Below, in pieces: positions 1 through 64,000 of a stretch of 64,000 bases of DNA; within the stretch, counting starts at the first letter, position 1; each line of letters opens with the position of its first letter. The stretch spans positions 230,383 through 294,382 of the forward strand of contig NZ_JANYMP010000007.1 of assembly GCF_025061645.1 (NCBI RefSeq). Reading direction: 5' to 3'. A program made the position numbers and the translations under genes. Source of the stretch: Umezawaea endophytica. GTDB lineage: Bacteria > Actinomycetota > Actinomycetes > Mycobacteriales > Pseudonocardiaceae. The notes below the pieces were generated by a model that did no database searches, had not been told where the DNA came from, and saw only the letters and a program-made list of their open reading frames with translations.

Positions 1-346
1 TGTTGACGTGGACGCTGACCGCGTCGGCGCCCAGCCGCAGCGCTTCCTCGACGTCGCCGACGAGGACCTTCGCGTTGGTGTCGGCGGCGTGCGCGGTGCC
101 CGCGCTGAGGTGGACCACGAGCGCGCAGTCGCCGAGCACGACCGGGTCGATCAGCCGGACCCGGCCCTTGTGGACCACGATCGCGTCGGCCCCACCGGCC
201 ACCACGGAGTGGATGAGACCGTCCCACCGGTGGTTGGGAACGACGGGTCCGTCCGAAACGCTGTGGTCGAGGGGGACGAAGAGGTATTTTTCGTCGTGCG
301 GCCGTGATAATCGCCTCAGCCGCAGAGCTTTCCGGGGGTCAGACAC
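1..346 (-). CDS. griI: GriI-like class I aldolase family protein (partial, N-terminal part)
   Basis: Cut by the left edge, so only about the first 115 codons are visible. Residues near 23-36 contain YLFVPLDHSVSDGP, the N-terminal signature of the fructose-bisphosphate-aldolase-like family that includes GriI and archaeal 2-amino-3,7-dideoxy-D-threo-hept-6-ulosonate synthase. In known members this cytoplasmic enzyme condenses aspartate semialdehyde with a sugar phosphate (DHAP for GriI) to start aminohydroxybenzoate or aromatic biosynthesis. A second conserved stretch, GGADAIVVHKG, follows. The GTG start at 346 is chosen because AAGGAG lies 10 nt upstream and the frame closes soon after. It is divergent from a LysR regulator across 179 bp holding a perfect palindrome. 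A GriH-like partner would be expected beyond the edge. Family is firm; the exact substrate is inferred. Confidence 0.8.
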   Translation of the reverse strand, partial: MSDPRKALRLRRLSRPHDEKYLFVPLDHSVSDGPVVPNHRWDGLIHSVVAGGADAIVVHKGRVRLIDPVVLGDCALVVHLSAGTAHAADTNAKVLVGDVEEALRLGADAVSVHVN

Positions 347-417
347 GCTTGAAACGCTCCTTGTTTCGGTCAATTCAGCAGACCAGAAAACGAAGCGATC
401 GGGCAGTATCAGGAAGC

Positions 418-435
418 GATAACTCGAAAGTTATC
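418..435. promoter_or_regulatory. Perfect inverted repeat, candidate LysR operator
   Basis: GATAACT, four bases CGAA, then AGTTATC: a perfect 7-bp inverted repeat in an AT-richer patch between the divergent GriI-like and LysR genes. It lies about 90 bp upstream of the LysR start and about 70 bp upstream of the aldolase start. LysR regulators usually bind dyads in the divergent intergenic region, so this is the best operator candidate. Binding is inferred. Confidence 0.55.
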
Positions 436-525
436 ACCCTCATACCGACCTGAAGCCGCTTATCGGACCAAGTGAAGAATCCGTTCGCAGCAGTCGGGCC
501 CGGAATTCTGCAATAAGGTGGTCCG

Positions 526-1494
526 GTGCGAGCAGAACTTCGTCATCTCCACGTCGTGCTGGCCGTAGCGGCGGCGGGCAGCATCCGGAGGGCCGCCACG
601 GATCTCAAGATCGCACAACCCGGCCTCACGGCCCAGATCCGGCGGATAGAGCGGACCTTCGGCGGCCAGTTGTTCGTGCGCGCCTCCAACGGGGTCGTGC
701 TCACCGAACTCGGCGAGCACGTCGTCCTGCGCGGACAGGAGATCGTCGACAAGTTCGACGACCTGTGCGCCACCGCCCGCAAGATCGCCGACCGGGCGCA
801 CCCCGCGGCCGTCCACCTGGGAGGCGTCACCGGCGCGCTCATCCCGCAGTTGATGTCCGCGGTGCGCGAAGCGTTGCCGGGACAGGACATCACGACCCAG
901 ATGGAGCGCAACGGCGAGGCCGTCCTCGACCACGTGCGCACCGAGAAGCTCGACCTCGCCGTCCTGGCCGAGTTCGCCCGCACGCCTCCCAGACTCCCGT
1001 TCGGAGTCCACAGGAGACCTCTGCTGACCGAACCCGTCTTCGTCGCGCTGCCCGCGGACCACCGCCTCGCCAGTCGGGGCACGCTCGACCTGACCGACCT
1101 GGCGGACGAGCGGTGGACCATGCCGGAGGAATCCGTCGGCGGTCCAAGGTCGACCTTCCAGCTCACCTGCGAGGCCGCCGGGTTCACCCCGAAGTTCGAA
1201 CACTTCGGGGCCGACCTTGACACGGCACTCGAACTCGTGCGTTCCGAGAACACCGTCGCGGGCGTCCACCCCGCCGTGCGGGAAGCCATCGGAATCGTCG
1301 TCAAACCCCTCGTCGGAAATCCGCTGCACCGCCGACTCGTCCTGGTGTGGCCGGAGAACTCGGCCGTCGCCGACCAGATCGACCGCGTGCACTCCGGATT
1401 CATCGCCGGATATCACCGCCGCGTGCACCGGAGCGCCACGTATTCGTCGTGGTGGAGGTCCGGTGGAGCGGAATTCGCCCTCGACGGCGAGTGA
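526..1494 (+). CDS. LysR family transcriptional regulator
   Basis: 322 aa, the usual LysR length. Residues ~1-60 form the winged HTH (LRHLHVVLAVAAAGSIRRAA, then AQPGLTAQIRRIE), followed by a substrate-binding co-inducer domain from about residue 90. The GTG at 526 fits the family N-terminus, which normally starts a few residues before the ELRHL helix. It is transcribed away from the GriI-like gene over a shared intergenic region with a palindrome, the classic arrangement for a LysR regulator controlling its divergent neighbour. The effector is unknown. The reverse strand is open for most of this gene but shows no family resemblance. Confidence 0.9.
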   Translation: MRAELRHLHVVLAVAAAGSIRRAATDLKIAQPGLTAQIRRIERTFGGQLFVRASNGVVLTELGEHVVLRGQEIVDKFDDLCATARKIADRAHPAAVHLGGVTGALIPQLMSAVREALPGQDITTQMERNGEAVLDHVRTEKLDLAVLAEFARTPPRLPFGVHRRPLLTEPVFVALPADHRLASRGTLDLTDLADERWTMPEESVGGPRSTFQLTCEAAGFTPKFEHFGADLDTALELVRSENTVAGVHPAVREAIGIVVKPLVGNPLHRRLVLVWPENSAVADQIDRVHSGFIAGYHRRVHRSATYSSWWRSGGAEFALDGE

Positions 1495-1509
1495 CCGGAT
1501 TCCTTCCCG

Positions 1510-1522
1510 GTCCACTGTGGAC
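1510..1522. repeat. Copy of an iterated palindrome, GTCCACTGTGGAC
   Basis: First of seven copies of TCCAC(A/T)GTGGA in the window. The others lie at 4431-4442, 12928-12939, 16911-16923, 34457-34469, 38660-38672 and 58601-58612. Two copies are intergenic between convergent genes (here and 34457); five are inside genes. In coding sequence the motif reads in different frames (STVD-like or PLWT-like), so conserved protein sequence does not explain it. This copy sits between the convergent LysR and NicO genes and could also help termination. Confidence 0.7.
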
Positions 1523-1638
1523 TCCATGTTCGCCCGTCCGCGCGACCACTCCCCGTCGTAGTCCGAGGGACCCGAACCGTCGCAGTACGGCTTGCTCCCG
1601 TTGGCCGCGCGGCAGCGCAACAGGCCCAACACCCCGCG

Positions 1639-3042
1639 TCATCCGAGGCAGGCCCGGACCGCGAGGCCGAGTCCGACGACCAGCACGAGCACCGAGGTGA
1701 GCACGGGCACCAGCGCGACCAGCCCGCCGAGGCGCGCCCGGAACCGGTCCACCCTCGCCATCGCCTCCACCCGGTCCCGCAGCCGGACGAGCAGCAGCCC
1801 GACAGCGGTCAGCGTGGCCGCCATGCCGACCCCGTACCCGAGGACCAGCACGACGCCGAACCACGTCCGCCCGAGCGCGACCGCGCCGAGCAGCACCACC
1901 AGCGCGGACGGACTGGGCACCAGCCCACCCGCGATCCCCATCCCGACGAGCCCCGACCGACCGATCCCGTGGCCATGTCCATGACCATGACCGTGGCCAT
2001 GCCCGTGGCCCACGGGCGCTCCCGCACCGACCAGCTCCCGCACCGCGGCCTCGGCGGGTCGACGGCGCAGCGCGGAGCGCAGCAGCACCGCGCCGATGCC
2101 CGCGACCAGCAGCCCGCTGACCACACCGAGCAGCCGCAGCACGTCCTCGCCCGCGACGGCGCTCGACGCGCTGACGAGCAGTCCCAGCACGAGCACACCC
2201 GCCGTGTGCGTGACGGTCACGGTGGCCCCGACGGCGACCGCGTCGCGGACCGATCCCCGCCTGCCCGCGAGGTACGCGGCGATCACCGTCTTGCCGTGCC
2301 CCGGCAGAGCCGCGTGCGACGCGCCCAGCAACAGGGACAGCAGCACCGCGAGCACCCCCACCACGGGGGTCAGGTCCTCGCTGCCCGCCAGGTCGGTGAA
2401 CGCGGACGTGGCCGCGGCCACCACCGAGTCGACCGGCCCCAGCCCGGTCCGGACGCCACCGGGTGCCGCTGTGCTGGATCCGGGCGCCACCCGCAGGTCG
2501 ACCGAGCGGACGTCCAACGGATCGGCCAGCAGGTCGTCCGGGTAGCGGCGCAGCTCGTCGCTGACGCTCGCGGTCGGCACCGCCGGGTCGACCAGCGCCA
2601 CGCCGTCCCCGACGGCGGTCATCTCGCGCCAGCCGATCCGGTCCTCGCGGTAGGTCTCCCGCACGGTCACAATAGTCTCGCGGTCCAGGTCCGCCGCGCC
2701 GGTGAGCACGCAGGTCGTCCTGGTCGTGGTGAGCCCCGCGTCGCCGCGCGGGTGCTCCAGCCCGCTCGACGCCACGGCCAGCGCGACCGGCCGTCCGCCC
2801 GCCGTGACGGCCGTCGCCGCGGCCACGGCGGCGCACTCGCGGCCCGCGTCGGTGACGGGCTCCTGGAGCGTCGGGATCTCGGCGCTGTCGACGACGACGC
2901 GCAGTTCCACCCCGGCGGGCCGCAGGGTGACGCCCACGTGGTGGTTGACCGTGAAGTTGCCCAACGGGTGCGCGTTCGCCTGTGCGGGCACGACGAGCAC
3001 CGCTCCGAGGCAGAGCACCAGCAACGCCAACGCTTTCCTCAT
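1639..3042 (-). CDS. NicO/RcnA-like nickel-cobalt transporter with extracytoplasmic N-terminal domain
   Basis: 467 aa. A signal peptide ending near AQANA (residue ~24) is followed by an extracytoplasmic domain (~25-215), then a polytopic membrane domain. The first membrane block carries GASHAALPGHGKT, the metal-site motif of the NicO/RcnA family. A loop near residue 345 has seven consecutive HG units, as in many metal transporters. Related proteins move nickel or cobalt, often outward; the direction here is not shown. It is the last gene of a three-gene minus-strand run, its ATG overlapping the TPR gene stop by 4 nt (ATGA). The N-terminal domain resembles those of actinobacterial NicO proteins but I cannot assign it a function. 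Confidence 0.82.
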   Translation of the reverse strand: MRKALALLVLCLGAVLVVPAQANAHPLGNFTVNHHVGVTLRPAGVELRVVVDSAEIPTLQEPVTDAGRECAAVAAATAVTAGGRPVALAVASSGLEHPRGDAGLTTTRTTCVLTGAADLDRETIVTVRETYREDRIGWREMTAVGDGVALVDPAVPTASVSDELRRYPDDLLADPLDVRSVDLRVAPGSSTAAPGGVRTGLGPVDSVVAAATSAFTDLAGSEDLTPVVGVLAVLLSLLLGASHAALPGHGKTVIAAYLAGRRGSVRDAVAVGATVTVTHTAGVLVLGLLVSASSAVAGEDVLRLLGVVSGLLVAGIGAVLLRSALRRRPAEAAVRELVGAGAPVGHGHGHGHGHGHGHGIGRSGLVGMGIAGGLVPSPSALVVLLGAVALGRTWFGVVLVLGYGVGMAATLTAVGLLLVRLRDRVEAMARVDRFRARLGGLVALVPVLTSVLVLVVGLGLAVRACLG

Positions 3043-4340
3043 CGCCGCCCCCGCAGTCCCGCCAGCGCTGTCGACGCCGGAGCGGCCACCGGGGAGCGCG
3101 GGTTGATCCGCAGCGAGTCCTCCAACGCCGCGACGGCGTCCGCGTCACGGCCCAGCGCGGCGAGGACCGTGCCGCGGTGGAAGGCGAAGACGGCGTCGCG
3201 CTTGCCGAGCGCCGCCGCCCGGTCCGCGAACCCGAGCGCTTCGGCGTCCCGGCCGTTGAGGTGCAGCGCCCACGCCAGCGTGTCGGCGACCAGGGTGTTG
3301 GGCCGCCGCGCCCACTCCGCTTCCGCGTGGGCCAGCGCCGCAGCGGCGTCACCGCGCTCGGCGGCGGTCTGCGAGGAGGTGAGGTGGTCCACCGAACCCG
3401 CGGCGGCGAGCAGTTCCTCCTGGCGCGCCACCAGGTCCCACTGGCGATCGGCCTCGTCCGCGCGACCCGCGTCGCGCAGCAGGACGGCGTACTCCTGGAG
3501 GTACTGCGGCAGCGGCACCCGGCGGGTGATGTCCCGGTAGGCGGCGAGCGCGTCGTCGGTCCGCCCCCTGGCCGCGGCGGTCTTCGCCTTGCCCTGCGCC
3601 AGCGGCACGTCGCGCGGATCGGCCAGCAGGCCCAGGTCGTAGTGCTCGTCGGCGAGGTCGAGGTCGCCGGACCCGAACGCCAGCTCACCGAGGTAGTAGC
3701 GGCAGAACGCGACGTCGCCCGGTCCGGTGGCGTCCTGGAGCGCGCGGTCGAGCGCCTGGCGGGCCTCGTCGGTGCGGCCGTGGAGTTCCAGGTCGTAGGA
3801 GGCGCGGGTGAACGAGGGGACGCCGGGTTCGAGGTCGAGCATCCGCTGGACGGCGGCCGTGGCCGCGTCCGCGTCGCCGAGCTGCGTGTGGGCGTCGGCG
3901 AGCACGCCCTGCGCCTCGGCGGTGTCGGGCAGGACCACCGCCGCCCGCGACCCCCAGTCACGGGCGGCGGTGAAGTCGTGGCGGGCGTTCGCGAGCGCGC
4001 CCAAACCGATGAGCGCCTGGCCGTTCTCGGGTCGCAGGGCGAGCGACTTCTCCAGCGCTCCCTGCGCCTTGCCGTAGTAGGACGGGTCCGCGGTGACGCG
4101 GGCCTGCTCCACGTACGCGGAGCCGAGCCGCGCCCAGGTGGCCGGGTCGTCCGGGGTGGCGCGCAACCTGGCCTGTGCGGTGGAGATGGCGCGGGACAGG
4201 GCGGTCTCGGCGATCGGGGCCGACGCGGGCGGCGTCGGGGTGGTGCGCGGAAGGGTGGCGGCGGTCGTGGCGAGCAGTGCGACGCCGCCGACGACGGCGA
4301 CGAGCGCGAGTAACCTCTTGCGGCCGCTCGGGGAAGTCAT
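3039..4340 (-). CDS. Membrane-anchored TPR-repeat protein
   Basis: 433 aa. After a short basic N-terminus there is one hydrophobic segment (residues ~9-28), then helical TPR-like repeats through the whole protein (phrases such as ATWARLGSAYVEQARV and ALIGLGALANARHDF). Such proteins act as assembly or docking scaffolds. The ATG at 4340 has GGAGG about 8 nt upstream. The same frame stays open to about 4643, but that part overlaps the DUF4331 gene and looks random. It sits between the DUF4331 gene (gap 70 bp) and the NicO gene (4-nt overlap), so the three are probably co-expressed. A partner role in DUF4331 export or metal handling is inference. Confidence 0.8.
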   Translation of the reverse strand: MTSPSGRKRLLALVAVVGGVALLATTAATLPRTTPTPPASAPIAETALSRAISTAQARLRATPDDPATWARLGSAYVEQARVTADPSYYGKAQGALEKSLALRPENGQALIGLGALANARHDFTAARDWGSRAAVVLPDTAEAQGVLADAHTQLGDADAATAAVQRMLDLEPGVPSFTRASYDLELHGRTDEARQALDRALQDATGPGDVAFCRYYLGELAFGSGDLDLADEHYDLGLLADPRDVPLAQGKAKTAAARGRTDDALAAYRDITRRVPLPQYLQEYAVLLRDAGRADEADRQWDLVARQEELLAAAGSVDHLTSSQTAAERGDAAAALAHAEAEWARRPNTLVADTLAWALHLNGRDAEALGFADRAAALGKRDAVFAFHRGTVLAALGRDADAVAALEDSLRINPRSPVAAPASTALAGLRGRR

Positions 4341-4410
4341 CGGGGAACCTCCGGTCGGGTGGGTCCCCGTGGCGCGCGGAGGGGAAGGACGCACGCGCCA
4401 CGGGGAGGAA

Positions 4411-5991
4411 CTAGGCTGCCTCGGACTTCTTCCACAGTGGACCGCGGCGGAACAGCCAGGCGCCCGAACCGATGAGCGCGACCGCGACCATCCCGTTGAG
4501 CGCCATCGGGCCGGACGGCAGTTCGCCGCCGCCGGGCAGCACCGCCCCGCCCGTCGAGGCCGCGTTGACGGCGTTGCCGCTCGGCAGGGCCACGTACGGG
4601 AACGACTTGCCGAACGCCTTGTCGTTGGCGTTGACCTGGTCACCGGCGGCGAGGGCGGGGACGATCCCGCTCACCGCCGCCCCTTCGAGGGCCTGCAACT
4701 CGATGTCGAGCACGTCGTCGGTGAGCCTGCGCCCGTTCGGGAAGCCCTGGAGGTCGCCCGCGAGCACCCCCAGCCGGTTCGGCTTGGCGGCCACCGGCAC
4801 CGAGGTGTTGAGCCGGAGTTGCTCCGAGGGCACGAACTTCTTCGGGTTCACGTCCGCGTTGTTCAACTGCGAGTTCAGGTCCGCCTTGATCGGCCCCGGC
4901 GTTTTCGTCGTGATGCCCGTCAGGAAGATCTCCACCAGGTCGTTGCGCGGAGTGGCCGGGGCGGGAATCCCGTAGATGGCCTGGACCAGCTTGGGCACCT
5001 CCGGGTCGGTCACCCGGTTGACCAGGTCCGGCTTCTTCCCGTCCTGGTCGGGTGTCGACGCGTTGAACCCGTCCTTGAGCGCCGCGGGCACGACGACCTC
5101 GTTGACCAGCGGGTTGCCGAGCCTCGACACCTGGACGAACGGTCCGGTCGGCGTCGACCTGCCCGGCGTGAGCAGCATCGACTGCCGCTCGGTGTCGCTC
5201 CAGACGCCGATCACCGGGTTGCGGGCCGCGTCGCCCTTGAGCGCCAGCGCCGACTTCGGGAGTTGGAGGGCGATCGTGTTCACGTTGTAGCCCTTGACGG
5301 TGTCCTGCCCGACCTCGGACAGGTCACCGCCGTAGAGCAGGTCGAACACCCTCAGGTCGAGGAAGAACGCGTCGTCCGCCTGCCCGGCGAACGACTTCCC
5401 GCCGCCGGGCACGTCGGTGACGGCCTGGTCCCGCAGCTTCCCGTAGTCCGGCATGGACGCGGGCCCCGTGTTGGACGGCGCGACGCGGCCGGACTTGACC
5501 AGCTTCTTCGACCTGCCGTTCCCGTCGATCACCTCCAGCGTGTAGGTCTGCCGGAACAGCAGGTTCTCGTCGTCGAGCGACGTGACCGGGCCGTTGTCGT
5601 AGAGGAACGTCGTCTTCCCGCGCTTGTCCTGGGTGGCGAACGTCCACCGGTAGGTCAGGTCGGCGCGCGCGTCCCCGTCGTTGTCGATGTTGATGTCGTA
5701 GCGGGCGTCGGTCGCCCACGGGTAGAAGTTGGGCCCACCGTTGGGTTCCTGGAACGGGTACCAGTTCGCCACCAGGGTGACGGTGTCCGGCTTGTCCGGG
5801 CTGACGAACGCGTACACGTCGGTGTTGTCCACCGGCGGGTCGCCCGCGACCAGCGGGGCCTCGCGGTGGCTGGACGCGTCCGCGGTGCTCGGCCCGAACC
5901 CGACCAGACCGGCGGTGAGCAGGGTGCTCCCGGCCGCGACCAGGGCTGACACCGCACGCCGTCTTCGTCGTGGGTGAGGAGGTGCTGACAT
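4411..5991 (-). CDS. Secreted DUF4331 domain protein with C-terminal membrane anchor
   Basis: 526 aa. The N-terminus has an arginine-rich stretch and a hydrophobic core, then cleavage near ADA-SSHREAP. The mature part begins with HREAPLVAGDPPVDNTDVYAF, the start signature of DUF4331, and the domain fills almost the whole protein. The C-terminus has a Gly/Pro-rich linker, one transmembrane segment (GMVAVALIGSGAWLF) and a basic tail, so the protein is probably anchored at the cell surface. ATG at 5991 is preceded by AAGGGA. It heads the DUF4331-TPR-NicO run. The function of DUF4331 is not established; the neighbouring NicO transporter hints at a metal-related role. One copy of the iterated palindrome lies in its 3' end at 4431. 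Confidence 0.85.
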   Translation of the reverse strand: MSAPPHPRRRRRAVSALVAAGSTLLTAGLVGFGPSTADASSHREAPLVAGDPPVDNTDVYAFVSPDKPDTVTLVANWYPFQEPNGGPNFYPWATDARYDINIDNDGDARADLTYRWTFATQDKRGKTTFLYDNGPVTSLDDENLLFRQTYTLEVIDGNGRSKKLVKSGRVAPSNTGPASMPDYGKLRDQAVTDVPGGGKSFAGQADDAFFLDLRVFDLLYGGDLSEVGQDTVKGYNVNTIALQLPKSALALKGDAARNPVIGVWSDTERQSMLLTPGRSTPTGPFVQVSRLGNPLVNEVVVPAALKDGFNASTPDQDGKKPDLVNRVTDPEVPKLVQAIYGIPAPATPRNDLVEIFLTGITTKTPGPIKADLNSQLNNADVNPKKFVPSEQLRLNTSVPVAAKPNRLGVLAGDLQGFPNGRRLTDDVLDIELQALEGAAVSGIVPALAAGDQVNANDKAFGKSFPYVALPSGNAVNAASTGGAVLPGGGELPSGPMALNGMVAVALIGSGAWLFRRGPLWKKSEAA

Positions 5992-6156
5992 GCTCCATCC
6001 CTTCGTCGACAGGGACCCGCCGGAACGCGGTCCTGCCGGCGTCACGAGCGGATCCGGGTCCGCGCGGCTGCTGCGCGCACGGACACAACCCGTTCGATCG
6101 AGGGATGCGACCTGGTTCACCGATCGCGGAAGAATCCACCCGAGGTGGACTGGTGA

Positions 6157-6423
6157 TCAAGCGCGCCAACGGCTCCGCACCGTCCACACGCGACTCCAGG
6201 TCGCGAGCGCGCCACCGATGCCGGGGATCCAGGCGATCAGCCTGACCCGCGGGGACGGGCTGCTCCGGAAGGCGAGCACGAGCACGAACAGGTAGGCGCA
6301 CCCGTGCACCGGGCCGATCAGGGACGACAGCGGCGCCCAGTGGGCGGTCGCGAGGTTCACCAACAGGACCGCCAGCGAGACCAGTTCGACGGTCGCGGCG
6401 ATCCGCAGGGAGCGCGGGGGCAT
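6157..6423 (-). CDS. Small DUF3817-like integral membrane protein
   Basis: 88 aa with about three hydrophobic helices. It includes GPVHGCAYLFVLVLA, which fits DUF3817 proteins (HG in the second helix, short basic C-terminus). The ATG at 6423 is 2 bp after the stop of the upstream membrane protein, so the two are almost certainly translated together. An upstream in-frame extension to 6483 overlaps that gene and is not needed. The 165 bp between this gene and the DUF4331 start hold no gene and probably the DUF4331 promoter. Function unknown. Confidence 0.75.
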   Translation of the reverse strand: MPPRSLRIAATVELVSLAVLLVNLATAHWAPLSSLIGPVHGCAYLFVLVLAFRSSPSPRVRLIAWIPGIGGALATWSRVWTVRSRWRA

Positions 6424-6425
6424 GG

Positions 6426-6851
6426 TCACGCTCCCGTCGTGGAGCCGGGTCGGACGATCATCAGCACGGTGACCACCGCCCACAGCAGGTTGAACACGCC
6501 CGCGTGGGCGGCGAGCCGGGAGGGCTCCACCCGCACCCCCGCGAGCACGTCCCGCTGCCTCGGCAGCACCAGCAGGCCCAGCACCCCGGCCGCCGCGGCG
6601 GTCAGCGCTATCGAGACCAGCAGCCAGGCGTCCCCGAGCACCCCGAGGCTGCTGCCGGTGGCGAGGCCGAACACCGGGACCACGATCCCGACCCCGGCGT
6701 ACACCCGGCAGATCCGGTGCAGCAGGCGGAGCGCGGTCTGGTCGGGGGTGGCCGCGCGCAGCGCGGCCGGGAACATGCTCGCCGCCACCGCGACCGGTCC
6801 GATGGCGATCACGGCGGCCAGCACGTGAACGGACAGCAGGAGCTTCGTCAC
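6426..6851 (-). CDS. Four-helix membrane protein, DUF2269-like
   Basis: 141 aa with four predicted membrane segments. The opening KLLLSVHVLAAVIAIGPVAV resembles the first helix of DUF2269/CopD-like proteins, where the histidine in VHVLAAV is conserved. The GTG at 6851 has a G-rich sequence (GGGGGAT) just upstream. It is the first of a two-gene minus-strand unit with the DUF3817-like protein, 2 bp apart. No catalytic motif is visible. The family label is moderately supported; the role is unknown. Confidence 0.7.
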   Translation of the reverse strand: MTKLLLSVHVLAAVIAIGPVAVAASMFPAALRAATPDQTALRLLHRICRVYAGVGIVVPVFGLATGSSLGVLGDAWLLVSIALTAAAAGVLGLLVLPRQRDVLAGVRVEPSRLAAHAGVFNLLWAVVTVLMIVRPGSTTGA

Positions 6852-7014
6852 CGATCCCCCACCGCGGAACTTGCCGACATCACTTCTCCTCCTCTGGTGG
6901 AGGACGACGCTAACCACGGCGTCGGCGCGCCGGAACGAGGCGGACGGCCAAGGAACGACGGATCTTCGCCAAGTCCCCGACGAGCGGTTCCGGGGCACGT
7001 TCTAGGGTGACCGC

Positions 7015-7404
7015 ATGATTTTCTACACGGACGTGGAAAGCCGAACCCTGCGCAGGGCCGTCTACGGCGCGATGGTCCTGGTGTCGCACGCCGACCCCGG
7101 CCCGGTGGTCGAGGAGCGCTTCGCGGGTCTCAAGGCGATGGTGAACCTCTCTCGCGAGCTGCGCGAGGTGCTCGGCGGATCCCGCGTCCGCCTGCCGGAG
7201 GGCACGGACGCCGACCTGGAGCGCGCCGTCCTCGACGCGCTCGGCGCGTCCATGCGGATCCTCGCCGCGAAGGCGCCCGCCGAGGCCGAGTCGTTCCCGG
7301 CCGCGATGATCGCGATCTGCGAGGAGGTCGCCACGGCCGACGGCCAGGTGGTCGACGCCGAGGACGAGATGATCGGCAAGGTGCGGGCCGCGCTGGCGGT
7401 CTGA
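7015..7404 (+). CDS. Small acidic helical protein, possibly TerB-like
   Basis: 129 aa, no signal or membrane segment. The C-terminal third (AMIAICEEVATADGQVVDAEDE, residues ~96-117, then KVRAAL) resembles the acidic metal-binding helix pair of TerB-like proteins (ADG-x-V-x-x-x-E-x-E), but the N-terminal half is not recognisable. Divergent from the DUF2269-like gene across ~160 bp and followed by a strong hairpin, so it is probably a single-gene transcript. The TerB label is tentative; a hypothetical protein is the safe description. Confidence 0.6.
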   Translation: MIFYTDVESRTLRRAVYGAMVLVSHADPGPVVEERFAGLKAMVNLSRELREVLGGSRVRLPEGTDADLERAVLDALGASMRILAAKAPAEAESFPAAMIAICEEVATADGQVVDAEDEMIGKVRAALAV

Positions 7405-7417
7405 CCCACGGTTCCGA

Positions 7418-7450
7418 CGGCCACCCGCGACGCCACGTCGCGGGTGGCCG
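7418..7450. terminator. Strong hairpin terminator
   Basis: Perfect 14-bp inverted repeat, CGGCCACCCGCGAC then GTCGCGGGTGGCCG, with a 5-base loop, 13 bp after the stop of the 7015 gene. There is only a weak T run after it, as is common in actinomycetes. The 245 bp from here to 7695 hold no recognisable gene and presumably the promoter for the next unit. Confidence 0.8.
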
Positions 7451-7695
7451 TTCTGCCGCGCCGCGGTGGCGGAAGCGGAGCGTGCGCGGGTCCCCGCGAA
7501 CGTCGCTCGACCAGCCGAACACCGCGCACTTTCGGCGCACCGCACCGCCATTCGTGTGCGATTCATCCTTTTCGGTGACTGCGGATTGCTTTTCCGGCAG
7601 ACGTGCAACCATCTGACGGGACGACCGGACGACAGGCCCACAAATTCATCAGGGCGATTCTCGTATTTGTCATCCCACATCCGGAGAAGAAATCA

Positions 7696-7773
7696 ATGCG
7701 CGCTGCCGTCGATCGACCAGGCCCCGTCAGAAGAGCGTTCCACCCCGCCCGTGCGCGGGCGGTGGGCTCGTGA
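7696..7773 (+). CDS. 25-codon leader frame overlapping the hydrolase start
   Basis: ATG at 7696 with GGAG 9 nt upstream, the best ribosome site in this region. It runs 25 codons and ends at TGA 7771-7773, which overlaps the GTG start (7770-7772) of the next gene as GTGA. The peptide is rich in Arg, Pro and Ala and has no family resemblance. The hydrolase GTG has no good ribosome site of its own. The frame is therefore most simply a translation-coupling leader; a peptide product with its own role is possible but unsupported. Confidence 0.5.
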   Translation: MRAAVDRPGPVRRAFHPARARAVGS

Positions 7774-8390
7774 GGACGGCGCTGGTCGTGATGGACCTCC
7801 AGAACGACTTCTGCACCGGCCCGGCCGCCGCGGCGGCCTACCGCGGTTCCCCCGAGACGCTGGAGACCGTGACGTCGAACGCCGCGCGGGCCGTCGACGC
7901 GGCGCGGGCGCACGGCACGGAGGTCGTGTTCGTCCGCTACCTCGGCGACGTCGTGCGGAGGGGTCCGCGCAGGCAGCGGGACCGGCGACCCAGGTGCCTG
8001 GAGGGCTCGTGGGGCGCCGAGTTCCACAAGGTCGCGCCCGCGCCGGGTGAGGCGGTCTTCACCAAGCGGGCGTGCTTCGACGCGTTCCTCGGTGACGGGT
8101 TCGAGGAGCACCTTGCCGAGCGGGACATCGGGCACCTGCTGTTCGCGGGGCTGTACACCGACGTGTGCGTCGACTCGACCGCGCGGACCGCGTTCCAGAA
8201 GGGTTTCCACGTCACGGTCCTGACGGACTGCACGACGAGCATGCACCTCCCGGACGAGGAGATCCTGCGATTCATGAGCGTGGTCTACGGCGCTCGCACC
8301 ACCACGCACGAAAAGCTGTTCACGGACGAGGAGGACAAGTGGTCGGCACCCAGCATCGGGATCCGGGCGTGGAGGACGGCGTCGGCTTGA
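7770..8390 (+). CDS. Cysteine hydrolase, isochorismatase fold
   Basis: 206 aa. The fold's catalytic triad is complete: Asp9 in VVMDLQNDF, Lys99 in FTKRACFDAF and Cys133 in GLYTDVCVDSTAR. Members hydrolyse isochorismate, nicotinamide, N-carbamoyl compounds or similar C-N/C-O bonds; the substrate is not readable here. The GTG start overlaps the stop of the 25-codon leader. The 3' end overlaps the following methyltransferase. It lies just upstream of the Zur-boxed operon and may belong to the same pathway, but a hairpin separates the two units. Confidence 0.85.
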   Translation: MRTALVVMDLQNDFCTGPAAAAAYRGSPETLETVTSNAARAVDAARAHGTEVVFVRYLGDVVRRGPRRQRDRRPRCLEGSWGAEFHKVAPAPGEAVFTKRACFDAFLGDGFEEHLAERDIGHLLFAGLYTDVCVDSTARTAFQKGFHVTVLTDCTTSMHLPDEEILRFMSVVYGARTTTHEKLFTDEEDKWSAPSIGIRAWRTASA

Positions 8391-9235
8391 CGGCGCTCAT
8401 GGTCGCGGCGGCGCGCGCGATCGAGACGCACCGGGGCGACAGCCTGGCGAGCGACCTCTACGCCGAGCACTTCGTCCGCGCGGCCAAGGCGTCCGCGGAC
8501 TGGCCCGTCCGCGAGTGGGAGGTGCCGGACGGCGACGCGAACCCGCTGTGGGGTCGGCTGGCCCGCTACTTCGGCCTGCGGACCAGGGTCCTGGACGACC
8601 ACCTGCTCCGGTCGACCCGCGCGGGCGCCCGCCAGGTGGTGCTGCTGGGGGCCGGTCTGGACGCGCGGGCGTTCCGGCTGGACTGGCCGCCCGGTCTCGT
8701 GCTGTTCGAGGTCGACCGGGAGGGCGTGCTGGACTTCAAGCAGGAGGTGCTCGACGGCCTGCACGCGACCCCGAAGCTGGTCCGCGAAGCCGTCGCGGTC
8801 GACCTGTGCGACGACTGGGCGGGCGCGCTGGTCGCGGCGGGCTTCTCCCCGACCCTGCCCACGGCGTGGCTGGTCGAGGGGGTGCTGCTGTTCCTGTCGA
8901 GCGCGGCGGAGGAGGGGTTGATCGACGCCGTGGACGGGCTGAGCGCGCCGGGCAGTTCGGTCGCGTTCGAGGTCAAGCTCGCCAGGGACCTGCCGGACAC
9001 CCAGGACGACCCGCTGTACTCCGCGGCGCGCGGCCAGGTCGGCTTCGACCTGCTGGCGCTGCTCGACGCCGAGCCGCGCCCGGACTCCTCCGGCGCGCTG
9101 GCGGAACGCGGCTGGTCCACTTCGGTGCACACGCCGTTCGACTTCACCCGCCACCACGGCCGCGGCCCGCTGCCCGAACCGGACGACCCGTTGGCGGGCA
9201 ACAGGTGGGTGTTCGCGGAGAAGCCCTCGCGCTAG
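8369..9235 (+). CDS. SAM-dependent methyltransferase of the leucine carboxyl methyltransferase-like (TIGR00027) type
   Basis: 288 aa. The N-terminus GVGLTALMVAAARAIETHR and the SAM-binding VVLLGAGLDARAFRLDWP are typical of this actinobacterial family, followed by VDLCDDW (~145) and AWLVEGVLLFL. Members methylate carboxylates or small metabolites. The start is uncertain. GTG 8369 keeps the conserved GVGLTAL stretch and overlaps the hydrolase by 22 nt. TTG 8387 has GGAGGA in front and would overlap by 4 nt. ATG 8399 would lose conserved residues. It ends before a hairpin and is probably co-transcribed with the hydrolase. Confidence 0.82.
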   Translation: MEDGVGLTALMVAAARAIETHRGDSLASDLYAEHFVRAAKASADWPVREWEVPDGDANPLWGRLARYFGLRTRVLDDHLLRSTRAGARQVVLLGAGLDARAFRLDWPPGLVLFEVDREGVLDFKQEVLDGLHATPKLVREAVAVDLCDDWAGALVAAGFSPTLPTAWLVEGVLLFLSSAAEEGLIDAVDGLSAPGSSVAFEVKLARDLPDTQDDPLYSAARGQVGFDLLALLDAEPRPDSSGALAERGWSTSVHTPFDFTRHHGRGPLPEPDDPLAGNRWVFAEKPSR

Positions 9236-9267
9236 CCGTCCAACACGGCCGAGCGCGGCGACAGGAG

Positions 9268-9303
9268 GACCCCGGCCGCGGCGCGGCGCGCACGGCCGGG
9301 GTC
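9268..9303. terminator. GC-rich hairpin, likely terminator
   Basis: Perfect 11-bp inverted repeat, GACCCCGGCCG and CGGCCGGGGTC, around a 14-base GC-rich loop, 32 bp after the methyltransferase stop. No T run follows. It separates the two-gene unit on the left from the Zur-boxed operon, which suggests the latter has its own promoter. Confidence 0.65.
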
Positions 9304-9370
9304 CGGTCACCGATCCATGCGTGATCAACACCGTGTGCCACATCACGCGGCAGGCCGCTCGCCAAATTAC

Positions 9371-9385
9371 TGACAATGATTACCA
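9371..9385. promoter_or_regulatory. Candidate Zur (zinc uptake regulator) box
   Basis: TGACAATGATTACCA matches the actinobacterial Zur consensus as I recall it, TGANAATGATTNTCA, at 12 of 13 fixed positions. It also sits in a conspicuously AT-rich island, centred 55 bp upstream of the GTG at 9433. This is where a repressor site controlling the following operon would lie. If so, the ATG at 9376 inside the box cannot be the translation start. Binding is inferred; no second box was seen in the window. Confidence 0.7.
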
Positions 9386-9432
9386 TTCCCCCGAGGCTGC
9401 CGACTGGCCCGCCGCCGGGAAAAGGGGAATGC

Positions 9433-10695
9433 GTGGCGCACCTGCTGATGATCGAGAGCTGGGTCGGCGCGATGAGCTCGCTGCTGCCCAGAGCCATCCG
9501 CGAGACCGGGCACCGCTTCACGTTCCTCACCCGCGACCTGCACCACTACCTGCGCTCGGCGCCGGGTGCGGGCCCGCACCCGCTGCTGGCGGCGGAGAAC
9601 GTGCTCACCGCCGAGACGAACGACGTGCCCGCGCTGCTGACCCACGTGGAGCGCCTGCACGAGGTGCTGCGCTTCGACGGCGTGATCACGTCCTGCGACT
9701 ACTACCTGTCGACGGTCGCCGCCGTCGCCGCGCACCTCGGCCTGCCGGGGCCCGATCCCCGTGCCGTGGACCGCGCCTACCGCAAGGACCTCACCAGGGC
9801 GGCGCTGCGGGACGCGGGCGTGCCCGGCCCGCGGTTCGAGCTGGCCGAGGGCTGGTCGGCGACCGCGAAGGCGGCGGCCGGGCTGGGCTATCCGCTGGTG
9901 GTGAAGCCGGTGGACCTGTGCGGCGGGATGCACGTCCGCAAGGTCGTCGACGAGGTCCAGCTCCGGGAGGCCTTCCTGGCGCTGGAGGCGTTCCCGGTCA
10001 ACGCGCGCGACCAGCCGCGCGTGCCGACGGTGCTGCTCGAAGAGCTGCTGACCGGCCCGGAGGTGAGCGTCGAGACGGTGACCGCCGACGGCGTGACACA
10101 CGTGGTCGGCGTGACGGACAAGAGCCTCGCGGGCGAGCCGTGGTTCGTCGAGAGCGGGCACATGTTCCCGGCCGACCTCACGACCGCCGACCGCGACGCG
10201 GCGGTGGGCACGGCCGTCGCGGCGATCGAGGCGCTCGGCCTGGACAGCGCGGTGGCGCACACCGAGGTCAAGCTGACCCCCGACGGCCCGAGGCTGATCG
10301 AGGTGAACCCGCGGCCTGCGGGCAACCAGATCACCGAGCTGATCCGCCGGGTGACGGGTGTCGACCTGCCCGCCGTGTTCGCCCAGCTCGCGGTGGGTGA
10401 AGCGCCGTCGCTGACGCCCGCGGGCACCGGCGTGAGCAGCGCCGCCATCTCGTTCCTGCTGCCCCCGCGCGCGGGACTCGTCGCGGGTGTCGACGGCGTG
10501 GACGCGCTCGACCGGGACCCCGGTGTCGTGGACTGGTCGGTCAAGCCTCCAGGCCACCGCGCGGGCGACCCCACCAGCAACAACACCTACCTCGGCCACG
10601 TGGTGGTCACCGACGTCGACGGCACGGGCGCGCGGGCCAAGGCCGAACGGGCGGTCGCCGGGCTGACCGTGCGGTACGCGGAGGAGCCCGCGTGA
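9433..10695 (+). CDS. ATP-grasp ligase (amino-acid ligase-like), first gene of the Zur-boxed operon
   Basis: 420 aa from GTG 9433, chosen because AAAGGGGA lies ~4 nt upstream; the in-frame ATG at 9376 has no ribosome site and lies in the Zur box. N-terminal Rossmann-like domain, then the ATP-grasp core: YPLVVKPVDLCGG (nucleotide loop, with the Lys that contacts ATP), VLLEELLTGPEVSVE, and the Mg-binding EVNPRPAGNQI near residue 295. Such enzymes join a carboxylate to an amine through an acyl phosphate. With the PLP and epimerase genes downstream, an amide bond between amino-acid units is the likely chemistry. First of eleven genes joined by 4-nt overlaps. Confidence 0.85.
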   Translation: MAHLLMIESWVGAMSSLLPRAIRETGHRFTFLTRDLHHYLRSAPGAGPHPLLAAENVLTAETNDVPALLTHVERLHEVLRFDGVITSCDYYLSTVAAVAAHLGLPGPDPRAVDRAYRKDLTRAALRDAGVPGPRFELAEGWSATAKAAAGLGYPLVVKPVDLCGGMHVRKVVDEVQLREAFLALEAFPVNARDQPRVPTVLLEELLTGPEVSVETVTADGVTHVVGVTDKSLAGEPWFVESGHMFPADLTTADRDAAVGTAVAAIEALGLDSAVAHTEVKLTPDGPRLIEVNPRPAGNQITELIRRVTGVDLPAVFAQLAVGEAPSLTPAGTGVSSAAISFLLPPRAGLVAGVDGVDALDRDPGVVDWSVKPPGHRAGDPTSNNTYLGHVVVTDVDGTGARAKAERAVAGLTVRYAEEPA

Positions 10696-11525
10696 GCGTG
10701 CGGTCGACCCACCAGCCCGTCCCGTCCGTCGCCGACCTGGTCGCGCTGGTCCGCGCCGGAGCGCTCGGCCCGGACCCTGCGTCCACCACCGTGAGCGTCG
10801 GTTTCACCACCAGCCAGGGCGCGCGGCACGCGTCCAGGGGCCGGTCGTACCGCAACACCGTGGTGAGCCTGCGGATCGACCAGGCCGTCGGGTCGTGCGC
10901 GGTCGAGCCGGGCGACCTCACCGACGCCGACGTGCACGACTGCGTCGGCGCGACCGCCGCGGACCTGCTCGACCACCCCAGCCGGGCCATCCGGACCGCC
11001 GCGCTGGACGCGTACCTGATGAGCGCGCACCCGCACGAGCGGTCCGGCGCGCGGCAGGTCGTCGTGGGCGCGGGCTCGTCGCTGGAGAAGTCCCTTGCCC
11101 GCGCGTCGGCCGTGGTCGACCTCCTCGAAGCCGCACCCGGCCACCGCGTCCTCGTCGTCGGGGTGGTGAACTCGCTGCTGCACCACCTGCGCGCCCGCGG
11201 TCTGCGGTACGTGCCGTGTGACCTCAAGGGCGGCCGGACCGAGTGGGACGAGCCCGTCGTCACGGACGCGCTCGACGCGGTGGAGCACTGCGACCTCGTG
11301 CTCGTGTCCGGCATGGCCGTGGGCAACGGCAGCTTCGAACCGCTGCTGCGCAAGGCTTCCCTCGCCGAACGGCCGGTCGTCGCGTTCGCCCAGACGGCCA
11401 GCGCCGTGCTGCCGTGGTTCATCGGCGCGGGCGTGACCGCCGTGTCCGCCGAGCCGTTCCCGTTCTTCTGGCTCGACGGCGGCCCGACGACCATCTACCA
11501 GTACCAGCGGGAGCGCGCGTCGTGA
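10692..11525 (+). CDS. DUF364 Rossmann-like protein (putative heavy-metal chelation family)
   Basis: 277 aa. The C-terminal half has the DUF364 pattern: HRVLVVGVVNSLLHHLR (~155-171), then CDLVLVSGMAVGNGSFEPLL and RPVVAFAQTASAVLPWF. Pfam names the family putative heavy-metal chelation, but its reaction is not established. The N-terminal half matches the fold's enolase-N-like domain, with GFTTSQGARHASRGRSYRN. The GTG start overlaps the ligase stop as GTGA. Its place between an ATP-grasp ligase and a PLP enzyme in a Zur-boxed operon supports a metallophore-related role, either biosynthetic or metal handling. Confidence 0.8.
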   Translation: MSVRSTHQPVPSVADLVALVRAGALGPDPASTTVSVGFTTSQGARHASRGRSYRNTVVSLRIDQAVGSCAVEPGDLTDADVHDCVGATAADLLDHPSRAIRTAALDAYLMSAHPHERSGARQVVVGAGSSLEKSLARASAVVDLLEAAPGHRVLVVGVVNSLLHHLRARGLRYVPCDLKGGRTEWDEPVVTDALDAVEHCDLVLVSGMAVGNGSFEPLLRKASLAERPVVAFAQTASAVLPWFIGAGVTAVSAEPFPFFWLDGGPTTIYQYQRERAS

Positions 11526-12583
11526 CACCACGCCGGAACACCCACCTGCTCGACCTGCTCGGAAAGACCCCGGTCGTCCGGATCGACACGCCGCTCCCCC
11601 ACCGGCACAGCGGTTTCTGGGCGAAGCTCGAAGGGCTGAGCGCGGGCGGCATGAAGGCCAGGCCCGCCGTCGCGATGCTGCTGGCGGCCCGCGACCGGGG
11701 CGAACTGCGGCCGGGCGCCGTGGTCGTGGAGTCGACCAGCGGCACCTTCGGCATCGGACTCGCGTTCGCCTGCCAGGTCCTCGGCCACCCCGTGGTGCTG
11801 GTGGTGGACGACGAGCTGGAGCCGTCGATGCGAGCCATGCTGCGCGCCCACGGCGCCCGGCTGGAGGTCGTCGACCGCCCGCACGAGACCGGCGGCTGGC
11901 AGCGGGCCCGGCTCGACCGCCTGCGGTCGGTGCTCGACGACCTGCCCGGCGCCTACTGGCCGGACCAGTACAACAACCCCGACAACCCCAGCGGGTACAC
12001 CGGTCTGGCCAGGGAACTGGCCGAGCAACTCGACCGCGTCGACGTCCTGGTGTGCAGCGTGGGCACCGGCGGCCACAGCGCGGGCGTGATCTCGGCGCTG
12101 CGCCGCTACTGGCCGCGCGTCCGGCTCGTCGGCGTGGACGCGGTGGGGTCGACCATCTTCGGCCAGCCCGCGCGGTCACGGGTGATGCGCGGGCTGGGCA
12201 GCAGCATCTACCCGCGCAACGTGGCCTACTCCGAGTTCGACGAGGTGCACTGGCTCGGACCGGTCGAGGTCGTGGACGCGTGCAGGCGGCTGGCCAGGGA
12301 CTGCTTCGTCTCGGGCGGCTGGAGCACCGGCGCGGTGGCGCTGGTAGCCGCGTGGGTGGCGCGGGTCGAGACCGGCGCGAGCGTGGTGACGATCTTCCCG
12401 GACGGCCCGCACCGGTACCTCGGCACGATCTTCGACGACGACTTCTGCGCCGAGCGCGGCCTGCTGGGCACCGCGGCCGACCGGCCGATGGAGATCGGCC
12501 ACGCCGAGGCCGTCGAGGTCGGCGGCTGGGCGCGCTGCCGGTCCGTGGTCGACCCGCGGCTGGCCGTGGGTGTGTCCGCGTGA
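11522..12583 (+). CDS. PLP-dependent cysteine-synthase-like enzyme
   Basis: 353 aa, fold type II. Lys45 in AGGMKARPA occupies the PLP Schiff-base position, STSGTFGIGLA is the substrate-binding loop (TSGNTG in cysteine synthases), and VGTGGHSAGV is the phosphate loop. Relatives perform beta-replacement on serine or O-substituted serines; some (SbnA, the EDDS pathway enzymes) make diaminopropionate-type building blocks for metallophores. The N-terminus LLDLLGKTPVVRI fits the family. Start GTG overlaps the DUF364 stop. Likely role here is to make a non-standard diamino acid or amino-linked diacid; the exact product is not readable. Confidence 0.85.
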   Translation: MTPRRNTHLLDLLGKTPVVRIDTPLPHRHSGFWAKLEGLSAGGMKARPAVAMLLAARDRGELRPGAVVVESTSGTFGIGLAFACQVLGHPVVLVVDDELEPSMRAMLRAHGARLEVVDRPHETGGWQRARLDRLRSVLDDLPGAYWPDQYNNPDNPSGYTGLARELAEQLDRVDVLVCSVGTGGHSAGVISALRRYWPRVRLVGVDAVGSTIFGQPARSRVMRGLGSSIYPRNVAYSEFDEVHWLGPVEVVDACRRLARDCFVSGGWSTGAVALVAAWVARVETGASVVTIFPDGPHRYLGTIFDDDFCAERGLLGTAADRPMEIGHAEAVEVGGWARCRSVVDPRLAVGVSA

Positions 12584-13599
12584 AGCTGGGGTGGACGGTG
12601 CGGGGCCTCACCCTGCGGACGCCCCTGCGCATCTCGCGCTCGGTGATGGCCCGGCGGGACGCGGTCCAGGTGGTCGTGGAGCACGACGGCCTGCGCGGTC
12701 ACGGCGAGGTGGTGACGAGCGTCTTCCACGACCTGGACCTCGACGGGATCCTCTTGTCCCTCAACGACTTCCGGGCGCTGGCGGTCGAGTACTCCGCACC
12801 GGGGGCGCTGCTCGCCGACCTGCCGGGGCTCGACCACCCGCCCGGCGTGCTGGCGGCCGTCGACGCCGCCCTGCACGACGTCATCGGCCGGGAGCGCGGG
12901 GTGCCCGTGCACGCGCTGGCCGGGGTTCCACTGTGGACCGACGCGCCGACGGCGTACACCATCGGCATCACCGACCCCGAGGACGCCGCCCTCCAGGCGA
13001 AAGCGCTGGCGGCCAAGGGCTTCACCCTGCTCAAGGTCAAGCTCGGCACGGAGCACGACGTCACCGCCGTGACCGCCGTCCACGCCGCCGCGCCGGGGAC
13101 GAGGCTGCTGCTCGACCCCAACGGCGGCTGGACGCCGGAGCACACCGTGCGGGTCGTCGAGCTGCTCACCGCCGCCGGTGTGGTGGTGGACGCGCTCGAA
13201 CAGCCCATCGCACCCGGTAACCCGGCCGGACTGGCGTGGGTGCGCGACCGGTGCGCCGTCCCGCTGATCGCCGACGAGGACGCGGCGACCGCGGCCGACG
13301 TGCGCGCGCTGGCCGGGCTCGTCGACGGCGTGAACGTGAAACTGGCCAAGTGCGGCGGGATCGGGCCCGCGTTGGAGATCATCTCCGCCGCTCGCGAGAC
13401 CGGTGTGGACGTGATGCTGGGCTGCCTGGTCGCCAGTTCGCTCGGCATCGCGCCCGCCGCGCACCTGTCCGGGCACGCCCGGTGGGTCGACCTGGACGGC
13501 CACCTCCTGCTCGCGGACGACCCGTGGACGGGCCTCGGTGGCGAGGACGGCGTCCTGCGCCTGTCCGGCGCTCCCGGCCTCGGTGTGGCGCCGCGGTGA
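12580..13599 (+). CDS. Enolase-superfamily racemase/epimerase, dipeptide-epimerase-like
   Basis: 339 aa. The muconate-lactonizing subgroup residues are all present: catalytic K-x-K (Lys152/Lys154 in LLKVKLG), metal ligands Asp179 (LLLDPNGGW), Glu207 (DALEQP) and Asp232 (LIADED), and the second catalytic lysine Lys257 (LAKCGG). This set matches 1,1-proton-transfer enzymes such as L-Ala-D/L-Glu epimerase. The C-terminal stretch GCLVASSLG differs slightly from the usual dipeptide-epimerase pattern, so the substrate may be unusual. GTG start overlaps the previous stop. Next to an ATP-grasp ligase, it would invert a stereocentre in the ligated product. Confidence 0.85.
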   Translation: MKLGWTVRGLTLRTPLRISRSVMARRDAVQVVVEHDGLRGHGEVVTSVFHDLDLDGILLSLNDFRALAVEYSAPGALLADLPGLDHPPGVLAAVDAALHDVIGRERGVPVHALAGVPLWTDAPTAYTIGITDPEDAALQAKALAAKGFTLLKVKLGTEHDVTAVTAVHAAAPGTRLLLDPNGGWTPEHTVRVVELLTAAGVVVDALEQPIAPGNPAGLAWVRDRCAVPLIADEDAATAADVRALAGLVDGVNVKLAKCGGIGPALEIISAARETGVDVMLGCLVASSLGIAPAAHLSGHARWVDLDGHLLLADDPWTGLGGEDGVLRLSGAPGLGVAPR

Positions 13600-14789
13600 C
13601 CACGCTGCGCTCGGTGCGGCGGTTCCCGCTGCCCGTCCGGCTGCTGCTGGTCAACCAGTTCGGCGTGAACACCGGCTTCTACCTGCTGATCCCCTACCTG
13701 GCCACGTACCTGGGCGGCGGTCTCGGCCTGTCCGCGGCGACGATCGGCGTGGTGCTGGGGGTGCGCACGCTCAGCCAGCAGGGGCTGTTCCTGGTCGGCG
13801 GCACGGCGGCGGACCGGCTCGGGCCGCGACGGGTGATCATCGTCGGCTGCGCGCTGCGGGCGGTCGGGTTCGGGCTGTTCGCGGTGGGCGAGTCGGTGGC
13901 CGTGCTGCTCGCCGCATCAGTCCTCAGTGGACTCGCGGGGGCGTTGTTCAACCCGGCCGTGCGCGCGTACATCGCCGTGGAGGCGCGGGAAGCCGACCGG
14001 GCCGAGGCCTTCGCGCTGTTCGCCGTCTTCGGCCAGGCCGGGGCGCTGGCCGGACCGGTGCTCGGCAGCGCCCTGCTGCTGTGGGACTTCCGCGTCGCGG
14101 CGCTGGTGGCCGCCGGGATCTTCCTGGTGCTGACCGTCGCGCAGGCCGCCGTGCTGCCCTCCCGGCCGGTGCCCGCGCGACGCGGCACCGTGCTCGGCGA
14201 CTGGCGGGAGTGCCTGGCGAACCGGCGGTTCGTCGCGTTCACGCTCGCGCTGACCGGCATGTTCGCCCTCCAGAACCAGCTCTACCTGGTGCTGCCGCTG
14301 CAAGCCCAGCGCGCCACCGGGTCCGCGAGCGTCGTCGCGCTGATCTTCCTGGTGTCGACGGTCGCCACGCTCGGCCTCCAGGTGCGGATCACCCGCGCGC
14401 TGTCGGCCCGGCGGGCGCGGGGTCCGGCCATCGCGCTCGGGTTGGCGGTCATGGGATCGGGGTTCGTCGCGACGGCCGTGGCCGACGGCGTCGTGCCGGT
14501 GCTGATCGCGACGTTCCTGCTGTCCGTCGGCGTGATGATCGCCCAGCCGTTCGTCTACGAGCTGGTCCCCGGCTTCGGCCGCGACGAGCTGGCGGGCACG
14601 TACTTCGGCATGTTCTACCTCGCCTCCGGTGTGGTGGCGGCGCTCGCGAACGCGGCGATCGGCTGGACCATCGGCGCGGCCGGGTGGCTGACGTCGCCGC
14701 TGTGCGTGGCGATCGGCCTCGTCTGCGCCGCCGGTGTCGCGTGGCTGCACCGCCGTGGAGCACTCACCCGACCGGAGGTCGCGCGATGA
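13596..14789 (+). CDS. MFS transporter, probable exporter of the pathway product
   Basis: 397 aa with about 12 membrane segments. The loop after helix 2 has GGTAADRLGPRRVIIVG, the standard MFS G-x-x-x-D-R-x-G-R-R/K motif. GTG start overlaps the epimerase stop. Metallophore loci such as the staphylopine locus carry one MFS exporter (CntE) beside the ABC importer, and this operon has the same pairing. Export of the product is therefore inferred; sequence alone does not show substrate or direction. The same frame is open upstream to 13236, but that part overlaps the epimerase and is random-looking. Confidence 0.85.
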   Translation: MTTLRSVRRFPLPVRLLLVNQFGVNTGFYLLIPYLATYLGGGLGLSAATIGVVLGVRTLSQQGLFLVGGTAADRLGPRRVIIVGCALRAVGFGLFAVGESVAVLLAASVLSGLAGALFNPAVRAYIAVEAREADRAEAFALFAVFGQAGALAGPVLGSALLLWDFRVAALVAAGIFLVLTVAQAAVLPSRPVPARRGTVLGDWRECLANRRFVAFTLALTGMFALQNQLYLVLPLQAQRATGSASVVALIFLVSTVATLGLQVRITRALSARRARGPAIALGLAVMGSGFVATAVADGVVPVLIATFLLSVGVMIAQPFVYELVPGFGRDELAGTYFGMFYLASGVVAALANAAIGWTIGAAGWLTSPLCVAIGLVCAAGVAWLHRRGALTRPEVAR

Positions 14790-15574
14790 CCAACCTGCTC
14801 ACGGACAACCCCGAGCTGTACGAGCACCAGTTCCCCGACCCCGACCACGTGGCCGCGCGGTTCGTCCACGACCTGGTGGCCCGCTTCGGCGGTGGCCGGG
14901 CCCTGCTCGACGTCGGCTGCGGCACGGGCCGCGACGCCGGGTACCTGGCGCGCGCGGGGTACCGGGTCACCGGGCTGGACAGCTCGGAGCGGATGGTCGG
15001 GCACGCACGGGAACACCACCCGGACGCGGAGTTCGTGCTCGGCGACATGCGGACGTTCGCGCTGGGGCGGCGGTTCGACGTGCTCACCTGCCTGGACAGC
15101 GCCCTGCTCTACAACCACACCAACGCCGACCTCGACGCGTTCCTGACCCGCTGCCGCGAGCACCTGGTGCCCGGCGGGCTGCTCGTCGCCGAGATGCGCA
15201 ACGGCGCGTTCTTCCTGGGCAGCACCGAACTGCTCGACGGCGTCCGCACCAGGACCGTCACCTGGCGGGACGTGCCGTACACCTCGCACACCGAGCTGTG
15301 GATCGACCACGCCGACCAGCTCCTGCGCCGCCGTCGCGCCTGGGAGTGGCCCGGCCAGGACGAGCCGCTGGTGCAGCGCTCGGCGTGGCGGCTGCTGTTC
15401 CCCCAGGAGCTGCGGCACCTGCTCGGCCTCGCCGGGTTCGAGGTGCTGGCCCTGTTCGACCGCCCCGGCCCGCGCACCGACGAGCCGTGGACACCCGACG
15501 CCGATCTGATCACCACCCTGTCCGGGGACCGCCTGCACGTCGTGGCGCGCCTCACCGAAAGGACCCACCAGTGA
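14786..15574 (+). CDS. Class I SAM-dependent methyltransferase
   Basis: 262 aa. Motif I is ALLDVGCGTGRDAGYLA (~38-54), followed by VTGLDSSERMV, FVLGDMRTF and the post-motif region FDVLTCLDSALLYNHT, a standard Rossmann methyltransferase of the small-molecule type. The ATG at 14786 has GGAGG about 9 nt upstream and overlaps the MFS stop as ATGA. Likely N- or O-methylates an intermediate of the pathway, or tailors the final ligand. It is distinct from the carboxyl-methyltransferase-like gene at 8369. Confidence 0.85.
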   Translation: MTNLLTDNPELYEHQFPDPDHVAARFVHDLVARFGGGRALLDVGCGTGRDAGYLARAGYRVTGLDSSERMVGHAREHHPDAEFVLGDMRTFALGRRFDVLTCLDSALLYNHTNADLDAFLTRCREHLVPGGLLVAEMRNGAFFLGSTELLDGVRTRTVTWRDVPYTSHTELWIDHADQLLRRRRAWEWPGQDEPLVQRSAWRLLFPQELRHLLGLAGFEVLALFDRPGPRTDEPWTPDADLITTLSGDRLHVVARLTERTHQ

Positions 15575-17103
15575 CCCTCACCCGCCGAGGTTTCCTCGGG
15601 CTGACAGCCGGGCTCTCGGCCGTCACGCTCACCGGCTGCGCCACCGACGCGCCCGCCCCCGCCGCGGCCGGTCCGCGCGGTGGCGGCAGGCTGCGGGCGG
15701 CGTTCGCGGGCGGTGGCGCCAAGGAGGTGCTCGACCCGCACCTGGCGAACCTGTTCGTCGAGGCCGCCCGGTCCAAGGCGGTGTTCGACAAGCTCGCCGA
15801 CCTCGGCCAGGACGTGTCCGCGCAGCCCCGGCTCGCGGAAAAGTGGGAGCCCAGCGCCGACCTCCTGCGCTGGCGCATCACCCTGCGCGAAGCGGTGTTC
15901 CACAACGGCAAGCCTGTGCGCGCGCAGGACGTGCTGGCCAGCTACGCCCGGATCCTCGATCCCCAGCGGACGTTCCGGGCGAAGTCCAGCCTGTCGCTGA
16001 TCGACCTGCCCAACAGCAGGGCGGTCGACGACCGGACCGTGGAGTTCGCGCTCACGCGGCCGTTCGTCGAGTTCCCCAACGCGCTGGCGGCGTTCGGGAC
16101 GTACATCGTGCCGGAGGGGACGGAGGACTTCACCGCGCCGATCGGGTCGGGCCCGTTCCGCTTCGAGTCGTTCGCCCCCGGCAAGTCGGTGCTGCTCAAG
16201 AGGAACGCGGACTACTGGGAGGGCGCGCCGCACCTGGACGAGCTGGAGTTCGTGATCGCCAACGAGGAGTCGGCGCGGGCGAACGCCCTGCTGGGCGGGC
16301 AGGTCGAGTACGCGCACGACCTCACGCCCACGACCGCGCGCGCCAACACCGGCAGCGACCGGATGACCCTGCACCGCTCGCCGAACAGCGCCGTGCAGTC
16401 GTTCGCGATGAAGGTGGACCGCGCGCCGTTCGACGACCCGGACCTGCGCGAGGCGCTGTTCCTGCTGGCCGACCGGCCGCAGTTGGTGGAGGCGGTGCTC
16501 GGCGGCAGCGGCCAGGTCGGCAACGACCTGTTCGGCAAGGGCTACGAGCACTACGCCGACGACATCCCGCAGCGCGGCCGTGACCTGGACCGGGCGAAGT
16601 TCCTGATCCGCAAGGCGGGCGCGGAAGGGCTGACCGTCAGGCTCGACACCTCCACGGCGGCGGCCGGGATGGTCGAGGCGGCGACGGTGTTCGCCGACCA
16701 GGCCAAGGGGTCCGGGCTGACCATCGAGGTCGTCACGGGCAACAAGGACAGCTACTGGTCGGACACGCTGAAGAACGGGTCGCTGTCGAGCTTCCGCTCC
16801 GGCGCCATGCCGATCGAGACGCACATCGCGCAGCGGCTGCTGTCCGACTCCGGCACGAACGTGACCAAGTGGGCACGGCCAGAGTTCGACGCGCTGTACC
16901 GGAAGGCGGTGTCCACAGTGGACGAGACGGAGCGCGCCGCCGCGTACCGGGAGATGCAGGGTTCCCTGCACGCCCAGGGCGGTTACCTGATGTGGGGCTT
17001 CGCCGACTGGATCGTCGGTACGTCGCCGAACGTCGGCGGCGTCGCGACCGCGCCCGCGAACACCCTGGACTGGGCGCGGTTCGACCGGGTGTGGCTGGGG
17101 TGA
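15571..17103 (+). CDS. ABC transporter family-5 substrate-binding lipoprotein (peptide/nickel/opine type)
   Basis: 510 aa. The N-terminus combines a twin-arginine motif (TRRGFLG) with a lipobox (TLTGC, Cys ~26), so it is a surface lipoprotein possibly exported by Tat. The body is the SBP family 5 fold (EKWEPSADLLRWRITLREAV, then GTYIVPEG and GSGPFRF). The same family includes NikA, OppA and the staphylopine receptor CntA. GTG start overlaps the methyltransferase stop. Together with the two permeases and the fused ATPase it forms a complete importer; uptake of the metal-loaded product is inferred from context. One iterated palindrome copy lies inside at 16911. Confidence 0.88.
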   Translation: MTLTRRGFLGLTAGLSAVTLTGCATDAPAPAAAGPRGGGRLRAAFAGGGAKEVLDPHLANLFVEAARSKAVFDKLADLGQDVSAQPRLAEKWEPSADLLRWRITLREAVFHNGKPVRAQDVLASYARILDPQRTFRAKSSLSLIDLPNSRAVDDRTVEFALTRPFVEFPNALAAFGTYIVPEGTEDFTAPIGSGPFRFESFAPGKSVLLKRNADYWEGAPHLDELEFVIANEESARANALLGGQVEYAHDLTPTTARANTGSDRMTLHRSPNSAVQSFAMKVDRAPFDDPDLREALFLLADRPQLVEAVLGGSGQVGNDLFGKGYEHYADDIPQRGRDLDRAKFLIRKAGAEGLTVRLDTSTAAAGMVEAATVFADQAKGSGLTIEVVTGNKDSYWSDTLKNGSLSSFRSGAMPIETHIAQRLLSDSGTNVTKWARPEFDALYRKAVSTVDETERAAAYREMQGSLHAQGGYLMWGFADWIVGTSPNVGGVATAPANTLDWARFDRVWLG

Positions 17104-18050
17104 GCCTGCGCCGGTACGCCGTCCGGCGGCTCGGCCTCGGCGTGCTCCAGGTGCTGGCCGTGGCGACCCTGGTGTTCCTGCTCGTGCGGGCCCTGCCGGG
17201 CGACGCGGCCGTCGCGCTGGCGGGCGACAACCCCGACCCGCGACGGATCGAGGAGATCCGGGTGGCGATGGGGCTCGACCAGCCTGCGCTGGAGCGCTGG
17301 TGGGCGTGGCTGTCGGGCCTCCCCCGGCTGGACCTCGGCGTCTCGCTGATCTCCGGCAGGCCGGTCTCGGAGTTCCTGCTCGACGGCCTCGGCCCCACGG
17401 CGGCGCTCGCCGTGCTCACCCTCGTGCTGCTCGTCCCGGTGTCGGTGCTGGTCGGCGTGCTGGCGGCGCTGCGCGAGGGCGGTGTGCTCGACCGGGTGCT
17501 CACGGCGATCAGCGTCGGGCTGCACTCGATCCCGGAGTTCGCGCTGGCCATCGTCCTGATCGCCCTGTTCGGCGTCCAGCTCCGCTGGCTGCCGCCGACG
17601 GCCGTCGGCGCGGGCGGGAACCTGCTCGCCCACCCGGAGGTGCTGGTGCTGCCGCTGGTGGTGCTGCTCGCCCGGCCGATCTGCTCGATCAGCAGGCTGG
17701 TGCGGGCGGGGATGATCGACGCGCTGGCGTCGGACCACGTGCGGCACGCCCGCAGGCTCGGGATCGGCGTGACGCGGATCCGGTTCGCCCACGCCCTGCC
17801 GAACGCGCTGGCCCCGGCGGTGCAGCAGGTCGCGCGGACCACCGACTGGCTGCTGGGCGGCGTGATCGTCGTGGAGGCGGTGTTCGTCATCCCCGGACTG
17901 GGCACCGCGCTGGTCGACGCGGTCGCGGGCCGCGACCTGCCGGTGGTGCAGGGGCTCGCGGTCGTCTTCGCCGTCACCACCGTGCTGGTGAACCTGCTCG
18001 CCGACCTGGCCGCGTTCCGGCTGGCGCCCCGATCGGCGGGGCTGGCGTGA
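17100..18050 (+). CDS. ABC transporter permease, DppB/NikB type
   Basis: 316 aa. N-terminus RRYAVRRLGLGVLQVLAVATL and FLLVRALPGD are the family start; the ATPase-coupling loop RHARRLGIGVTRIRFAHALPN follows near residue 220. About six membrane segments. GTG start overlaps the lipoprotein stop by 4 nt. It is the first of two permeases that form the channel of the importer encoded at 15571-20304. Confidence 0.88.
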   Translation: MSLRRYAVRRLGLGVLQVLAVATLVFLLVRALPGDAAVALAGDNPDPRRIEEIRVAMGLDQPALERWWAWLSGLPRLDLGVSLISGRPVSEFLLDGLGPTAALAVLTLVLLVPVSVLVGVLAALREGGVLDRVLTAISVGLHSIPEFALAIVLIALFGVQLRWLPPTAVGAGGNLLAHPEVLVLPLVVLLARPICSISRLVRAGMIDALASDHVRHARRLGIGVTRIRFAHALPNALAPAVQQVARTTDWLLGGVIVVEAVFVIPGLGTALVDAVAGRDLPVVQGLAVVFAVTTVLVNLLADLAAFRLAPRSAGLA

Positions 18051-18823
18051 GGGCCGTCGGCGGTCTGCTGGTCGTCATCCCGCTGGCGCTCGCGCTGCTC
18101 GGGCCGCTGGTCGTCCCGGACGAGCTGACCAGGGGTGCGCCGTTCGCGGCGGACCACCTGCTGGGCACCGACTTCGTCGGCCGGGACGTGTGGCACCAGG
18201 TGCTCGCGGGCGGTCGGACGGTCGTGCTCGTCGCGCTGCTGGCGACGCTCGGGTCCTACGCCGTCGGCGTGCCGTGGGGCGTGCTCGCGGCGACGTCGCG
18301 GCTCCGGCTGGTCGACGAGCTGGTGATGCGGCCGCTGGACCTGCTGCTCGCCGTGCCGTCGCTGCTGGTGCTGATCCTGGTCGCGGCCATCGCGGGCCAG
18401 GGGCTGGCGGTGCTGGTGGGCGTGGTCGTCCTGGTCAACTTCCCCGACGTGGCCAGGCTGTCCCGCGCCGCCGCGCTGGAGATCGCCGGGCGCCCGGCGC
18501 TGGAGGCGATGCGGATGCAGGGCGAGTCGTGGTGGCGGACGTCGATCGTCTACACCGGGCGGTCGATGCTCCGCACCGTGGCGGCCGACGTCGGCACCCG
18601 GCTGACCAGCGCCCTGTACCTGGTGGCGTCGGCCAGTTTCCTCGGTGTCGGCGTGCCGCCCGACGCCGCCGACTGGGCCGTCATGGTCGACCGCAACCGC
18701 GGCGGCCTGTTCCTCCAGCCGTGGGCGGTCGTCGTGCCCGCGCTGCTGGTCGTGTCGCTGTCGATCGGGCTCAACCTGGTGTTCGACCGCGCACTGCGAA
18801 CCCGTTCGGAGGTCCGGGTGTGA
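18047..18823 (+). CDS. ABC transporter permease, DppC/NikC type
   Basis: 258 aa, a little short for the family because the N-terminal cytoplasmic stretch is reduced. HLLGTDFVGRDVWHQVLAGGR is the DppC signature after the first helix. The coupling loop lies near MRMQGESWWRTSIVYTGRS, and SASFLGVGVPPDAADWAVMV is the usual C-terminal element. GTG start overlaps the partner permease. Second channel subunit of the importer. Confidence 0.87.
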   Translation: MRAVGGLLVVIPLALALLGPLVVPDELTRGAPFAADHLLGTDFVGRDVWHQVLAGGRTVVLVALLATLGSYAVGVPWGVLAATSRLRLVDELVMRPLDLLLAVPSLLVLILVAAIAGQGLAVLVGVVVLVNFPDVARLSRAAALEIAGRPALEAMRMQGESWWRTSIVYTGRSMLRTVAADVGTRLTSALYLVASASFLGVGVPPDAADWAVMVDRNRGGLFLQPWAVVVPALLVVSLSIGLNLVFDRALRTRSEVRV

Positions 18824-20304
18824 CCCCCGTGGTGCACGTCGAGGACCTGCGAGCCGTCGCGGGCGGGACCGTGCTGCTGGACGGCGTGAGCTTCGCGCTG
18901 GCGGCGGGCCGGGTGCTCGCGCTGGTCGGCGCGTCCGGCAGCGGCAAGACGACCACCGGTCTCGCGCTGCTCGGTGAGCACGCGCCGGGCGTCGTCGTGA
19001 CCGGCCGGGTCTCGGTGGCCGGGCGGGTCGGGTTCGTCCCGCAGCACCCGTCGAGCGTGCTCAACCCCGTCCGCCGGATCGGCGGGGTGTTCCGGGAGAT
19101 CGCCGCGGCGCGCGGGGGTCAGCACCTGGTCGCCACGGCGTTGCGGCGGGCACGGGTGCCCGAGGAGCTGCTGCGCCGGTTCCCGCACCAGCTCTCCGGC
19201 GGGCAGCAGCAACGGGTGGTGCTCGCGCAGGCGCTGGTCGGCGACCCGGCGGTGCTCGTGGCCGACGAGCCCACCACCGGTCAGGACCCGATCACCCGCG
19301 CCGAGGTCGTGGACGAACTCGCGGCGGTCGTGGCGCAGGGCGTGGCCGTCGTGCTGCTCACCCACGACCTGGACGTCGTCCGGGCGCTGGCCGACGAGGT
19401 CGTGGTGCTGCGCGGGGGCCGGGTCGTGGAGGCGGGCCCGGCCGACGACGTGCTGACCCGGCCCCGGCAGGAGTACACGCGCGCCCTCGTCGCCGCCCAG
19501 CCTCGGGTCACCGTGCCCTCCGAGGCCCCGGACACCGTGCCACGGCTGGAGGTCCGCGACCTGACCGCGACCCACCGCCGGGCCACCGTCCTGCACGGGG
19601 TGGACGTGGCGGTCGGCGCGGGCGAGTGCCTGGCCGTCGTCGGGCGGTCCGGGAGCGGCAAGACCACCCTCGCCCGGTGCGTCGCCGGGCTGCACGAGTC
19701 CCGCACCGGTGACGTGCTGCTCGACGGCCGGGGGCTGGCCCGCTCGCTGCGCCGCCGCTCCAGTGCCGACCTCGCGGCGGTGCAGTACGTGTTCCAGGAC
19801 GCGCGGGGGTCGTTCGACGAGCACCGGAGTGTGCTCGACCAGGTCGCCCGCACCGCCGTGCGGCTGCGCGGAACGTCCACTTCGGACGCTCGACGGGGCG
19901 CGCTGGACGCGCTGGCCGGGGTCGGGCTGGACGAGTGCACCGCGGCCCGGCGCCCGGCGGGCCTGTCCGGTGGCGAACTCCAGCGCGCCGCGCTCGTCCG
20001 GGCTCTGCTCGCGCGCCCGGACGTGGTGGTCTGCGACGAGATCACCTCCGGCCTGGACACCCTGACCCAGGCGGCGCTGCTGGACCAGCTCGCCGACCTG
20101 CGCGCCGCGCACGGCTGCGCGCTCGTGCTGATCAGCCACGACCTCGGCGTCGTCGCCCGGCTCGCGGACCGCGTCGCGGTGCTGCACGAGGGCCGCGTCG
20201 TCGAAGCGGGCCCGGCCCGCGCCGTGCTCGGCTCCCCCACCCACCCGGTGACCACCGGCCTGCTCGGCAGTGCGGGCCGACGAACAGAGGAGAAGCGGAA
20301 GTGA
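18820..20304 (+). CDS. ABC transporter ATPase with two fused nucleotide-binding domains (DppD-DppF fusion)
   Basis: 494 aa holding two complete ATPase domains. The first has Walker A GASGSGKTT (~41), signature LSGGQQQRV and Walker B VLVADEPT; the second has Walker A GRSGSGKTT (~273), signature LSGGELQRA and Walker B VVVCDEIT. In most oligopeptide/nickel importers these are separate proteins, although fusions are known. It energises the permease pair upstream. GTG start overlaps the permease stop as GTGA. Confidence 0.9.
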   Translation: MTPVVHVEDLRAVAGGTVLLDGVSFALAAGRVLALVGASGSGKTTTGLALLGEHAPGVVVTGRVSVAGRVGFVPQHPSSVLNPVRRIGGVFREIAAARGGQHLVATALRRARVPEELLRRFPHQLSGGQQQRVVLAQALVGDPAVLVADEPTTGQDPITRAEVVDELAAVVAQGVAVVLLTHDLDVVRALADEVVVLRGGRVVEAGPADDVLTRPRQEYTRALVAAQPRVTVPSEAPDTVPRLEVRDLTATHRRATVLHGVDVAVGAGECLAVVGRSGSGKTTLARCVAGLHESRTGDVLLDGRGLARSLRRRSSADLAAVQYVFQDARGSFDEHRSVLDQVARTAVRLRGTSTSDARRGALDALAGVGLDECTAARRPAGLSGGELQRAALVRALLARPDVVVCDEITSGLDTLTQAALLDQLADLRAAHGCALVLISHDLGVVARLADRVAVLHEGRVVEAGPARAVLGSPTHPVTTGLLGSAGRRTEEKRK

Positions 20305-20852
20305 CCAGGTACCACCGCGAAGTCGGCCCCTACGAGGTCCGGCCCGCGACCGAGGCGGACCTGCCGGGCGCGCGCAGCGTCATGCTGGACACCTTCTACC
20401 ACGAGTTCGGCTACGGCTACCGGCCCGAGTGGCACGCCGACGTGGTCGACCTGGCCGGGGCGTACCTGGTCCCCGAACGGCACGCGCTGTTCGTGGCGAC
20501 CAAGGGCGACGAGGTCGTGGCCACCACCGGCGTCCGCTCGACCGCGCCGAAGAGCCCGCCGCACCCGGCGTGGCTCGCCGAGCGATACCCGTCCGGACCG
20601 ACCGCGCAGCTCTTCCGCGTGTACGTGCGGCCCGAGCACCGCCGCTGCGGCCTGGCGAAGGCGCTCGTGGCGCTGGCGACGGAGTTCGTCGCCGACATCC
20701 CGAGCTACGAACGCCTGTACCTGCACACCGACACGCGGATCGAGGGCGCCGAACCGTTCTGGCGGTCGGCGGCCACCGAAGTCCACGACAACCGCGACGG
20801 CGACCCGATCAGCTTCCAGACCGTGCACTTCGAGATCCCGCTGGCCCGGTAG
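20301..20852 (+). CDS. GNAT-family N-acetyltransferase, last gene of the operon
   Basis: 183 aa. GNAT motif A is visible as LFRVYVRPEHRRCGLAKALV (acetyl-CoA pyrophosphate-binding R-x-x-G-x-A, ~100-119). GTG start with GGAG upstream overlaps the ATPase stop as GTGA, the tenth such junction in a row. It may acylate an amine in the product, or detoxify or inactivate it on return. The 3' end overlaps the convergent membrane-protein gene by 44 bp. Confidence 0.82.
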   Translation: MTRYHREVGPYEVRPATEADLPGARSVMLDTFYHEFGYGYRPEWHADVVDLAGAYLVPERHALFVATKGDEVVATTGVRSTAPKSPPHPAWLAERYPSGPTAQLFRVYVRPEHRRCGLAKALVALATEFVADIPSYERLYLHTDTRIEGAEPFWRSAATEVHDNRDGDPISFQTVHFEIPLAR

Positions 20853-21471
20853 CGCGGGTCAGCACCCGGTCGAGCGCCACGGCCCCTGCCGCCAGCGCGC
20901 CGAACAGGAGCCCGACGACGACGCAGTTGACCAGCACCGCCGGGTAGCCGAGGACTCGGACGTCCAGGAACGGGTACGGGTAGAAGTCCGCGAACGGTCC
21001 GCGGACGAGCGTGAACACCAGCCACGCCAACGGGAACACGAGCGAGAGCAGGACGACCCTGGCACCGGCTGGCGCCCGCGGGCCGAACAGCAGCCAGCCC
21101 ACGACGGTCAGCAGCGGTGACGCGGTGTGCAGCAGGAAGTCCGCCAGCGCCGCGTAGCCCTGCAACTCCTGGAGGCCCGCCAGAGCGAGGTGGAAGACGA
21201 TCCCGGTGACGGCGATGCCGACCAGCCCCGCCAACCGGAAGACGCGGAACACCGTGGACGGGCGGTTCGGGTTCGCCGCGAGCAGCCCGGTCGTCACGCA
21301 GACGATCACGTTGGACTGCACGGTGAAGAAGCAGTACATCGTGAACAGCCGGGCCCCGACGGAGTCGCCCCGGCCGCTGGTCCCGCTCAACACCATCTGG
21401 ACGACCAGTCCCACGAGGACGACCAGCGCCGTCGCGCCGAACCAGAGCCGGGCCGTCGTGCGCTTGTCCAT
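20809..21471 (-). CDS. Pr6Pr-like integral membrane protein
   Basis: 220 aa with six predicted membrane helices. TMYCFFTVQSNVIVC, LADFLLHTASPLL and GPFADFYPYPFLDV fit the FAR-17a/AIG1-like (Pr6Pr) family found in actinobacteria, where residues in the third and fifth helices are conserved. ATG at 21471 has GAGGG 9 nt upstream; an upstream TTG is less likely. Convergent with the acetyltransferase and overlapping its end. Function unknown; some eukaryotic relatives are lipid (FAHFA) hydrolases. Confidence 0.75.
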   Translation of the reverse strand: MDKRTTARLWFGATALVVLVGLVVQMVLSGTSGRGDSVGARLFTMYCFFTVQSNVIVCVTTGLLAANPNRPSTVFRVFRLAGLVGIAVTGIVFHLALAGLQELQGYAALADFLLHTASPLLTVVGWLLFGPRAPAGARVVLLSLVFPLAWLVFTLVRGPFADFYPYPFLDVRVLGYPAVLVNCVVVGLLFGALAAGAVALDRVLTRATGPAGSRSARSGS

Positions 21472-21570
21472 GTGTGCCAACCCTCAGCGGTTCCGGAGTC
21501 CGGAACCCTGTCTACTGGCAGGCCCGGTCGGGCGACACCCGGAGCCGCCGAGTCCGCCCGACCGGGTGAC

Positions 21571-21602
21571 GGGTCAGCGGGTCAGCGGGTCAGCGGGTCA
21601 GC
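21571..21602. repeat. Four tandem copies of GGGTCAGC spanning a stop codon
   Basis: Four exact 8-bp units in a row. The TGA stop of the GH3 gene (minus strand, 21590-21592) lies within the third unit, and because 8 is not a multiple of 3, successive units offer TGA in different frames. Gain or loss of a unit by slippage would change only the last few residues. Too short and too few to be a CRISPR. Confidence 0.85.
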
Positions 21603-24550
21603 CGGAACGTCGACACCACCGCCGGGGCGTCGAACACCAGGAACACGTCGTGCGTGCCGGACGCCCTCGCCAGGTCGGCGGAAACCGTCCGGAAGGTGTA
21701 CTTGTCCGCGGTGGCGGGGAGGTCGACGACGCCCAGGACGCGGCCGTCGACCGGGTCGTCCAGGCGGACCGTCAGCCGGGCCCCGGTCGGGCTGGAGGCG
21801 GTGACGGCGACGCGCTGGGCGTTGGTGAGGCGGGCGTCGCGGTAGGCGAGCCGGCCACCCGCGGCGACCGACGCCGACGTGCCGCCCGACTTGCTGGTGT
21901 CGGTGAGCGTGACGCCCGCGTAGTCGTCGAAGTTCTGCGCCTGCGTCGGTTTGCCGAGGTCGCGGTCCGGGATCCGGTCCGCCGCGACCACGACGGGCAG
22001 CGTGCGGACGATGTCGGTGGCCGACCGGCCGACCGAGAAGTCGTACCGGCCGCCCTCCACCACGGACTTCTCGCGCGTCACGTCCCAGGTCGCCAGGTCG
22101 GCGGCCTTGACCGTGAGCGTCACGGTCCGGCGTTGCCCCGCGGGGACTTCGACCTTCTGGAACGCCCGCAGCCGCTTGTCGGCCTTCGGGGCGCGGCCGT
22201 CGCGGGCGCTGGTGTAGAGCTGCACCACGTCCGCGCCGTCGCGGGAACCGGTGTTGGTCACGTCGACCCGGACCCGCACCACGCCGTTCGCGGTGGTGAC
22301 GGGCCGGTCCACCCGCACGTTGTCGTAGCGGAACGACGTGTAGCTCAGGCCGTACCCGAAGGGGTAGAGCGGGGTGCCCCGGTAGTACTGGTAGGTCATG
22401 CCGGTCTTGGCGATGTCGTAGTCGAGGATGCTCGGCAGGCCCGCGTCCGAGGCGTACCAGGTCTGGGTGAGCCGCCCGCTCGGGTTGCGGTCGCCGAACA
22501 GCACGTCCGCGAGCGCATGACCCGTTTCCTGGCCCGCGTGGGTCGTCCACAGCAGACCGGGGACGTCGTGGGCGTCCCAACCGGTCGTGGGGTAGCTGTT
22601 CTCCACCACCACGACGGTGTTCGGGTTGGCCGCGCGCACGGCGTCGACCAACGCCATCTGCGCCGGGGCGAGTTCGGTGCTCGCGCGGTCGTTGTCCTCA
22701 CGGCCGTTGATGAACGGCATGCTGCCCACGACGACCACCGCCGTGTCGGCCCCCTTGGCCGCCGCGACGGCCGCGTCGACGCCGCCCGCCAGCACCTCGC
22801 GGGAGAACCTCGTCGCGCCTGCCGCGTCGGGCGCGGAGAACCGGAGCACGCCGTCCGCGCCGACCACGCCGAACCTGTTGGGCCCGAACCAGGGTTGGGT
22901 GACCTCGTTGCCCGCGTACTCGACCACGACCGACCCGTCCGGCTGGGTGGCCAGCTTCACCTGCTGCTGCACGAACCAGCCGTTGGGCTGGGCGGCGTTG
23001 TTGACGAGCGCGCCGCCGGAGTAGGTGAGGTACTTGCCGTTGGCGACGGTGCGCAGGGTGGACTTCCCGGTGCCCCAGTCGAACACGTCGAACGACTGGG
23101 GCGCACCGGCCGTCCCGCCGTCCTCGACCAGCGCGCCGCCCGCCGGGTCGGTCGACGCCGTCAGGTAGCGGCCGGTGGCGGGGTTCTTCAACGCGATCCG
23201 GTCCACGCCCTCGGCGGACGCCACGGTGCCGCCGAACCGCTCCCGGACACCCTGCAACGGGGTCACGCGGTACGGCATCGTGCCGCTGTACCAGTCCTCG
23301 TACAGGGTGTCGGCCAGCGGGCCGACGACGGCGATCTTCCTCGACCGGCCCGCGTTCAGCGGGAGGACGTTCTTCTCGTTGCGCAGCAACACCACCTGCT
23401 CGGCGGCGGCCTGCCGCGCGAGCGCCCGGTGCTCCGGCGCGCCGATGACGTCCGGGGTGATCCCCGCGTACGGGTCGCGGCCCGGCGGGTCGAACTCGCC
23501 CAGCCGGAAGCGCAGCGACAGCAGGTGCCGCACGGCGTCGTCGACGTCCGCGACGGTGAGCGATCCCTGTGCCAGCGCGGCTTTCACCGCCGTGACGGTG
23601 GGGACGCCGTTCACGCCGTCGTCGGTGAAGCTGTCGAGGCCCGCCTTGATCGCGCCCGCCGCGGCGTCCGCCTTGGTGGCGAAGTAGCCCTGCGAGTTCA
23701 CCAGGTTCGTCGGGGCGCCCGCGTCGCTGACGATCGCGATGTCCCGCTCCGACCACGACCGCACGGCGCCGTCGAGGTCGGGTTCCGCGGTGGTGGGCCT
23801 GCCGTTGACCAGGTTGTACGACGGCATGACGGCGTTCGCCGCCCCGGCCCGCAGCACCGGCTCGAACGCCTGCTGGTCGTAGTCGCGCAGGATCCGCGGC
23901 GGCACCGAGGAACTGGTGGTGGACCGGTCGACCTCGTTGTTGTAGGCCAGGTAGTGCTTCAACGTCGCCGCAGTCCGTAGGTGGTCCGGGTCGTCGCCCT
24001 GCATGCCGCCGCCGTACGCGGTGGCGATCCGGGCGGTCAGCAGCGGGTCCTCGGAGTAGCCCTCCTCGTTGCGGCCCCAGCGCGGGTCGCGCAGCAGGTT
24101 CACCACCGGCGCCCACACGTTGAGGCCCCACACCGTGGGGTTGCGCGCGTGGAAACCGCGCGCCTCGGTGCCGACGGCCGTGCCGACCCTCTTCACCAGG
24201 TCCGGGTTCCACGTGGTGCCGAGGCCGAGTGCCTGGGGGAACACGGTTCCGTCCGCGTAGACGACGTCGCCGTTGTGGTCGTAGTCGGTCGACCAGGCCA
24301 CGCCGTGCAGCGCCTCGGTGCCGGTCTTGAACACCGCCATGCCCAGCCGCGGGATCGCGGGCTGGTACTGGTGCAGCAGCGACACCTTCTCGTCGAGGGT
24401 GAGCCGCCCGAGCAGGTCGTCGACCCGCGCGGCGAGCGGGAGGTCCGGGTCGCGGAACGGGGGTGGAGCGGCGGAGCCGACCCCCACCGGGGCCGCCAGC
24501 ACCGCGGCCACCAGCAGTGCCAGGACGCGCCTCACCGGTGTTCCGCCCAT
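21590..24550 (-). CDS. Large secreted GH3 glycoside hydrolase with fascin-like insert and C-terminal CBM6-like domain
   Basis: 986 aa. Signal peptide to about residue 28; GH3 N-terminal barrel (~35-330) with the nucleophile Asp in IAIVSDAGAP; GH3 C-terminal domain interrupted by an insert (~430-560) with the trefoil-like rhythm of fascin-type folds (RYLTAST, KYLTYSGG). Then GTPLYPFGYGLSYTSF and a fibronectin-III-like domain, and finally a beta-sandwich resembling CBM6 (ending SGTHDVFLVFDAP). It probably removes beta-linked glucose or xylose from plant oligosaccharides. ATG at 24550 has AAGGTGG upstream. Divergent from a LacI regulator and an ABC importer, with shared palindromes. Confidence 0.85.
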   Translation of the reverse strand: MGGTPVRRVLALLVAAVLAAPVGVGSAAPPPFRDPDLPLAARVDDLLGRLTLDEKVSLLHQYQPAIPRLGMAVFKTGTEALHGVAWSTDYDHNGDVVYADGTVFPQALGLGTTWNPDLVKRVGTAVGTEARGFHARNPTVWGLNVWAPVVNLLRDPRWGRNEEGYSEDPLLTARIATAYGGGMQGDDPDHLRTAATLKHYLAYNNEVDRSTTSSSVPPRILRDYDQQAFEPVLRAGAANAVMPSYNLVNGRPTTAEPDLDGAVRSWSERDIAIVSDAGAPTNLVNSQGYFATKADAAAGAIKAGLDSFTDDGVNGVPTVTAVKAALAQGSLTVADVDDAVRHLLSLRFRLGEFDPPGRDPYAGITPDVIGAPEHRALARQAAAEQVVLLRNEKNVLPLNAGRSRKIAVVGPLADTLYEDWYSGTMPYRVTPLQGVRERFGGTVASAEGVDRIALKNPATGRYLTASTDPAGGALVEDGGTAGAPQSFDVFDWGTGKSTLRTVANGKYLTYSGGALVNNAAQPNGWFVQQQVKLATQPDGSVVVEYAGNEVTQPWFGPNRFGVVGADGVLRFSAPDAAGATRFSREVLAGGVDAAVAAAKGADTAVVVVGSMPFINGREDNDRASTELAPAQMALVDAVRAANPNTVVVVENSYPTTGWDAHDVPGLLWTTHAGQETGHALADVLFGDRNPSGRLTQTWYASDAGLPSILDYDIAKTGMTYQYYRGTPLYPFGYGLSYTSFRYDNVRVDRPVTTANGVVRVRVDVTNTGSRDGADVVQLYTSARDGRAPKADKRLRAFQKVEVPAGQRRTVTLTVKAADLATWDVTREKSVVEGGRYDFSVGRSATDIVRTLPVVVAADRIPDRDLGKPTQAQNFDDYAGVTLTDTSKSGGTSASVAAGGRLAYRDARLTNAQRVAVTASSPTGARLTVRLDDPVDGRVLGVVDLPATADKYTFRTVSADLARASGTHDVFLVFDAPAVVSTFRLTR

Positions 24551-24573
24551 GGTTCCACCTTCGCAGAAGATCG

Positions 24574-24582
24574 TTCGTCGAA
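24574..24582. promoter_or_regulatory. TTCG-T-CGAA, candidate LacI-family half operator at the GH3 promoter
   Basis: TTCGTCGAA, a perfect 4-1-4 inverted repeat 24 bp upstream of the GH3 ATG. TTCGACGAA recurs at 24719-24727 near the LacI side of the same intergenic region. It may belong to the same operator system as the longer dyad at 24727. Low confidence because the motif is short. Confidence 0.35.
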
Positions 24583-24726
24583 TCGGTTCGATGAAATCCA
24601 CCCAGGACCGCCCAGCACTATTGCACCGCTGTTACAAGGGGGTCAAGGAGCGTTCGGAGTAGCCGCCCACAACGCTCTGACCTGCTACGGAAATACTGAA
24701 TCGGACACGACCTGGGCGTTCGACGA

Positions 24727-24741
24727 ATTCGACAGTCGAAT
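24727..24741. promoter_or_regulatory. Palindrome ATTCGA-CAG-TCGAAT, candidate LacI operator
   Basis: Perfect 6-bp inverted repeat with a 3-bp centre in the 282-bp divergent region between the GH3 gene and the LacI regulator. Further TCGAA-containing elements surround it (24719-24727 and around 24792-24812). LacI-family sugar regulators usually bind 14-18 bp dyads between the regulator and its target. This is the best-formed site here. The rest of the intergenic region shows no gene. Confidence 0.5.
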
Positions 24742-24832
24742 AGCCGTCGAATGCGCGAAAAAGGTTGTGCGGAACTGGCGCTTCACTTACCTTCGAACGA
24801 AATCGATGCGCTTCGACGACGAGGAGCACGCC

Positions 24833-25834
24833 ATGGTCACGATCCACGAGGTCGCCCGTGCGGCGGGTGTCGCGCCCAGCACGGTCTCGTACGTGATCAG
24901 CGGCAAGCGCTCGATCTCGCCGAAGACGAAGCGGCTGGTCGAGGAGAGCATCCGCAGGCTCGGCTACCACCCGCACGCCGGGGCGCGGGCGCTCGCCAGC
25001 AGCAGGACCAGCGTGCTGGCGCTCGTCGTGCCGCTGCGCACCGACCTCAACGTGGCCGTGGTGATGCAGTTCGTCGCCTCGGTGGTGAAGGCGGCGCGGG
25101 ACCACGACCACGACGTCCTGCTGCTCACCAAGGACGAGGGCCCCGCCGCGCTGCAACGGGTCGCGTCCTCGGCGCTGGCCGACGCGCTGATCGTCATGGA
25201 CGTGGAGAGCGACGACCCGCGCGTGCCGATGCTGCTCGCGCTCGACCGGCCGGTGGTCCTGATCGGCGCGCCGGACTCGCCGAGCGGGCTGCCGTGCGTG
25301 GACCTCGACTTCACCGCGGCGGGCGCGGTCTGCGTGGGCCACCTGGCCGACCTGGGCCACCGCTCCATCGCGCTGGTCGGCCCCTCCCCCGCGGTGTACC
25401 GGCGCGGCACCAGCTACGCGGCGCGCTTCCTGCGCGGCTTCACCGACGCGGCTCGCGCCCGCCGGGTGAAGGCCGTGCCGCGGTCGTGCCAGCACTCCTA
25501 CGACGCGGTCAGCTCGGGGCTGGACGAGCTGTTCGCCCGGCACCCCGACGTCACGGGTCTGGTGGTGCACAACGAGGCCGTGCTGCCCGCCGTCCTCTCG
25601 GACCTGCGCCACCGCGGCCGCCGGGTGCCCGAGGACGTGTCGGTCGTCGCGGTCTGCCCGGACAGCATGGCCGAGAACCACCCGGTCGCCCTCACCACGG
25701 TCGCGATCCCGGCCGAGGAGGTCGGCGCGCTCGCCGTGGAGATGACCGTCCGCAGCCTGGGCGGCCACACCAGCGCGGAGACCCGTCTGCTCGCCCCCAG
25801 GCTGACCGTGCGCGGCAGCACGACGCACGTCTGA
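24833..25834 (+). CDS. LacI family transcriptional regulator
   Basis: 333 aa. The N-terminal HTH is textbook (VTIHEVARAAGVAPSTVSYV, then KRSISPKTKRLVEESIRRLGY), followed by the hinge helix and a periplasmic-binding-like effector domain ending RLTVRGSTT. ATG at 24833 is preceded by GAGGAG; the open frame further upstream crosses the GH3 promoter region and is not used. It directly precedes the sugar ABC genes (gap 27 bp) and is divergent from GH3, so it likely represses both in the absence of a sugar inducer. Confidence 0.9.
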   Translation: MVTIHEVARAAGVAPSTVSYVISGKRSISPKTKRLVEESIRRLGYHPHAGARALASSRTSVLALVVPLRTDLNVAVVMQFVASVVKAARDHDHDVLLLTKDEGPAALQRVASSALADALIVMDVESDDPRVPMLLALDRPVVLIGAPDSPSGLPCVDLDFTAAGAVCVGHLADLGHRSIALVGPSPAVYRRGTSYAARFLRGFTDAARARRVKAVPRSCQHSYDAVSSGLDELFARHPDVTGLVVHNEAVLPAVLSDLRHRGRRVPEDVSVVAVCPDSMAENHPVALTTVAIPAEEVGALAVEMTVRSLGGHTSAETRLLAPRLTVRGSTTHV

Positions 25835-25861
25835 GCCCCCACCTCGTTCCTAGGAGTTCCG

Positions 25862-27094
25862 ATGAGCACGACCAAGCGCGGCTGGACGCTGTCCGCGACC
25901 GCACTGCTGGCACTGGCGATGACCGGCTGCTCCCCCGCCCCCGCTCCCGGTGGAGGGACCGGGGAAGCGGCCACGACGATCACCGAACTGGACTACTACG
26001 CCGACGCGCAGGGCTCGGAGGCGTGGCAGAAGATCCTCGACGCGTGCTCCCGGCAGACCGGCGTGAAGATCGAGCGGCAGGCGATCCCGGCCGCGCAGAT
26101 GCTGCCGAAGGTGTTGCAGGGGGCCAGTTCGAAGACGCTGCCGCACCTGCTGTTCACCGACAACCCGACGCTCCAGCAGGTCGCGGCGACCGGCGCGCTC
26201 ACACCGCTGACCGACTACGGCATCGCCACCGACGGGTACTACGACAGCATCGTCAAGGCGGGCACCTACCAGGACAAGGTGTACGGCCTCGCGCCCGGCG
26301 TGAACGGGCTCGCCCTGATGTACAACAAGGACCTGCTCACCGCGGCGGGCGTGCAGCCGCCGACGACGTGGGAGGAGCTGAAGGTCGCCGCGACGAAGCT
26401 CAGCGGTAACGGGAAGTACGGGCTCGCGTTCTCGGCGCTGCCGTCGGAGGAGGGAACCTGGCAGTTCCTCCCGTTCTTCTGGAGCAACGGCGCCGACCTG
26501 GCCCACCTGGACTCGGCGAAGTCGGTGGAGGCGCTGAAGTACGTGACCGAGCTGGTGAACGCGGGCGCGGCGTCGAAGTCGGTGGTGAACTGGAGCCAGA
26601 ACGACGTGGCGGACCAGTTCGTGGCGGGCAACGCGGCCATGATGGTCAACGGCTCGTGGAACCTCGCCCGGCTGGACGCCGAGACGTCGCTGAAGTACGG
26701 CGTGGTGCCGATCCCCGTGCCGCAGAAGGGCGGCAAGCCCACCGTCGCGCTCGGCGGCGAGGTCGGCGCGATCCCGGCGACCGGCGGCCCGACCCAGCAG
26801 GCGGCGGGCAAGGTGCTGGCCTGCGTCCTCGCCGAGCCGACGATGCTGGAGTGGAGCAAGGCCCACGCCTACGTGCCGTCCAAAGTGGACGTGGCGAAGA
26901 AGTTCGGCGAGCAGAACCCGCCGATGAAGGCGTTCGTCGAGGAGGTCGAGACCGCACGGTCCCGCACCGCGGAACTCGGCGAGAAGTACCCCAAGGTGTC
27001 GGCGGCGCTGGCGGCGGCGATCCAGTCGTCGCTGACCGGCCAGCAGCCCGCCGAGCAGGCACTCGCCCAGGCGCAGCAGGCGAGCGGGTCGTGA
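25862..27094 (+). CDS. Sugar ABC transporter substrate-binding lipoprotein (CUT1)
   Basis: 410 aa. Signal peptide with lipobox ALAMTGC (Cys ~21), a Pro-rich linker, then the family-1 solute-binding fold (ITELDYYADAQGSEAWQ; later LALMYNKDLL and TTWEELKVAA; NAAMMVNGSWNLA). Surface receptor for an oligosaccharide. The following permease GTG overlaps its stop by 4 nt. No ATPase gene is present in the locus, so it probably uses a shared MsiK-type ATPase, as is usual for actinomycete CUT1 systems. Confidence 0.9.
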   Translation: MSTTKRGWTLSATALLALAMTGCSPAPAPGGGTGEAATTITELDYYADAQGSEAWQKILDACSRQTGVKIERQAIPAAQMLPKVLQGASSKTLPHLLFTDNPTLQQVAATGALTPLTDYGIATDGYYDSIVKAGTYQDKVYGLAPGVNGLALMYNKDLLTAAGVQPPTTWEELKVAATKLSGNGKYGLAFSALPSEEGTWQFLPFFWSNGADLAHLDSAKSVEALKYVTELVNAGAASKSVVNWSQNDVADQFVAGNAAMMVNGSWNLARLDAETSLKYGVVPIPVPQKGGKPTVALGGEVGAIPATGGPTQQAAGKVLACVLAEPTMLEWSKAHAYVPSKVDVAKKFGEQNPPMKAFVEEVETARSRTAELGEKYPKVSAALAAAIQSSLTGQQPAEQALAQAQQASGS

Positions 27095-28005
27095 CGCTGA
27101 CGGCCGGCCGGGTGTCGCCGGGACGCCGCCGCACCGGCTACGCGGGGTTCGCGTTCCTCGCGCCCGTGCTGCTGTACGTGGTGGTGTTCTTCGGCTACCC
27201 GCTGGTCGCCAACCTCGTGATGAGCGCGCAGGACTACACCGTGCGCTCCTTCTACACCGGGCAGGCGCCGTTCGTCGGACTGGCGAACTACGCGGCCGTG
27301 CTGGCGAACCCGCTGTTCACCACGGCGGTGCTGAACACGGTGCTGTTCACCGTCGGGTCGATCGTCTTCCAGTTCGGCATCGGCCTGGCGCTCGCGGTGT
27401 TCTTCAGCGGCCGGTTCCTCGGCAGCGCGACGCTGCGGTCGCTGCTCCTGCTGCCGTGGCTGCTGCCGCTGGTGGTGAGCGGCGCGGTGTGGCGGTGGAT
27501 GTTCGACCAGGACCACGGCGTGCTCAACGCGCTGCTGCGCCTGGTGGGCGCGCCGGTGCCGTGGCTGACCAGCACGACGTGGGCGCTGCCCGCCGTGATC
27601 ATCACCAACATCTGGATCGGCGTCCCGTTCAACCTGGTCGTGCTGCACGGCGGGCTGCGCGCGATCCCGGCCACCCTGTACGAGGCGGCGGAACTGGACG
27701 GGGCCGGGGCGTGGCAGCGGTTCCGGCACATCACCTGGCCGCTGCTGCGCCCGGTCACCGGGATCGTGCTGATGCTCGGGTTGGTCTACACGATCAAGGT
27801 GTTCGACGTGATCATGGTCGTCACCGGCGGCGGCCCGGCGAACTCGACCCAGACGCTGACCACGTGGTCCTACGCGCTGTCGTTCCGCGACTTCGCGTTC
27901 GGCCAGGGCGCGGCGGTCGGGAACCTGCTGATCCTGGTGGCGACCGGCTTCGGGCTGCTGTACCTGCGCTCGCTGCGGTCCACGCTGGCGGAGGCGGCGT
28001 CGTGA
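27091..28005 (+). CDS. Sugar ABC transporter permease, MalF type
   Basis: 304 aa with six membrane segments. The EAA coupling loop is clear: YEAAELDGAGAWQRFRHITW (~196-215). VIMVVTGGGPANSTQTL near the end is typical of MalF-type permeases. GTG start overlaps the receptor stop (GTGA), and its own stop overlaps the MalG-type gene. Confidence 0.92.
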   Translation: MTLTAGRVSPGRRRTGYAGFAFLAPVLLYVVVFFGYPLVANLVMSAQDYTVRSFYTGQAPFVGLANYAAVLANPLFTTAVLNTVLFTVGSIVFQFGIGLALAVFFSGRFLGSATLRSLLLLPWLLPLVVSGAVWRWMFDQDHGVLNALLRLVGAPVPWLTSTTWALPAVIITNIWIGVPFNLVVLHGGLRAIPATLYEAAELDGAGAWQRFRHITWPLLRPVTGIVLMLGLVYTIKVFDVIMVVTGGGPANSTQTLTTWSYALSFRDFAFGQGAAVGNLLILVATGFGLLYLRSLRSTLAEAAS

Positions 28006-28808
28006 AGGCCGGCAAGACCCTCGTGGGCGTGCTGGTCGTGGCCGTCCTGCTGTTCCCGCTCTACTGGATGGTCAACGCGTCATTCCAGCCCAGCGGCGCC
28101 CTGCTCAAGCCGTCGCCGGACTGGTTCCCGGTGGCAGGCACCCTCGACGGCTACCGCAAGGCGCTCGGCACCCAGGGCGGCCACCTGCTGTCCAGCGTGC
28201 TGATCGCGCTCGGCACCGTCGTGGTGTCGCTGATCATCGCCGCCCCGGCCTCCTACGCCTTGGCACAGCTCAAGGTCCGCGGCGCCACGTCGATCGTCTT
28301 CGCGCTGCTCATCGTGCAGATGATCCCCGGCATCGTGATGGCGAACTCGCTCTACACGGTGTTCGGCAACCTCGGGCTCATCGACAGCTACCTCGGCCTG
28401 GTGCTGGCCGACTCGACGGCCACGATCCCGTTCGCCGTCCTGCTGCTGCGCGCGTTCATGGTGTCCGTGCCCCGCGAGCTGTCGGAAGCGTCCCGTGTGG
28501 ACGGTGCCGGGCACTGGCGGACGTTCTTCTCCATCATCCTGCCGATCAGCCGCAACGCGCTCGTCACAGCGGGGCTGTTCTCGTTCCTGTTCGCCTGGGC
28601 GGACTTCCTGTTCGCCGTCACCCTCACCACCGGCCAGTCGTTCCAGCCGATCACCGTCGGCATCTACCGGTTCGTCGGCAACCAGTCGGCCGACTGGAAC
28701 GGCGTCATGGCCACCGCCGTCCTGGCGTCGGTCCCCGCCGCCGTCCTGCTCGTCATCGCCCAGCGCTTCGTGGTCGCCGGTCTCACCAGCGGCGCCGTGA
28801 AGGACTGA
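28002..28808 (+). CDS. Sugar ABC transporter permease, MalG type
   Basis: 268 aa with six membrane segments. The EAA loop reads LSEASRVDGAGHWRTFFSII, and the N-terminus LLFPLYWMVNASFQP is the family start. GTG start overlaps the MalF-type stop. Completes the channel of the sugar importer and is followed, 16 bp later, by the GH31 enzyme that probably acts on the imported sugar. Confidence 0.92.
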   Translation: MKAGKTLVGVLVVAVLLFPLYWMVNASFQPSGALLKPSPDWFPVAGTLDGYRKALGTQGGHLLSSVLIALGTVVVSLIIAAPASYALAQLKVRGATSIVFALLIVQMIPGIVMANSLYTVFGNLGLIDSYLGLVLADSTATIPFAVLLLRAFMVSVPRELSEASRVDGAGHWRTFFSIILPISRNALVTAGLFSFLFAWADFLFAVTLTTGQSFQPITVGIYRFVGNQSADWNGVMATAVLASVPAAVLLVIAQRFVVAGLTSGAVKD

Positions 28809-28824
28809 CCCCTTGGGAGCCACC

Positions 28825-30825
28825 ATGATCTCCATCAGCGACGACGGTCGCGCGCTCGACGTGGCGGTGCGGCACGAGGTGCTGCGCGTCGAGCCGTGGG
28901 GCGACGACAGCCTGCGCGTGCGGGCCGGGCAGCACGCGATCCGCGACGACGTGCCCGGCGCCCTCATCCCGCCCAAACCGGCCCCGGTGGTCGTGACGGC
29001 CGACGGGCGCACGGGCAGCGTGGTGGTCGGTGCCCTGACCGCGACCGTGGAGGTCGTGGACACCGACACCGGGATCGACGCGCGGCTGCGGTTCACCCGC
29101 ACCGACACCGGCGAGGAACTGCTGGCCGAGCGGCCCGCGCACTTCTGGTGGCCCGGCCCGCGGATGTTCGTGCCGTCCGGCGGCGGGTACGGCAGGCTGG
29201 AGCAGCGGTTCGCCGCGTACGAGGGCGAGCGGGTCTTCGGCCTCGGCCAGCGCACCCACGGCAGGCTCGACCAGAAGGGCCTCGTGCTGGACCTGGTGCA
29301 GCGCAACGCCGAGGTGTCCGTGCCGTTCCTGCTGTCCAGCCGCGGCTACGGGTTCCTGTGGAACCTGCCCGCCGTCGGCCGGGTGGAACTCGCCGAGAAC
29401 GGCACCCGCTGGGTCGCCGACAACGCCCGGCAGATCGACTACTGGATCACCACCGGCGACTCCCCCGCCGCGATCCTCGGCCACTACGCCGACGCGACCG
29501 GTCACGTGCCGATGCTCCCCGAGTGGGCGTCCGGGTTCTGGCAGTCCAAGCTGCGCTACCGCACCCAGGCCGAACTGCTCGCCGTGGCGCGCGAGCACCA
29601 CGGCCGCGGCCTGCCGCTCGCGGTGGTCGTCGCCGACTTCTTCCACTGGCCGCACCTGGGCGACTGGCGGTTCGACGAGGCCGAGTGGCCCGACCCCGAG
29701 GCCATGGTCCGCGAACTGGACGCCATGGGCACCAAGCTGATGGTGTCGATCTGGCCCACCGTGAGCCCGCTGTCGGAGAACTTCCCCGAGCTGCGCGACC
29801 GGGGGCTGCTGGTGGGCGCCGAGCAGGGCATGGCGGTGCACGCCCCGTGGAAGGACAAGGGTTTCGCCGCCGAGGTGCCGGTCGCGCTCTACGACGCGAC
29901 CCACCCGGAGGCCCGCCGCTTCCTGTGGGACACCGTGAAGCGCAACTACCACGACAAGGGCGTGCGGGCGTGGTGGCTCGACGCGTCCGAACCGGAGATC
30001 CAGCCCGGCCACCCGCACAACCTGCGCTTCCACGCCGGTCCGGGTTCCGAGGTGGCCAACCTCTACCCGCAGGCGCACGCCAGGGCGTTCCACGAGGGCC
30101 TGCTGGCCGAGGGCGACGACGAGGTGGTGCTGCTCAGCCGGTCCGCGTGGGCGGGCAGCCAGCGCTACGGCTCGGCCGTCTGGTCCGGCGACATCCCGGC
30201 CACGTGGGACTCGCTGCGCGCGCAGGTCCGGGCGGGCCTGAACCTCGCGGTGGCCGGGATCCCGTGGTGGACGACGGACATCGGCGGCTTCCACGGCGGC
30301 GACCCGGACTCGCCCGAGTACCGCGAGCTGATCACCCGCTGGTTCCAGTACGGCGTGTTCTGCCCGTTGTTCAGGCTGCACGGCTTCCGCGACCCGCGCG
30401 GCGAGTTCGGCGCGGAGATGACCGGCGGCCCGAACGAGGTGTGGTCCTACGGGCCGGAGGCGCTGGCCTCGATCGAGGAGTCGCTGCGGATGCGGGAACG
30501 CCTGCGCCCCTACGTGATGGAGCAGATGCGCGTGGCCCACGAGTCCGGCGTGCCCCCGATGCGCCCGCTGTTCGTGGATTTCCCGCACGACCAGCGCGCC
30601 TGGGAGGTGGACGACCAGTTCCTGTTCGGCCCGGCCCTGCTCGTCGCCCCGGTCCTGCACCCCGGCGCCGAGACCCGCCGGGTCCACCTGCCGACGGGCA
30701 GCGCGTGGACCGACGCGGCCACCGGCGAACGCCACCTGGGCGGCCGCACGATCGAGGCCCCCACACCCCGCTCGCGCATCCCGGTGTACCTGCGCGACGA
30801 CGCCGACGTGCCGGTGCACCGCTAG
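28825..30825 (+). CDS. Intracellular GH31 glycosidase, probably alpha-xylosidase type
   Basis: 666 aa, no signal peptide, so it acts on sugars brought in by the adjacent importer. N-terminal beta-sandwich (~1-210), catalytic barrel with nucleophile Asp in RAWWLDASEPE, and PWWTTDIGGFHGG; C-terminal beta domain. The WLDASEPE form is more like bacterial alpha-xylosidases than maltases. With the GH3 enzyme this suggests use of xyloglucan-like oligosaccharides, an inference only. ATG at 28825 has GGGAG upstream; a TTG four codons earlier is less likely. Confidence 0.85.
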   Translation: MISISDDGRALDVAVRHEVLRVEPWGDDSLRVRAGQHAIRDDVPGALIPPKPAPVVVTADGRTGSVVVGALTATVEVVDTDTGIDARLRFTRTDTGEELLAERPAHFWWPGPRMFVPSGGGYGRLEQRFAAYEGERVFGLGQRTHGRLDQKGLVLDLVQRNAEVSVPFLLSSRGYGFLWNLPAVGRVELAENGTRWVADNARQIDYWITTGDSPAAILGHYADATGHVPMLPEWASGFWQSKLRYRTQAELLAVAREHHGRGLPLAVVVADFFHWPHLGDWRFDEAEWPDPEAMVRELDAMGTKLMVSIWPTVSPLSENFPELRDRGLLVGAEQGMAVHAPWKDKGFAAEVPVALYDATHPEARRFLWDTVKRNYHDKGVRAWWLDASEPEIQPGHPHNLRFHAGPGSEVANLYPQAHARAFHEGLLAEGDDEVVLLSRSAWAGSQRYGSAVWSGDIPATWDSLRAQVRAGLNLAVAGIPWWTTDIGGFHGGDPDSPEYRELITRWFQYGVFCPLFRLHGFRDPRGEFGAEMTGGPNEVWSYGPEALASIEESLRMRERLRPYVMEQMRVAHESGVPPMRPLFVDFPHDQRAWEVDDQFLFGPALLVAPVLHPGAETRRVHLPTGSAWTDAATGERHLGGRTIEAPTPRSRIPVYLRDDADVPVHR

Positions 30826-30835
30826 CGTCAGGACC

Positions 30836-31585
30836 GTGTTCACCCCTGATGGACGACAACGGCTGCGGGCCGACCTGGTGTCGGCGGCGGAGGCCGACCC
30901 CCGGATCACCGGTGTCGCGCTGGTGGGCTCCGCCGCGCGCGACCGCGAGGACCGGTGGTCCGACATCGACCTCGCGCTGTGCCTGGACGAGGACGCCGAT
31001 CGCGACGAGGTGGTGCGGGACTGGACGGATCGCCTGTACCGGGACCACCAGGTCGTGCACCACCTCGACGTCCGGAGCGGGGCGGCGCTCTTCCGGGTGT
31101 TCCTGCTGCCCGACACCCTCCAGGTCGACCTGTCGTTCTGGCCCCCGGCGGCGTTCGGCGCGACCGGCCCGGCGTTCCGGCTGCTGTCCGGCACCGCCGC
31201 GGACGTGCCGAGGTCCCGGCCGCCCGACGCGCTCGACCTCGTGGGGATGGGCTGGCTGCACGCCCTGCACGCGAGGTCGAGCATCGCGCGCGGCCGGGTC
31301 TGGCAGGCGGAGCACATGGTGAGCGGCCTGCGGGACCAGGTGCTCGCGCTCGCCTGCCTGCGGCACGGTCTGCCCGCGGTTCAAGGGCGCGGACTGGACG
31401 ACCTGCCCGCCGAGGTGACGGCACCGCTGGACGCCACCCTCGTCCGCGCGACGGACCCGGCGGAGCTGGTCCGCGCTTTCGGGGCGACCGTCGAGGCGTT
31501 CCTGGCCGAGGTCGGCCTGGTGGACGCCGACCTGGCCTCGCGCATCGCCGGAGCCGTGCGCGAACTGGTCGACACCAGTACCTAG
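30836..31585 (+). CDS. Nucleotidyltransferase-fold protein
   Basis: 249 aa. The N-terminal third has the minimal nucleotidyltransferase motif: ALVGSAARDREDRWSDIDLAL (G-S ... D-x-D) with a further aspartate in LQVDLSFW. The rest is helical, like the C-terminal part of aminoglycoside-type or Lin-type nucleotidyltransferases. GTG start lies 10 bp after the GH31 stop. Its stop shares the palindrome CTAG with the stop of the convergent LacI gene. Substrate unknown; it is probably not part of the sugar system. Confidence 0.75.
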   Translation: MFTPDGRQRLRADLVSAAEADPRITGVALVGSAARDREDRWSDIDLALCLDEDADRDEVVRDWTDRLYRDHQVVHHLDVRSGAALFRVFLLPDTLQVDLSFWPPAAFGATGPAFRLLSGTAADVPRSRPPDALDLVGMGWLHALHARSSIARGRVWQAEHMVSGLRDQVLALACLRHGLPAVQGRGLDDLPAEVTAPLDATLVRATDPAELVRAFGATVEAFLAEVGLVDADLASRIAGAVRELVDTST

Positions 31586-32574
31586 CGGGGTCTCGCCCCG
31601 GTCGAGCCGCGCACCACGAGTTCCGGCTGGAACACGAACTCCGCGTGCGGGGCCGGGGTGCCGCCGATCTCCTCCATCAGCGCGCGCACGGCCGCCTGGC
31701 CCATGGCGTCCACGGGTTGACGGAGCGTGGTCAGCGGCGGGTCGGCGAAGACGATGAGCGGTGAGTCGTCGAACCCGACCACGGACACATCCCGCGGCAC
31801 GTGCAGGCCGTGGTGGCGGGCCGCGCGGATGGCGCCGAACGCCATCAGGTCGCTGCCGCACACGACGGCCGTGCACCCCTTGTCCAGCAGCGCGGTGCCC
31901 GCCGCCTGGCCGCCCTCGACCGTGTAGAGCGAGTGCTCGACCAGCAGTTCCGTGCCCGGCCGGGCGAGGGTGAAGCCCTCGACCATGCGCTGGGTCGGGA
32001 CGTAGCGGGGTGGGCCGACGGCGAGGCCGATCCGCTCGTGGCCCAGTTCCGCCAGGTGGGAGACGGCGAGCCGGGCGGCGGAGCGGTAGTCGACGGACAC
32101 GAACGGCGCGGACACCTTGTCGGTGAACCCGTTGACCATGACGAACGGCACCCGGCGGCCCGCGAGCTTCACGTACCGGTCCATGTCGGCGGTCGTGTCC
32201 GCGTGCAGCCCCGCGACGAAGACGATGCCCGTGACGCCGTGGTCCACGAGCAGTTCGGTCAACTGGTCCTCCGACGAGCCGCCGGGGGTCTGCGTGCACA
32301 GGACGGGCGTGTAGCCGTCCCTGGTGAGCATCTGCTCGATGACCTGCGCGAACATCGGGAAGATCGGGTTGGTCAGCTCGGGGATGATCAGACCGATCAG
32401 CCCCTGGCTGCGCTGCCGCAGCTTGGGTGGGCGTTCGAAGCCGAGGACGTCCATCGCGGCCACGACGGCCTGCCGGGTCGAGGACGAGACGCCCGCCTTG
32501 CCGTTGATCACCCGGCTGACGGTCGCCTCGCTGACGCCTGCCTGGGTCGCGATGTCACTGAGCCGAGCTGTCAC
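31582..32574 (-). CDS. LacI family transcriptional regulator, likely controlling the amylase gene
   Basis: 330 aa from GTG 32574. HTH: ARLSDIATQAGVSEATVSRV, hinge SSTRQAVVAAMDVLGF, then the effector-binding domain (LIIPELTNPIFPMFAQVIE) and the C-terminal VVRGSTG. The frame is open further upstream to 32982, but that part crosses the amylase gene start on the other strand and is not used. It is divergent from the alpha-amylase gene with an inverted repeat in between, the arrangement of actinomycete MalR-like regulators. Confidence 0.88.
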   Translation of the reverse strand: MTARLSDIATQAGVSEATVSRVINGKAGVSSSTRQAVVAAMDVLGFERPPKLRQRSQGLIGLIIPELTNPIFPMFAQVIEQMLTRDGYTPVLCTQTPGGSSEDQLTELLVDHGVTGIVFVAGLHADTTADMDRYVKLAGRRVPFVMVNGFTDKVSAPFVSVDYRSAARLAVSHLAELGHERIGLAVGPPRYVPTQRMVEGFTLARPGTELLVEHSLYTVEGGQAAGTALLDKGCTAVVCGSDLMAFGAIRAARHHGLHVPRDVSVVGFDDSPLIVFADPPLTTLRQPVDAMGQAAVRALMEEIGGTPAPHAEFVFQPELVVRGSTGARPR

Positions 32575-32675
32575 ACCCGGTGACTCTACGGGCGCGTGAG
32601 CCCCCCGGTCATGATCGGCGGTTCGGGGGCCCGCCGGACGTTGCTCCGCACTGCCGAGCGGGTGCCGCCGAACCC

Positions 32676-32703
32676 GCTGAAAGACTTTGCGGACGTTTTC
32701 AGC
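32676..32703. promoter_or_regulatory. Inverted repeat GCTGAAA-N14-TTTCAGC upstream of alpha-amylase, candidate operator
   Basis: Perfect 7-bp arms separated by 14 bases, in an AT-richer patch 53 bp before the amylase start. A weak promoter can be drawn with TTTTCA (32696-32701), 17 bp, then TATGAC (32719-32724), in which case the dyad covers the -35 region, as expected for repression. Direct GCAAC repeats follow. Operator role inferred. Confidence 0.45.
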
Positions 32704-32755
32704 AACTCGTGCAACTGGTATGACGTAGAGCACACCCTGCACCCAAGGAGACAAC

Positions 32756-34441
32756 GTGGTCCCCTCAACCCGGAGGGCCCTGCTCGCGGTAGCGGCCCTG
32801 CTCACCAGTCTGATAGCCATCCCGTCGGCCGTTCCCGCGGCCCAGGCCACCCCGCCCGGCTCCAAGGACGTGACCGCCACCCTGTTCCAGTGGTCGTTCG
32901 ACCGCGTGGCCACCGAGTGCACCACCGTCCTGGGCCCGAAGGGGTACGGCTTCGTCGAGGTCTCCCCCGCGTCCGAGCACATCCAGGGCGGCCAGTGGTG
33001 GACCTCCTACCAACCGGTCAGCTACCGGATCGCCGGACGGCTCGGCACCGAGTCGCAGTTCCGGAACATGGTCAACACCTGCCACGCCGCGGGCGTGAAG
33101 GTCATCGCGGACGCGGTGGTGAACCACATGTCCGCGGGCTCGGGCACCGGGACCGGCGGCACGACCTACTCGAAGTACACCTACCCCGGCTACTACGGCG
33201 ACCAGGACTTCCACTCCTGCCGCAGCCAGATCAACGACTACCGCAACCGCGACAACGTGCAGAACTGCGAACTGGTCGGCCTGTCGGACCTGAACACCGG
33301 CAGCGACTACGTCCGCGGCACCATCGCGGCCTACCTGAACAACCTGCTCTCCATGGGCGTGGACGGCTTCCGCGTCGACGCGGCCAAGCACATCGCCGCG
33401 GCCGACCTGTCCGCCATCAAGTCCAGGCTCAGCAACCCGAACGCCTTCTGGGTGCACGAGGTGATCTACGGCGCGGGCGAGGCCGTCCAGCCCACCGAGT
33501 ACACCGGTTCCGGCGACGTGGACGAGTTCCGCTACGCCTACGACGTCAAACGCGTGTTCACCAACGAGAAGCTCTCGTACCTCAGCAACTTCGGCCAGTC
33601 CTGGGGTTACCTCGCGAGCAACCAGGCCCGACCGTTCGTCGACAACTGGGACACCGAGCGCAACGGCTCCACCCTCAACTACAAGAACGGCTCGACGTAC
33701 ACCCTGGCCAACGTGTTCATGCTCGCGTGGCCCTACGGCGCCCCGCAGGTCTACTCGGGCTACGAGTTCTCCGACAACGACGCCGGTCCTCCCGGCGCGG
33801 CCGCCTGCTACGCCAACGGCTGGAAGTGCCAGCACAAGTGGCCGCAGATCGCGAACATGGTCGGCTTCCGCAACGCGGTGGCGGGCACCGCGGTGGCGAA
33901 CTGGTGGGACAACGGCAACAACGCCATCTCGTTCAGCCGGGGCACGCGCGGTTTCGTCGCGATCAACAAGGAGACCTCGGCGCTCACCCGCACGTTCCAG
34001 ACCTCGCTGCCCGCCGGGAACTACTGCGATGTCCAGCGCGACGGCTGCGCGGTGTCCTACGCGGTCGGCTCGAACGGCCAGTTCACCGCGACGGTCGGCG
34101 CGGGTGAGGCGCTCGCGCTGCACGTCGGCTCGACCGGCGGCACCGACCCCCAGCCCGGCAACGGCACGGCCGCGTTCGCGGTCAACGCCACGACCATGCC
34201 GGGGCAGAACGTGTTCGTCGTCGGCGACCACGCGGCGCTGGGCTCGTGGAACCCGGCGGCGGCGATCCCGTTGAGCTCGGCGGCCTACCCGGTGTGGAAG
34301 GCGTCCGTGTCGCTGCCGAACGGCACCGCGTTCCAGTACAAGTACCTGCGCAAGGAGTCGAACGGCGCCGTGACGTGGGAGAGCGGCGCGAACCGCACCG
34401 CCACGTCACCCGCCACCCTGAACGACACCTGGCGGAACTGA
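32756..34441 (+). CDS. Secreted GH13 alpha-amylase with C-terminal CBM20 starch-binding domain
   Basis: 561 aa. Signal peptide to about residue 31 (AAQA). Catalytic domain: nucleophile Asp in GFRVDAAKH, acid/base Glu in FWVHEVIYG, and chloride/calcium-region features of the Streptomyces-type alpha-amylases (GH13 subfamily 32). From about residue 465 a CBM20 domain follows ([39 protein letters not shown]). It depolymerises extracellular starch. GTG at 32756 has AAGGAG six nt upstream. Ends just before a perfect bidirectional hairpin. Confidence 0.93.
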
Positions 34442-34447
34442 CGGCCC

Positions 34448-34478
34448 GGTGGCCCCGTCCACTGTGGACGGGGCCACC
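34448..34478. terminator. Perfect 31-bp palindromic bidirectional terminator
   Basis: Arms GGTGGCCCCGTCCAC and GTGGACGGGGCCACC around a single T, between the convergent amylase and lipoprotein genes. The hairpin top is the iterated motif GTCCACTGTGGAC. With practically no loop it may form a stem with a few unpaired central bases or a cruciform. Serves both strands. Confidence 0.85.
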
Positions 34479-34481
34479 GGC

Positions 34482-34820
34482 TCAGTCCTGGTTGTTCGCG
34501 TAGCACCTGGTCTTGCCGTTCTCGTCCACGGTCTTCTCCTCCCGCAGCACGTCGTCGACGAAGATCTTGCACACCGTGCCCGGCGGGGCCTTGTCGACGA
34601 AGACGTAGTTGAACCCGAACCCCACGTTCCGGCTCTCCTCGAACGGCAGTGTCACCGCCTTCGGCCCGGCATCCTCCCCGGCGAACTCCGCGTTCACGTC
34701 GGCGGTGCCCTCGCCGTGCACCTCCACGCGCACGTCCCAGCTACTGCCGATGAGGCCGCAGCCGGTGAGCGAGCACGCGGTCAGCACGAGCACGGGCGCC
34801 AGCAGGGCGAGTCGAGTCAT
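34482..34820 (-). CDS. Small secreted lipoprotein of unknown function
   Basis: 112 aa. Signal peptide with lipobox choices LTAC (Cys 16) or LTGC (Cys 21). The mature part is a small beta-rich domain with two cysteines (TVCKIFVDD and TRCYANNQD) that could form a disulfide, similar in size and pattern to MmpS-like or other actinobacterial surface lipoproteins. ATG at 34820. Divergent from the histidine kinase gene (152 bp), so it might be a target of that two-component system, but nothing shows this directly. Confidence 0.7.
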   Translation of the reverse strand: MTRLALLAPVLVLTACSLTGCGLIGSSWDVRVEVHGEGTADVNAEFAGEDAGPKAVTLPFEESRNVGFGFNYVFVDKAPPGTVCKIFVDDVLREEKTVDENGKTRCYANNQD

Positions 34821-34972
34821 CAGGGGAATCCGTTCCTGTCGGGTTTTCTCGGCACCACGATCCTGGACGCGACCGCCGTGCCGCGGTGTCGGCCATCGGT
34901 ACGGACCGCGACCACGACGTTCGACCGAAAGTCTGAACGGGACGGTCGGGGCCGCCGGTAGCGTTCCCCGTC

Positions 34973-36562
34973 GTGAAGCTGCACCCCTCCACCCCGTGGG
35001 TCGTGGTCCCCGGTCTCGCGCTGGCCGGACTGGCGCTGGCCGACCTCGCCACGCTCAACCCGCGCACGCCGTCCGGCCAGACCCTGCTGGTCTCGGCCGC
35101 GCTCGCGGGGCTGCTGGCCTGGGCGGTCCGGGGCCAGGCCGCGGCGGGCCACCCGGTGCGGGCGCTGGGCCTGGGCACCCTGGCGGCCGTCGGCTCGCTC
35201 GCCACCACCCACCTGACCGAGACCTCCGTGCTCCAGCGCACGCCGGGCCTGCTGGAGCTGTCCGCCCTGCTCCTGGTCCTGCTGTCCTACGCCCGCCGCT
35301 TGCCGGTCGGGCTGCTGGTGCCGGGTGTCCTGCCGGTCCTCGCCGCCATCGCCCTGCTGCCCCGGCGGCTGGCGCCCGCCGCGACCCTGCCGCTGGTGGA
35401 GAACCTGGAGGTGTGGGCCGGGATCCTGCCGATCGCGTTCCTGGCGGCGGGCCTGCACCTCAGGTCGCTCGACGCCCGCCGCAGGTCCGAAGAGGAGGGG
35501 ATCCGCCGCTCCGAACGCCTGGAACTCGCGCGGGACCTGCACGACCACGTGGCCCACTTCGTCACGGCGATGGTGGTCCAGGCCCAGGCGGGCGAAGCGG
35601 TCGTGACCGACCCGAAGGGGCGGGACCTGTTCGGCAACATCGAGCGGACCGGCCAGGAGGGCCTGGTCGCGATGGGTCGGATGGTGCGCCTGCTGCGGGA
35701 GGGCGGCCCCGACCGGCCGCCCGGCACCGGCGGTTTCGACGCCATCCGCGAGCAGGTCGGCCGGTTCACCCCGCCGGCGACCCTCGAGGTGGCGGGCGGC
35801 GTCAACGCGGGCGCCTGGTCGCCGGAACTGGCGAAGTCGGTCGAACGGGTGGTCCAGGAGGGGCTGACGAACGTCCGCAAGCACGCCCGCTCCGCCACGG
35901 CCGTCCAGGTGGTGATCGAACCCGACGACGACCACCTGGTGGTGCTCGTCCGCGACGACGGCGCCCGCTCGGGCCGAACCCGGTTCCGGCCGAGCGGTTT
36001 CGGCGTCCTGGGCCTCGCCGAGCGCGTGTCGGCGCTCGGCGGCGAGCTGACCAGTGGTCCACTCCCAGGAGGCGGCTGGTTGCTGCGCGCCTCGATCCCG
36101 GCCCGGCAGAGGAGCACGGCGGATGACGGTGACGGTGGTCGTCGCGGACGACCAGGAGCTGATCCGCGCGGGCTTCGAGCTCATCCTCGACGCCCAGCCC
36201 GACATCAGCGTCGTGGGGCTCGCGGCCGACGGCGTGGAAGCCGTCGAGCAGGTGCGCGCGCTCCGGCCCGACGTGTGCCTGATGGACGTCCGGATGCCGC
36301 GGGTCGACGGCCTCCAGGCGACCAGGGCGCTCAAGCGCGACCCGGCGACGGCGTCGACGAACATCGTCGTCGTCACCACGTTCGACCTGGACGAGTACGT
36401 GTACGGGGCGCTGCGGGCGGGCGCGAGCGGGTTCGTGCTGAAGAACTCCGGTGCCCGCCTGCTCACCGAGGCCGTCCGGGCGGCGAAGCACGGCGAGTCG
36501 CTGATCTCCCCGTCGGTCACCGTGCGGCTGCTGGAGCACGTCCACGACCGCCGCACGCGTGA
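34973..36562 (+). CDS. NarL-type sensor histidine kinase with anomalous 3' end
   Basis: The frame encodes 529 aa, of which residues 1-~383 are a normal kinase: six membrane segments (~8-165), HisKA_3 dimerisation domain with phospho-acceptor His190 (LARDLHDHVAH) and an HATPase domain (LTNVRKHARS, RDDGARSG, GFGVLGLAERV) ending GGWLLRASIPA. After that the frame does not stop but runs 440 nt across the response-regulator gene, giving an Arg/Gly-rich tail typical of out-of-frame translation. The usual TGA (36124-36126), overlapping the regulator ATG, is in another frame. Either a frameshift/sequence error near the end or a truly extended gene. GTG start at 34973. Confidence 0.8.
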   Translation: MKLHPSTPWVVVPGLALAGLALADLATLNPRTPSGQTLLVSAALAGLLAWAVRGQAAAGHPVRALGLGTLAAVGSLATTHLTETSVLQRTPGLLELSALLLVLLSYARRLPVGLLVPGVLPVLAAIALLPRRLAPAATLPLVENLEVWAGILPIAFLAAGLHLRSLDARRRSEEEGIRRSERLELARDLHDHVAHFVTAMVVQAQAGEAVVTDPKGRDLFGNIERTGQEGLVAMGRMVRLLREGGPDRPPGTGGFDAIREQVGRFTPPATLEVAGGVNAGAWSPELAKSVERVVQEGLTNVRKHARSATAVQVVIEPDDDHLVVLVRDDGARSGRTRFRPSGFGVLGLAERVSALGGELTSGPLPGGGWLLRASIPARQRSTADDGDGGRRGRPGADPRGLRAHPRRPARHQRRGARGRRRGSRRAGARAPARRVPDGRPDAAGRRPPGDQGAQARPGDGVDEHRRRHHVRPGRVRVRGAAGGRERVRAEELRCPPAHRGRPGGEARRVADLPVGHRAAAGARPRPPHA

Positions 36563-36770
36563 CGACGCCGCCGCGGACCGGTTGAGCGGGCAGGAGGCGA
36601 AGGTCGTCACGAGGGTCGCGCGCGGCTGGACGAACAACGAGGTCGCCGCGGACCTGAACCTGTCGCTCAGCACCGTCAAGACCCACCTCGGCCGCATCCA
36701 GGACAAGCTGTCCCTGCGCAACCGGGTCGAGATCGCCGCGTGGGCCTGGGAGCACGGCATCGTCCGGTAG
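36123..36770 (+). CDS. NarL/LuxR family response regulator
   Basis: 215 aa. Receiver domain with the acidic pair Asp9-Asp10 (VVADDQE), phospho-acceptor Asp55 (VCLMDVRMP) and conserved Lys in GFVLKNSG; C-terminal LuxR HTH (LSGQEAKVVTRVARGWTNNE, LSLSTVKTHLGRI). ATG at 36123 overlaps the place where the kinase gene would be expected to stop. Partner of the kinase upstream. Targets unknown; the lipoprotein and M4 protease are the nearest candidates. Confidence 0.92.
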   Translation: MTVTVVVADDQELIRAGFELILDAQPDISVVGLAADGVEAVEQVRALRPDVCLMDVRMPRVDGLQATRALKRDPATASTNIVVVTTFDLDEYVYGALRAGASGFVLKNSGARLLTEAVRAAKHGESLISPSVTVRLLEHVHDRRTRDDAAADRLSGQEAKVVTRVARGWTNNEVAADLNLSLSTVKTHLGRIQDKLSLRNRVEIAAWAWEHGIVR

Positions 36771-36817
36771 GACGGCGCGGCGGCGGGCGTGAGGGTGCCC
36801 GCCGCCGCGCCGTGGCG

Positions 36818-39082
36818 TCAGCTCAGCGTCACCGCCCCGTCGTCGACCACGAAGGACGTTTGCAGCGAGCTGTCCTCCACGCCGGTGAACTTCAGCGCGA
36901 CCGTCGTGCCCGCGTACGAGGACAGGTCGATCGTCTTCAGCGCGTAACCGGTCGCCTTGTCGAGGTTCGAGTAGGTGGCGATGGTCGTCGTGCCCGCCGC
37001 GACGGTCAGCTTGTCGTAGGCCGTGGTGCCGGTCGTCTCCGCGGAGTCGATGTGGACGTAGAACGTCAGGCTGGCCCGGCAGCCGGACGGGATGGCCACC
37101 GACTGGGACAGGGTGTCGGTGTGGGTGCTGCCGTAGCCGTCCAGCCACGCGCTCCAGGTGCCGCCGTGCGCCGCCTGGCCGTCGGCCGCGTGCTGGCCGA
37201 TGACACCGCTGCTGGCGGTCCACGAGGTGGCGCCGGATTCGAAGCCGGGGTTGAGCAGCTTCTGGCCGGAGCAGCCGTTGGTGGTGCCGACGGTCCAGGT
37301 GAACGACGCCGAGCCGCTGCGGCTCGCGCTGTCGGTCGCCGTCACGGTCACGGACGACGTGGCGGCGGTCGTCGGGGTGCCGGAGATGGTGCCGGTGCCG
37401 GAGTTGACGGACAGACCGGCGGGCAGGCCGGTGGCGGTCCAGGTGTACGGCGCGGTGCCGCCGCTCGCGGAGAGCGGGAGGCTGACAGCGGTGCCGACGG
37501 CGGTGGACTGGTTGCCGGGGCTCGCCACGGTGACGGTGCCGGTCGCGCTGCACGTCGGGTCGGCCGACTGGGCGGGCACGCTGATCGCGTCCCACGCCGC
37601 CTTGACGGTGTTGAACTCCGCGCAGCTACCGGGGAAGAGGTTCTTCGCGGCGGTCAGCGTCCAGGTCCGGTACTTCAGGTACGAGCTGCCGGAGGTCTTG
37701 ACCAGCATCGCGTTGTAGAAGATCTTCATCGCGGTCTGGACGCCGAGACCGGTCACCGCCGAGCCGTTGCACGTGGTGCTGGCGGGCTGGCCGTTGGTGG
37801 GGCTGGAACCGTTGGCCAGCAGGTAGAACCAGTGGTTGCCGGGACCGGCGGCGGCGTGCACCTCGGAGCCGGGGACGGAGCTGGAGTAGCAGTTGGCGTG
37901 CCCGAGCGCGGACGGGTTGTACATGTTGCGGATCGGGCCCCTGCCGACGAGGTTGATCGTCTCGCCGACCAGGAAGTCCGGGGTGTCGTAGGGCGAGGAC
38001 TCGTTGGCGAACCACTCGGTGGACGCGCCGAACACGTCGGCGACGAACTCCTGCGTGCCGCTGCCCGAGATGCCGCCGGGGGTGTGGTCGTCGATGCCGT
38101 GGCCCAGTTCGTGCGCCACGACGTCGAGCGAGCCGATCCACTGGTTGGCCGAGTTGTGGCCGATCTGGACCTGGCTGCCGTCGTAGTAGGCGTTCTGGTC
38201 GTTCAGGCCGACGCGCATCGGCCAGCCGCCGCCCGAGCCGTCGAAACCGTTGCGGCCCAACCACTGGGTGAGCATCCTGGCCTCGGTCTGCGCGGCGAAC
38301 AGGATGTCGACGCAGCCGGTCTCGCGGTTGGTGGCGGTGCCGTTGCCCCACGCGTCGTCGGTGCCGCTGAACGTCGTGTTGTTGGCGGCGTCCTGGCAGC
38401 TCACGTTGGTCAGCGACGGGTCCTTGAGGGAGTACGTGCTGCCGACGTGCGTGGTGTTGATGGTGACCGGGCCGTTCCAGCCGCTGGAGCCGGTGCCGTG
38501 CAGGACGTGCTCCTGCGTGGTCAGCACCTTGCCGGTCATCGCGTCCACGACGACGTCGAGCTTGCTCGGGCCCTCGGCGCCGCGGCCGACGACGGAGCTC
38601 TTCCACGCCAGCCTCGGCGTGCCGACCGTGTACGCCACGAGCTGCGCGCCGCCGACGCTGTCCACAGTGGACATCTGCTGTCGGGCGGTCGCCTCGGCCG
38701 CGGCCTTGGACACCGTCGGCGTGGTCGTGCCGAGCGCGATGGTGGTGTCCTGCGCGACCGAGGTCGTCAGGACCTGGCCCGCCGAGTCGGTGACGACGAC
38801 GAAGTCGCCGCCGACCACCGCCAACCCCTTGTAGGTGCGGTCGTACGGGACGTACTTGAGGCCGTCGGTCGACGAGATGACCGGGTGCTGCACGAACACG
38901 TCGTCAGCGCTCGCGTGCAGAACTTCGGGTTTCGCCGCGACGAGGGCGCTCGCCGCGGAGGCGGCCTGGACCTCGGCGCTCTGGGCGGTGGGAGCGGGCT
39001 GGGCCTGGGCGGCTGTCGGGGTGACCAGTGCCGCGACCACGACACCGGTCGCGGCCAGGACGAGTGGACGTCTGAACTCCAT
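36818..39082 (-). CDS. Secreted M4 (thermolysin-like) metalloprotease with Ig-like and C-terminal carbohydrate-binding-like domains
   Basis: 754 aa. Signal peptide to ~27, propeptide (~30-200, FTP/PepSY-like) and the peptidase M4 domain with zinc motif HELGH (324-328) and third ligand Glu345 (TQEFVADVFG). From ~525 a putative Ig-like domain (YTWTATGLPAGLSVNSGTGT) and from ~615 a jelly-roll domain (LLNPGFESGATSW ... FVVDDG) of the type that binds sugars or assists maturation. Secreted broad-specificity protease. ATG at 39082 with GGAG upstream. Contains one iterated palindrome copy at 38660. Confidence 0.92.
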   Translation of the reverse strand: MEFRRPLVLAATGVVVAALVTPTAAQAQPAPTAQSAEVQAASAASALVAAKPEVLHASADDVFVQHPVISSTDGLKYVPYDRTYKGLAVVGGDFVVVTDSAGQVLTTSVAQDTTIALGTTTPTVSKAAAEATARQQMSTVDSVGGAQLVAYTVGTPRLAWKSSVVGRGAEGPSKLDVVVDAMTGKVLTTQEHVLHGTGSSGWNGPVTINTTHVGSTYSLKDPSLTNVSCQDAANNTTFSGTDDAWGNGTATNRETGCVDILFAAQTEARMLTQWLGRNGFDGSGGGWPMRVGLNDQNAYYDGSQVQIGHNSANQWIGSLDVVAHELGHGIDDHTPGGISGSGTQEFVADVFGASTEWFANESSPYDTPDFLVGETINLVGRGPIRNMYNPSALGHANCYSSSVPGSEVHAAAGPGNHWFYLLANGSSPTNGQPASTTCNGSAVTGLGVQTAMKIFYNAMLVKTSGSSYLKYRTWTLTAAKNLFPGSCAEFNTVKAAWDAISVPAQSADPTCSATGTVTVASPGNQSTAVGTAVSLPLSASGGTAPYTWTATGLPAGLSVNSGTGTISGTPTTAATSSVTVTATDSASRSGSASFTWTVGTTNGCSGQKLLNPGFESGATSWTASSGVIGQHAADGQAAHGGTWSAWLDGYGSTHTDTLSQSVAIPSGCRASLTFYVHIDSAETTGTTAYDKLTVAAGTTTIATYSNLDKATGYALKTIDLSSYAGTTVALKFTGVEDSSLQTSFVVDDGAVTLS

Positions 39083-39463
39083 CGGTGGATCTCCTCATGC
39101 AGGGCGAGCACGACCCAGGTCGTGACAGGGGAGGATCGTGTTCGGGGGTGAGGTGTTCCGAGAACGGAATCAGGATCCGTCCACCGACGTCGAATGGACA
39201 ACAGACGACCGCACTAACTTTTTAACACCTCGCAACACGGTCGTCATTCGGACGCGAAAAGGCGCCACCGTTCCCGCCATCACGGTGATGACCAGGCACG
39301 ACGCGCCAGGTCGAAGCGTGCACCCGGAATCCTTCCTTGGAAATACGCCAATGGGGGCAATGCGGAACAGTGGGCCATTCGCCATTCCGTCAGGCGGTGC
39401 CAAAAGAACCGAAAAAGGACAAGTCGCCGCTCTTCGGGGAAATGGCGTGCGGGTGGCGGGGTT
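39083..39463. other. 381-bp intergenic stretch upstream of the protease gene
   Basis: No coding pattern with family resemblance on either strand. It contains the most AT-rich patch of the area (TAACTTTTTAACACC around 39214-39228), a plausible promoter region for the minus-strand protease gene, and lower-GC sequence near 39240-39420. It also carries the 3' trailer of the kinase gene at 39464, for which no clean hairpin was found. Confidence 0.5.
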
Positions 39464-40096
39464 TCAGGGGACCGGAGGGGCGGTGGCGATCCCGACACCG
39501 GGTGCCGTGCCGTCCACGACGACCGTCGCCCTTCGCCACGGCTGTTCGCGGAGCAGGAGGGGCAGTTCCTCGGCCAGCCACGCGGCGACGTGCCGCCGCT
39601 GGGCCGGGGAGTCGCCGTCGCGCGCCACCAGCCGCCGCTCCTGCTCGTCCAGGTCGCCCTGCACCCAGATCGAGGCGTCGACCCACGGGGCGAACTCCTC
39701 GCGGATGATCCCGGTGCCCTCGACCCACACGACGTCCACCCCGGACGGGACGCGGATCGCGCCGGGACGGTCGCGCTCGATCCAGGCGCGCGGCCGGAAC
39801 TCCACCGCCTCGCCGCGGTGGAGGGGCCGCAGGACGTTCTCGACCAGCAGGCCGCCCCAGTCGAAGTACGCGTGGTGCCAGGCGACGTCGTCGGTGTGCA
39901 CCGCCGCGGACGCGGGGACGACCGCGCGCAGCCGTTCGACGAAGGTGGACTTCCCCGCGCCGCCGCGCCCGTCGACCGCGACGACCAGCGGACGCCCGGT
40001 GACGCCGGACGCCGCCGCGCGCAACCGTCCGACCAGGGCGGCGGGTTCCTCGACCCGCCACCCCGAGGCCTGGACCTCACCGGGATGCAGCCGCAC
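39464..40096 (-). CDS. Uridine-kinase-like P-loop phosphotransferase
   Basis: 210 aa. Walker A is VAVDGRGGAGKSTFV (~40-54), followed by HTDDVAWHHAYFDW, the nucleoside-binding stretch of Udk-like kinases, and VVWVEGTGIIREEF. Relatives phosphorylate uridine or small nucleoside-like substrates with ATP; many actinobacterial members are uncharacterised. GTG start at 40096. It lies downstream of, and on the same strand as, the SDR gene (gap 42 bp). Confidence 0.78.
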   Translation of the reverse strand: MRLHPGEVQASGWRVEEPAALVGRLRAAASGVTGRPLVVAVDGRGGAGKSTFVERLRAVVPASAAVHTDDVAWHHAYFDWGGLLVENVLRPLHRGEAVEFRPRAWIERDRPGAIRVPSGVDVVWVEGTGIIREEFAPWVDASIWVQGDLDEQERRLVARDGDSPAQRRHVAAWLAEELPLLLREQPWRRATVVVDGTAPGVGIATAPPVP

Positions 40097-40138
40097 TCAG
40101 GACCTCCTCGCCCACCCGACTCGACGATAGCCCTGACC

Positions 40139-40975
40139 TCACACCGGGAAGTCCACCGCTCGGGACTCGGCCTCGTGCGCGCGGAGTTCGGCGAGGGTCG
40201 CCTCCAGGCCCGCTACGACCCGGTCGTGGCCCGCGCCGCCGAGCACCAGCCGTCGGGGCGGGTCGGCGCTGGAGATGGCCCGCACCACGGCTTCCGCGCC
40301 GAGGCGGGGGTCGCCGGGCTGGTGGCCGTGCTGGTCGACCATCGTCGCGGTCACGGAGTCCAGCAGCGGCCGGTAGTCCTCGATGGACTCGGTGGCGGGT
40401 TCGGTGGCGAAGCCCGCGTAGGCGGCGGTGCGGAACGCGCCGGGCTCCACGGCGAGCACCTTGACGCCCAGCGGCTCGACCTCGTGGCGCAGGACCTCGG
40501 TCATCCCCTCCACCGCGAACTTCGCCGCGCTGTAGGACCCGAAGCCGGGCACGCCCACCAGGCCCGCGACCGAGGACATCATGACGACCCACCCGTCGCC
40601 GCGGGCTCGCATGCCGGGCAGGACGGCGCGGGTGACGGCCAGCACCGAGAAGAAGTTCAGCTCGAACGAGTCCCGCACCGCCTTCTCGTCCATGCCCTCG
40701 ACCGACCCGACCCAGCCCCGGCCCGCGTTGTTGACCAGCACGTCGATGCCGCCGAAGCGGGCGACGGCCGCCGCCACGGCCTCGTCGACCTGCCCGGCGT
40801 CGGTGACGTCGAGCGGCAGCACCAGCACGCGGTCGCCGTGCCGTTCCGCCCACTCGCGCAGGGGCTCGACCCGGCGCGCGGTGAGCACGACGCGATCACC
40901 CGCCCGCAGTGCCGCGTCGGCGAACGCGGCACCGAAGCCGCCGGGCGTGCCGCCGGTGATGAACCAGGTCCTCAT
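40139..40975 (-). CDS. Short-chain dehydrogenase/reductase
   Basis: 278 aa. Rossmann motif TGGTPGGFG near the N-terminus (T-G-x3-G-x-G), NNAGRG at ~85, catalytic Ser in VVMMSSVAG and Tyr-x3-Lys in YSAAKFAVEG. NAD(P)-dependent oxidoreductase of the classical type, substrate unknown. ATG at 40975 with AGGAGGG six nt upstream. Divergent from the HxlR regulator over a perfect 13-bp-arm dyad, so it is the probable regulated target. Confidence 0.9.
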   Translation of the reverse strand: MRTWFITGGTPGGFGAAFADAALRAGDRVVLTARRVEPLREWAERHGDRVLVLPLDVTDAGQVDEAVAAAVARFGGIDVLVNNAGRGWVGSVEGMDEKAVRDSFELNFFSVLAVTRAVLPGMRARGDGWVVMMSSVAGLVGVPGFGSYSAAKFAVEGMTEVLRHEVEPLGVKVLAVEPGAFRTAAYAGFATEPATESIEDYRPLLDSVTATMVDQHGHQPGDPRLGAEAVVRAISSADPPRRLVLGGAGHDRVVAGLEATLAELRAHEAESRAVDFPV

Positions 40976-41001
40976 GCGGATCCCTCCTAGTCACTTCGTT
41001 C

Positions 41002-41034
41002 TTAGCAGTCACTCTAGGCACGAGTGACTGCTAA
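41002..41034. promoter_or_regulatory. Perfect 33-bp dyad, candidate HxlR operator
   Basis: Arms TTAGCAGTCACTC and GAGTGACTGCTAA with a 7-bp spacer, exactly between the SDR start (40975) and the HxlR start (41066). The arms also contain a direct repeat of AGTCACT-like sequence continued at 40988-40996. HxlR proteins are dimeric winged-helix regulators that bind such dyads and respond to electrophiles or redox cues in several species. Strong operator candidate. Confidence 0.75.
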
Positions 41035-41065
41035 AGTCGAATCGACTCTGCGGAAGGAGGCGACC

Positions 41066-41545
41066 GTGGTCGCCAAGATCAGGCTGGAAGACCGCGAATG
41101 CCCGCTGTCCACGGCGCTGGGCTACGTCGGCGAGTGGTGGACCCTGCTGATCCTGCACGACTGCTTCGACGGCTACAGCCGCTTCGACCAGTTCCAGGCG
41201 AACACGAAGATCTCCACCAGCATCCTCACCAGCAGGCTGAAGACCCTGGTGGCCAACGGAGTGCTGGACAAGCGCCCCTACCAGACCAACCCCGTCCGGC
41301 ACGAGTACGTGCTCACCGACCTCGGCCGCTCCCTGCGCCCGATCGTGGTCGCGCTGGCCGCGTGGGGCAACTCCAGACTGGCCCCGTCGGAACGCAGCAT
41401 GATCCTGGTAGACGCCACCACCGGCGAGGAGGCCGACCCGGTCCTCGTCGACCGCACCACCGGCCGCCGGGTCGACGGCGACGACTACGTCTTCACCGCG
41501 GGCCCAGCCGCCAGCGCCCCCTTCCGGGACCGCTACTCGGACTGA
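41066..41545 (+). CDS. HxlR family transcriptional regulator
   Basis: 159 aa from GTG 41066, chosen for the AGGAGG just upstream; an earlier GTG at 41024 falls inside the operator. The family core is present: RECPLSTALGYVGEWWTLLIL with the N-terminal cysteine (Cys ~11), FDQFQANTKISTSILTSRLK (recognition helix) and NPVRHEYVLTDLGRSL (wing). The longer C-terminus (~60 extra residues) is seen in some actinobacterial members. Likely represses itself and the divergent SDR. Confidence 0.88.
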   Translation: MVAKIRLEDRECPLSTALGYVGEWWTLLILHDCFDGYSRFDQFQANTKISTSILTSRLKTLVANGVLDKRPYQTNPVRHEYVLTDLGRSLRPIVVALAAWGNSRLAPSERSMILVDATTGEEADPVLVDRTTGRRVDGDDYVFTAGPAASAPFRDRYSD

Positions 41546-41561
41546 TCAACGACGGCCCTAC

Positions 41562-41933
41562 CTAGGAAGCTGTGCGCTCCTGGTAGGCCTGCCTGGCGTT
41601 GAGCACCTCCGCGAGGTGCGTCGCCGTCCACTGGCAGGTCGTCTCCATCAGCTCCAGCAGCGTGCGCCCCAGATCGGTGACCTCGTACTCGACCCGCGGC
41701 GGCACCCCCGGATACGCGCGCCGCACGACGAACCCGTCGCGCTCCATCGCGCGGAGGGACTCCGTGAGCACCTTCGGCGTGATCCCCCGCAGCGGCACCT
41801 GGAGTTCCGAGAAGCGGCGCTTGCCGTCCTTCAAGCACACCAGGATCTTCCCGGTCCACTTGTCGCCGACCCGGACCGGCACCGGGACGTCCTGGCACTC
41901 GTGGAACATGGTCGGGTCCAGTGGCTCGCTCAC
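41562..41933 (-). CDS. HxlR family transcriptional regulator (second)
   Basis: About 123 aa. Core motifs: DVPVPVRVGDKWTGKILVCL, with a cysteine just before it (ECQ), RRFSELQVPLRGITPKVLTE and PPRVEYEVTDLGRTL. The start is uncertain: GTG 41933 is used here; GTG 41960 or an internal ATG at MFHEC are alternatives and none has a strong ribosome site. It lies 43 bp downstream of the NmrA-like gene on the same strand, so it may sense substrate or product of that enzyme. Convergent with the first HxlR gene, 16 bp apart. Confidence 0.8.
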   Translation of the reverse strand: MSEPLDPTMFHECQDVPVPVRVGDKWTGKILVCLKDGKRRFSELQVPLRGITPKVLTESLRAMERDGFVVRRAYPGVPPRVEYEVTDLGRTLLELMETTCQWTATHLAEVLNARQAYQERTAS

Positions 41934-41976
41934 ACCACCAGGATACGTGGTCACCACCACGGGAACCCGTTGTCCG

Positions 41977-42687
41977 TCAAGCCTTCCCCCTCGCGTCCGG
42001 GTGGGTCACGCCGACGAGTTCCCGGTGGTGCGCCGGGTTGTCGGCCTCGTCGACCAGCGCCACGGCCAGGTCGCTGAAGGTGAACCGCGGGCCGCGGTCG
42101 TCGTACGGGTAGTCGAACGTGGGGCCGTCGCCGTCGTCGTAGGGCAGCAGCTCGTTGCCGGTCGTGCGGTAGCGGCCGGTGCGCGGCGCCTCGTCGTCCA
42201 ACGGGGTCGGCGGCGCCGCCACGACGACCCAGTCGACGTCCGACTCGGTGGTGCGCAGCACCTCCAGCTCGACCGCCCGGCCGAGGTTGAACGGCCTGAA
42301 CGGCGGCGGCAACCCCGGCTGGTCCATGAACCGCACGCCGGGCGCGGTCTCCAGCAGGGTGCCGATGCCGAGCACGACCATCCGGCCGACGCCCGCCTTG
42401 CCCAGTCCGGCCAGCATCGCCTTCGCGCAGGCGCCGTAGAACTCGTCCGCGGGCACGTCCGCGCGGTACACGGACACGATGGCCGCGTCGTGGCCCTCGG
42501 CGACCACGGCGACCGCGTCGGCGTCCGTCACGTCGCCCGCCACCATGACGGCACCGCTCGTAGCCAGGTCCGCGTACTTCGCCGGGTCGCGCACGACGGC
42601 CGTCACCCGGTGGCCGCGGGACAGCGCCTCCTCGACCGAACGTCGGCCGCCCCGGCCTCCAGCACCGAAAACGACGATCTTGCTCAC
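41977..42687 (-). CDS. NAD(P)H-binding NmrA/SDR-like protein
   Basis: 236 aa. N-terminal dinucleotide fold IVVFGAGGRGGRRSVEEAL (G-x-G-x-x-G-like), basic residue in AVVRDPAKY suggesting NADP, then a truncated atypical-SDR body without the Tyr-x3-Lys catalytic pair. Such proteins act as quinone reductases or redox sensors. ATG at 42687. Paired with the HxlR gene downstream, a common combination in actinomycetes. The 248 bp upstream hold no gene and separate it from the divergent GH27 gene. Confidence 0.82.
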   Translation of the reverse strand: MSKIVVFGAGGRGGRRSVEEALSRGHRVTAVVRDPAKYADLATSGAVMVAGDVTDADAVAVVAEGHDAAIVSVYRADVPADEFYGACAKAMLAGLGKAGVGRMVVLGIGTLLETAPGVRFMDQPGLPPPFRPFNLGRAVELEVLRTTESDVDWVVVAAPPTPLDDEAPRTGRYRTTGNELLPYDDGDGPTFDYPYDDRGPRFTFSDLAVALVDEADNPAHHRELVGVTHPDARGKA

Positions 42688-42935
42688 CGTGGTACCCCCA
42701 GTAGGACGTGGTGGCCGGGTGATCTTCCCGGCCCGTCCGCGACGCTAGCTCCCGGTACCACGGTTCCCGCAACGATAGTCAAGGCGCCCGCGGCGGAACG
42801 GCGGTCTGACCGGACCGAGAACGTTCTCACGGCGTAATCCACTCGACCTGCCCTTGACCGCCCAGTCTTGTTCGGGTCCGATGATTCTGCTTACTTTTCT
42901 GATCAGTGTTGTTCGATTCCGAAGAATGAGGCTGC

Positions 42936-44597
42936 ATGAACCACGCAAAGAAGCGTCGTACAGCTCTCGGCTCGGCCCTGCTCGGACTGCTCACCGCGAT
43001 CGGATCCGTCGTCGTCCCCGCCACCCCCGCCGCGGCGCTGGAGAACGGCCTCGTCCAAACGCCCCCGATGGGCTTCAACAACTGGAACTCCACCCACTGC
43101 CGGGCGGACTTCAACGAGCAGATGGTGCGCGGCATCGCGGACCTGTTCATCTCCCGCGGGCTCAAGGACGCGGGCTACACCTACGTCAACCTCGACGACT
43201 GCTGGGCCGAGCCGAACCGGGACGCGAGCGGCAACCTCGTGCCCAACCGGACCAGGTTCCCCAACGGCATCAAGGCCGTCGCCGACTACGTGCACGGGAA
43301 GGGCCTGAAGTTCGGCATCTACACCAGCGCGGGCACGAAGACCTGCGACTCCCAGGGCTTCCCCGGCGGCATCGGCCACGAGCAGCAGGACGCGAACCTG
43401 TTCGCCTCGTGGGGCGTCGACTACCTCAAGTACGACAACTGCGGCGACCACCTCGGGCAGAGCGCCCAGCAGCGGTACACGACCATGCGCGACGCCCTGC
43501 GCGCCACCGGCAGGCCCATCGTGTTCTCCATCTGCGAGTGGGGGTCGAACGCGCCGTGGGACTGGGCGCAGCCCGTCGGCAACCTCTGGCGCACCACGGG
43601 GGACATCGAGGACAACTGGGGCAGCATGCTCAACATCTTCAAGTCCAACGTGCAGCGGTCGACGGACTCCCAGCGCGGCGCCTGGAACGACCCGGACATG
43701 CTGGAGGTCGGCAACGGCGGCATGACCGACACCGAGTACCGCAGCCACTTCACGCTCTGGTCGATGATGAACGCCCCGCTGCTGATCGGCGCGGACCTGC
43801 GCACGGCGAGCGACGCGACGTACTCGATCCTGACCAACCGCGACGTGATCGCGCTCGACCAGGACGGTCTCGGCGTGCAGGCCACGGAGATCTCCAACGC
43901 CAACGGCCTGCACGTGCTGACCAAGCCGCTGGACAGCGGTGACGTGGCGGTGGCGCTGTTCAACGAGAACGGCTCGGCCGCGACGATCAGCACGACGGCC
44001 ACCGCCGCGGGCCTGGGCAACGCGACCTCGTACCGGCTGACCGACCTGTGGTCGAAGGCGGTCACGACGACGTCCGGCGCCATCAGCGCCTCCGTCCCGG
44101 CGCACGGCACGGTGGTCTACCGCGTCAGCCGCGCGGGCGCGTTCGCCACTCCCCCGGCGGGCACGACGCAGGTGTCCGCGCTGTCGGCGAGCCTGGCCGC
44201 CAGCGCCTACGGGCCGGTGGAGATCGACCGCAGCAACGGCGAACGGGCCGGGGGTGACGGCCGGACGCTGACCATCGGCGGCACCACGTACGCGCGGGGC
44301 ATCGGCGTGCACGCCCGCAGCGAGGTGCGCTACTACCTCGGCGGCCGGTGCACGAGCTTCCAGGCGTGGGTCGGGCTCGACGACGAGACCGGCGACAACG
44401 GCAGCGTGACGCTGGAGGTGTGGGCCGGGGGCGGGCAGGTCGCCACCAGCGGCGTGGTGCGCGGCACCGACGCGGCCAAGCGGATCACGGCGAACGTGAC
44501 CGGCCAGCAGTACGTGCACTTGGCCGTCCTGCCGACCGTGGACGGTGCCCGGTACGACCACGCGGACTGGGCGGACGCCACAGTCACCTGCGCCTGA
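42936..44597 (+). CDS. Secreted GH27 alpha-galactosidase with NPCBM domain
   Basis: 553 aa. Signal peptide to ~35 (AAALE). The catalytic barrel opens with TPPMGFNNWN, nucleophile Asp167 in VDYLKYDNC, acid/base Asp in WNDPDMLEVG, followed by the C-terminal beta domain. From ~415 an NPCBM (novel putative carbohydrate-binding) module (YARGIGVHARSEVRYYL; YDHADWADA). Releases terminal alpha-galactose from galactomannan-like glycans outside the cell. ATG at 42936 with GAGG upstream. The last 14 bp overlap the convergent MATE gene. Confidence 0.93.
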   Translation: MNHAKKRRTALGSALLGLLTAIGSVVVPATPAAALENGLVQTPPMGFNNWNSTHCRADFNEQMVRGIADLFISRGLKDAGYTYVNLDDCWAEPNRDASGNLVPNRTRFPNGIKAVADYVHGKGLKFGIYTSAGTKTCDSQGFPGGIGHEQQDANLFASWGVDYLKYDNCGDHLGQSAQQRYTTMRDALRATGRPIVFSICEWGSNAPWDWAQPVGNLWRTTGDIEDNWGSMLNIFKSNVQRSTDSQRGAWNDPDMLEVGNGGMTDTEYRSHFTLWSMMNAPLLIGADLRTASDATYSILTNRDVIALDQDGLGVQATEISNANGLHVLTKPLDSGDVAVALFNENGSAATISTTATAAGLGNATSYRLTDLWSKAVTTTSGAISASVPAHGTVVYRVSRAGAFATPPAGTTQVSALSASLAASAYGPVEIDRSNGERAGGDGRTLTIGGTTYARGIGVHARSEVRYYLGGRCTSFQAWVGLDDETGDNGSVTLEVWAGGGQVATSGVVRGTDAAKRITANVTGQQYVHLAVLPTVDGARYDHADWADATVTCA

Positions 44598-45954
44598 CGC
44601 GACGCCGGAACGGGGGTGGCCGCCACGCCGCGCGGTCACCCCCGAGCACCCGCAGGATCGTCAGGGCCGCGACGGCGGCGACGAGTTCGGCCACCGGGAA
44701 GCTGACCCACAGCCACCCGACGCCGAACAGGCCGAACACCAGCAGGACCGGCACCCTGATCGCGATGATCGACCCGATCGAGATCACGTACGACGGCAGG
44801 GCGCGGCCGATCGCCTGGAAGTAGGCCGACACGAGGATCGCGACCCCCGCCAAGGGGTAGGCGAGCGCGAGGACCCGCAGGGCGTCGGTGGCCGCGTCCC
44901 GGACCGCGGGGTCGTCGGTGAACACCCCCACCAGCGGTCCGGCGGTGACCAGGACCGCCAGGCAGGCGACCGTTCCGTAGGCGAGCGACGCGCGCACGGC
45001 GAGGGTGCGCGTCCGGTCGACCCGGTCAGTCAGGCCGCGACCGGCGTTGTAGCCGATCAGCGGCTGCATCCCCTGGGAGATCCCGAGCTGCGGCATCAGC
45101 ACGAACGTGCCGATGCGGGCGCAGATCGCGTAGGCGCTCATCAGGACGGGACCGCCGAGCACCACCAGCAGGTTGTTGACGAGCGCGACCACCAGCGTGG
45201 CGCCGAACCCGCCGAGGAACGACGGCGCGCCCACCGCGACCAGCTTCCGCAGGGTCGGCCCGTGGGGGCGCAGGTCGGCGAGCGCGACGCGGTACGGGCG
45301 GTCGCGCTGGACGAAGAAGAACCACAGGCTCATCCCCATCGACACCGCCTGGCCGCCGACCGTGCCCAGTGCCGCCCCGAGGACGCCGAGGTCGAACCCG
45401 AAGATCAGCACCGGGTCGAGGACGATCTGGCAGACCACCGGCACGACCCACAGCATGGTGGCGAACCGCATCCGCCCCTCGGCCCGGACCAGGCTGGAGA
45501 ACCCGGTCGCGGTGATCGAGCCCGCCAGGATGACCGCGCCGTAGACGTGGGCGTAGCCGCGGGTCTCGTCCGTCGCGCCGAGCAGGGTCAGCAGCGGGTC
45601 GAGGAACACCAGGCCCACCACCGTGATCACCAGCGCCGTCGCCCAGTAGACGACGAACGCGGTGCCGGTCGCCCGCGCGGCCTGCCGCAGGTCGCCGAGC
45701 CCGAGGCTGCGCGACACCAGCGACGCGCCGCCCGCGCCGACGGTGGTCGTCACCGCGCCGAGGATCATCAGCACCGGCGCGACCAGGTTCACGGCGGCGA
45801 ACGCGATCGACCCGACGCCGCGCGACACGAACCACGCGTTGGTCAGCGCGTAGATCCCGTAGGTGGCGACGGCGATCGTCGACTGGAACGACGAGCTCCA
45901 CAGCAGCGGACCGACTGGCCGCGTGCCGAGCGCGGCGGCTTGGTCGGCGTTCAA
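44584..45954 (-). CDS. MATE family multidrug/metabolite exporter
   Basis: 456 aa with 12 membrane segments and the internal two-fold repeat of MATE proteins (GVGSIAFAAVNLVAPVLMIL; later SQGMQPLIGYNAG, the conserved second-half motif). Uses H+ or Na+ gradients to expel drugs or metabolites. The start is a TTG at 45954, immediately after the APH-like gene stop (7 bp), so the two genes are coupled; a later start would remove the first helix. Convergent overlap of 14 bp with GH27. Confidence 0.88.
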   Translation of the reverse strand: MNADQAAALGTRPVGPLLWSSSFQSTIAVATYGIYALTNAWFVSRGVGSIAFAAVNLVAPVLMILGAVTTTVGAGGASLVSRSLGLGDLRQAARATGTAFVVYWATALVITVVGLVFLDPLLTLLGATDETRGYAHVYGAVILAGSITATGFSSLVRAEGRMRFATMLWVVPVVCQIVLDPVLIFGFDLGVLGAALGTVGGQAVSMGMSLWFFFVQRDRPYRVALADLRPHGPTLRKLVAVGAPSFLGGFGATLVVALVNNLLVVLGGPVLMSAYAICARIGTFVLMPQLGISQGMQPLIGYNAGRGLTDRVDRTRTLAVRASLAYGTVACLAVLVTAGPLVGVFTDDPAVRDAATDALRVLALAYPLAGVAILVSAYFQAIGRALPSYVISIGSIIAIRVPVLLVFGLFGVGWLWVSFPVAELVAAVAALTILRVLGGDRAAWRPPPFRRRVRRR

Positions 45955-45961
45955 CCGGCGT

Positions 45962-46966
45962 TCACCGCCGGTCGCCGAACGTCTCCACCAGCGCGTCGAG
46001 GTGGGTCCGGGCGAAGTCGTACTGGGAGGGGTCGGTGTGCCCGCGGTAGACGGTCTCGATGACCATGATCAGCAGCAGGTGCAGGGTGTAGAGCTTGCGC
46101 CGCGTCAGCTCGGCGGGCGTCGACGGCGCCCGGCCGTAGCCGCGGACGAAACTCGTGGAGTCGCCGGGGAACCCCTCCAGGCTGTCCGAGACGAACCCGG
46201 CCTCCATCAGCGGGTCGCCGTACAGCGCGCGCTCGTGGTCGATGATGGCGACCAGCGCGCCGTCGCGGATCATGACGTTGCTGTCCCACAGGTCCCACTC
46301 GACGAACACGGGTTCGGTCACCTCGTCGAGGCTGTCCGCGTGGTCGGCGAGCAGCCTCCGGAAGACGTCGTAGTCGTGGCCGAGGTCGACGGCCCGGCGC
46401 TCGCCGTCGCGGAGCACGTCCTCGATGATCCCGGTGAACACCTGCCGCCACGTGGCGTCCGGCGTCGAGGACCCCCGAAGCGGGCCGAAGTGGTCGCCCT
46501 TGATCCCGTTCAGCTCGCGGTTGAACGCGCCGATGGCCTCGTTGTGGGCTTCCCTCTCCGCCTCGGGCACGCTGTCCCTGTTGACACCCAGGTTGTCGCC
46601 CTCGACGAACTCCATGAAGAAGTAGTCGGCGTCGCACAGCTCGCGGCTGTCGTCGTGGAAGTGCACGGCGGGCACGGGGACGCTCGTGCGCTCGCGGATG
46701 AGGGCCAGCGCGGTCACCTCGGTCCGCATGAGGTCGCGCTCGTAGGTCATCACCTCGACCCCCGCGGGCGGCGCGATCTTGAGGACGACGGGTTCGCCAT
46801 CGCGCAGGCGGACCCGGTACGCCACGTTGAACCAGCCGTGGATCATCTCCTCGGCCCAGTCGTCACCGTCGGGCGCCCGGTCCTCGCCGTAGGCGCGCAC
46901 CACCATCGCGCGCAGCACGTCGAGCGGCTGCCGGTTCTTGGTGATGCTCTCGGTCACGGCTTCCAT
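45962..46966 (-). CDS. Aminoglycoside-phosphotransferase-like kinase
   Basis: 334 aa. Kinase fold with nucleotide-binding lysine in PVVLKIAPP. The catalytic loop is FVEWDLWDSNVMI: the usual H-x-D-x-x-x-x-N has Glu in place of His, while the catalytic Asp and metal Asn remain. The metal Asp follows in AIIDHERALYGDP. Members phosphorylate aminoglycosides, homoserine, choline or sugars; substrate unknown. ATG at 46966 has AAGGAG upstream. Followed by a MATE exporter, a pairing that suggests self-protection or metabolite handling (inference). Confidence 0.82.
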   Translation of the reverse strand: MEAVTESITKNRQPLDVLRAMVVRAYGEDRAPDGDDWAEEMIHGWFNVAYRVRLRDGEPVVLKIAPPAGVEVMTYERDLMRTEVTALALIRERTSVPVPAVHFHDDSRELCDADYFFMEFVEGDNLGVNRDSVPEAEREAHNEAIGAFNRELNGIKGDHFGPLRGSSTPDATWRQVFTGIIEDVLRDGERRAVDLGHDYDVFRRLLADHADSLDEVTEPVFVEWDLWDSNVMIRDGALVAIIDHERALYGDPLMEAGFVSDSLEGFPGDSTSFVRGYGRAPSTPAELTRRKLYTLHLLLIMVIETVYRGHTDPSQYDFARTHLDALVETFGDRR

Positions 46967-47026
46967 CGCGGTACTCCTTCGAACCCCGGCCGGGAGGGCC
47001 GTCCCGCCGACGAACCTACCGCGAAC

Positions 47027-47042
47027 GTGGGAGCGCTTCCAC
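47027..47042. promoter_or_regulatory. CebR-like operator GTGGGAGCGCTTCCAC
   Basis: 16-bp near-perfect palindrome (one mismatched pair) matching the known Streptomyces CebR/LacI box TGGGAGCGCTCCCA at 13 of 14 positions. It lies between the divergent APH-like and GH13 genes, 84 bp upstream of the GH13 start. It suggests control by a LacI-family sugar regulator encoded elsewhere; the two LacI genes in the window have different dyads beside them. Confidence 0.65.
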
Positions 47043-47126
47043 AGTCTTCCCGACGCGCGGTCGGCGAGCGCTGGGAGCCTTGCGGGGGCACGATCGACGG
47101 CGGACGACCGGAGGAGGGGGCAGCAC

Positions 47127-48761
47127 GTGGCTCAGCGGGAGTGGTGGCGCGACGCGGTGATCTACCAGGTCTACATCCGCAGCTTCGCGGACGGGGACGG
47201 TGACGGGCTCGGCGACATCAGCGGGCTGCGCGCCGGGCTGGACCACATCGCCGGGCTCGGCGCCGACGCGCTCTGGATCAACCCCTGGTACCCGTCGCCC
47301 ATGGTCGACGCGGGGTACGACGTGAGCGACTACCGGGCCGTCGAACCCCGCTTCGGCACGCTCGCCGACGCCGAACTCCTGATCGGCGAGGCGCACGAGC
47401 GCGGACTGCGGGTGCTGCTGGACATCGTCCCCAACCACACCTCCAGCGAACACCCGTGGTTCCGCGAGGCCGTCGCCGCCGCTCCTGGAACACCCGCGCG
47501 CGACCGCTACCTGTTCCGCCGCGGCCGGGGCGCGCTGCCGCCGAACGACTGGCGCAGCGTGTTCGGCGGTCCGGCGTGGACGAGGGTCGCCGACGGCGAG
47601 TGGTACCTGCACCTGTTCGACCCCGGCCAGCCGGACCTCAACTGGGAGCACCCCGACGTGCGGGCCGACTTCGCCGAGACGCTCCGGTTCTGGTTCGACC
47701 GCGGCGTCGACGGGTTCCGCATCGACGTGGCCAACTCGCTGGTCAAGGAACCGGGACTGCCGGACGTCGGCGAGCGGCGGTACCCACCGCAGCGGGTCGA
47801 GGTCGACGGTCGGCTCGTGCGCCCGCCGTGGACGGCACACCCGCACTGGGACCGCGACGAGGTGCACGACGTGTACCGGGAGTGGCGCGCCCTGGCGGAC
47901 GAGTACGACCCGCCGCGGGTCTTCGTCGCCGAGGCGTGGGTCGACGAGCCCGACCGGCTGTCGCGGTACCTGCGGTCCGACGAGCTGCACACGGCGTTCA
48001 ACTTCACCTACCTCACGACGCCGTGGCTGCCCGCGGCGATGCGCGACGCCATCGAGGAGACCCTCGCGGAGCACGCCGCCGTGGGCGCCCCGCCGACCTG
48101 GGTGCTGTCCAACCACGACGTGACCAGGCACGTCTCGCGCTACGCCCGCCGCAGGCAGGTCGCGGGCCGGAGCACCACCGACCCGGACGCGGACCTCGCG
48201 CTCGGGCTCCGCCGGGCCCGTGCCGCCGTGCTGCTCACCATGGCGCTGCCCGGCGGCGCGTACCTCTACCAGGGCGAGGAACTGGGGCTGCCCGAGGTGG
48301 AGGACCTGCCGGACGAGGTGCTCCAGGACCCCACGTGGCAGCGCTCCGGGCACACCGACCGGGGCCGCGACGGCTGCCGCGTGCCGCTGCCGTGGTCGGG
48401 TGACGCTCCCCCGTACGGCTTCGGGCCCGGCGCCACGACCTGGCTGCCGCAGCCCGCCGACTGGGGCCCGCTGTCGGTGGCGGCGCAGACCGGCGACCCG
48501 GAGTCGACGCTGGAGCTGTACCGGACGGCGTTGCGCCTGCGCCACGACACGGAGGCGCTCGGCGACGGGTCGCTCCGGTTCCGCGACGACCTCGGGCCCG
48601 GCGTGCTCGCGTTCGACCGCTCCCCCGGCTTCACCTGCGTCGTCAACATGGGCACCGAGCCCGTCGCGCTGCCCGCCGGGCCTCGGGTCCTGCTGGCCAG
48701 CACCTCCCCGGCCCCGGCGGGTCTACTCCCCGTCGACGCCGCCGTCTGGCTCGTCGAGTAG
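47127..48761 (+). CDS. Intracellular GH13 alpha-glucosidase
   Basis: 544 aa, no signal peptide. N-terminus WWRDAVIYQVYIRSFADGDG is the GH13 oligo-alpha-glucosidase start; region I VPNHTSSEHPWF, nucleophile Asp in DGFRIDVANSLVK, acid/base Glu in VFVAEAWVDEP, and transition-state Asp in LSNHDVTRH. Splits maltose and malto-oligosaccharides in the cytoplasm (subfamily 30 type), complementing the secreted amylase. GTG at 47127 with GGAGGAGGG upstream. A CebR-like box lies in its promoter region. The end overlaps the convergent DUF4032 gene by 39 bp. Confidence 0.9.
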   Translation: MAQREWWRDAVIYQVYIRSFADGDGDGLGDISGLRAGLDHIAGLGADALWINPWYPSPMVDAGYDVSDYRAVEPRFGTLADAELLIGEAHERGLRVLLDIVPNHTSSEHPWFREAVAAAPGTPARDRYLFRRGRGALPPNDWRSVFGGPAWTRVADGEWYLHLFDPGQPDLNWEHPDVRADFAETLRFWFDRGVDGFRIDVANSLVKEPGLPDVGERRYPPQRVEVDGRLVRPPWTAHPHWDRDEVHDVYREWRALADEYDPPRVFVAEAWVDEPDRLSRYLRSDELHTAFNFTYLTTPWLPAAMRDAIEETLAEHAAVGAPPTWVLSNHDVTRHVSRYARRRQVAGRSTTDPDADLALGLRRARAAVLLTMALPGGAYLYQGEELGLPEVEDLPDEVLQDPTWQRSGHTDRGRDGCRVPLPWSGDAPPYGFGPGATTWLPQPADWGPLSVAAQTGDPESTLELYRTALRLRHDTEALGDGSLRFRDDLGPGVLAFDRSPGFTCVVNMGTEPVALPAGPRVLLASTSPAPAGLLPVDAAVWLVE

Positions 48762-50003
48762 GGCGGTGGCGGGCAGCGGGATCCCGCGGTCCAGGTGGCC
48801 GCCCGCCGTCACCCCGCCGAACTCGGGGGTCACGTTCTCCAGGTACGAGCGGACGGCCGCGGTGGTGCCGATGTCGCGGCCGGCCCGCTCCGACTCCAGC
48901 CACCGGTGCTCCAGCACCTCGTGGAAGATCTCCGCGGGTGGCCGCCGCCCCGTGGGGTCGGGCGGGATCGCGTCCACCACCGGCCGGTACACCTCGTTGA
49001 GCCAGTGGTGCCCGGCCGTGGTCTCCGCGACCGGTCGGCCGTCGCGCTGCTCCAGGTACGCCCGGAACGACCGCAGGTCGTTGAGCAGCCGCCGCGCCTG
49101 CCCCTCCTGCACTTCGAGTCCGGTCAACCGGAACAGCTCCCGCCGGTGCTGACCGGGCTCGGCCACCCGGATGTCCACCCGCAGCCGAGCACCTTCCGGC
49201 GACGTCACCAACTCGACCTCGCCCACGTCGAACCCCAGGTCGTTCAACCGCCGCAACCGCTCCGCCACCCGGTACCGCTGCTCGTCCAGGCGGAACACGT
49301 CCTCGTGCGTCACCTCGTCCCACAGGTCCGCGTACCGCGCGGGCAGCTTCTCGGCCACCTCGATCGGATCGATCCCGTCCGGCAGCAGCCCGCCCGCGCT
49401 GAGGTCCATCAGCTCGCCGGCCACCTTCTCGGCGGCCAGGTCCACGTCGTACTCGCGCCGCGCCGCCGACAGGCTCGCGTGGCGCTCCGCCGTCTCGGCG
49501 TCCACCAGGTACGCGGCGAGGTTCCCCGCGTCCAGCCGGAACAGCGTGTTCGACAGCGAGCAGTCACCCCAGTAGATCCCCGCCAGGTGCAGCCGGACCA
49601 GCAGCTCCACCAGCGGGTCGAGCAGCCGCTCGACGGAGTGCTCCAGCCTGGGGCTGGAGAACAGGTACCGGTAGGACATCGAGTACTCGAGGTACCGGGT
49701 TACCAGGATCGCCTGCTGGTCGTCCGGCCGGTCCACGCACAACCCCAGCACGGAAACCGACGGCAACCCGTCCTCCTCGAACCCCGTCAGCAACGCGTAC
49801 TCCCGACGCGCCAGGGCCTCGGCGATCTCCTTGAGCGCGTACACCCCACCGTCACACGCCACGAACCGCACCACGTGCCGCGAAATCCCCCGCTGCGGCA
49901 CGTCCAAGAGCAAACTCTCGTCCCACTCTTCGAGCGGCTGCTCCCACGGCAGCGCCAACAGGCCGGCCGCGTCACCCGCGGGTGGCCGGAACAGGTAGCG
50001 CAT
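48723..50003 (-). CDS. DUF4032 protein with kinase-like core
   Basis: 426 aa. N-terminal half resembles a small kinase fold: GVYALKEIAEALARREY (lysine), LVRLHLAGIYWGDCSLSNTLF (in the place of the catalytic loop, with D and N kept) and LVDAETAERH (metal Asp). The C-terminal half is the DUF4032 region proper (FHEVLEHRWLESERAGRDIG). Widespread in actinobacteria, function unproven. ATG at 50003 has GGAG seven nt upstream; GTGs upstream are less likely. Convergent with GH13. Confidence 0.8.
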   Translation of the reverse strand: MRYLFRPPAGDAAGLLALPWEQPLEEWDESLLLDVPQRGISRHVVRFVACDGGVYALKEIAEALARREYALLTGFEEDGLPSVSVLGLCVDRPDDQQAILVTRYLEYSMSYRYLFSSPRLEHSVERLLDPLVELLVRLHLAGIYWGDCSLSNTLFRLDAGNLAAYLVDAETAERHASLSAARREYDVDLAAEKVAGELMDLSAGGLLPDGIDPIEVAEKLPARYADLWDEVTHEDVFRLDEQRYRVAERLRRLNDLGFDVGEVELVTSPEGARLRVDIRVAEPGQHRRELFRLTGLEVQEGQARRLLNDLRSFRAYLEQRDGRPVAETTAGHHWLNEVYRPVVDAIPPDPTGRRPPAEIFHEVLEHRWLESERAGRDIGTTAAVRSYLENVTPEFGGVTAGGHLDRGIPLPATALLDEPDGGVDGE

Positions 50004-50124
50004 CAGCCACTCCAGGTCGTGCCACCGAACCGCGTCCCGCACACGATGCGCCTTCGCCGGGCGGGAGTCCAGGGTGGTGTGGAATCAGTCCGACGGCTCG
50101 GCCTTTGCCAGCGCGTACGAGTCT

Positions 50125-51066
50125 CTACCTGAGTCGACTCAGCAGGGACCGAGGTAGATCCGTCGACTCGACGATCTCCGTGATCCCGGCGGCGTACAAC
50201 ATCAACCACGACTTCTTGTGCGTGGGGTGCTGCATGGGGTGGGTAACGAACGGGAGTGTCAGGTCGCAGGCGGTGGCCAGCCGTTGCTCGCTCATCGAAT
50301 CGAAATTCAGCCAGTGCGACACGTCAGCCCACCCCTCGTGGTCGAGCAGCGCGCACTTGTCGGACGCCAGGTGCCAGGCGAACGGCGGAAAATAGACGCC
50401 CCCGAACGTGACGAATCCCAGAGGCTCGCCCCTGTAGTCCTGTCCGATCAACTGTCCGGAGTCACCTCCGCCGATCCGGGCACTCGGACCGCGCAGCAGG
50501 GCCAGTCGCAGACTGACGTTCGGCGGAAGATCGATTTCCGGCGCCTCGGTCACGAGCGAATCCGCGAGAGTGGTGAAGAGAACGCGCAACCTCGGGTTCA
50601 GCGCGAACATGCCGATGAGAATGACGCGGGCGACCGCGCCCAAGCGGAACTCCCCGTCGACCAAGGCTCCGCGGCGCGGTAGGGCCAGGCCGAGGTTGCG
50701 AGTCCACAGCGGTGCTTGGGCACGAGCAAAGGCGACGTACGCGGCCTCGTGCTTCCTCTGCTTGGTGCCATTGCACGTCACGCATAGACCGCGAACGTAC
50801 AGTCCACCGTCCTTCGGCCGGTTCTCGTAACGTCCCTCACGCAGGACAAGCCTGGAGCGACCAACACGTCGATCATTGCCCGCGGCCTGAGGCGGGATGT
50901 GGGCGCGGGTGAGCGGACCGTTCACGCCGCACAAGCCGCAAAGTCCCTCTCCACGTTCGCGAGCGGTGCCGATGATCCGGGGCGCGCGAGGATCCGGTTC
51001 CGAACCCTCTTCTGGGACGTGAGAATTCCGCATCGAGGCATCAGCTTTCACGGGTGGGGAATGCAC
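50125..51066 (-). CDS. HNH-like zinc-ribbon protein of unknown function
   Basis: 313 aa (from GTG 51066; ATG 51033 is an alternative). The N-terminal part has CGLCG, then RAHIPPQA and later GLCVTCNGTKQRK: two CxxC knuckles around a histidine motif, the layout of degenerate HNH/McrA-type zinc domains. The remaining ~200 residues are not recognisable. Codon use is less GC-extreme than neighbours (more A/T in third positions), suggesting recent acquisition. It stands alone between DUF4032 and a PPOX protein. A nuclease or defence-related role is possible, not shown. Confidence 0.65.
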   Translation of the reverse strand: MHSPPVKADASMRNSHVPEEGSEPDPRAPRIIGTARERGEGLCGLCGVNGPLTRAHIPPQAAGNDRRVGRSRLVLREGRYENRPKDGGLYVRGLCVTCNGTKQRKHEAAYVAFARAQAPLWTRNLGLALPRRGALVDGEFRLGAVARVILIGMFALNPRLRVLFTTLADSLVTEAPEIDLPPNVSLRLALLRGPSARIGGGDSGQLIGQDYRGEPLGFVTFGGVYFPPFAWHLASDKCALLDHEGWADVSHWLNFDSMSEQRLATACDLTLPFVTHPMQHPTHKKSWLMLYAAGITEIVESTDLPRSLLSRLR

Positions 51067-51097
51067 CTGCGGTGTGCCGCACGACGCTGACCAAGCC

Positions 51098-51526
51098 CTA
51101 GTTCACCTTGGCCCCGTACACCTTCTCGACCGTCAACGTGAGCAGCACCCGCCGGTCGGCCACCATCGCCGCCCGGTACTCGTCCCAGTCCGGGTGCTCC
51201 CCCGCGGCACGCCGGTAGTAGTCCACCAGCGCCTCGACCTCCGGCCCCAGCGGATCGGTGCCCGGCCCGACGATCTCGACCACGCACTCCGCCGTGGCCC
51301 ACTCCCAGCCGTCCGCGCTGGTCACCTCCAGCGCCGCCCGCGGGTCCCGGCGCAGGTTGGCGACCTTGGCCGTCCCCGCCGACGTCGACACGAGCACGAC
51401 CCCGGCGGCGCGGTCGTAGAACGGTTGCACGGGCGACAACTGCGGCCGTCCGTCGGCCTTGATGGTCGCCAATACCCCGAGCCTGCTGCCCGCGATCAGC
51501 CCGTGCGGGTCGAAAGCCCCACTCAT
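51098..51526 (-). CDS. PPOX-class F420-dependent oxidoreductase-like protein
   Basis: 142 aa split-barrel protein. SRLGVLATIKADGRPQLSPV at the start and AALEVTSADGWEWATAEC in the middle are the family signature of FMN/F420-binding PPOX proteins in actinobacteria. Likely reduces an unknown substrate with F420H2. Two ATGs, at 51532 and 51526, are possible; the second has better spacing to the GGGGG element. The lexA-like gene ends 15 bp upstream on the same strand. Confidence 0.82.
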   Translation of the reverse strand: MSGAFDPHGLIAGSRLGVLATIKADGRPQLSPVQPFYDRAAGVVLVSTSAGTAKVANLRRDPRAALEVTSADGWEWATAECVVEIVGPGTDPLGPEVEALVDYYRRAAGEHPDWDEYRAAMVADRRVLLTLTVEKVYGAKVN

Positions 51527-51541
51527 TCCCATACCCCCGAC

Positions 51542-52192
51542 TCAGAAGCTGCGCAGCACCGACGCCACGACGCCCAGCACGACCGCCTTGTCGCCGTCGA
51601 GCACGGGGTACGCGCGGTTGCGCGGTTCGAGGAAGACGTGGCCGTTGCGGCGGCGGTAGACCTTCACGGTGGCCTCGTCGTCGATCATCGCGGCGACGAT
51701 CTGGCCCGAGTGGGCCTCGGACTGCTGGCGGACCACGACGATGTCGCCGTCGCAGATCGCGGCGTCGACCATCGAGTCGCCGCGCACGCGCAGACCGAAG
51801 ACGGTGCCACGACCGGTGATCCCGCGCGGCAGCGACAGGACGTCGTCGACGTGCTCCTCGGCCGCGATGGGGCTGCCCGCCGCGATGTGGCCGACCACGG
51901 GCACCGACACCGAGTCGTCCGACTCGCGCCGCTCCGGCTCCTTCAGGAACCCGCGCACGTCCATCGGGCGCGACACCGACTCGCCGCGGCGCAGGAAACC
52001 CTTGTCCTCCAGGCTCGCCAGGTGCTTGGACACCGAGGACGACGACCGCAGGCCCACCGCCTCACCGATCTGCCTGCTGCTCGGCGAGTACCCGTGCCGC
52101 ACGGACCAGTCCCGGATCGCCACCAGTATCTGCTGCTGGCGCGGGGGCAGGGCGTTCGCGTCGAGGTCGTCGAATTCGTCGTAGGCGGTCAC
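51542..52192 (-). CDS. lexA: LexA-family self-cleaving repressor
   Basis: 216 aa from GTG 52192 (an upstream TTG at 52222 is possible). The N-terminal wHTH domain has LPPRQQQILVAIRDW and SPSSRQIGEAVGLRSSSSVS. The C-terminal peptidase domain has cleavage site Ala105-Gly106 (HIAAGSP), catalytic Ser140 (RGDSMVD) and Lys177 (ATVKVYR), so RecA-stimulated autocleavage should work. No SOS box resembling TCGAAC-N4-GTTCGA is visible in its upstream region, so it may be a paralogue rather than the main SOS repressor, or the box lies further off. Confidence 0.85.
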   Translation of the reverse strand: MTAYDEFDDLDANALPPRQQQILVAIRDWSVRHGYSPSSRQIGEAVGLRSSSSVSKHLASLEDKGFLRRGESVSRPMDVRGFLKEPERRESDDSVSVPVVGHIAAGSPIAAEEHVDDVLSLPRGITGRGTVFGLRVRGDSMVDAAICDGDIVVVRQQSEAHSGQIVAAMIDDEATVKVYRRRNGHVFLEPRNRAYPVLDGDKAVVLGVVASVLRSF

Positions 52193-52280
52193 CCGGCGAA
52201 TGGTAAAGGTCGACTCCGACAATCCCGTCGGCGGTGTGCGCGATCTAGAGCGGAACCCCCGAATTCTTCACCCACAAGTG

Positions 52281-54059
52281 TTATCCCGCCGACTTCCGCC
52301 GACGGCGGTGCGCGGCCATGACCACGGGCGCGTTGACCGCCCCGTACCCCTGGTACCCGCCGATCCGCTGCACGACCTCGAAGTACACGCGGTCGCCGAG
52401 CAGCTCCGTGCAGAAGTGCAGGAATTCACCGCTCCCGTCCCGGTCGTACAGAACCGACAGCGAGCGCAGCGAGGCGAGGAAATCGGGATCGGGCGCGAAT
52501 CGGGCGTCGAGGTCGTCGTAGTAGTTGTCCGGGATGTCCAGCAGCGGCGCGCCCAGGTCCCGCATCCGGCGCGCGCCCGCGATGGCGTCCGAGGTGCTGA
52601 ACGCGACGTGCTGCGGCTCGCGGACGTCGGGCCCCCACGTGCCGCGGCGCACGAGCGTCGAGTCGAGCGCGACGCGGACGCGGTGCCCGCGATCGGCGAC
52701 GGAGTGCCTGCGCACCAGGCCGAACGGCGCGGCGAACTCCGCCTCGTCGGCCAGGTCGAGGCCGAGGACGGCGCGGTAGAACAGACCGGCCTGCTGGAAG
52801 CGGTCGAACGGCTCGGTCAGCCCGACGTGGTCGGTGTCGAGCACCCCGGCGTCGAGCACACCGGCGGCGGTGTCGAACGGGGCGAAGTCGGCGAGCCAGT
52901 CCAGGTCGTCGCGGCAGAAGATCACCGACGTGCCGTCCGGCGCGGCGACCGCCGACGACCCGAGCGACGGGGCGAGGAACGCCTTGGCGCGGGCCGACGA
53001 CGTGGTCGGGTCGGTGCTCGCGACGGCCACGGCGGTGACGGCGGCGTGCCCGCCGTCCACGGGGCGGCGGTGGTTGAGCACGACCCGCGCCCCGCCCTGC
53101 CGCCACAGCTCCACGGGCTTGGTCCGGTGCCGTCCGGCGGCGGTGAACCCGAGCCCGGCGAGCGCCGAGCCGACCCGCGCGGCGGCGGTGTCGTCGACGT
53201 CGATCTCGGTGAAGGCGTGGCCCTCCAGCACGGGCGCGGCGTCGGCCGACTCCTGGAGCAGGAGCAGCGACCGCATCGCGTCGACAGCGGCGGCGAAGGG
53301 GTCGGACTGGCGGAAGACGTCGTTGAACACCTCCAGCGACAGCGGTCCGCGGTAGCCGGTGGCCAGCACGTGGTCGACGAACGAGGTCAGGTCGAACGCC
53401 CCCTGGCCGGGGAACAGCCGGTGGTGGCGGCTCCACTGGAGCACGTCCATCCGCAGCCTCGGCGCGTCGGCGAGCTGCACGAAGAACACCTTGTCACCGG
53501 GGATGGTCCGGATCGCGACCGGGTCGACCTCCCTGGACAGCACGTGGAAGCTGTCCAGGCACACGCCGAGCGCGGGGTGGTCCGCGGCGCGCACGACGCG
53601 CCACGCGTGGTCGTAGGTGTTGACGAACCGGCCCCACGCCAGCGCCTCGTAGGCCACGCGCAGGCCGCGTTCCCCGGCTCGCTCCGCGAGGGTGCGCAGT
53701 TGCTGAGCGGCGAGGTCGTCGTCGTCCACGGCGTCCGGCGACACCGAGGAGCAGACCAGGATCGTGTCCGCCCCGAGCTGCTCCACCACGTCGAACTTCA
53801 ACTCGGCCCGCCGCAGGTTGCGCGCGAGCACGGCGGGCGGCACCGCCTCGAAGTCGCGGAACGGCTGGTAGAGGTCGATCGTGAGGCCGCGGTGCGCGCA
53901 CTCCCGCCGCACCCGCGCCGGGGACCACGGCGAGGCGAGCAGGTCGTTCTCGAAGATCTCCACGCCGTCGAACCCGGCCGCCGCGGCGGCGGTCAGCTTG
54001 TCCTCCAGCGTCCCGGACAGGCACACGGTGGCGATCCCCCGGCGGCGCTCAGCGGGCAT
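52281..54059 (-). CDS. qsuB: 3-dehydroshikimate dehydratase, QsuB/QuiC type, with HPPD-like C-terminal domain
   Basis: 592 aa. N-terminal ~280 residues: sugar-phosphate isomerase-like barrel (ATVCLSGTLEDKLTAAAAAG, VAYEALAWG, LCLDSFH-like VCLDSFHVL, LSLEVFND) with the metal-binding Glu/Asp/His set. C-terminal ~300: vicinal-oxygen-chelate domain like 4-hydroxyphenylpyruvate dioxygenase (EPQHVAFSTSD, YYDDL, YFEVVQRIGGYQGYG). In the Corynebacterium QsuB type the first half converts 3-dehydroshikimate to protocatechuate. ATG at 54059 overlaps the dehydrogenase gene by 11 bp. Step two of quinate/shikimate breakdown. Confidence 0.9.
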   Translation of the reverse strand: MPAERRRGIATVCLSGTLEDKLTAAAAAGFDGVEIFENDLLASPWSPARVRRECAHRGLTIDLYQPFRDFEAVPPAVLARNLRRAELKFDVVEQLGADTILVCSSVSPDAVDDDDLAAQQLRTLAERAGERGLRVAYEALAWGRFVNTYDHAWRVVRAADHPALGVCLDSFHVLSREVDPVAIRTIPGDKVFFVQLADAPRLRMDVLQWSRHHRLFPGQGAFDLTSFVDHVLATGYRGPLSLEVFNDVFRQSDPFAAAVDAMRSLLLLQESADAAPVLEGHAFTEIDVDDTAAARVGSALAGLGFTAAGRHRTKPVELWRQGGARVVLNHRRPVDGGHAAVTAVAVASTDPTTSSARAKAFLAPSLGSSAVAAPDGTSVIFCRDDLDWLADFAPFDTAAGVLDAGVLDTDHVGLTEPFDRFQQAGLFYRAVLGLDLADEAEFAAPFGLVRRHSVADRGHRVRVALDSTLVRRGTWGPDVREPQHVAFSTSDAIAGARRMRDLGAPLLDIPDNYYDDLDARFAPDPDFLASLRSLSVLYDRDGSGEFLHFCTELLGDRVYFEVVQRIGGYQGYGAVNAPVVMAAHRRRRKSAG

Positions 54060-54981
54060 CGGTCGTCCTCTCCCCCGAGGTGCGCACGAGGTGGTCGAAG
54101 TGGCTGAGCATCCGGTCGACGTCGGGGTCCTCGCCGGTGAACAGCTTGAACCCCGCCGCGGCCTGGTAGGCGAACATCCGGCCGCCGTCGAGCACGCGGC
54201 AGCCCCGCGCCCGCGCCGCGGTGACCAGCGCGGTGTCGAGCGGCCGGTAGACGACCTCCGCGACCCACAGGTCCCGGCGCAGCAGGTCGGCGGGCAGCGG
54301 GAGGCCGGGGTGCTCGGCCATCCCGGTCGGGGTGGCGTGCACGAGGCCGTCGGCGGCGCCGACCGCCGCCGCGAGGCCGTCGGCGTGGCCCGCCGTCGCG
54401 CGGGGAGCGCCGAACCTGCTCCTCAGCGACTCGACCAGCGCGTCGCGGCGGTCCGCGTCGAGGTCGAAGATCCGCACGGTGCCCGCTCCCGCCGTGAGCA
54501 GCCCGTGCGCCACCGCGGCGCCCGCGCCACCCGCGCCGAGTTGGACGACGGAGTCGAGGCCCGCGCCCGGCAGTCCGACGGCGAGGCCGCGGGTGAAGCC
54601 GTACCAGTCGGTGTTGTGCCCGATGGCCCGGCCACTCTCGAACACGACCGTGTTGACCGCACCGAGCGCCGCGGCGTCCGCGGACAGCTCGTCCAGGTGC
54701 GGCAGGACGGCCTGCTTGCACGGGTGGGTGATGTTGAGGCCGCGGTAGCCCGCCTCGCGGGTGATCGCCAGTACGTCGCCGACGGCCTCGGGCGGCAGCG
54801 CCCAGTCGGCGAGGTCGATCCGCCGGTACCGGTAGCGCAGGCCCAGCCTGCGCGCCTCCCCCTCGTGCAGCGCGGGACTCAGCGAGGGCCCGATGCCCGC
54901 TCCCACGAGACCGACCAGGAGCGCGCCTCGCGCCAGGTCGGCGTGCTCGCGGACCGCGTCGGGGAACGAGGTGTGCGACAT
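54049..54981 (-). CDS. qsuD: Quinate/shikimate dehydrogenase (QsuD-like)
   Basis: 310 aa from ATG 54981 with AGGAGAGG upstream. AroE fold: substrate site GPSLSPALHEGEA, catalytic Lys in GLNITHPCKQAV and Asp in GHNTDWYGF, then dinucleotide motif QLGAGGAGAAVA and the acidic residue after it (IFDLDADRRD), which favours NAD and so a catabolic role. Oxidises quinate or shikimate. It overlaps the QsuB-like gene (11 bp) and is divergent from the TetR regulator. Confidence 0.87.
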   Translation of the reverse strand: MSHTSFPDAVREHADLARGALLVGLVGAGIGPSLSPALHEGEARRLGLRYRYRRIDLADWALPPEAVGDVLAITREAGYRGLNITHPCKQAVLPHLDELSADAAALGAVNTVVFESGRAIGHNTDWYGFTRGLAVGLPGAGLDSVVQLGAGGAGAAVAHGLLTAGAGTVRIFDLDADRRDALVESLRSRFGAPRATAGHADGLAAAVGAADGLVHATPTGMAEHPGLPLPADLLRRDLWVAEVVYRPLDTALVTAARARGCRVLDGGRMFAYQAAAGFKLFTGEDPDVDRMLSHFDHLVRTSGERTTDAR

Positions 54982-55001
54982 CGGCGACCTCTCCTCGTAA
55001 T

Positions 55002-55018
55002 GTACGAACTGGTGAGTT
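55002..55018 (-). promoter_or_regulatory. Candidate TetR operator, copy 1
   Basis: On the minus strand AACTCACCAGTTCGTAC, 20 bp upstream of the QsuD-like start and 79 bp before the TetR gene. It matches 13 of 17 positions with the site at 55797-55813 upstream of the transporter gene. A site shared by both promoters flanking the regulator is what a local TetR repressor would use. GTAC also recurs at 55023-55026. Confidence 0.5.
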
Positions 55019-55096
55019 AGTTGTACCCCACGGCGGGCGGAACGGGGAAGAGGCCACCTAGAGTGGTGGGACCACCCGTGGCGAGGAAGGAAGTCC

Positions 55097-55753
55097 GTGG
55101 CAGCACTGCCCTCCGGGGAAGCGCCGACCGTCGACCGCTCCCGCGACGCCGAGCGCACGAAGGCCGAGATCCTCGCCGTCGCCGCGCACGAGTTCGCCGA
55201 CAAGGGCTACGACGGCGCTCGGGTGGACGAGATCGCCGCCAAGACCAGCACCACCAAGCGGATGATCTACTACTACTTCGGCGGCAAGGAGCAGCTCTTC
55301 ATCGAGGTCCTCGAACGCTCGTACGCGGTCATCCGCTCCATCGAGCGCGACCTGGACGTCGAGCACCTCGACCCGATCGACGCGCTGCGCAGCCTCGCCG
55401 AGCTGACGTTCGACCACCACGAGTCACACCCGGACTTCGTGCGGCTGGTCAGCATCGAGAACATCCACCGCGCCGAGCACATCGCCCACTCGACCGAACT
55501 GGCCGGGCTGGCGAACCCCGCGCTGGACGTCCTCACCCGCATCCTCGACCGGGGCCGCGCCGCCGGGTACTTCCGCGACGACGTCGACGCGCTGGACGTG
55601 CACATGGCGATCAGCGCGTTCTGCGTGTTCCGGATCGCGAACCGGCACACGTTCAACGCCATCTTCGACCGCGACATGCTGGACCCGGCCCGCCGCGACC
55701 ACCACCGGCGCATGGTCGGCGACCTGCTCGTGAGCTACCTGACCTCTCGCTGA
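55097..55753 (+). CDS. TetR family transcriptional regulator of the quinate/shikimate locus
   Basis: 218 aa. N-terminal HTH: EILAVAAHEFADKGYDGARV, DEIAAKTSTTKRMIYYYFGG (recognition helix) and KEQLFIEVLERSY. The C-terminal domain is of the TetR_C_32-like type often found beside shikimate catabolic genes. GTG at 55097 has GAAGGA five nt upstream. Flanked by the divergent dehydrogenase and the downstream transporter, both with similar operator-like sites, so it probably senses quinate, shikimate or a product and derepresses them. Confidence 0.87.
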   Translation: MAALPSGEAPTVDRSRDAERTKAEILAVAAHEFADKGYDGARVDEIAAKTSTTKRMIYYYFGGKEQLFIEVLERSYAVIRSIERDLDVEHLDPIDALRSLAELTFDHHESHPDFVRLVSIENIHRAEHIAHSTELAGLANPALDVLTRILDRGRAAGYFRDDVDALDVHMAISAFCVFRIANRHTFNAIFDRDMLDPARRDHHRRMVGDLLVSYLTSR

Positions 55754-55796
55754 ACCCTTGACACGGGGGTGCCGAGTCCCCACCATCTCCGCTATT

Positions 55797-55813
55797 AACT
55801 ATCTAGTACGTAC
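55797..55813 (+). promoter_or_regulatory. Candidate TetR operator, copy 2
   Basis: AACTATCTAGTACGTAC, 48 bp before the transporter start; the shared pattern with copy 1 is AACT-N2-C-N-AGT-N-CGTAC. The 3' half is embedded in TACGTACGTA, itself palindromic. Probably the repressor site for the transporter. Confidence 0.5.
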
Positions 55814-55860
55814 GTAGCCGGTCCCTGTTCTGCAACGGAGCACTGACAGAGGAGCCCAAC

Positions 55861-57198
55861 GTGGCCGCACAGCCCGCCGGTCCCACGCTCACGCCCGGCA
55901 AACCCCGCAAGGCCGCTCTCGCCGCGTGGATCGGGAGCGCACTGGAGTACTACGACTTCTTCATCTACGGGACCGCCGCGGCGCTGGTCTTCGGCAAGAT
56001 CTTCTTCCCCACGTCCAGCCCGGCCACCGGCACCCTGCTGGCGCTGGCGACGTTCGGCGTCGGCTACCTGGCCCGCCCCGTCGGCGCGGTGGTGCTCGGC
56101 CACGTCGGCGACCGCTTCGGCCGCAAGCGGGTGCTGGTGTTCACGTTGCTGCTGATGGGTTTCTCGACGTTCCTCATCGGCTGCCTGCCCACCTACGACG
56201 ACATCGGCGTCGCCGCGCCGGTGCTGCTGGTCATCACCAGGCTCCTGCAAGGCCTGTCCGCCGCGGGCGAGCAGGCGGGCGCGAACTCCATGACCCTGGA
56301 GCACGCCCCGGACCACAAACGGGCCTACTACACGAGCTTCACCCTCAGCGGCACCCAGGCGGGCCAGATCCTCGCCACCGCCGTCTTCCTGCCGATCGCC
56401 ACGCTCCCCCAGGACCAGTTGCTGTCGTGGGGCTGGCGGATCCCGTTCTGGCTCAGCGCTCTCGTGGTCGTCGTCGGCTTCGTGATCCGCCGCAAGCTCG
56501 ACGAGACCCCGGTCTTCGAACAGGAGATCGCGGGCAAGACCCCGGCGAAGCTCCCGATCACCATCCTGTTCCGCGACCACTGGGCCGACGTCCTGCGCGT
56601 CGTCGCGGCGGCCGTCATCGCCTCCGTCAGCACCATCTTCACCGTCTACGCCCTGTCCTACGCGGTCAACTCCGCCGGACTGGCCAGGACGCCGATGCTG
56701 TGGGTCGGCGTGCTCGCGAACGTCGTCGCGCTGGCCGCCATCCCGCTGTGGGCGAGGCTCTCCGACCGCGTCGGCCGCAAACCGGTGTTCATCGGCGGCT
56801 CACTGGGCTGCGCCGTCCTGATGTTCGGCTACCTGGGCGCGATCTCGTCCGGCAACTACCCGGTGATCTTCCTCGTGGGCATCCTGCTGTTCGGTGTCGT
56901 CTACAGCGCGACGAACGCCATCTGGCCGTCGTTCTACGGCGAGATGTTCACCGCCAAGGTCCGCCTGTCGGGCATGGCCATCGGGACCCAGATCGGTTTC
57001 GCGGTCGCCGGTTTCACGCCCACCATCTCCGCGGCCATCGCGGGTGACAAGAGCGCGAACTGGCTGGGGGTGGCCATCTTCACGGCCGCCCTGTGTCTGG
57101 TCAACGTCGTGGCCGTGGCGACGGGCAAGGAGACGTTCCGAACGCCGACCGCCGAACTCGGCCTCAAGACCCGCGCCCCGGAGAAGATCACGACCTGA
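55861..57198 (+). CDS. MHS-family MFS transporter, probable shikimate/quinate importer
   Basis: 445 aa with 12 membrane segments. N-terminus WIGSALEYYDFFIYGTAAALVF is the metabolite:H+ symporter (MHS) signature, followed by GHVGDRFGRKRVLVFTL (loop 2-3) and the ARLSDRVGRKPVF repeat in the second half. The ShiA/QsuA type imports shikimate. GTG at 55861 has GAGGAG upstream. Positioned with TetR, QsuD-like and QsuB-like genes; no 3-dehydroquinate dehydratase gene is in the window. Confidence 0.88.
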   Translation: MAAQPAGPTLTPGKPRKAALAAWIGSALEYYDFFIYGTAAALVFGKIFFPTSSPATGTLLALATFGVGYLARPVGAVVLGHVGDRFGRKRVLVFTLLLMGFSTFLIGCLPTYDDIGVAAPVLLVITRLLQGLSAAGEQAGANSMTLEHAPDHKRAYYTSFTLSGTQAGQILATAVFLPIATLPQDQLLSWGWRIPFWLSALVVVVGFVIRRKLDETPVFEQEIAGKTPAKLPITILFRDHWADVLRVVAAAVIASVSTIFTVYALSYAVNSAGLARTPMLWVGVLANVVALAAIPLWARLSDRVGRKPVFIGGSLGCAVLMFGYLGAISSGNYPVIFLVGILLFGVVYSATNAIWPSFYGEMFTAKVRLSGMAIGTQIGFAVAGFTPTISAAIAGDKSANWLGVAIFTAALCLVNVVAVATGKETFRTPTAELGLKTRAPEKITT

Positions 57199-57202
57199 GG
57201 CC

Positions 57203-58369
57203 CTACTTCCAGAACGACCACGGCCCCTCCAGGAGCACACGGCCCTCCGCGTCGCGCACGACGACGTGGAGGGCCGCCACGCTCGGGTTCCCGACCTCGG
57301 CGGGCACGAGCAGGACGAAGGTGCGGTTGGCCACGGCGGCGGGCACCGGCGGTCCGCCGTCGAACCCGATCTCGATGCTGGCGACCTCGGCGCTCAGTTC
57401 ACCCGTGACGACCTGGCGATCGGCGGCGACGGCGGTCGGGAAGTTGACGACGGCGGGCTGGTCGCCGCCCAGGACGGGCGTCACGACGGCCCTGGTCCGC
57501 TGCTCGTCGGACCGGCAGGAGACCACGCCCCGCGCGCCGCGGCCGAGGACGAACCGGCCGCCGGGGTAGAGGACGGTCGCGCCCGGCTCGTAGGAGTCGG
57601 GGTCCCGCACGGGCGTGGAGGAGTGGTCCAGGCAGGCGCCCAACGCGCTGCCCGCGTCGGACGCGCGGTCCGGGGGCGGGCCGTCGGGGCGGTCGCGGAC
57701 CACGATCGCGGGGGCCTCGGGGGCGGCGAGCACCCTCTCGGGTCCGGTGGTCCGGACGGTGAGCGCGGTCCGGCCGGGGTTGACGTCCGTCAGCGCGACG
57801 AACATGCGGTCGCCCGCGTCGAGGGTGCGCAGGAGGCTCTTCACCGGGCCGTCGTTGGCCAGCACGATCCGGTTCACGTCGGTCACGCCCGCGACGACGC
57901 CCTCCCGGCTGAACAGGGCGGCCGTCGTGCCACCGCCCGGCGCGGCGGACGGGTCGGTCACGGTGGCCGTGGTCGCCGTGGTCTGGCAGAACAAGGGCCT
58001 GCCGTCGGCGCGGGCGGCGACCACGCCGAGCCGGGCGTCCCCGACGGTGAACGACGGCCGCCAGCGGGACCGCTCGGGGAAGCGGTCCGCGGCGCCCGCG
58101 CTCTGGACGGCCGACCAGCAGCGGTCCAGCGCGGCCTCGGCTGCCACCCGGTCCAGGCCGGGTCCTCCCGCGGCCGTGGGCTCGGCGTCCGGCACCTGCC
58201 GCAGCACGAAGACGGTGCCCGCCAACAGGACCACGGCGGCGGCCGCTCCGAGCACCGGCACCGCCGGCACCCGCCGCCGGTCCACACCGCGCTCGAACTC
58301 GCCGCGCAGCCGCTCGCGCACCTCGGGCGGGAGCGGGCGCGGAGGCGTGATGCCGGGGGTCTCGTTCAC
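57203..58369 (-). CDS. Membrane-anchored protein coupled to an ECF sigma factor (putative anti-sigma-type partner)
   Basis: 388 aa. Short cytoplasmic N-terminus (~45 residues, basic and helical), one membrane segment (PVLGAAAAVVLLAGTVFVL, ~40-58) and a large extracytoplasmic domain with cysteine pairs and no known family. GTG start overlaps the sigma gene stop by 4 nt. That coupling is typical of anti-sigma factors, but no zinc HxxxCxxC anti-sigma motif is visible. Could be a sensor or simply a co-expressed surface protein. Convergent with the MHS transporter, 4 bp apart. Confidence 0.7.
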   Translation of the reverse strand: MNETPGITPPRPLPPEVRERLRGEFERGVDRRRVPAVPVLGAAAAVVLLAGTVFVLRQVPDAEPTAAGGPGLDRVAAEAALDRCWSAVQSAGAADRFPERSRWRPSFTVGDARLGVVAARADGRPLFCQTTATTATVTDPSAAPGGGTTAALFSREGVVAGVTDVNRIVLANDGPVKSLLRTLDAGDRMFVALTDVNPGRTALTVRTTGPERVLAAPEAPAIVVRDRPDGPPPDRASDAGSALGACLDHSSTPVRDPDSYEPGATVLYPGGRFVLGRGARGVVSCRSDEQRTRAVVTPVLGGDQPAVVNFPTAVAADRQVVTGELSAEVASIEIGFDGGPPVPAAVANRTFVLLVPAEVGNPSVAALHVVVRDAEGRVLLEGPWSFWK

Positions 58370-58923
58370 CGGGTCTCCTCCGTCAGGGTGCGCAGCCGGG
58401 CACGGGCGCGGGACAGGTGGGAGCGCACCGAGGCCTCGGCCAGTCCGAGGTGGCGCGCGGCGTCGGCGATCGGCAGGTCGCCCAGCAGGCAGAGTTCGGC
58501 GACCTCGCGCTGCGCGGGCGGCAGCAGGCGGACCGCGGCGACCACCAGCCGCAGCCGGGCCTCGCTGTCGACCCGGTGCGCGACCGCGTCGGCGTGGTCA
58601 TCCACAGTGGACGGTCCGGACACCTTGCGCAGCAACCGGGACCGCCGGGCCGAGCCGCGGTGGGCGGTGCGCGCCACGTTGCCCGCCATCGTGTAGAGCA
58701 GCGGCAGCGCGCTGTCACGGACCAGCTCGACGTCCGCGCGGGTGCGCCACGCGGTCAGGAACGTCGCCGACGTGACGTCGTGCGCCTGCTCCCACGACCC
58801 GGTCAACCGGTACGCGTGGTTCCAGACCGCCTCGACGTGCCGCTCGAACAGCTCGCCGAACGACTCCCGGTCGCCCCGAGCCCACAGCGCGGCGTCGTCG
58901 GGCGGGTCCGCGCCGTCCACCAT
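58366..58923 (-). CDS. ECF-type RNA polymerase sigma factor
   Basis: 185 aa from ATG 58923 (GGAG upstream). Region 2: ESFGELFERHVEAVWNHAYR and WEQAHDVTSATFLTAW; region 4: LLPPAQREVAELCLLGDLPI and LGLAEASVRSHLSRARARL. Directs RNA polymerase to stress or envelope promoters. An upstream GTG in frame is less likely. Coupled by a 4-nt overlap to the membrane protein downstream. The -35/-10 set it recognises cannot be told from this window. Confidence 0.88.
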   Translation of the reverse strand: MVDGADPPDDAALWARGDRESFGELFERHVEAVWNHAYRLTGSWEQAHDVTSATFLTAWRTRADVELVRDSALPLLYTMAGNVARTAHRGSARRSRLLRKVSGPSTVDDHADAVAHRVDSEARLRLVVAAVRLLPPAQREVAELCLLGDLPIADAARHLGLAEASVRSHLSRARARLRTLTEETR

Positions 58924-59015
58924 CCCGACCGCCGCTCCAGTCGCCACCTCACCGGTCACGACGGTCAGGTGCCACCCGCGCCGCGTCCGCTGCACCCCAC
59001 CGGGTCACGAAAGCG

Positions 59016-59228
59016 TCACGCCTCGTCGGGCACCCACCGCAGCACGTCGCCCGGCTGGCACTCCAGCACCCGGCAGATCGCGTCCAACGTGCTGAACCGC
59101 ACCGCCTTCGCCCGCCCGTTCTTCAACACCGCGATGTTGGCCACCGTGATGCCGACGGCGTCGGCGAACTCCCCCACCGACATCTTCCGCTTCGCCAGCA
59201 GCACGTCGATGTCGACCACGATCGCCAC
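59016..59228 (-). CDS. Small XRE-type HTH regulator (YozG-like)
   Basis: 70 aa, essentially one HTH domain: KRKMSVGEFADAVGITVANI and FSTLDAICRVLECQPGDVLRW, the pattern of short YozG/HipB-like repressors. GTG at 59228 directly abuts the DUF2975 gene stop, so it is translated with it. This pair (DUF2975 membrane protein plus tiny XRE regulator) is common in Gram-positive bacteria. Likely autoregulates through palindromes at the DUF2975 start. Confidence 0.85.
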   Translation of the reverse strand: MAIVVDIDVLLAKRKMSVGEFADAVGITVANIAVLKNGRAKAVRFSTLDAICRVLECQPGDVLRWVPDEA

Positions 59229-59711
59229 TCAGACCACCTCGGCGAGTTCGCCCTCGATCGCCGCCGCCTTCCGCAGCAGACCGCGCATCACGACCATCAC
59301 CAGGACGAACGCGAACTCGACGAACCCGACCGCGGCCACCTGGAAGAACAGGAAGCTCGCGGGCTCCTCCAGTTCGAGCGTGAACAGGTGCCCCGCGACA
59401 CCGAAGGTCAACGCGGTCGCCCCGACAGCCGCCCAGGTCACCACGTCGACCCACAGGAACGCCCGCCGGGTGAAGATCGCGTCGGCCTCCACCATCGCCA
59501 GCAGCATCCACACCGCGACGAGCGCCGCCTGCACGCACGCGACGACCAGGATCGCGAGCACCGTGTAGGCCGTGGCCATCGGCGCCAGTTCGGGCAGCTT
59601 CTCCGCCTGGTCGCGCGCCTGCACGGGGATGATCACCACCTGCCCGAAGAGGGCACTGAGCCCCCCGAACAGGATGAAGGCCCGCAGGACGAGGATCGCG
59701 ACACTGTCCAT
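59229..59711 (-). CDS. DUF2975 membrane protein
   Basis: 160 aa with four hydrophobic helices (~5-25, 45-72, 90-112, 122-145). The order and spacing, with charged residues at the end of helix 2 (MVEADAIFTRR), fit DUF2975. Function unknown; in several species it is encoded with a YozG-like regulator, exactly as here. ATG at 59711 lies at the edge of a 15-bp palindrome. Confidence 0.8.
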   Translation of the reverse strand: MDSVAILVLRAFILFGGLSALFGQVVIIPVQARDQAEKLPELAPMATAYTVLAILVVACVQAALVAVWMLLAMVEADAIFTRRAFLWVDVVTWAAVGATALTFGVAGHLFTLELEEPASFLFFQVAAVGFVEFAFVLVMVVMRGLLRKAAAIEGELAEVV

Positions 59712-59712
59712 G

Positions 59713-59727
59713 CATCGATTATCGATG
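59713..59727. promoter_or_regulatory. Palindrome CATCGATTATCGATG at the DUF2975 start
   Basis: Perfect 7-1-7 inverted repeat 1 bp upstream of the DUF2975 ATG. A second near-palindrome, CTATCGAAAATCAATAG, follows at 59733-59749. Both share the ATCGA/TCGAT core and lie in an AT-rich pocket, so they are plausible binding sites for the XRE regulator. A related CTATCGATCGATA is at 60578-60590. Confidence 0.55.
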
Positions 59728-59761
59728 GCTACCTATCGAAAATCAATAGACGATCGGACTC

Positions 59762-60475
59762 TCAGCCGACCAGGGGGAACTCCGGCTGCTCGGGGCCGTG
59801 CGGGATGTCGATCCGCTCCTCGCCGGTGCGCAGGGCCCGCAGGATCACCCGACCGACGTACTCGGGCGAATGCGCGACCAGCCCGGCCGGGAGACCGCCC
59901 TCGGGGTAGAACTCGGTGTCGGTGACCGACGGCAGCAGCAGCGTGACCTGGATGTTGTCGTCCAGCAGTTCCATCCGACCCACCTGGCTCAGCCAGTTCA
60001 CCGCCGTCTTGGCGGCCGGGTAGATCGCGTTGCCCGCCATCGGCATCCCGGTGGCGCCCGAACTGATGTTGACGATGCGCCCGCGCCCGGCCGCCCGCAT
60101 GTGCGGCAGCACCGCCTGGATGGTCGTCACGACGCCCACCACGTTGAGGTTCAGCAGGTCCAGGAACGCCTCCGGGGTCGTTCCGTCGATCGTGGACCCC
60201 GCCCCCGCCCCGGCGTTGTTGACCAGGCCGTCCACCCGTCCGAACCGGTCGACGGTGGCCCGCACGAGCGCCCTGACCTGGTCCGGGACGGTGACGTCGG
60301 TGGGGACGGCGAGCGCCCCGTCCAGTTCCTTGCCCAGCACCTCGAGCCGGTCGGCGCGACGCGCGGCCAGGACCGGGTGCGCACCGGCCTCGTGGAGCAG
60401 TCGCGCCGTCGCCGCACCGATCCCGGACGATGCCCCGGTGACGATGACGACCTTGCCGTTCAAGGACTCGCTCAC
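59762..60475 (-). CDS. Short-chain dehydrogenase/reductase
   Basis: 237 aa from GTG 60475, chosen for AGGAG seven nt upstream. Rossmann motif VTGASSGIGAATA (~13-25), NNAGAG (~86-91), catalytic Ser in VNISSG and Tyr/Lys in IYPAAKTAV (the usual Y-x3-K). NAD(P)-dependent oxidoreductase of unknown substrate. The intergenic region upstream (183 bp) contains CTATCGATCGATA, similar to the dyads near DUF2975. Confidence 0.88.
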   Translation of the reverse strand: MSESLNGKVVIVTGASSGIGAATARLLHEAGAHPVLAARRADRLEVLGKELDGALAVPTDVTVPDQVRALVRATVDRFGRVDGLVNNAGAGAGSTIDGTTPEAFLDLLNLNVVGVVTTIQAVLPHMRAAGRGRIVNISSGATGMPMAGNAIYPAAKTAVNWLSQVGRMELLDDNIQVTLLLPSVTDTEFYPEGGLPAGLVAHSPEYVGRVILRALRTGEERIDIPHGPEQPEFPLVG

Positions 60476-60658
60476 GTGCTGACTCCTGGTGTTGTCGACT
60501 CCCGATGCGGCCCCGCGTCGTGGCGGGACCGATGTCCAGTCAACGACGGTCACGGGCCAGGAGGAAGGACCGGCTCACTATCGATCGATACCCAGGCGGT
60601 ATTGATTCGCAGACAACGCGCCACCCTCGACGATCACGTACGCCCTCCGCGCAACGGG

Positions 60659-61168
60659 TCAGAACAACCGACCGTCGGCCTCCGCGGGCGGCTCCTCCAG
60701 GTTCAGCAGGAACCGCTTGCGCTCCAACCCCCCGGCGTACCCGGTCAGCCCCCCGGTCGCGCCGACCACGCGGTGGCACGGCACGACGATGCTGATCGGG
60801 TTCCACCCGTTGGCGTTCCCCACGGCCTGGGCCGAACCGGGTTCGCCCAGTTCCACGGCCAGTTGCCCGTACGTGCGGGTCTCGCCGTGCGGGATCTTCG
60901 TGAGCAGCGCCCACACCCGGCGTTCGAACGCGCTGCCGCGCGGCGCGAGCGGGAGGTCGAACGCGGTGCGCTCGCCGTCGAAGTACTCGCCCAACTGACG
61001 GGCGGTCGCGTCGAAGACGGCACCGTCGTCGACCCGCGGCCCCAGGTCCGGCAGTCGTGGCGTCCGCTTGTGCCCCTCGAAGTACAGGCCGATCAACGCG
61101 TCACCGTCCGCCACCAGCGTCAAGTCGCCGACCGGGGACCCGGTGATCACGTGCCGCACGCCGGTCAT
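60659..61168 (-). CDS. ogt: Methylated-DNA-protein-cysteine S-methyltransferase (Ogt-like), first copy
   Basis: 169 aa. Catalytic motif VPCHRVVG with acceptor Cys131, helix-turn-helix stretch TYGQLAVELGEPGSAQAVGNA. Transfers the alkyl group from O6-alkylguanine to itself. ATG at 61168 overlaps the stop of the second alkyltransferase gene as ATGA. Last gene of an operon headed by an ECF-like sigma factor, suggesting induction by alkylation stress. Confidence 0.92.
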   Translation of the reverse strand: MTGVRHVITGSPVGDLTLVADGDALIGLYFEGHKRTPRLPDLGPRVDDGAVFDATARQLGEYFDGERTAFDLPLAPRGSAFERRVWALLTKIPHGETRTYGQLAVELGEPGSAQAVGNANGWNPISIVVPCHRVVGATGGLTGYAGGLERKRFLLNLEEPPAEADGRLF

Positions 61169-61758
61169 GACGCCTCCAGTGCAAGCAGGTCCCGCTTGGC
61201 TTCCTCGCCGCCGCGGTAGTTCCCCGACGTGCCGTCCGAGCGCACCACGCGGTGGCACGGGACGACGAGTGGCAGCGGGTTCGTCGCGCACGCCGTACCG
61301 ACGGCGCGCACGGCCCGTGGACTGCCCGCCGCGGCGGCGACCTCGGCGTAGCTCTCGGTCCGGCCGTAGGGGATCACGGCGAGGTGCGCGAGCACGGCCC
61401 GCCGGAAGCCCTTGGTCAGCCGGAGGTCGAGCGGCACGTCGAACGTGCGCCGCCGCCGGGTGAAGTACTCGTCCAGTTGACGCGCCACCGGGTCCAGCCG
61501 GGCCGGGGCGGCGAGGATCCGGGGGCTCACGGCCGTGGCCAGCGCCGCGAGCACCGCGTCCTGGTCCTCGCGCTCGAAGGCCACCCGCAGCAGCCCCTCG
61601 GAGGTGGCGGCGAGCAGCAGCCCGCCGATGGGCGAGTCGATCGTGCGGTACGCCACGTCCAGCAGCCCGTCGCGCTCGGCCGCCGCGGCGAGGCGGTCCC
61701 GAAGTCGGGCGTCCGCGGTCGCGTCCACGACCGGCAGGGTGTCGAAGAGGTCGGTCAC
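61165..61758 (-). CDS. Methylated-DNA-protein-cysteine S-methyltransferase-like protein, second copy
   Basis: 197 aa. Same family: SPIGGLLLAATSEGLLRVAF, ESYAEVAAAAGSPRAVRAVG (HTH) and VVPCHRVVRSDG with Cys168. It is only moderately similar to its neighbour and has a longer N-terminal part (~30 residues). GTG at 61758 overlaps the sigma factor stop; its own stop overlaps the other copy. Two divergent alkyltransferases in one operon may have different substrate ranges. Confidence 0.9.
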   Translation of the reverse strand: MTDLFDTLPVVDATADARLRDRLAAAAERDGLLDVAYRTIDSPIGGLLLAATSEGLLRVAFEREDQDAVLAALATAVSPRILAAPARLDPVARQLDEYFTRRRRTFDVPLDLRLTKGFRRAVLAHLAVIPYGRTESYAEVAAAAGSPRAVRAVGTACATNPLPLVVPCHRVVRSDGTSGNYRGGEEAKRDLLALEAS

Positions 61759-62237
61759 ACCGGTGCTCCTTCCCGATAGGTGGCGCGCAAGGCCTTCACC
61801 CCGTCGGCGGCCGCCCGGCGGGCGGCGTCGGTCGAGCCGCCCACGATCGCGGCGACCTCCTGGTAGGGCAGGCCGACGAGGTAGTGGTAGACGACCGTCG
61901 CCCGCTGCTTGTCGGGCAGCTTCGCCAACGCGTTCCACAGGTCGCCGTCCCAGTCCTCCGGTCTGCCGGACCGGCTGGCGGCCTCGGGTGGTTCCTCCAC
62001 CGGCACGGCCCCGCGAGCCCTCGCCCGCGTGATGTCGACGGCCTTGCGGTGGGCGATCGTGACCAGCCACGCCTCGACGTTGGCGTCTTCCGCCAGGCCC
62101 GGATAGGCCTTCAGCGCCGACAGGAACGTCTCGGACCAGGCGTCCTCGGCGTCCACCGGGCCGACGACGGCACGGCACACGCGCAGGACCACCTGTCCGT
62201 ACTGGTCCACGATCTGTTCGAACGGCCTCACGCTCAC
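61755..62237 (-). CDS. ECF-like RNA polymerase sigma factor heading the alkyltransferase operon
   Basis: 160 aa from GTG 62237. Region 2: VVGPVDAEDAWSETFLSALK and VEAWLVTIAHRKAVDI; region 4: LPDKQRATVVYHYLVGLPYQ followed by a shortened HTH (VGGSTDAARRAAADGVKALR). Slightly smaller than most ECF factors. Overlaps the first alkyltransferase by 4 nt. This sigma-alkyltransferase pairing recurs in actinomycetes, so a role in an alkylation response independent of an Ada regulator is likely (inference). Confidence 0.87.
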   Translation of the reverse strand: MSVRPFEQIVDQYGQVVLRVCRAVVGPVDAEDAWSETFLSALKAYPGLAEDANVEAWLVTIAHRKAVDITRARARGAVPVEEPPEAASRSGRPEDWDGDLWNALAKLPDKQRATVVYHYLVGLPYQEVAAIVGGSTDAARRAAADGVKALRATYREGAPV

Positions 62238-62366
62238 CTCTCGTAGACGTTCGGGCGGCCGGGAACGTGAGGTGCGATCCCGACTTGCTATCGTGCATTG
62301 CGGGACACGCTGCCTCGTATTTACCCCTGGCGCGGGAGCCCCACCGACCCGAGGAGTGCCCTGCCC

Positions 62367-63644
62367 ATGTGCGCCGCGTGCGGAGTCCCCACCCACGTCG
62401 CCCAGCCGCAGGCGGGACCGCGCAAGTTCGCCGCCCTGCGCAACCGCGACTGCCGCCCGTACCTGTTCGGCGCAGGCCTGGCGATGATGGCCGACAACAT
62501 CGAGCACGTCATCACCTACTGGGTGCTGTGGGAGAAGTTCCACTCCCCCGCGCTCAGCGGGTTCCAGGTGATCAGCCACTGGCTGCCGTTCCTGTTCTTC
62601 TCGGTCTACTTCGGCTCGCTCGCCGACCGGTTCGACTGCCGCAGGCTCATCCAGGGCGCGCAGGTGCTGTTCATGGCCGTGTCCGCCGCGTGGGGCGTCC
62701 TGTTCCTCACCGGCACGCTCCAGGTGTGGCACGCGTGCGTCCTGCTCGTGCTGCACGGCTGCGCGGGCGCCCTGTGGGGCCCTGGCGAGCAGTTGCTGCT
62801 GCACGACTTCGTCGAGCACGACGAACTGCCCAGCGCGATCCGCCTCAACGCCACGTTCCGCAGCCTCGGCGTCCTGTTCGGACCGGTCGTCGGCTCGGCG
62901 CTGCTGCTGTTCCTGGGGTCAACGGCGGGCATCTTCGTCAACATCCTGTTCTACCTGCCGCTCACGCTGTTCCTGTTCCGCACGAAGTTCACCGGCCACA
63001 CCCGCAACGAGGGCGTCCCACGCCCGCGACTGGGCATCGTCGACTCGATCCGCGTGTTCCGCGACGTCCGCTCCAACCGGACCCTGGTCAGCATGATCGT
63101 CCTGGCGGGCCTCGGCTCGTTCTTCGTCGGCGCCTCGCTCCAGTCGTCCATGCCGATCTTCGCCCACGACCTGGGCACGGGCGACTCCGGCCTGACCTAC
63201 GGCGTCCTGCTGTTCGCCAACGGCGTCGGCGGCGTGATCGGCGGCATCCTGCTGGAGGCCACCGGCCGGATCAAACCCAACGTCAAGGCCGCCGTCCTCA
63301 GCACCGCGATCTACGGCCTGACCAGCCTGTTCTTCGCCTTCACCGCCAGCTACCCGGTGGCGCTGCTCATGCTGCTCGTCGGCGGCGTGGCGAACATGGC
63401 GTCCATGTCGATCGGCCAAACCGTCGTCCAACTACTCGCCCCACCCGCCGACCGCGGCCGTGTCGTCGGGCTGTACGGGATGTCGTCCGGCGGCTTGCGA
63501 GCGGGCAGCGGCTTCACCGTCGGCCTCCTCGGCGCCGCCGTGGGCGTCCACTGGTCACTCGGCCTCAGCGCCGTCGCCCTGTGCCTGGGCACCGCGGCGG
63601 CGGGCTTCTACGCCCTGCGCGGCGGCGCCCAGGACATGACCTAG
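62367..63644 (+). CDS. MFS transporter
   Basis: 425 aa from ATG 62367, with GAGGAG ten nt upstream; the open frame further up to 62298 lacks a ribosome site. 12 membrane segments; loop motif GSLADRFDCRRLIQG after helix 2, and a cytoplasmic N-terminus with two cysteines (MCAACGVP). Resembles enterobactin-exporter-like/MFS_3 proteins. Substrate unknown. Convergent with the MarR regulator, 10 bp apart, so that regulator might control it. Confidence 0.85.
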   Translation: MCAACGVPTHVAQPQAGPRKFAALRNRDCRPYLFGAGLAMMADNIEHVITYWVLWEKFHSPALSGFQVISHWLPFLFFSVYFGSLADRFDCRRLIQGAQVLFMAVSAAWGVLFLTGTLQVWHACVLLVLHGCAGALWGPGEQLLLHDFVEHDELPSAIRLNATFRSLGVLFGPVVGSALLLFLGSTAGIFVNILFYLPLTLFLFRTKFTGHTRNEGVPRPRLGIVDSIRVFRDVRSNRTLVSMIVLAGLGSFFVGASLQSSMPIFAHDLGTGDSGLTYGVLLFANGVGGVIGGILLEATGRIKPNVKAAVLSTAIYGLTSLFFAFTASYPVALLMLLVGGVANMASMSIGQTVVQLLAPPADRGRVVGLYGMSSGGLRAGSGFTVGLLGAAVGVHWSLGLSAVALCLGTAAAGFYALRGGAQDMT

Positions 63645-63654
63645 ACCGACCAGG

Positions 63655-64000
63655 TCACTCGCCAGGCCATCCCATTCTGGCGAGCGTCGCCCCATCGGCC
63701 ATCCCGGTCGCCAGCACCCCGCTGATCTCACGCAGCGCCCGCTGCTGCTCCCCGCTGAGACGGTCGAAGACGAGCTCGCGAACCTGCTCGACGTGCCGAC
63801 GCGCGGCACGCCTCACCTCCTTGACGCCCTCGGCGGTGAGGACGGCGAGCTGTCCCCTGGCATCGGTGCCCGATTCCTCCCGGCGGACCCAGCCGTCCCT
63901 GGCCAAGCGGTCGATCGTGTGGCTCAGCCTGCTGCGGTCGAACACGCACGCGGCGGCGAGGTCCGCCATCCGCATCGAGCGGCCAGGCGCCTCGGACAAC
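63655..64000 (-). CDS. MarR family regulator (partial, N-terminus off the right edge)
   Basis: The last ~114 residues are visible. wHTH elements: RMADLAAACVFDRSRLSHTI (recognition helix), RLARDGWVRREESGTDARGQ (wing) and LAVLTAEGVKEVRRAARRHV, with the long C-terminal dimerisation helix. The start lies beyond 64000. MarR proteins respond to small aromatic ligands or oxidants and often control an adjacent transporter, here the convergent MFS gene. Confidence 0.88.
   Translation of the reverse strand, partial: LSEAPGRSMRMADLAAACVFDRSRLSHTIDRLARDGWVRREESGTDARGQLAVLTAEGVKEVRRAARRHVEQVRELVFDRLSGEQQRALREISGVLATGMADGATLARMGWPGE

Follow-up and report, generated by a model that had tools for sequence, protein, structure and literature searches.

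Does the run of biosynthetic and transport genes found in this stretch of Umezawaea endophytica DNA encode a system for making, secreting, and recovering a metal ligand, and if so, for which metal and by which chemistry? A first-pass annotation of the window (the whole analyzed stretch of 64,000 nucleotides) had proposed a candidate zinc-regulated, non-NRPS metallophore system with its own exporter and importer. That reading stands as a candidate, based on the conservation of a regulatory box and of the gene order described later. We consider it probable, judging from the sequence, that the genes form a zinc-starvation operon making a new, non-NRPS zinc chelator as its putative product; most likely, the operon makes, exports, and re-imports a small zinc-binding molecule.

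Organization of the operon

Eleven genes on one strand, preceded by a Zur-type box, occupy positions 9371–20852 of the window (Table 1). The coordinates show a 4-nt stop/start overlap at all ten gene junctions. Every gene that the first-pass annotation had listed behind a Zur-like box was found, in the order given there. The first gene has a GTG start codon, which is preceded by AAAAGGGG, and the box starts 62 nt ahead of this codon. A promoter scan around the box and a terminator scan past the last gene gave no match, and no Rfam RNA reached the gathering score within the window. A tRNA prediction inside the MFS gene was taken as false because Rfam had no such match.

Table 1. Features of the operon and the matches on which their assignments are based
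Feature	Position	Strand	Evidence
Zur-type box TGACAATGATTACCA	9371..9385	+	13/15 versus TGAWAATNATTWTCA
ATP-grasp ligase, L-amino-acid-ligase type	9433..10695	+	PF18603 LAL_C2, 5e-19; PF13535, 1e-18
DUF364 enzyme, putative core-forming partner	10692..11525	+	PF04016, 34.8 bits (passes gathering cut-off of 23)
SbnA-like PLP enzyme, putative β-replacement forming a C–N bond	11522..12583	+	TIGR03945; SbnA 5D87; tree
Enolase-superfamily dipeptide/N-acylamino-acid epimerase	12580..13599	+	PF13378, 3e-36
MFS transporter, putative exporter	13596..14789	+	PF07690, 1e-34
Class I SAM-dependent methyltransferase	14786..15574	+	PF13649, 4e-19
Family-5 solute-binding protein	15571..17103	+	PF00496, 4e-72
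ABC permease, OppB/NikB type	17100..18050	+	PF00528, PF19300
ABC permease, OppC/NikC type	18047..18823	+	PF00528
Fused double ABC ATPase, NikD/NikE or CntD/CntF type	18820..20304	+	PF00005, two stretches
GNAT acyltransferase, looser operon member	20301..20852	+	PF00583, 1.6e-11

Predicted zinc control

The Zur motif derived from ChIP in Streptomyces is given as tGaNNatSatNNtCa, and the box agrees with it, by eye, at 10 of the 11 specified positions. None of 500 single-base shuffles of the 300-nt leader attained the box score of 13/15, and when the leader was aligned with those of 10 near relatives, the box was the sole clearly conserved block. Among the named loci surveyed later, a box scoring at least 12/15 lies ahead of the first gene in 63 of the 77 that could be scored (the other 14 have no such box), and ahead of the other ten genes in 4 of 716 stretches.

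Zinc genes elsewhere in this genome have candidate boxes as well. The one upstream of znuA scores 10/15 and has the same loose palindrome but is weaker than that of the operon; a locus with a CobW-like gene and ribosomal-protein genes carries two, both 11/15 and 30 nt apart, the downstream one overlapping the predicted start codon of the CobW-like gene. The znuA and CobW-like boxes differ in detail from the operon box. Ribosomal protein L33 was dropped as a Zur landmark, the only copy found being, by eye, the zinc-ribbon form. The strict box pattern is present at two places in the genome, one being the operon and the other L063, around which no zinc gene is visible. The looser palindrome common to the operon and znuA boxes is present at 18 places, against three for a reversed control. 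When 15 of the 18 were inspected by eye, a zinc context was seen at three (the operon, znuA, and the CobW-like/ribosomal-protein locus) and not at the remaining ones. Zinc control of the operon is a prediction. Its main support comes from the conserved box in relatives and from the match between the box and the Zur motif of Streptomyces; the weaker boxes near znuA and at the CobW-like/ribosomal-protein locus back it less strongly.

Identity of the enzymes and transporters

The gene product first read as a cysteine-synthase-like PLP enzyme is a PLP enzyme, with its nearest relative now corrected to SbnA on the basis of NCBIfam and solved structures. Its best NCBIfam match is TIGR03945 (266 bits, under the cut-off of 350), and the nearest solved structures are those of SbnA (5D84–5D87; 5D87 at 1.4e-46). 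In the SbnA reaction, the amine of another amino acid takes the place of the leaving group on an activated serine. The best solved relative of the ATP-grasp enzyme is 3VOT, the L-amino acid ligase BL00235, and the enzyme is also related to BacD. The SbnA-, epimerase-, and ligase-type matches all lie under their equivalog cut-offs, the epimerase-like enzyme scoring 224 bits against 400 for NF042940 (DgcA). In an alignment of the latter enzyme with 3IJI, 4GFI, 1JPM, and 3JVA, the stretches LKVKLG, LLLDPN, LEQP, IADED, NVKL, and VDLDG line up with 3IJI and 4GFI, and the DxD motif corresponds to DFDA in 1JPM and DLDA in 3JVA. The enzyme thereby has the KxK motif, three metal ligands, second lysine, and DxD motif of dipeptide epimerases, presumably in the roles that they have there.

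The nearest NCBIfam model of the solute-binding protein is of the Opp5A/NikA type, and the highest-scoring models for the fused ATPase are NikD and CntF/CntD, all under their cut-offs. We know of no demonstrated reaction for DUF364. No assigned reaction was found among the literature matches listed for this structurally solved family, for which the proposed pathway, if true, would provide a role.

Conservation among actinomycetes

A search for the same gene order across actinomycete genomes, which the first-pass annotation had suggested, showed that the arrangement is widely conserved. The complete ten-gene core is present in 75 of 80 named actinomycete loci, these being the best of 585 relatives. 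Gene order is kept in all 20 fetched loci of the zinc type (type A), 18 of which have a GNAT homolog near the operon, and is also found on plasmids of Streptomyces and Rhodococcus. The first-pass annotation had recognized no described pathway with this exact gene set; similarly, none was found among the matches listed in the open literature. If the proposed function is correct, these loci (at least 75 named ones and probably many more) would represent a metallophore route outside the NRPS, NIS, and opine pathways.

Sister operons

The DUF364 enzyme is paired with a PLP enzyme in three operon architectures. Type B is a shorter sister operon that shares its DUF364 enzyme, its SbnA-like enzyme, and its MFS exporter with the zinc type and lacks the ATP-grasp enzyme, the epimerase, and the methyltransferase; an importer is adjacent in 13 of 18 loci. 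A cobalamin riboswitch, first seen when the leaders were read by eye, lies upstream of the DUF364 gene in all 18 type-B loci examined, compared with 0 of 10 type-A loci and 0 of 9 other DUF364 loci. The type-B loci are not independent because all were drawn from one family. Around the first seven, no Zur-type box of at least 12 was found, either within 300 nt or between 1500 nt upstream and 2000 nt downstream. Of the 11 later ones, 10 have no such box within 6 kb upstream, and the remaining one (L196) has a single box, with a score of 12, at −3761. Types A and B occur together in at least four genomes (G052, G063, G100, and G196).

By its B12 switch, type B is most simply read as a cobalt-binding version of the system. 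The wider idea, to which we give even weight for and against, is that DUF364 and its PLP partners constitute a new class of metallophore systems in which the regulator sets the metal, Zur for zinc and the cobalamin riboswitch for cobalt. Type B would then encode a dedicated cobalt-scavenging “cobaltophore” system, self-sufficient in genes for synthesis (by just two enzymes), export, and import. If true, bacterial competition for cobalt and B12 would gain a new component, a cobalt chelator that is secreted and has a dedicated uptake system. Pairs of zinc and cobalt operons built on one core would also allow a direct test of metal selectivity in a small chelator and could show which added enzymes change the metal.

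In type C, Zur-type boxes lie upstream, and the importer, in the loci checked for it, is of the siderophore type. In a phylogenetic tree, the SbnA-like enzymes of types A and B appear as sisters with moderate support (87/96), and the PLP enzymes of type C form a distant clade; therefore, the reaction in type C may differ. In two type-C loci, a GHMP kinase gene lies between the DUF364 and PLP enzyme genes, which fits a phospho-amino-acid donor.

Proposed pathway and alternatives

In the pathway that we propose, Zur would occupy the box and silence the operon when zinc is plentiful. Zinc shortage would let the DUF364 and SbnA-like enzymes build an aminopolycarboxylate core. Based on its family, the PLP enzyme would exchange the leaving group on the side chain of an activated serine for the amine of another amino acid, and the DUF364 enzyme may perform a second condensation, or else a redox step, on the resulting product. 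This two-enzyme core, which recurs in the B12-riboswitch type and in the Zur-box type C, would be elaborated further in the zinc type: the ATP-grasp ligase would add an amino acid, the dipeptide-epimerase-like enzyme would invert one center, and the methyltransferase would methylate the product. The MFS protein would then export the ligand, and the family-5 ABC importer would return the zinc complex to the cell.

Several other readings share part of this evidence. The operon could produce a zinc-regulated dipeptide-type antibiotic or signal, similar to bacilysin, with the ABC system importing it for another purpose. The relationship of the ATP-grasp enzyme to BL00235 and BacD is in line with this, and the combination of ligase, epimerase, and MFS protein is typical of bacilysin-like loci. 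We nevertheless consider it unlikely, because the family-5 importer is complete, with each component present in 76 or 77 of the 80 named loci, and because type B, under its cobalamin switch, retains the exporter and mostly the adjacent importer without having the ligase or the epimerase. Related boxes are bound by other Fur-family regulators too, and the box could thus respond to iron, nickel, or manganese and the ligand serve another metal. The weaker, somewhat different boxes at the canonical zinc genes leave room for this reading, Zur binding at the operon being predicted; we therefore slightly lowered our confidence in a zinc chelator and slightly raised that in another regulator. The latter still seems improbable given the match to the Streptomyces motif and the excess of the znuA-shared palindrome over its reversed control.

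The aes genes encode an SbnA-type enzyme, and an SbnB-type dehydrogenase beside it is their defining feature. [S,S]-EDDS of Amycolatopsis japonicum is described as a Zur-controlled, non-NRPS actinomycete zincophore, and one published cluster is likewise described as having an SbnB-type gene beside the SbnA-type gene. Synthesis of EDDS, or of a very close relative, by an aes-type route with extra tailoring would agree with the Zur-type control, the non-NRPS character, and the SbnA-like enzyme of the operon. However, no SbnB/ornithine-cyclodeaminase gene (PF02423) is present in the window or elsewhere on its contig (C7), the four in the genome being on contigs C4, C10, C16, and C34, whereas DUF364, ATP-grasp, epimerase, and methyltransferase genes are found here. 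The best PLP matches in 17 of the 20 SbnB loci that were fetched, moreover, are 32 to 39% identical to the SbnA-like enzyme and make up a branch of their own (100/98), outside of which it falls; aes itself was compared by description. This makes EDDS, or a very close relative of it, made by the aes-type route quite unlikely. It is very unlikely that the genes are catabolic and serve the import and breakdown of a foreign chelator or peptide: the importer and the epimerase could function in breakdown, but the ATP-grasp ligase, SbnA-like synthase, methyltransferase, and MFS exporter suggest synthesis and secretion.

Comparison with known metallophore systems

The operon is predicted to work like the staphylopine or EDDS systems yet without their defining genes. 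In the cnt loci for opine metallophores (staphylopine, pseudopaline, and bacillopaline), an MFS exporter and a family-5 (Opp/Nik) importer flank a small biosynthetic core, and the transport half of the operon has the same composition, as the first-pass annotation had noted (PF07690, PF00496, PF00528, and PF00005 all matched). Cnt-type importers are assigned to the family-5 (Opp/Nik) class in the literature. Unlike the cnt loci, the operon lacks CntL (nicotianamine-synthase-like) and CntM (opine dehydrogenase): at E 0.001, the cluster proteins gave no match to nicotianamine-synthase, opine-dehydrogenase, NRPS, or SbnB-type families, so the earlier statement on the first three is right for the cluster. 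The first-pass annotation had overlooked EDDS as a zinc-regulated non-NRPS precedent, as well as the likeness to SbnA and the sister family with the B12 riboswitch.

SbnA of the staphyloferrin B pathway is, among solved structures, closest to the PLP enzyme, but the window has no SbnB and no NIS synthetase match, and the box is of the zinc rather than the iron type. Aspergillomarasmine A consists of amine-linked amino acids and resembles the ligand proposed here in chemistry and in metal range; it is fungal, and we know of no DUF364, ligase, or epimerase in its synthesis. Its reported specificity is for Zn, Ni, and Co. Dhaf4260 belongs to the same Pfam family as the DUF364 enzyme of the operon; the authors of that study suggested that it catalyzes a condensation or a hydrolysis in the synthesis of a siderophore-like compound and noted ABC transporters nearby. 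No pathway was assigned there, whereas here we propose partner enzymes and two metal regimes.

Organization of the operon

Because all ten junctions are 4-nt overlaps in which each start sits within the stop of the preceding gene, the eleven genes behind the 15-base box read as a single translationally coupled operon. The Zur-like box and the gene set described in the first-pass annotation, including the MFS exporter, the family-5 importer and the GNAT enzyme, are all present. The 5' flank carries an isochorismatase-domain gene and, by eye, a methyltransferase-like gene, and the first gene past GNAT lies on the opposite strand. A tRNA-Ala called by ARAGORN within the MFS gene is probably false, since Rfam gives none.

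Coordinates of the operon, its box and related features
Feature	Sequence	Position	Strand
Operon, eleven genes behind the box	window	9371-20852	+
Genes 1-6: ATP-grasp ligase, DUF364, SbnA-like PLP enzyme, enolase-superfamily epimerase, MFS, methyltransferase	window		+
Genes 7-11: family-5 solute-binding protein, permease, permease, fused double ABC ATPase, GNAT	window		+
Zur-type box TGACAATGATTACCA	window	9371-9385	
tRNA-Ala call within MFS gene	window	13877-13966	
CobW-like gene opposite S18/L28 genes; two weak Zur-type sites in leader	L072	about 925-2570	
Second DUF364 and PLP pair of the window's genome	L042	about 6.5-12.6 kb	reversed orientation
GHMP kinase gene (type C)	L230	6813-7856	
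GHMP kinase gene (type C)	L229	7979-8899	
Type-B loci with cobalamin riboswitch upstream of DUF364	L041, L043-L046, L048, L060, L192-L202		

Conservation among actinomycetes

Of 200 genomes of the family searched for DUF364, 79 had matches; 40 loci were retrieved (two each from genomes G052 and G099). The full window-type order with the ten-gene core from the ATP-grasp to the double ATPase gene (type A) was found in 20 of these loci. The scan of named genomes with the SbnA-like enzyme returned at least 585 relatives, of which the best 80 were used (identity of at least 69% to the window's SbnA-like protein over the best segment); figures on these 80 say nothing about the 505 others. They include Saccharothrix, Lentzea, Actinokineospora, Streptoalloteichus, Planomonospora, Nonomuraea, Frankia, Saccharopolyspora, Micromonospora, Actinoplanes, Kitasatospora and many Streptomyces, and the core is complete in 75. 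The exceptions are L114, L139, L146, L151 and L158; L158 is cut off by the end of its contig, and L146 contains masked bases. The conserved co-occurrence that the first-pass annotation had named as support is borne out in these actinomycete loci. The same order occurs on plasmids of Streptomyces angustmyceticus and Rhodococcus sp. ZPP, where the genes are annotated by domain only, for example as "dipeptide epimerase." At 1e-15, DUF364 went unmatched in two genomes from the same genus as the window, so the distribution of the operon is patchy.

A GNAT homologue lies near the operon in 18 of the 20 type-A loci. Beside type-A operons and the shorter type-B operons described later, the place and strand of this gene vary: it may close the operon or lie upstream in divergent orientation, yet in many loci it remains near the operon.

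Zur-type box and probable zinc control

The window box scores 13/15 against TGAWAATNATTWTCA; 500 single-base shuffles of the leader all fell short of this score. Compared by eye with the Zur motif derived from ChIP in Streptomyces coelicolor, tGaNNatSatNNtCa (PMC5472717), it agrees at 10 of 11 specified positions. When the leader is aligned with those of ten near relatives, clear conservation is confined to the box and the ribosome-binding region. The best-scoring site starts 52-63 nt ahead of the ATP-grasp match in 20/20 type-A loci and reaches at least 12/15 in 19 (10/15 in L039). Among the best 80 named loci, a box of at least 12/15 between 250 nt upstream of the ATP-grasp gene and 20 nt within it was found in 63 of the 77 that could be scored; applied to the remaining ten genes, this test gave 4/716 (two before the solute-binding protein and two before GNAT).

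Across the genome that contains the window, a looser palindrome has 18 matches, versus 3 for the reversed control. Of the 15 sites whose context was inspected, one is the operon box, another lies 49 nt upstream of the predicted znuA start, and another lies at a CobW-like gene opposite an S18 gene and (by eye) an L28 gene. Neighbors of this kind are usual for Zur sites. Both of the latter boxes are weaker than that of the operon: the znuA box scores 10/15, and the CobW-like gene has an 11/15 site overlapping its predicted start codon, plus another of 11/15 located 30 nt upstream. Conservation among relatives is the stronger evidence for the proposed zinc control, ahead of the boxes at zinc genes of the same genome.

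Sister operons behind cobalamin riboswitches

Seven of the first 40 loci (type B) combine DUF364, an SbnA-like enzyme and MFS without ATP-grasp, epimerase or methyltransferase. Each carries an RF00174 cobalamin riboswitch (90-103 bits; gathering score 31.5) ending 144-222 nt upstream of the DUF364 start. Eleven further loci were taken from the same DUF364 search because their DUF364 identities fell in the span set by the first seven, without regard to the leader (comparable matches in genomes G046, G079 and G152 were left out). All were type B and all had the riboswitch, giving 18/18; all lie within one family and are related cases. No cobalamin riboswitch was found in ten type-A loci (the window, L022, L026, L034, L038, L047, L163, L171, L227 and L228) or in nine other DUF364 loci (L042, L055, L181, L179, L185, L186, L191, L229 and L230). 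A family-5 importer adjoins 13 of the 18 operons, and at least four genomes hold both types (G052, L034 and L060; G063, L038 and L192; G100, L036 and L202; G196, L040 and L196).

The simplest reading of type B is a candidate cobalt metallophore system, likely a cobalt sister of the zinc-type system, and these operons merit separate study as such. Cobalamin switches also control B12-independent enzymes, and for this reason the cobalt reading falls short of proof. Opp/Nik-type transporters behind cobalamin riboswitches have earlier been read as cobalt systems (PMC2667541).

Comparison with known systems and proposed chemistry

The transport half of the window operon resembles that of staphylopine-type systems and, as noted in the first-pass annotation, the two defining enzymes of those systems are absent; because both are missing, the operon is, by predicted gene content, not staphylopine-type. 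Nor is an EDDS system shown, since the window holds no SbnB gene. In a tree of 46 proteins, the PLP enzymes of types A and B group together (87/96) as sisters (A, 88/93; B, 81/86), and a branch of its own (100/98) contains the best PLP matches from 17 of 20 SbnB loci. Because the tree program flagged long-branch joins, the deep branching order is uncertain. An aminopolycarboxylic cluster described in Rhodococcus differs in gene set (PMC13206832); antiSMASH 7 includes an aminopolycarboxylic-acid class (PMC10320115), which might flag the window operon.

No description of a DUF364 pathway of this kind was found among the open papers matched for this family. Combinations of SbnA, ATP-grasp, zinc, Zur, EDDS and metallophore yielded no account of this gene set among the matches listed, and cobaltophore-type terms for cobalt had zero occurrences among matching open papers, "nickelophore" alone being counted. 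The earlier statement that the gene set corresponds to no recognized pathway holds for the open-literature matches listed. The sequence shows a single operon with a Zur-type box, an exporter, an importer and enzymes of ligase, SbnA, epimerase and methyltransferase type, and shows DUF364 recurring with a PLP enzyme. We rate the operon as a candidate metallophore system whose biosynthetic core is undescribed.

In the proposed route, the PLP enzyme would couple activated serine with the amine of an amino acid, giving a multidentate aminocarboxylate; DUF364 would finish this core, which the ligase, epimerase and methyltransferase of the zinc type would modify further. A DUF364 structure paper proposed condensation or hydrolysis in siderophore-like synthesis, based on a cleft and ABC-transporter neighbors (PMC2954201). 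Fungal aspergillomarasmine A is described as specific for Zn, Ni and Co, which agrees with a chemistry that may suit both zinc and cobalt.

A third type of DUF364 locus

In 13 of the first 40 loci (type C), DUF364 is paired with a more distant PLP enzyme, remote in the tree on a very long branch (100/100); additional type-C-like loci were found in other families. A box of at least 12/15 lies upstream in 12/13, and support is weaker than for type A because the stretch searched was wide (reaching as far as 6.8 kb upstream, with 2 kb downstream). L042, a locus on contig C24 of the window's own genome, has a siderophore-type importer (PF01497, PF01032), as do two type-C plasmids going by their annotation; other type-C loci gave an ABC ATPase match only. 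On plasmids of Streptomyces melanogenes and Tsukamurella, the DUF364 gene and the PLP enzyme gene are separated by a GHMP kinase gene, which suggests that the type-C donor may be a phosphorylated amino acid.

Locus L185 is mixed, with a family-5 importer, a type-C-like PLP enzyme and DUF364; it had no Zur-type box of at least 12/15 within 6 kb upstream of DUF364 and no Rfam riboswitch. In L042, the box is a Fur/Zur-like palindrome with the importer genes on one side and a divergent MFS gene on the other. NRPS-like genes (by eye) adjoin the DUF364 and PLP pair of this locus.
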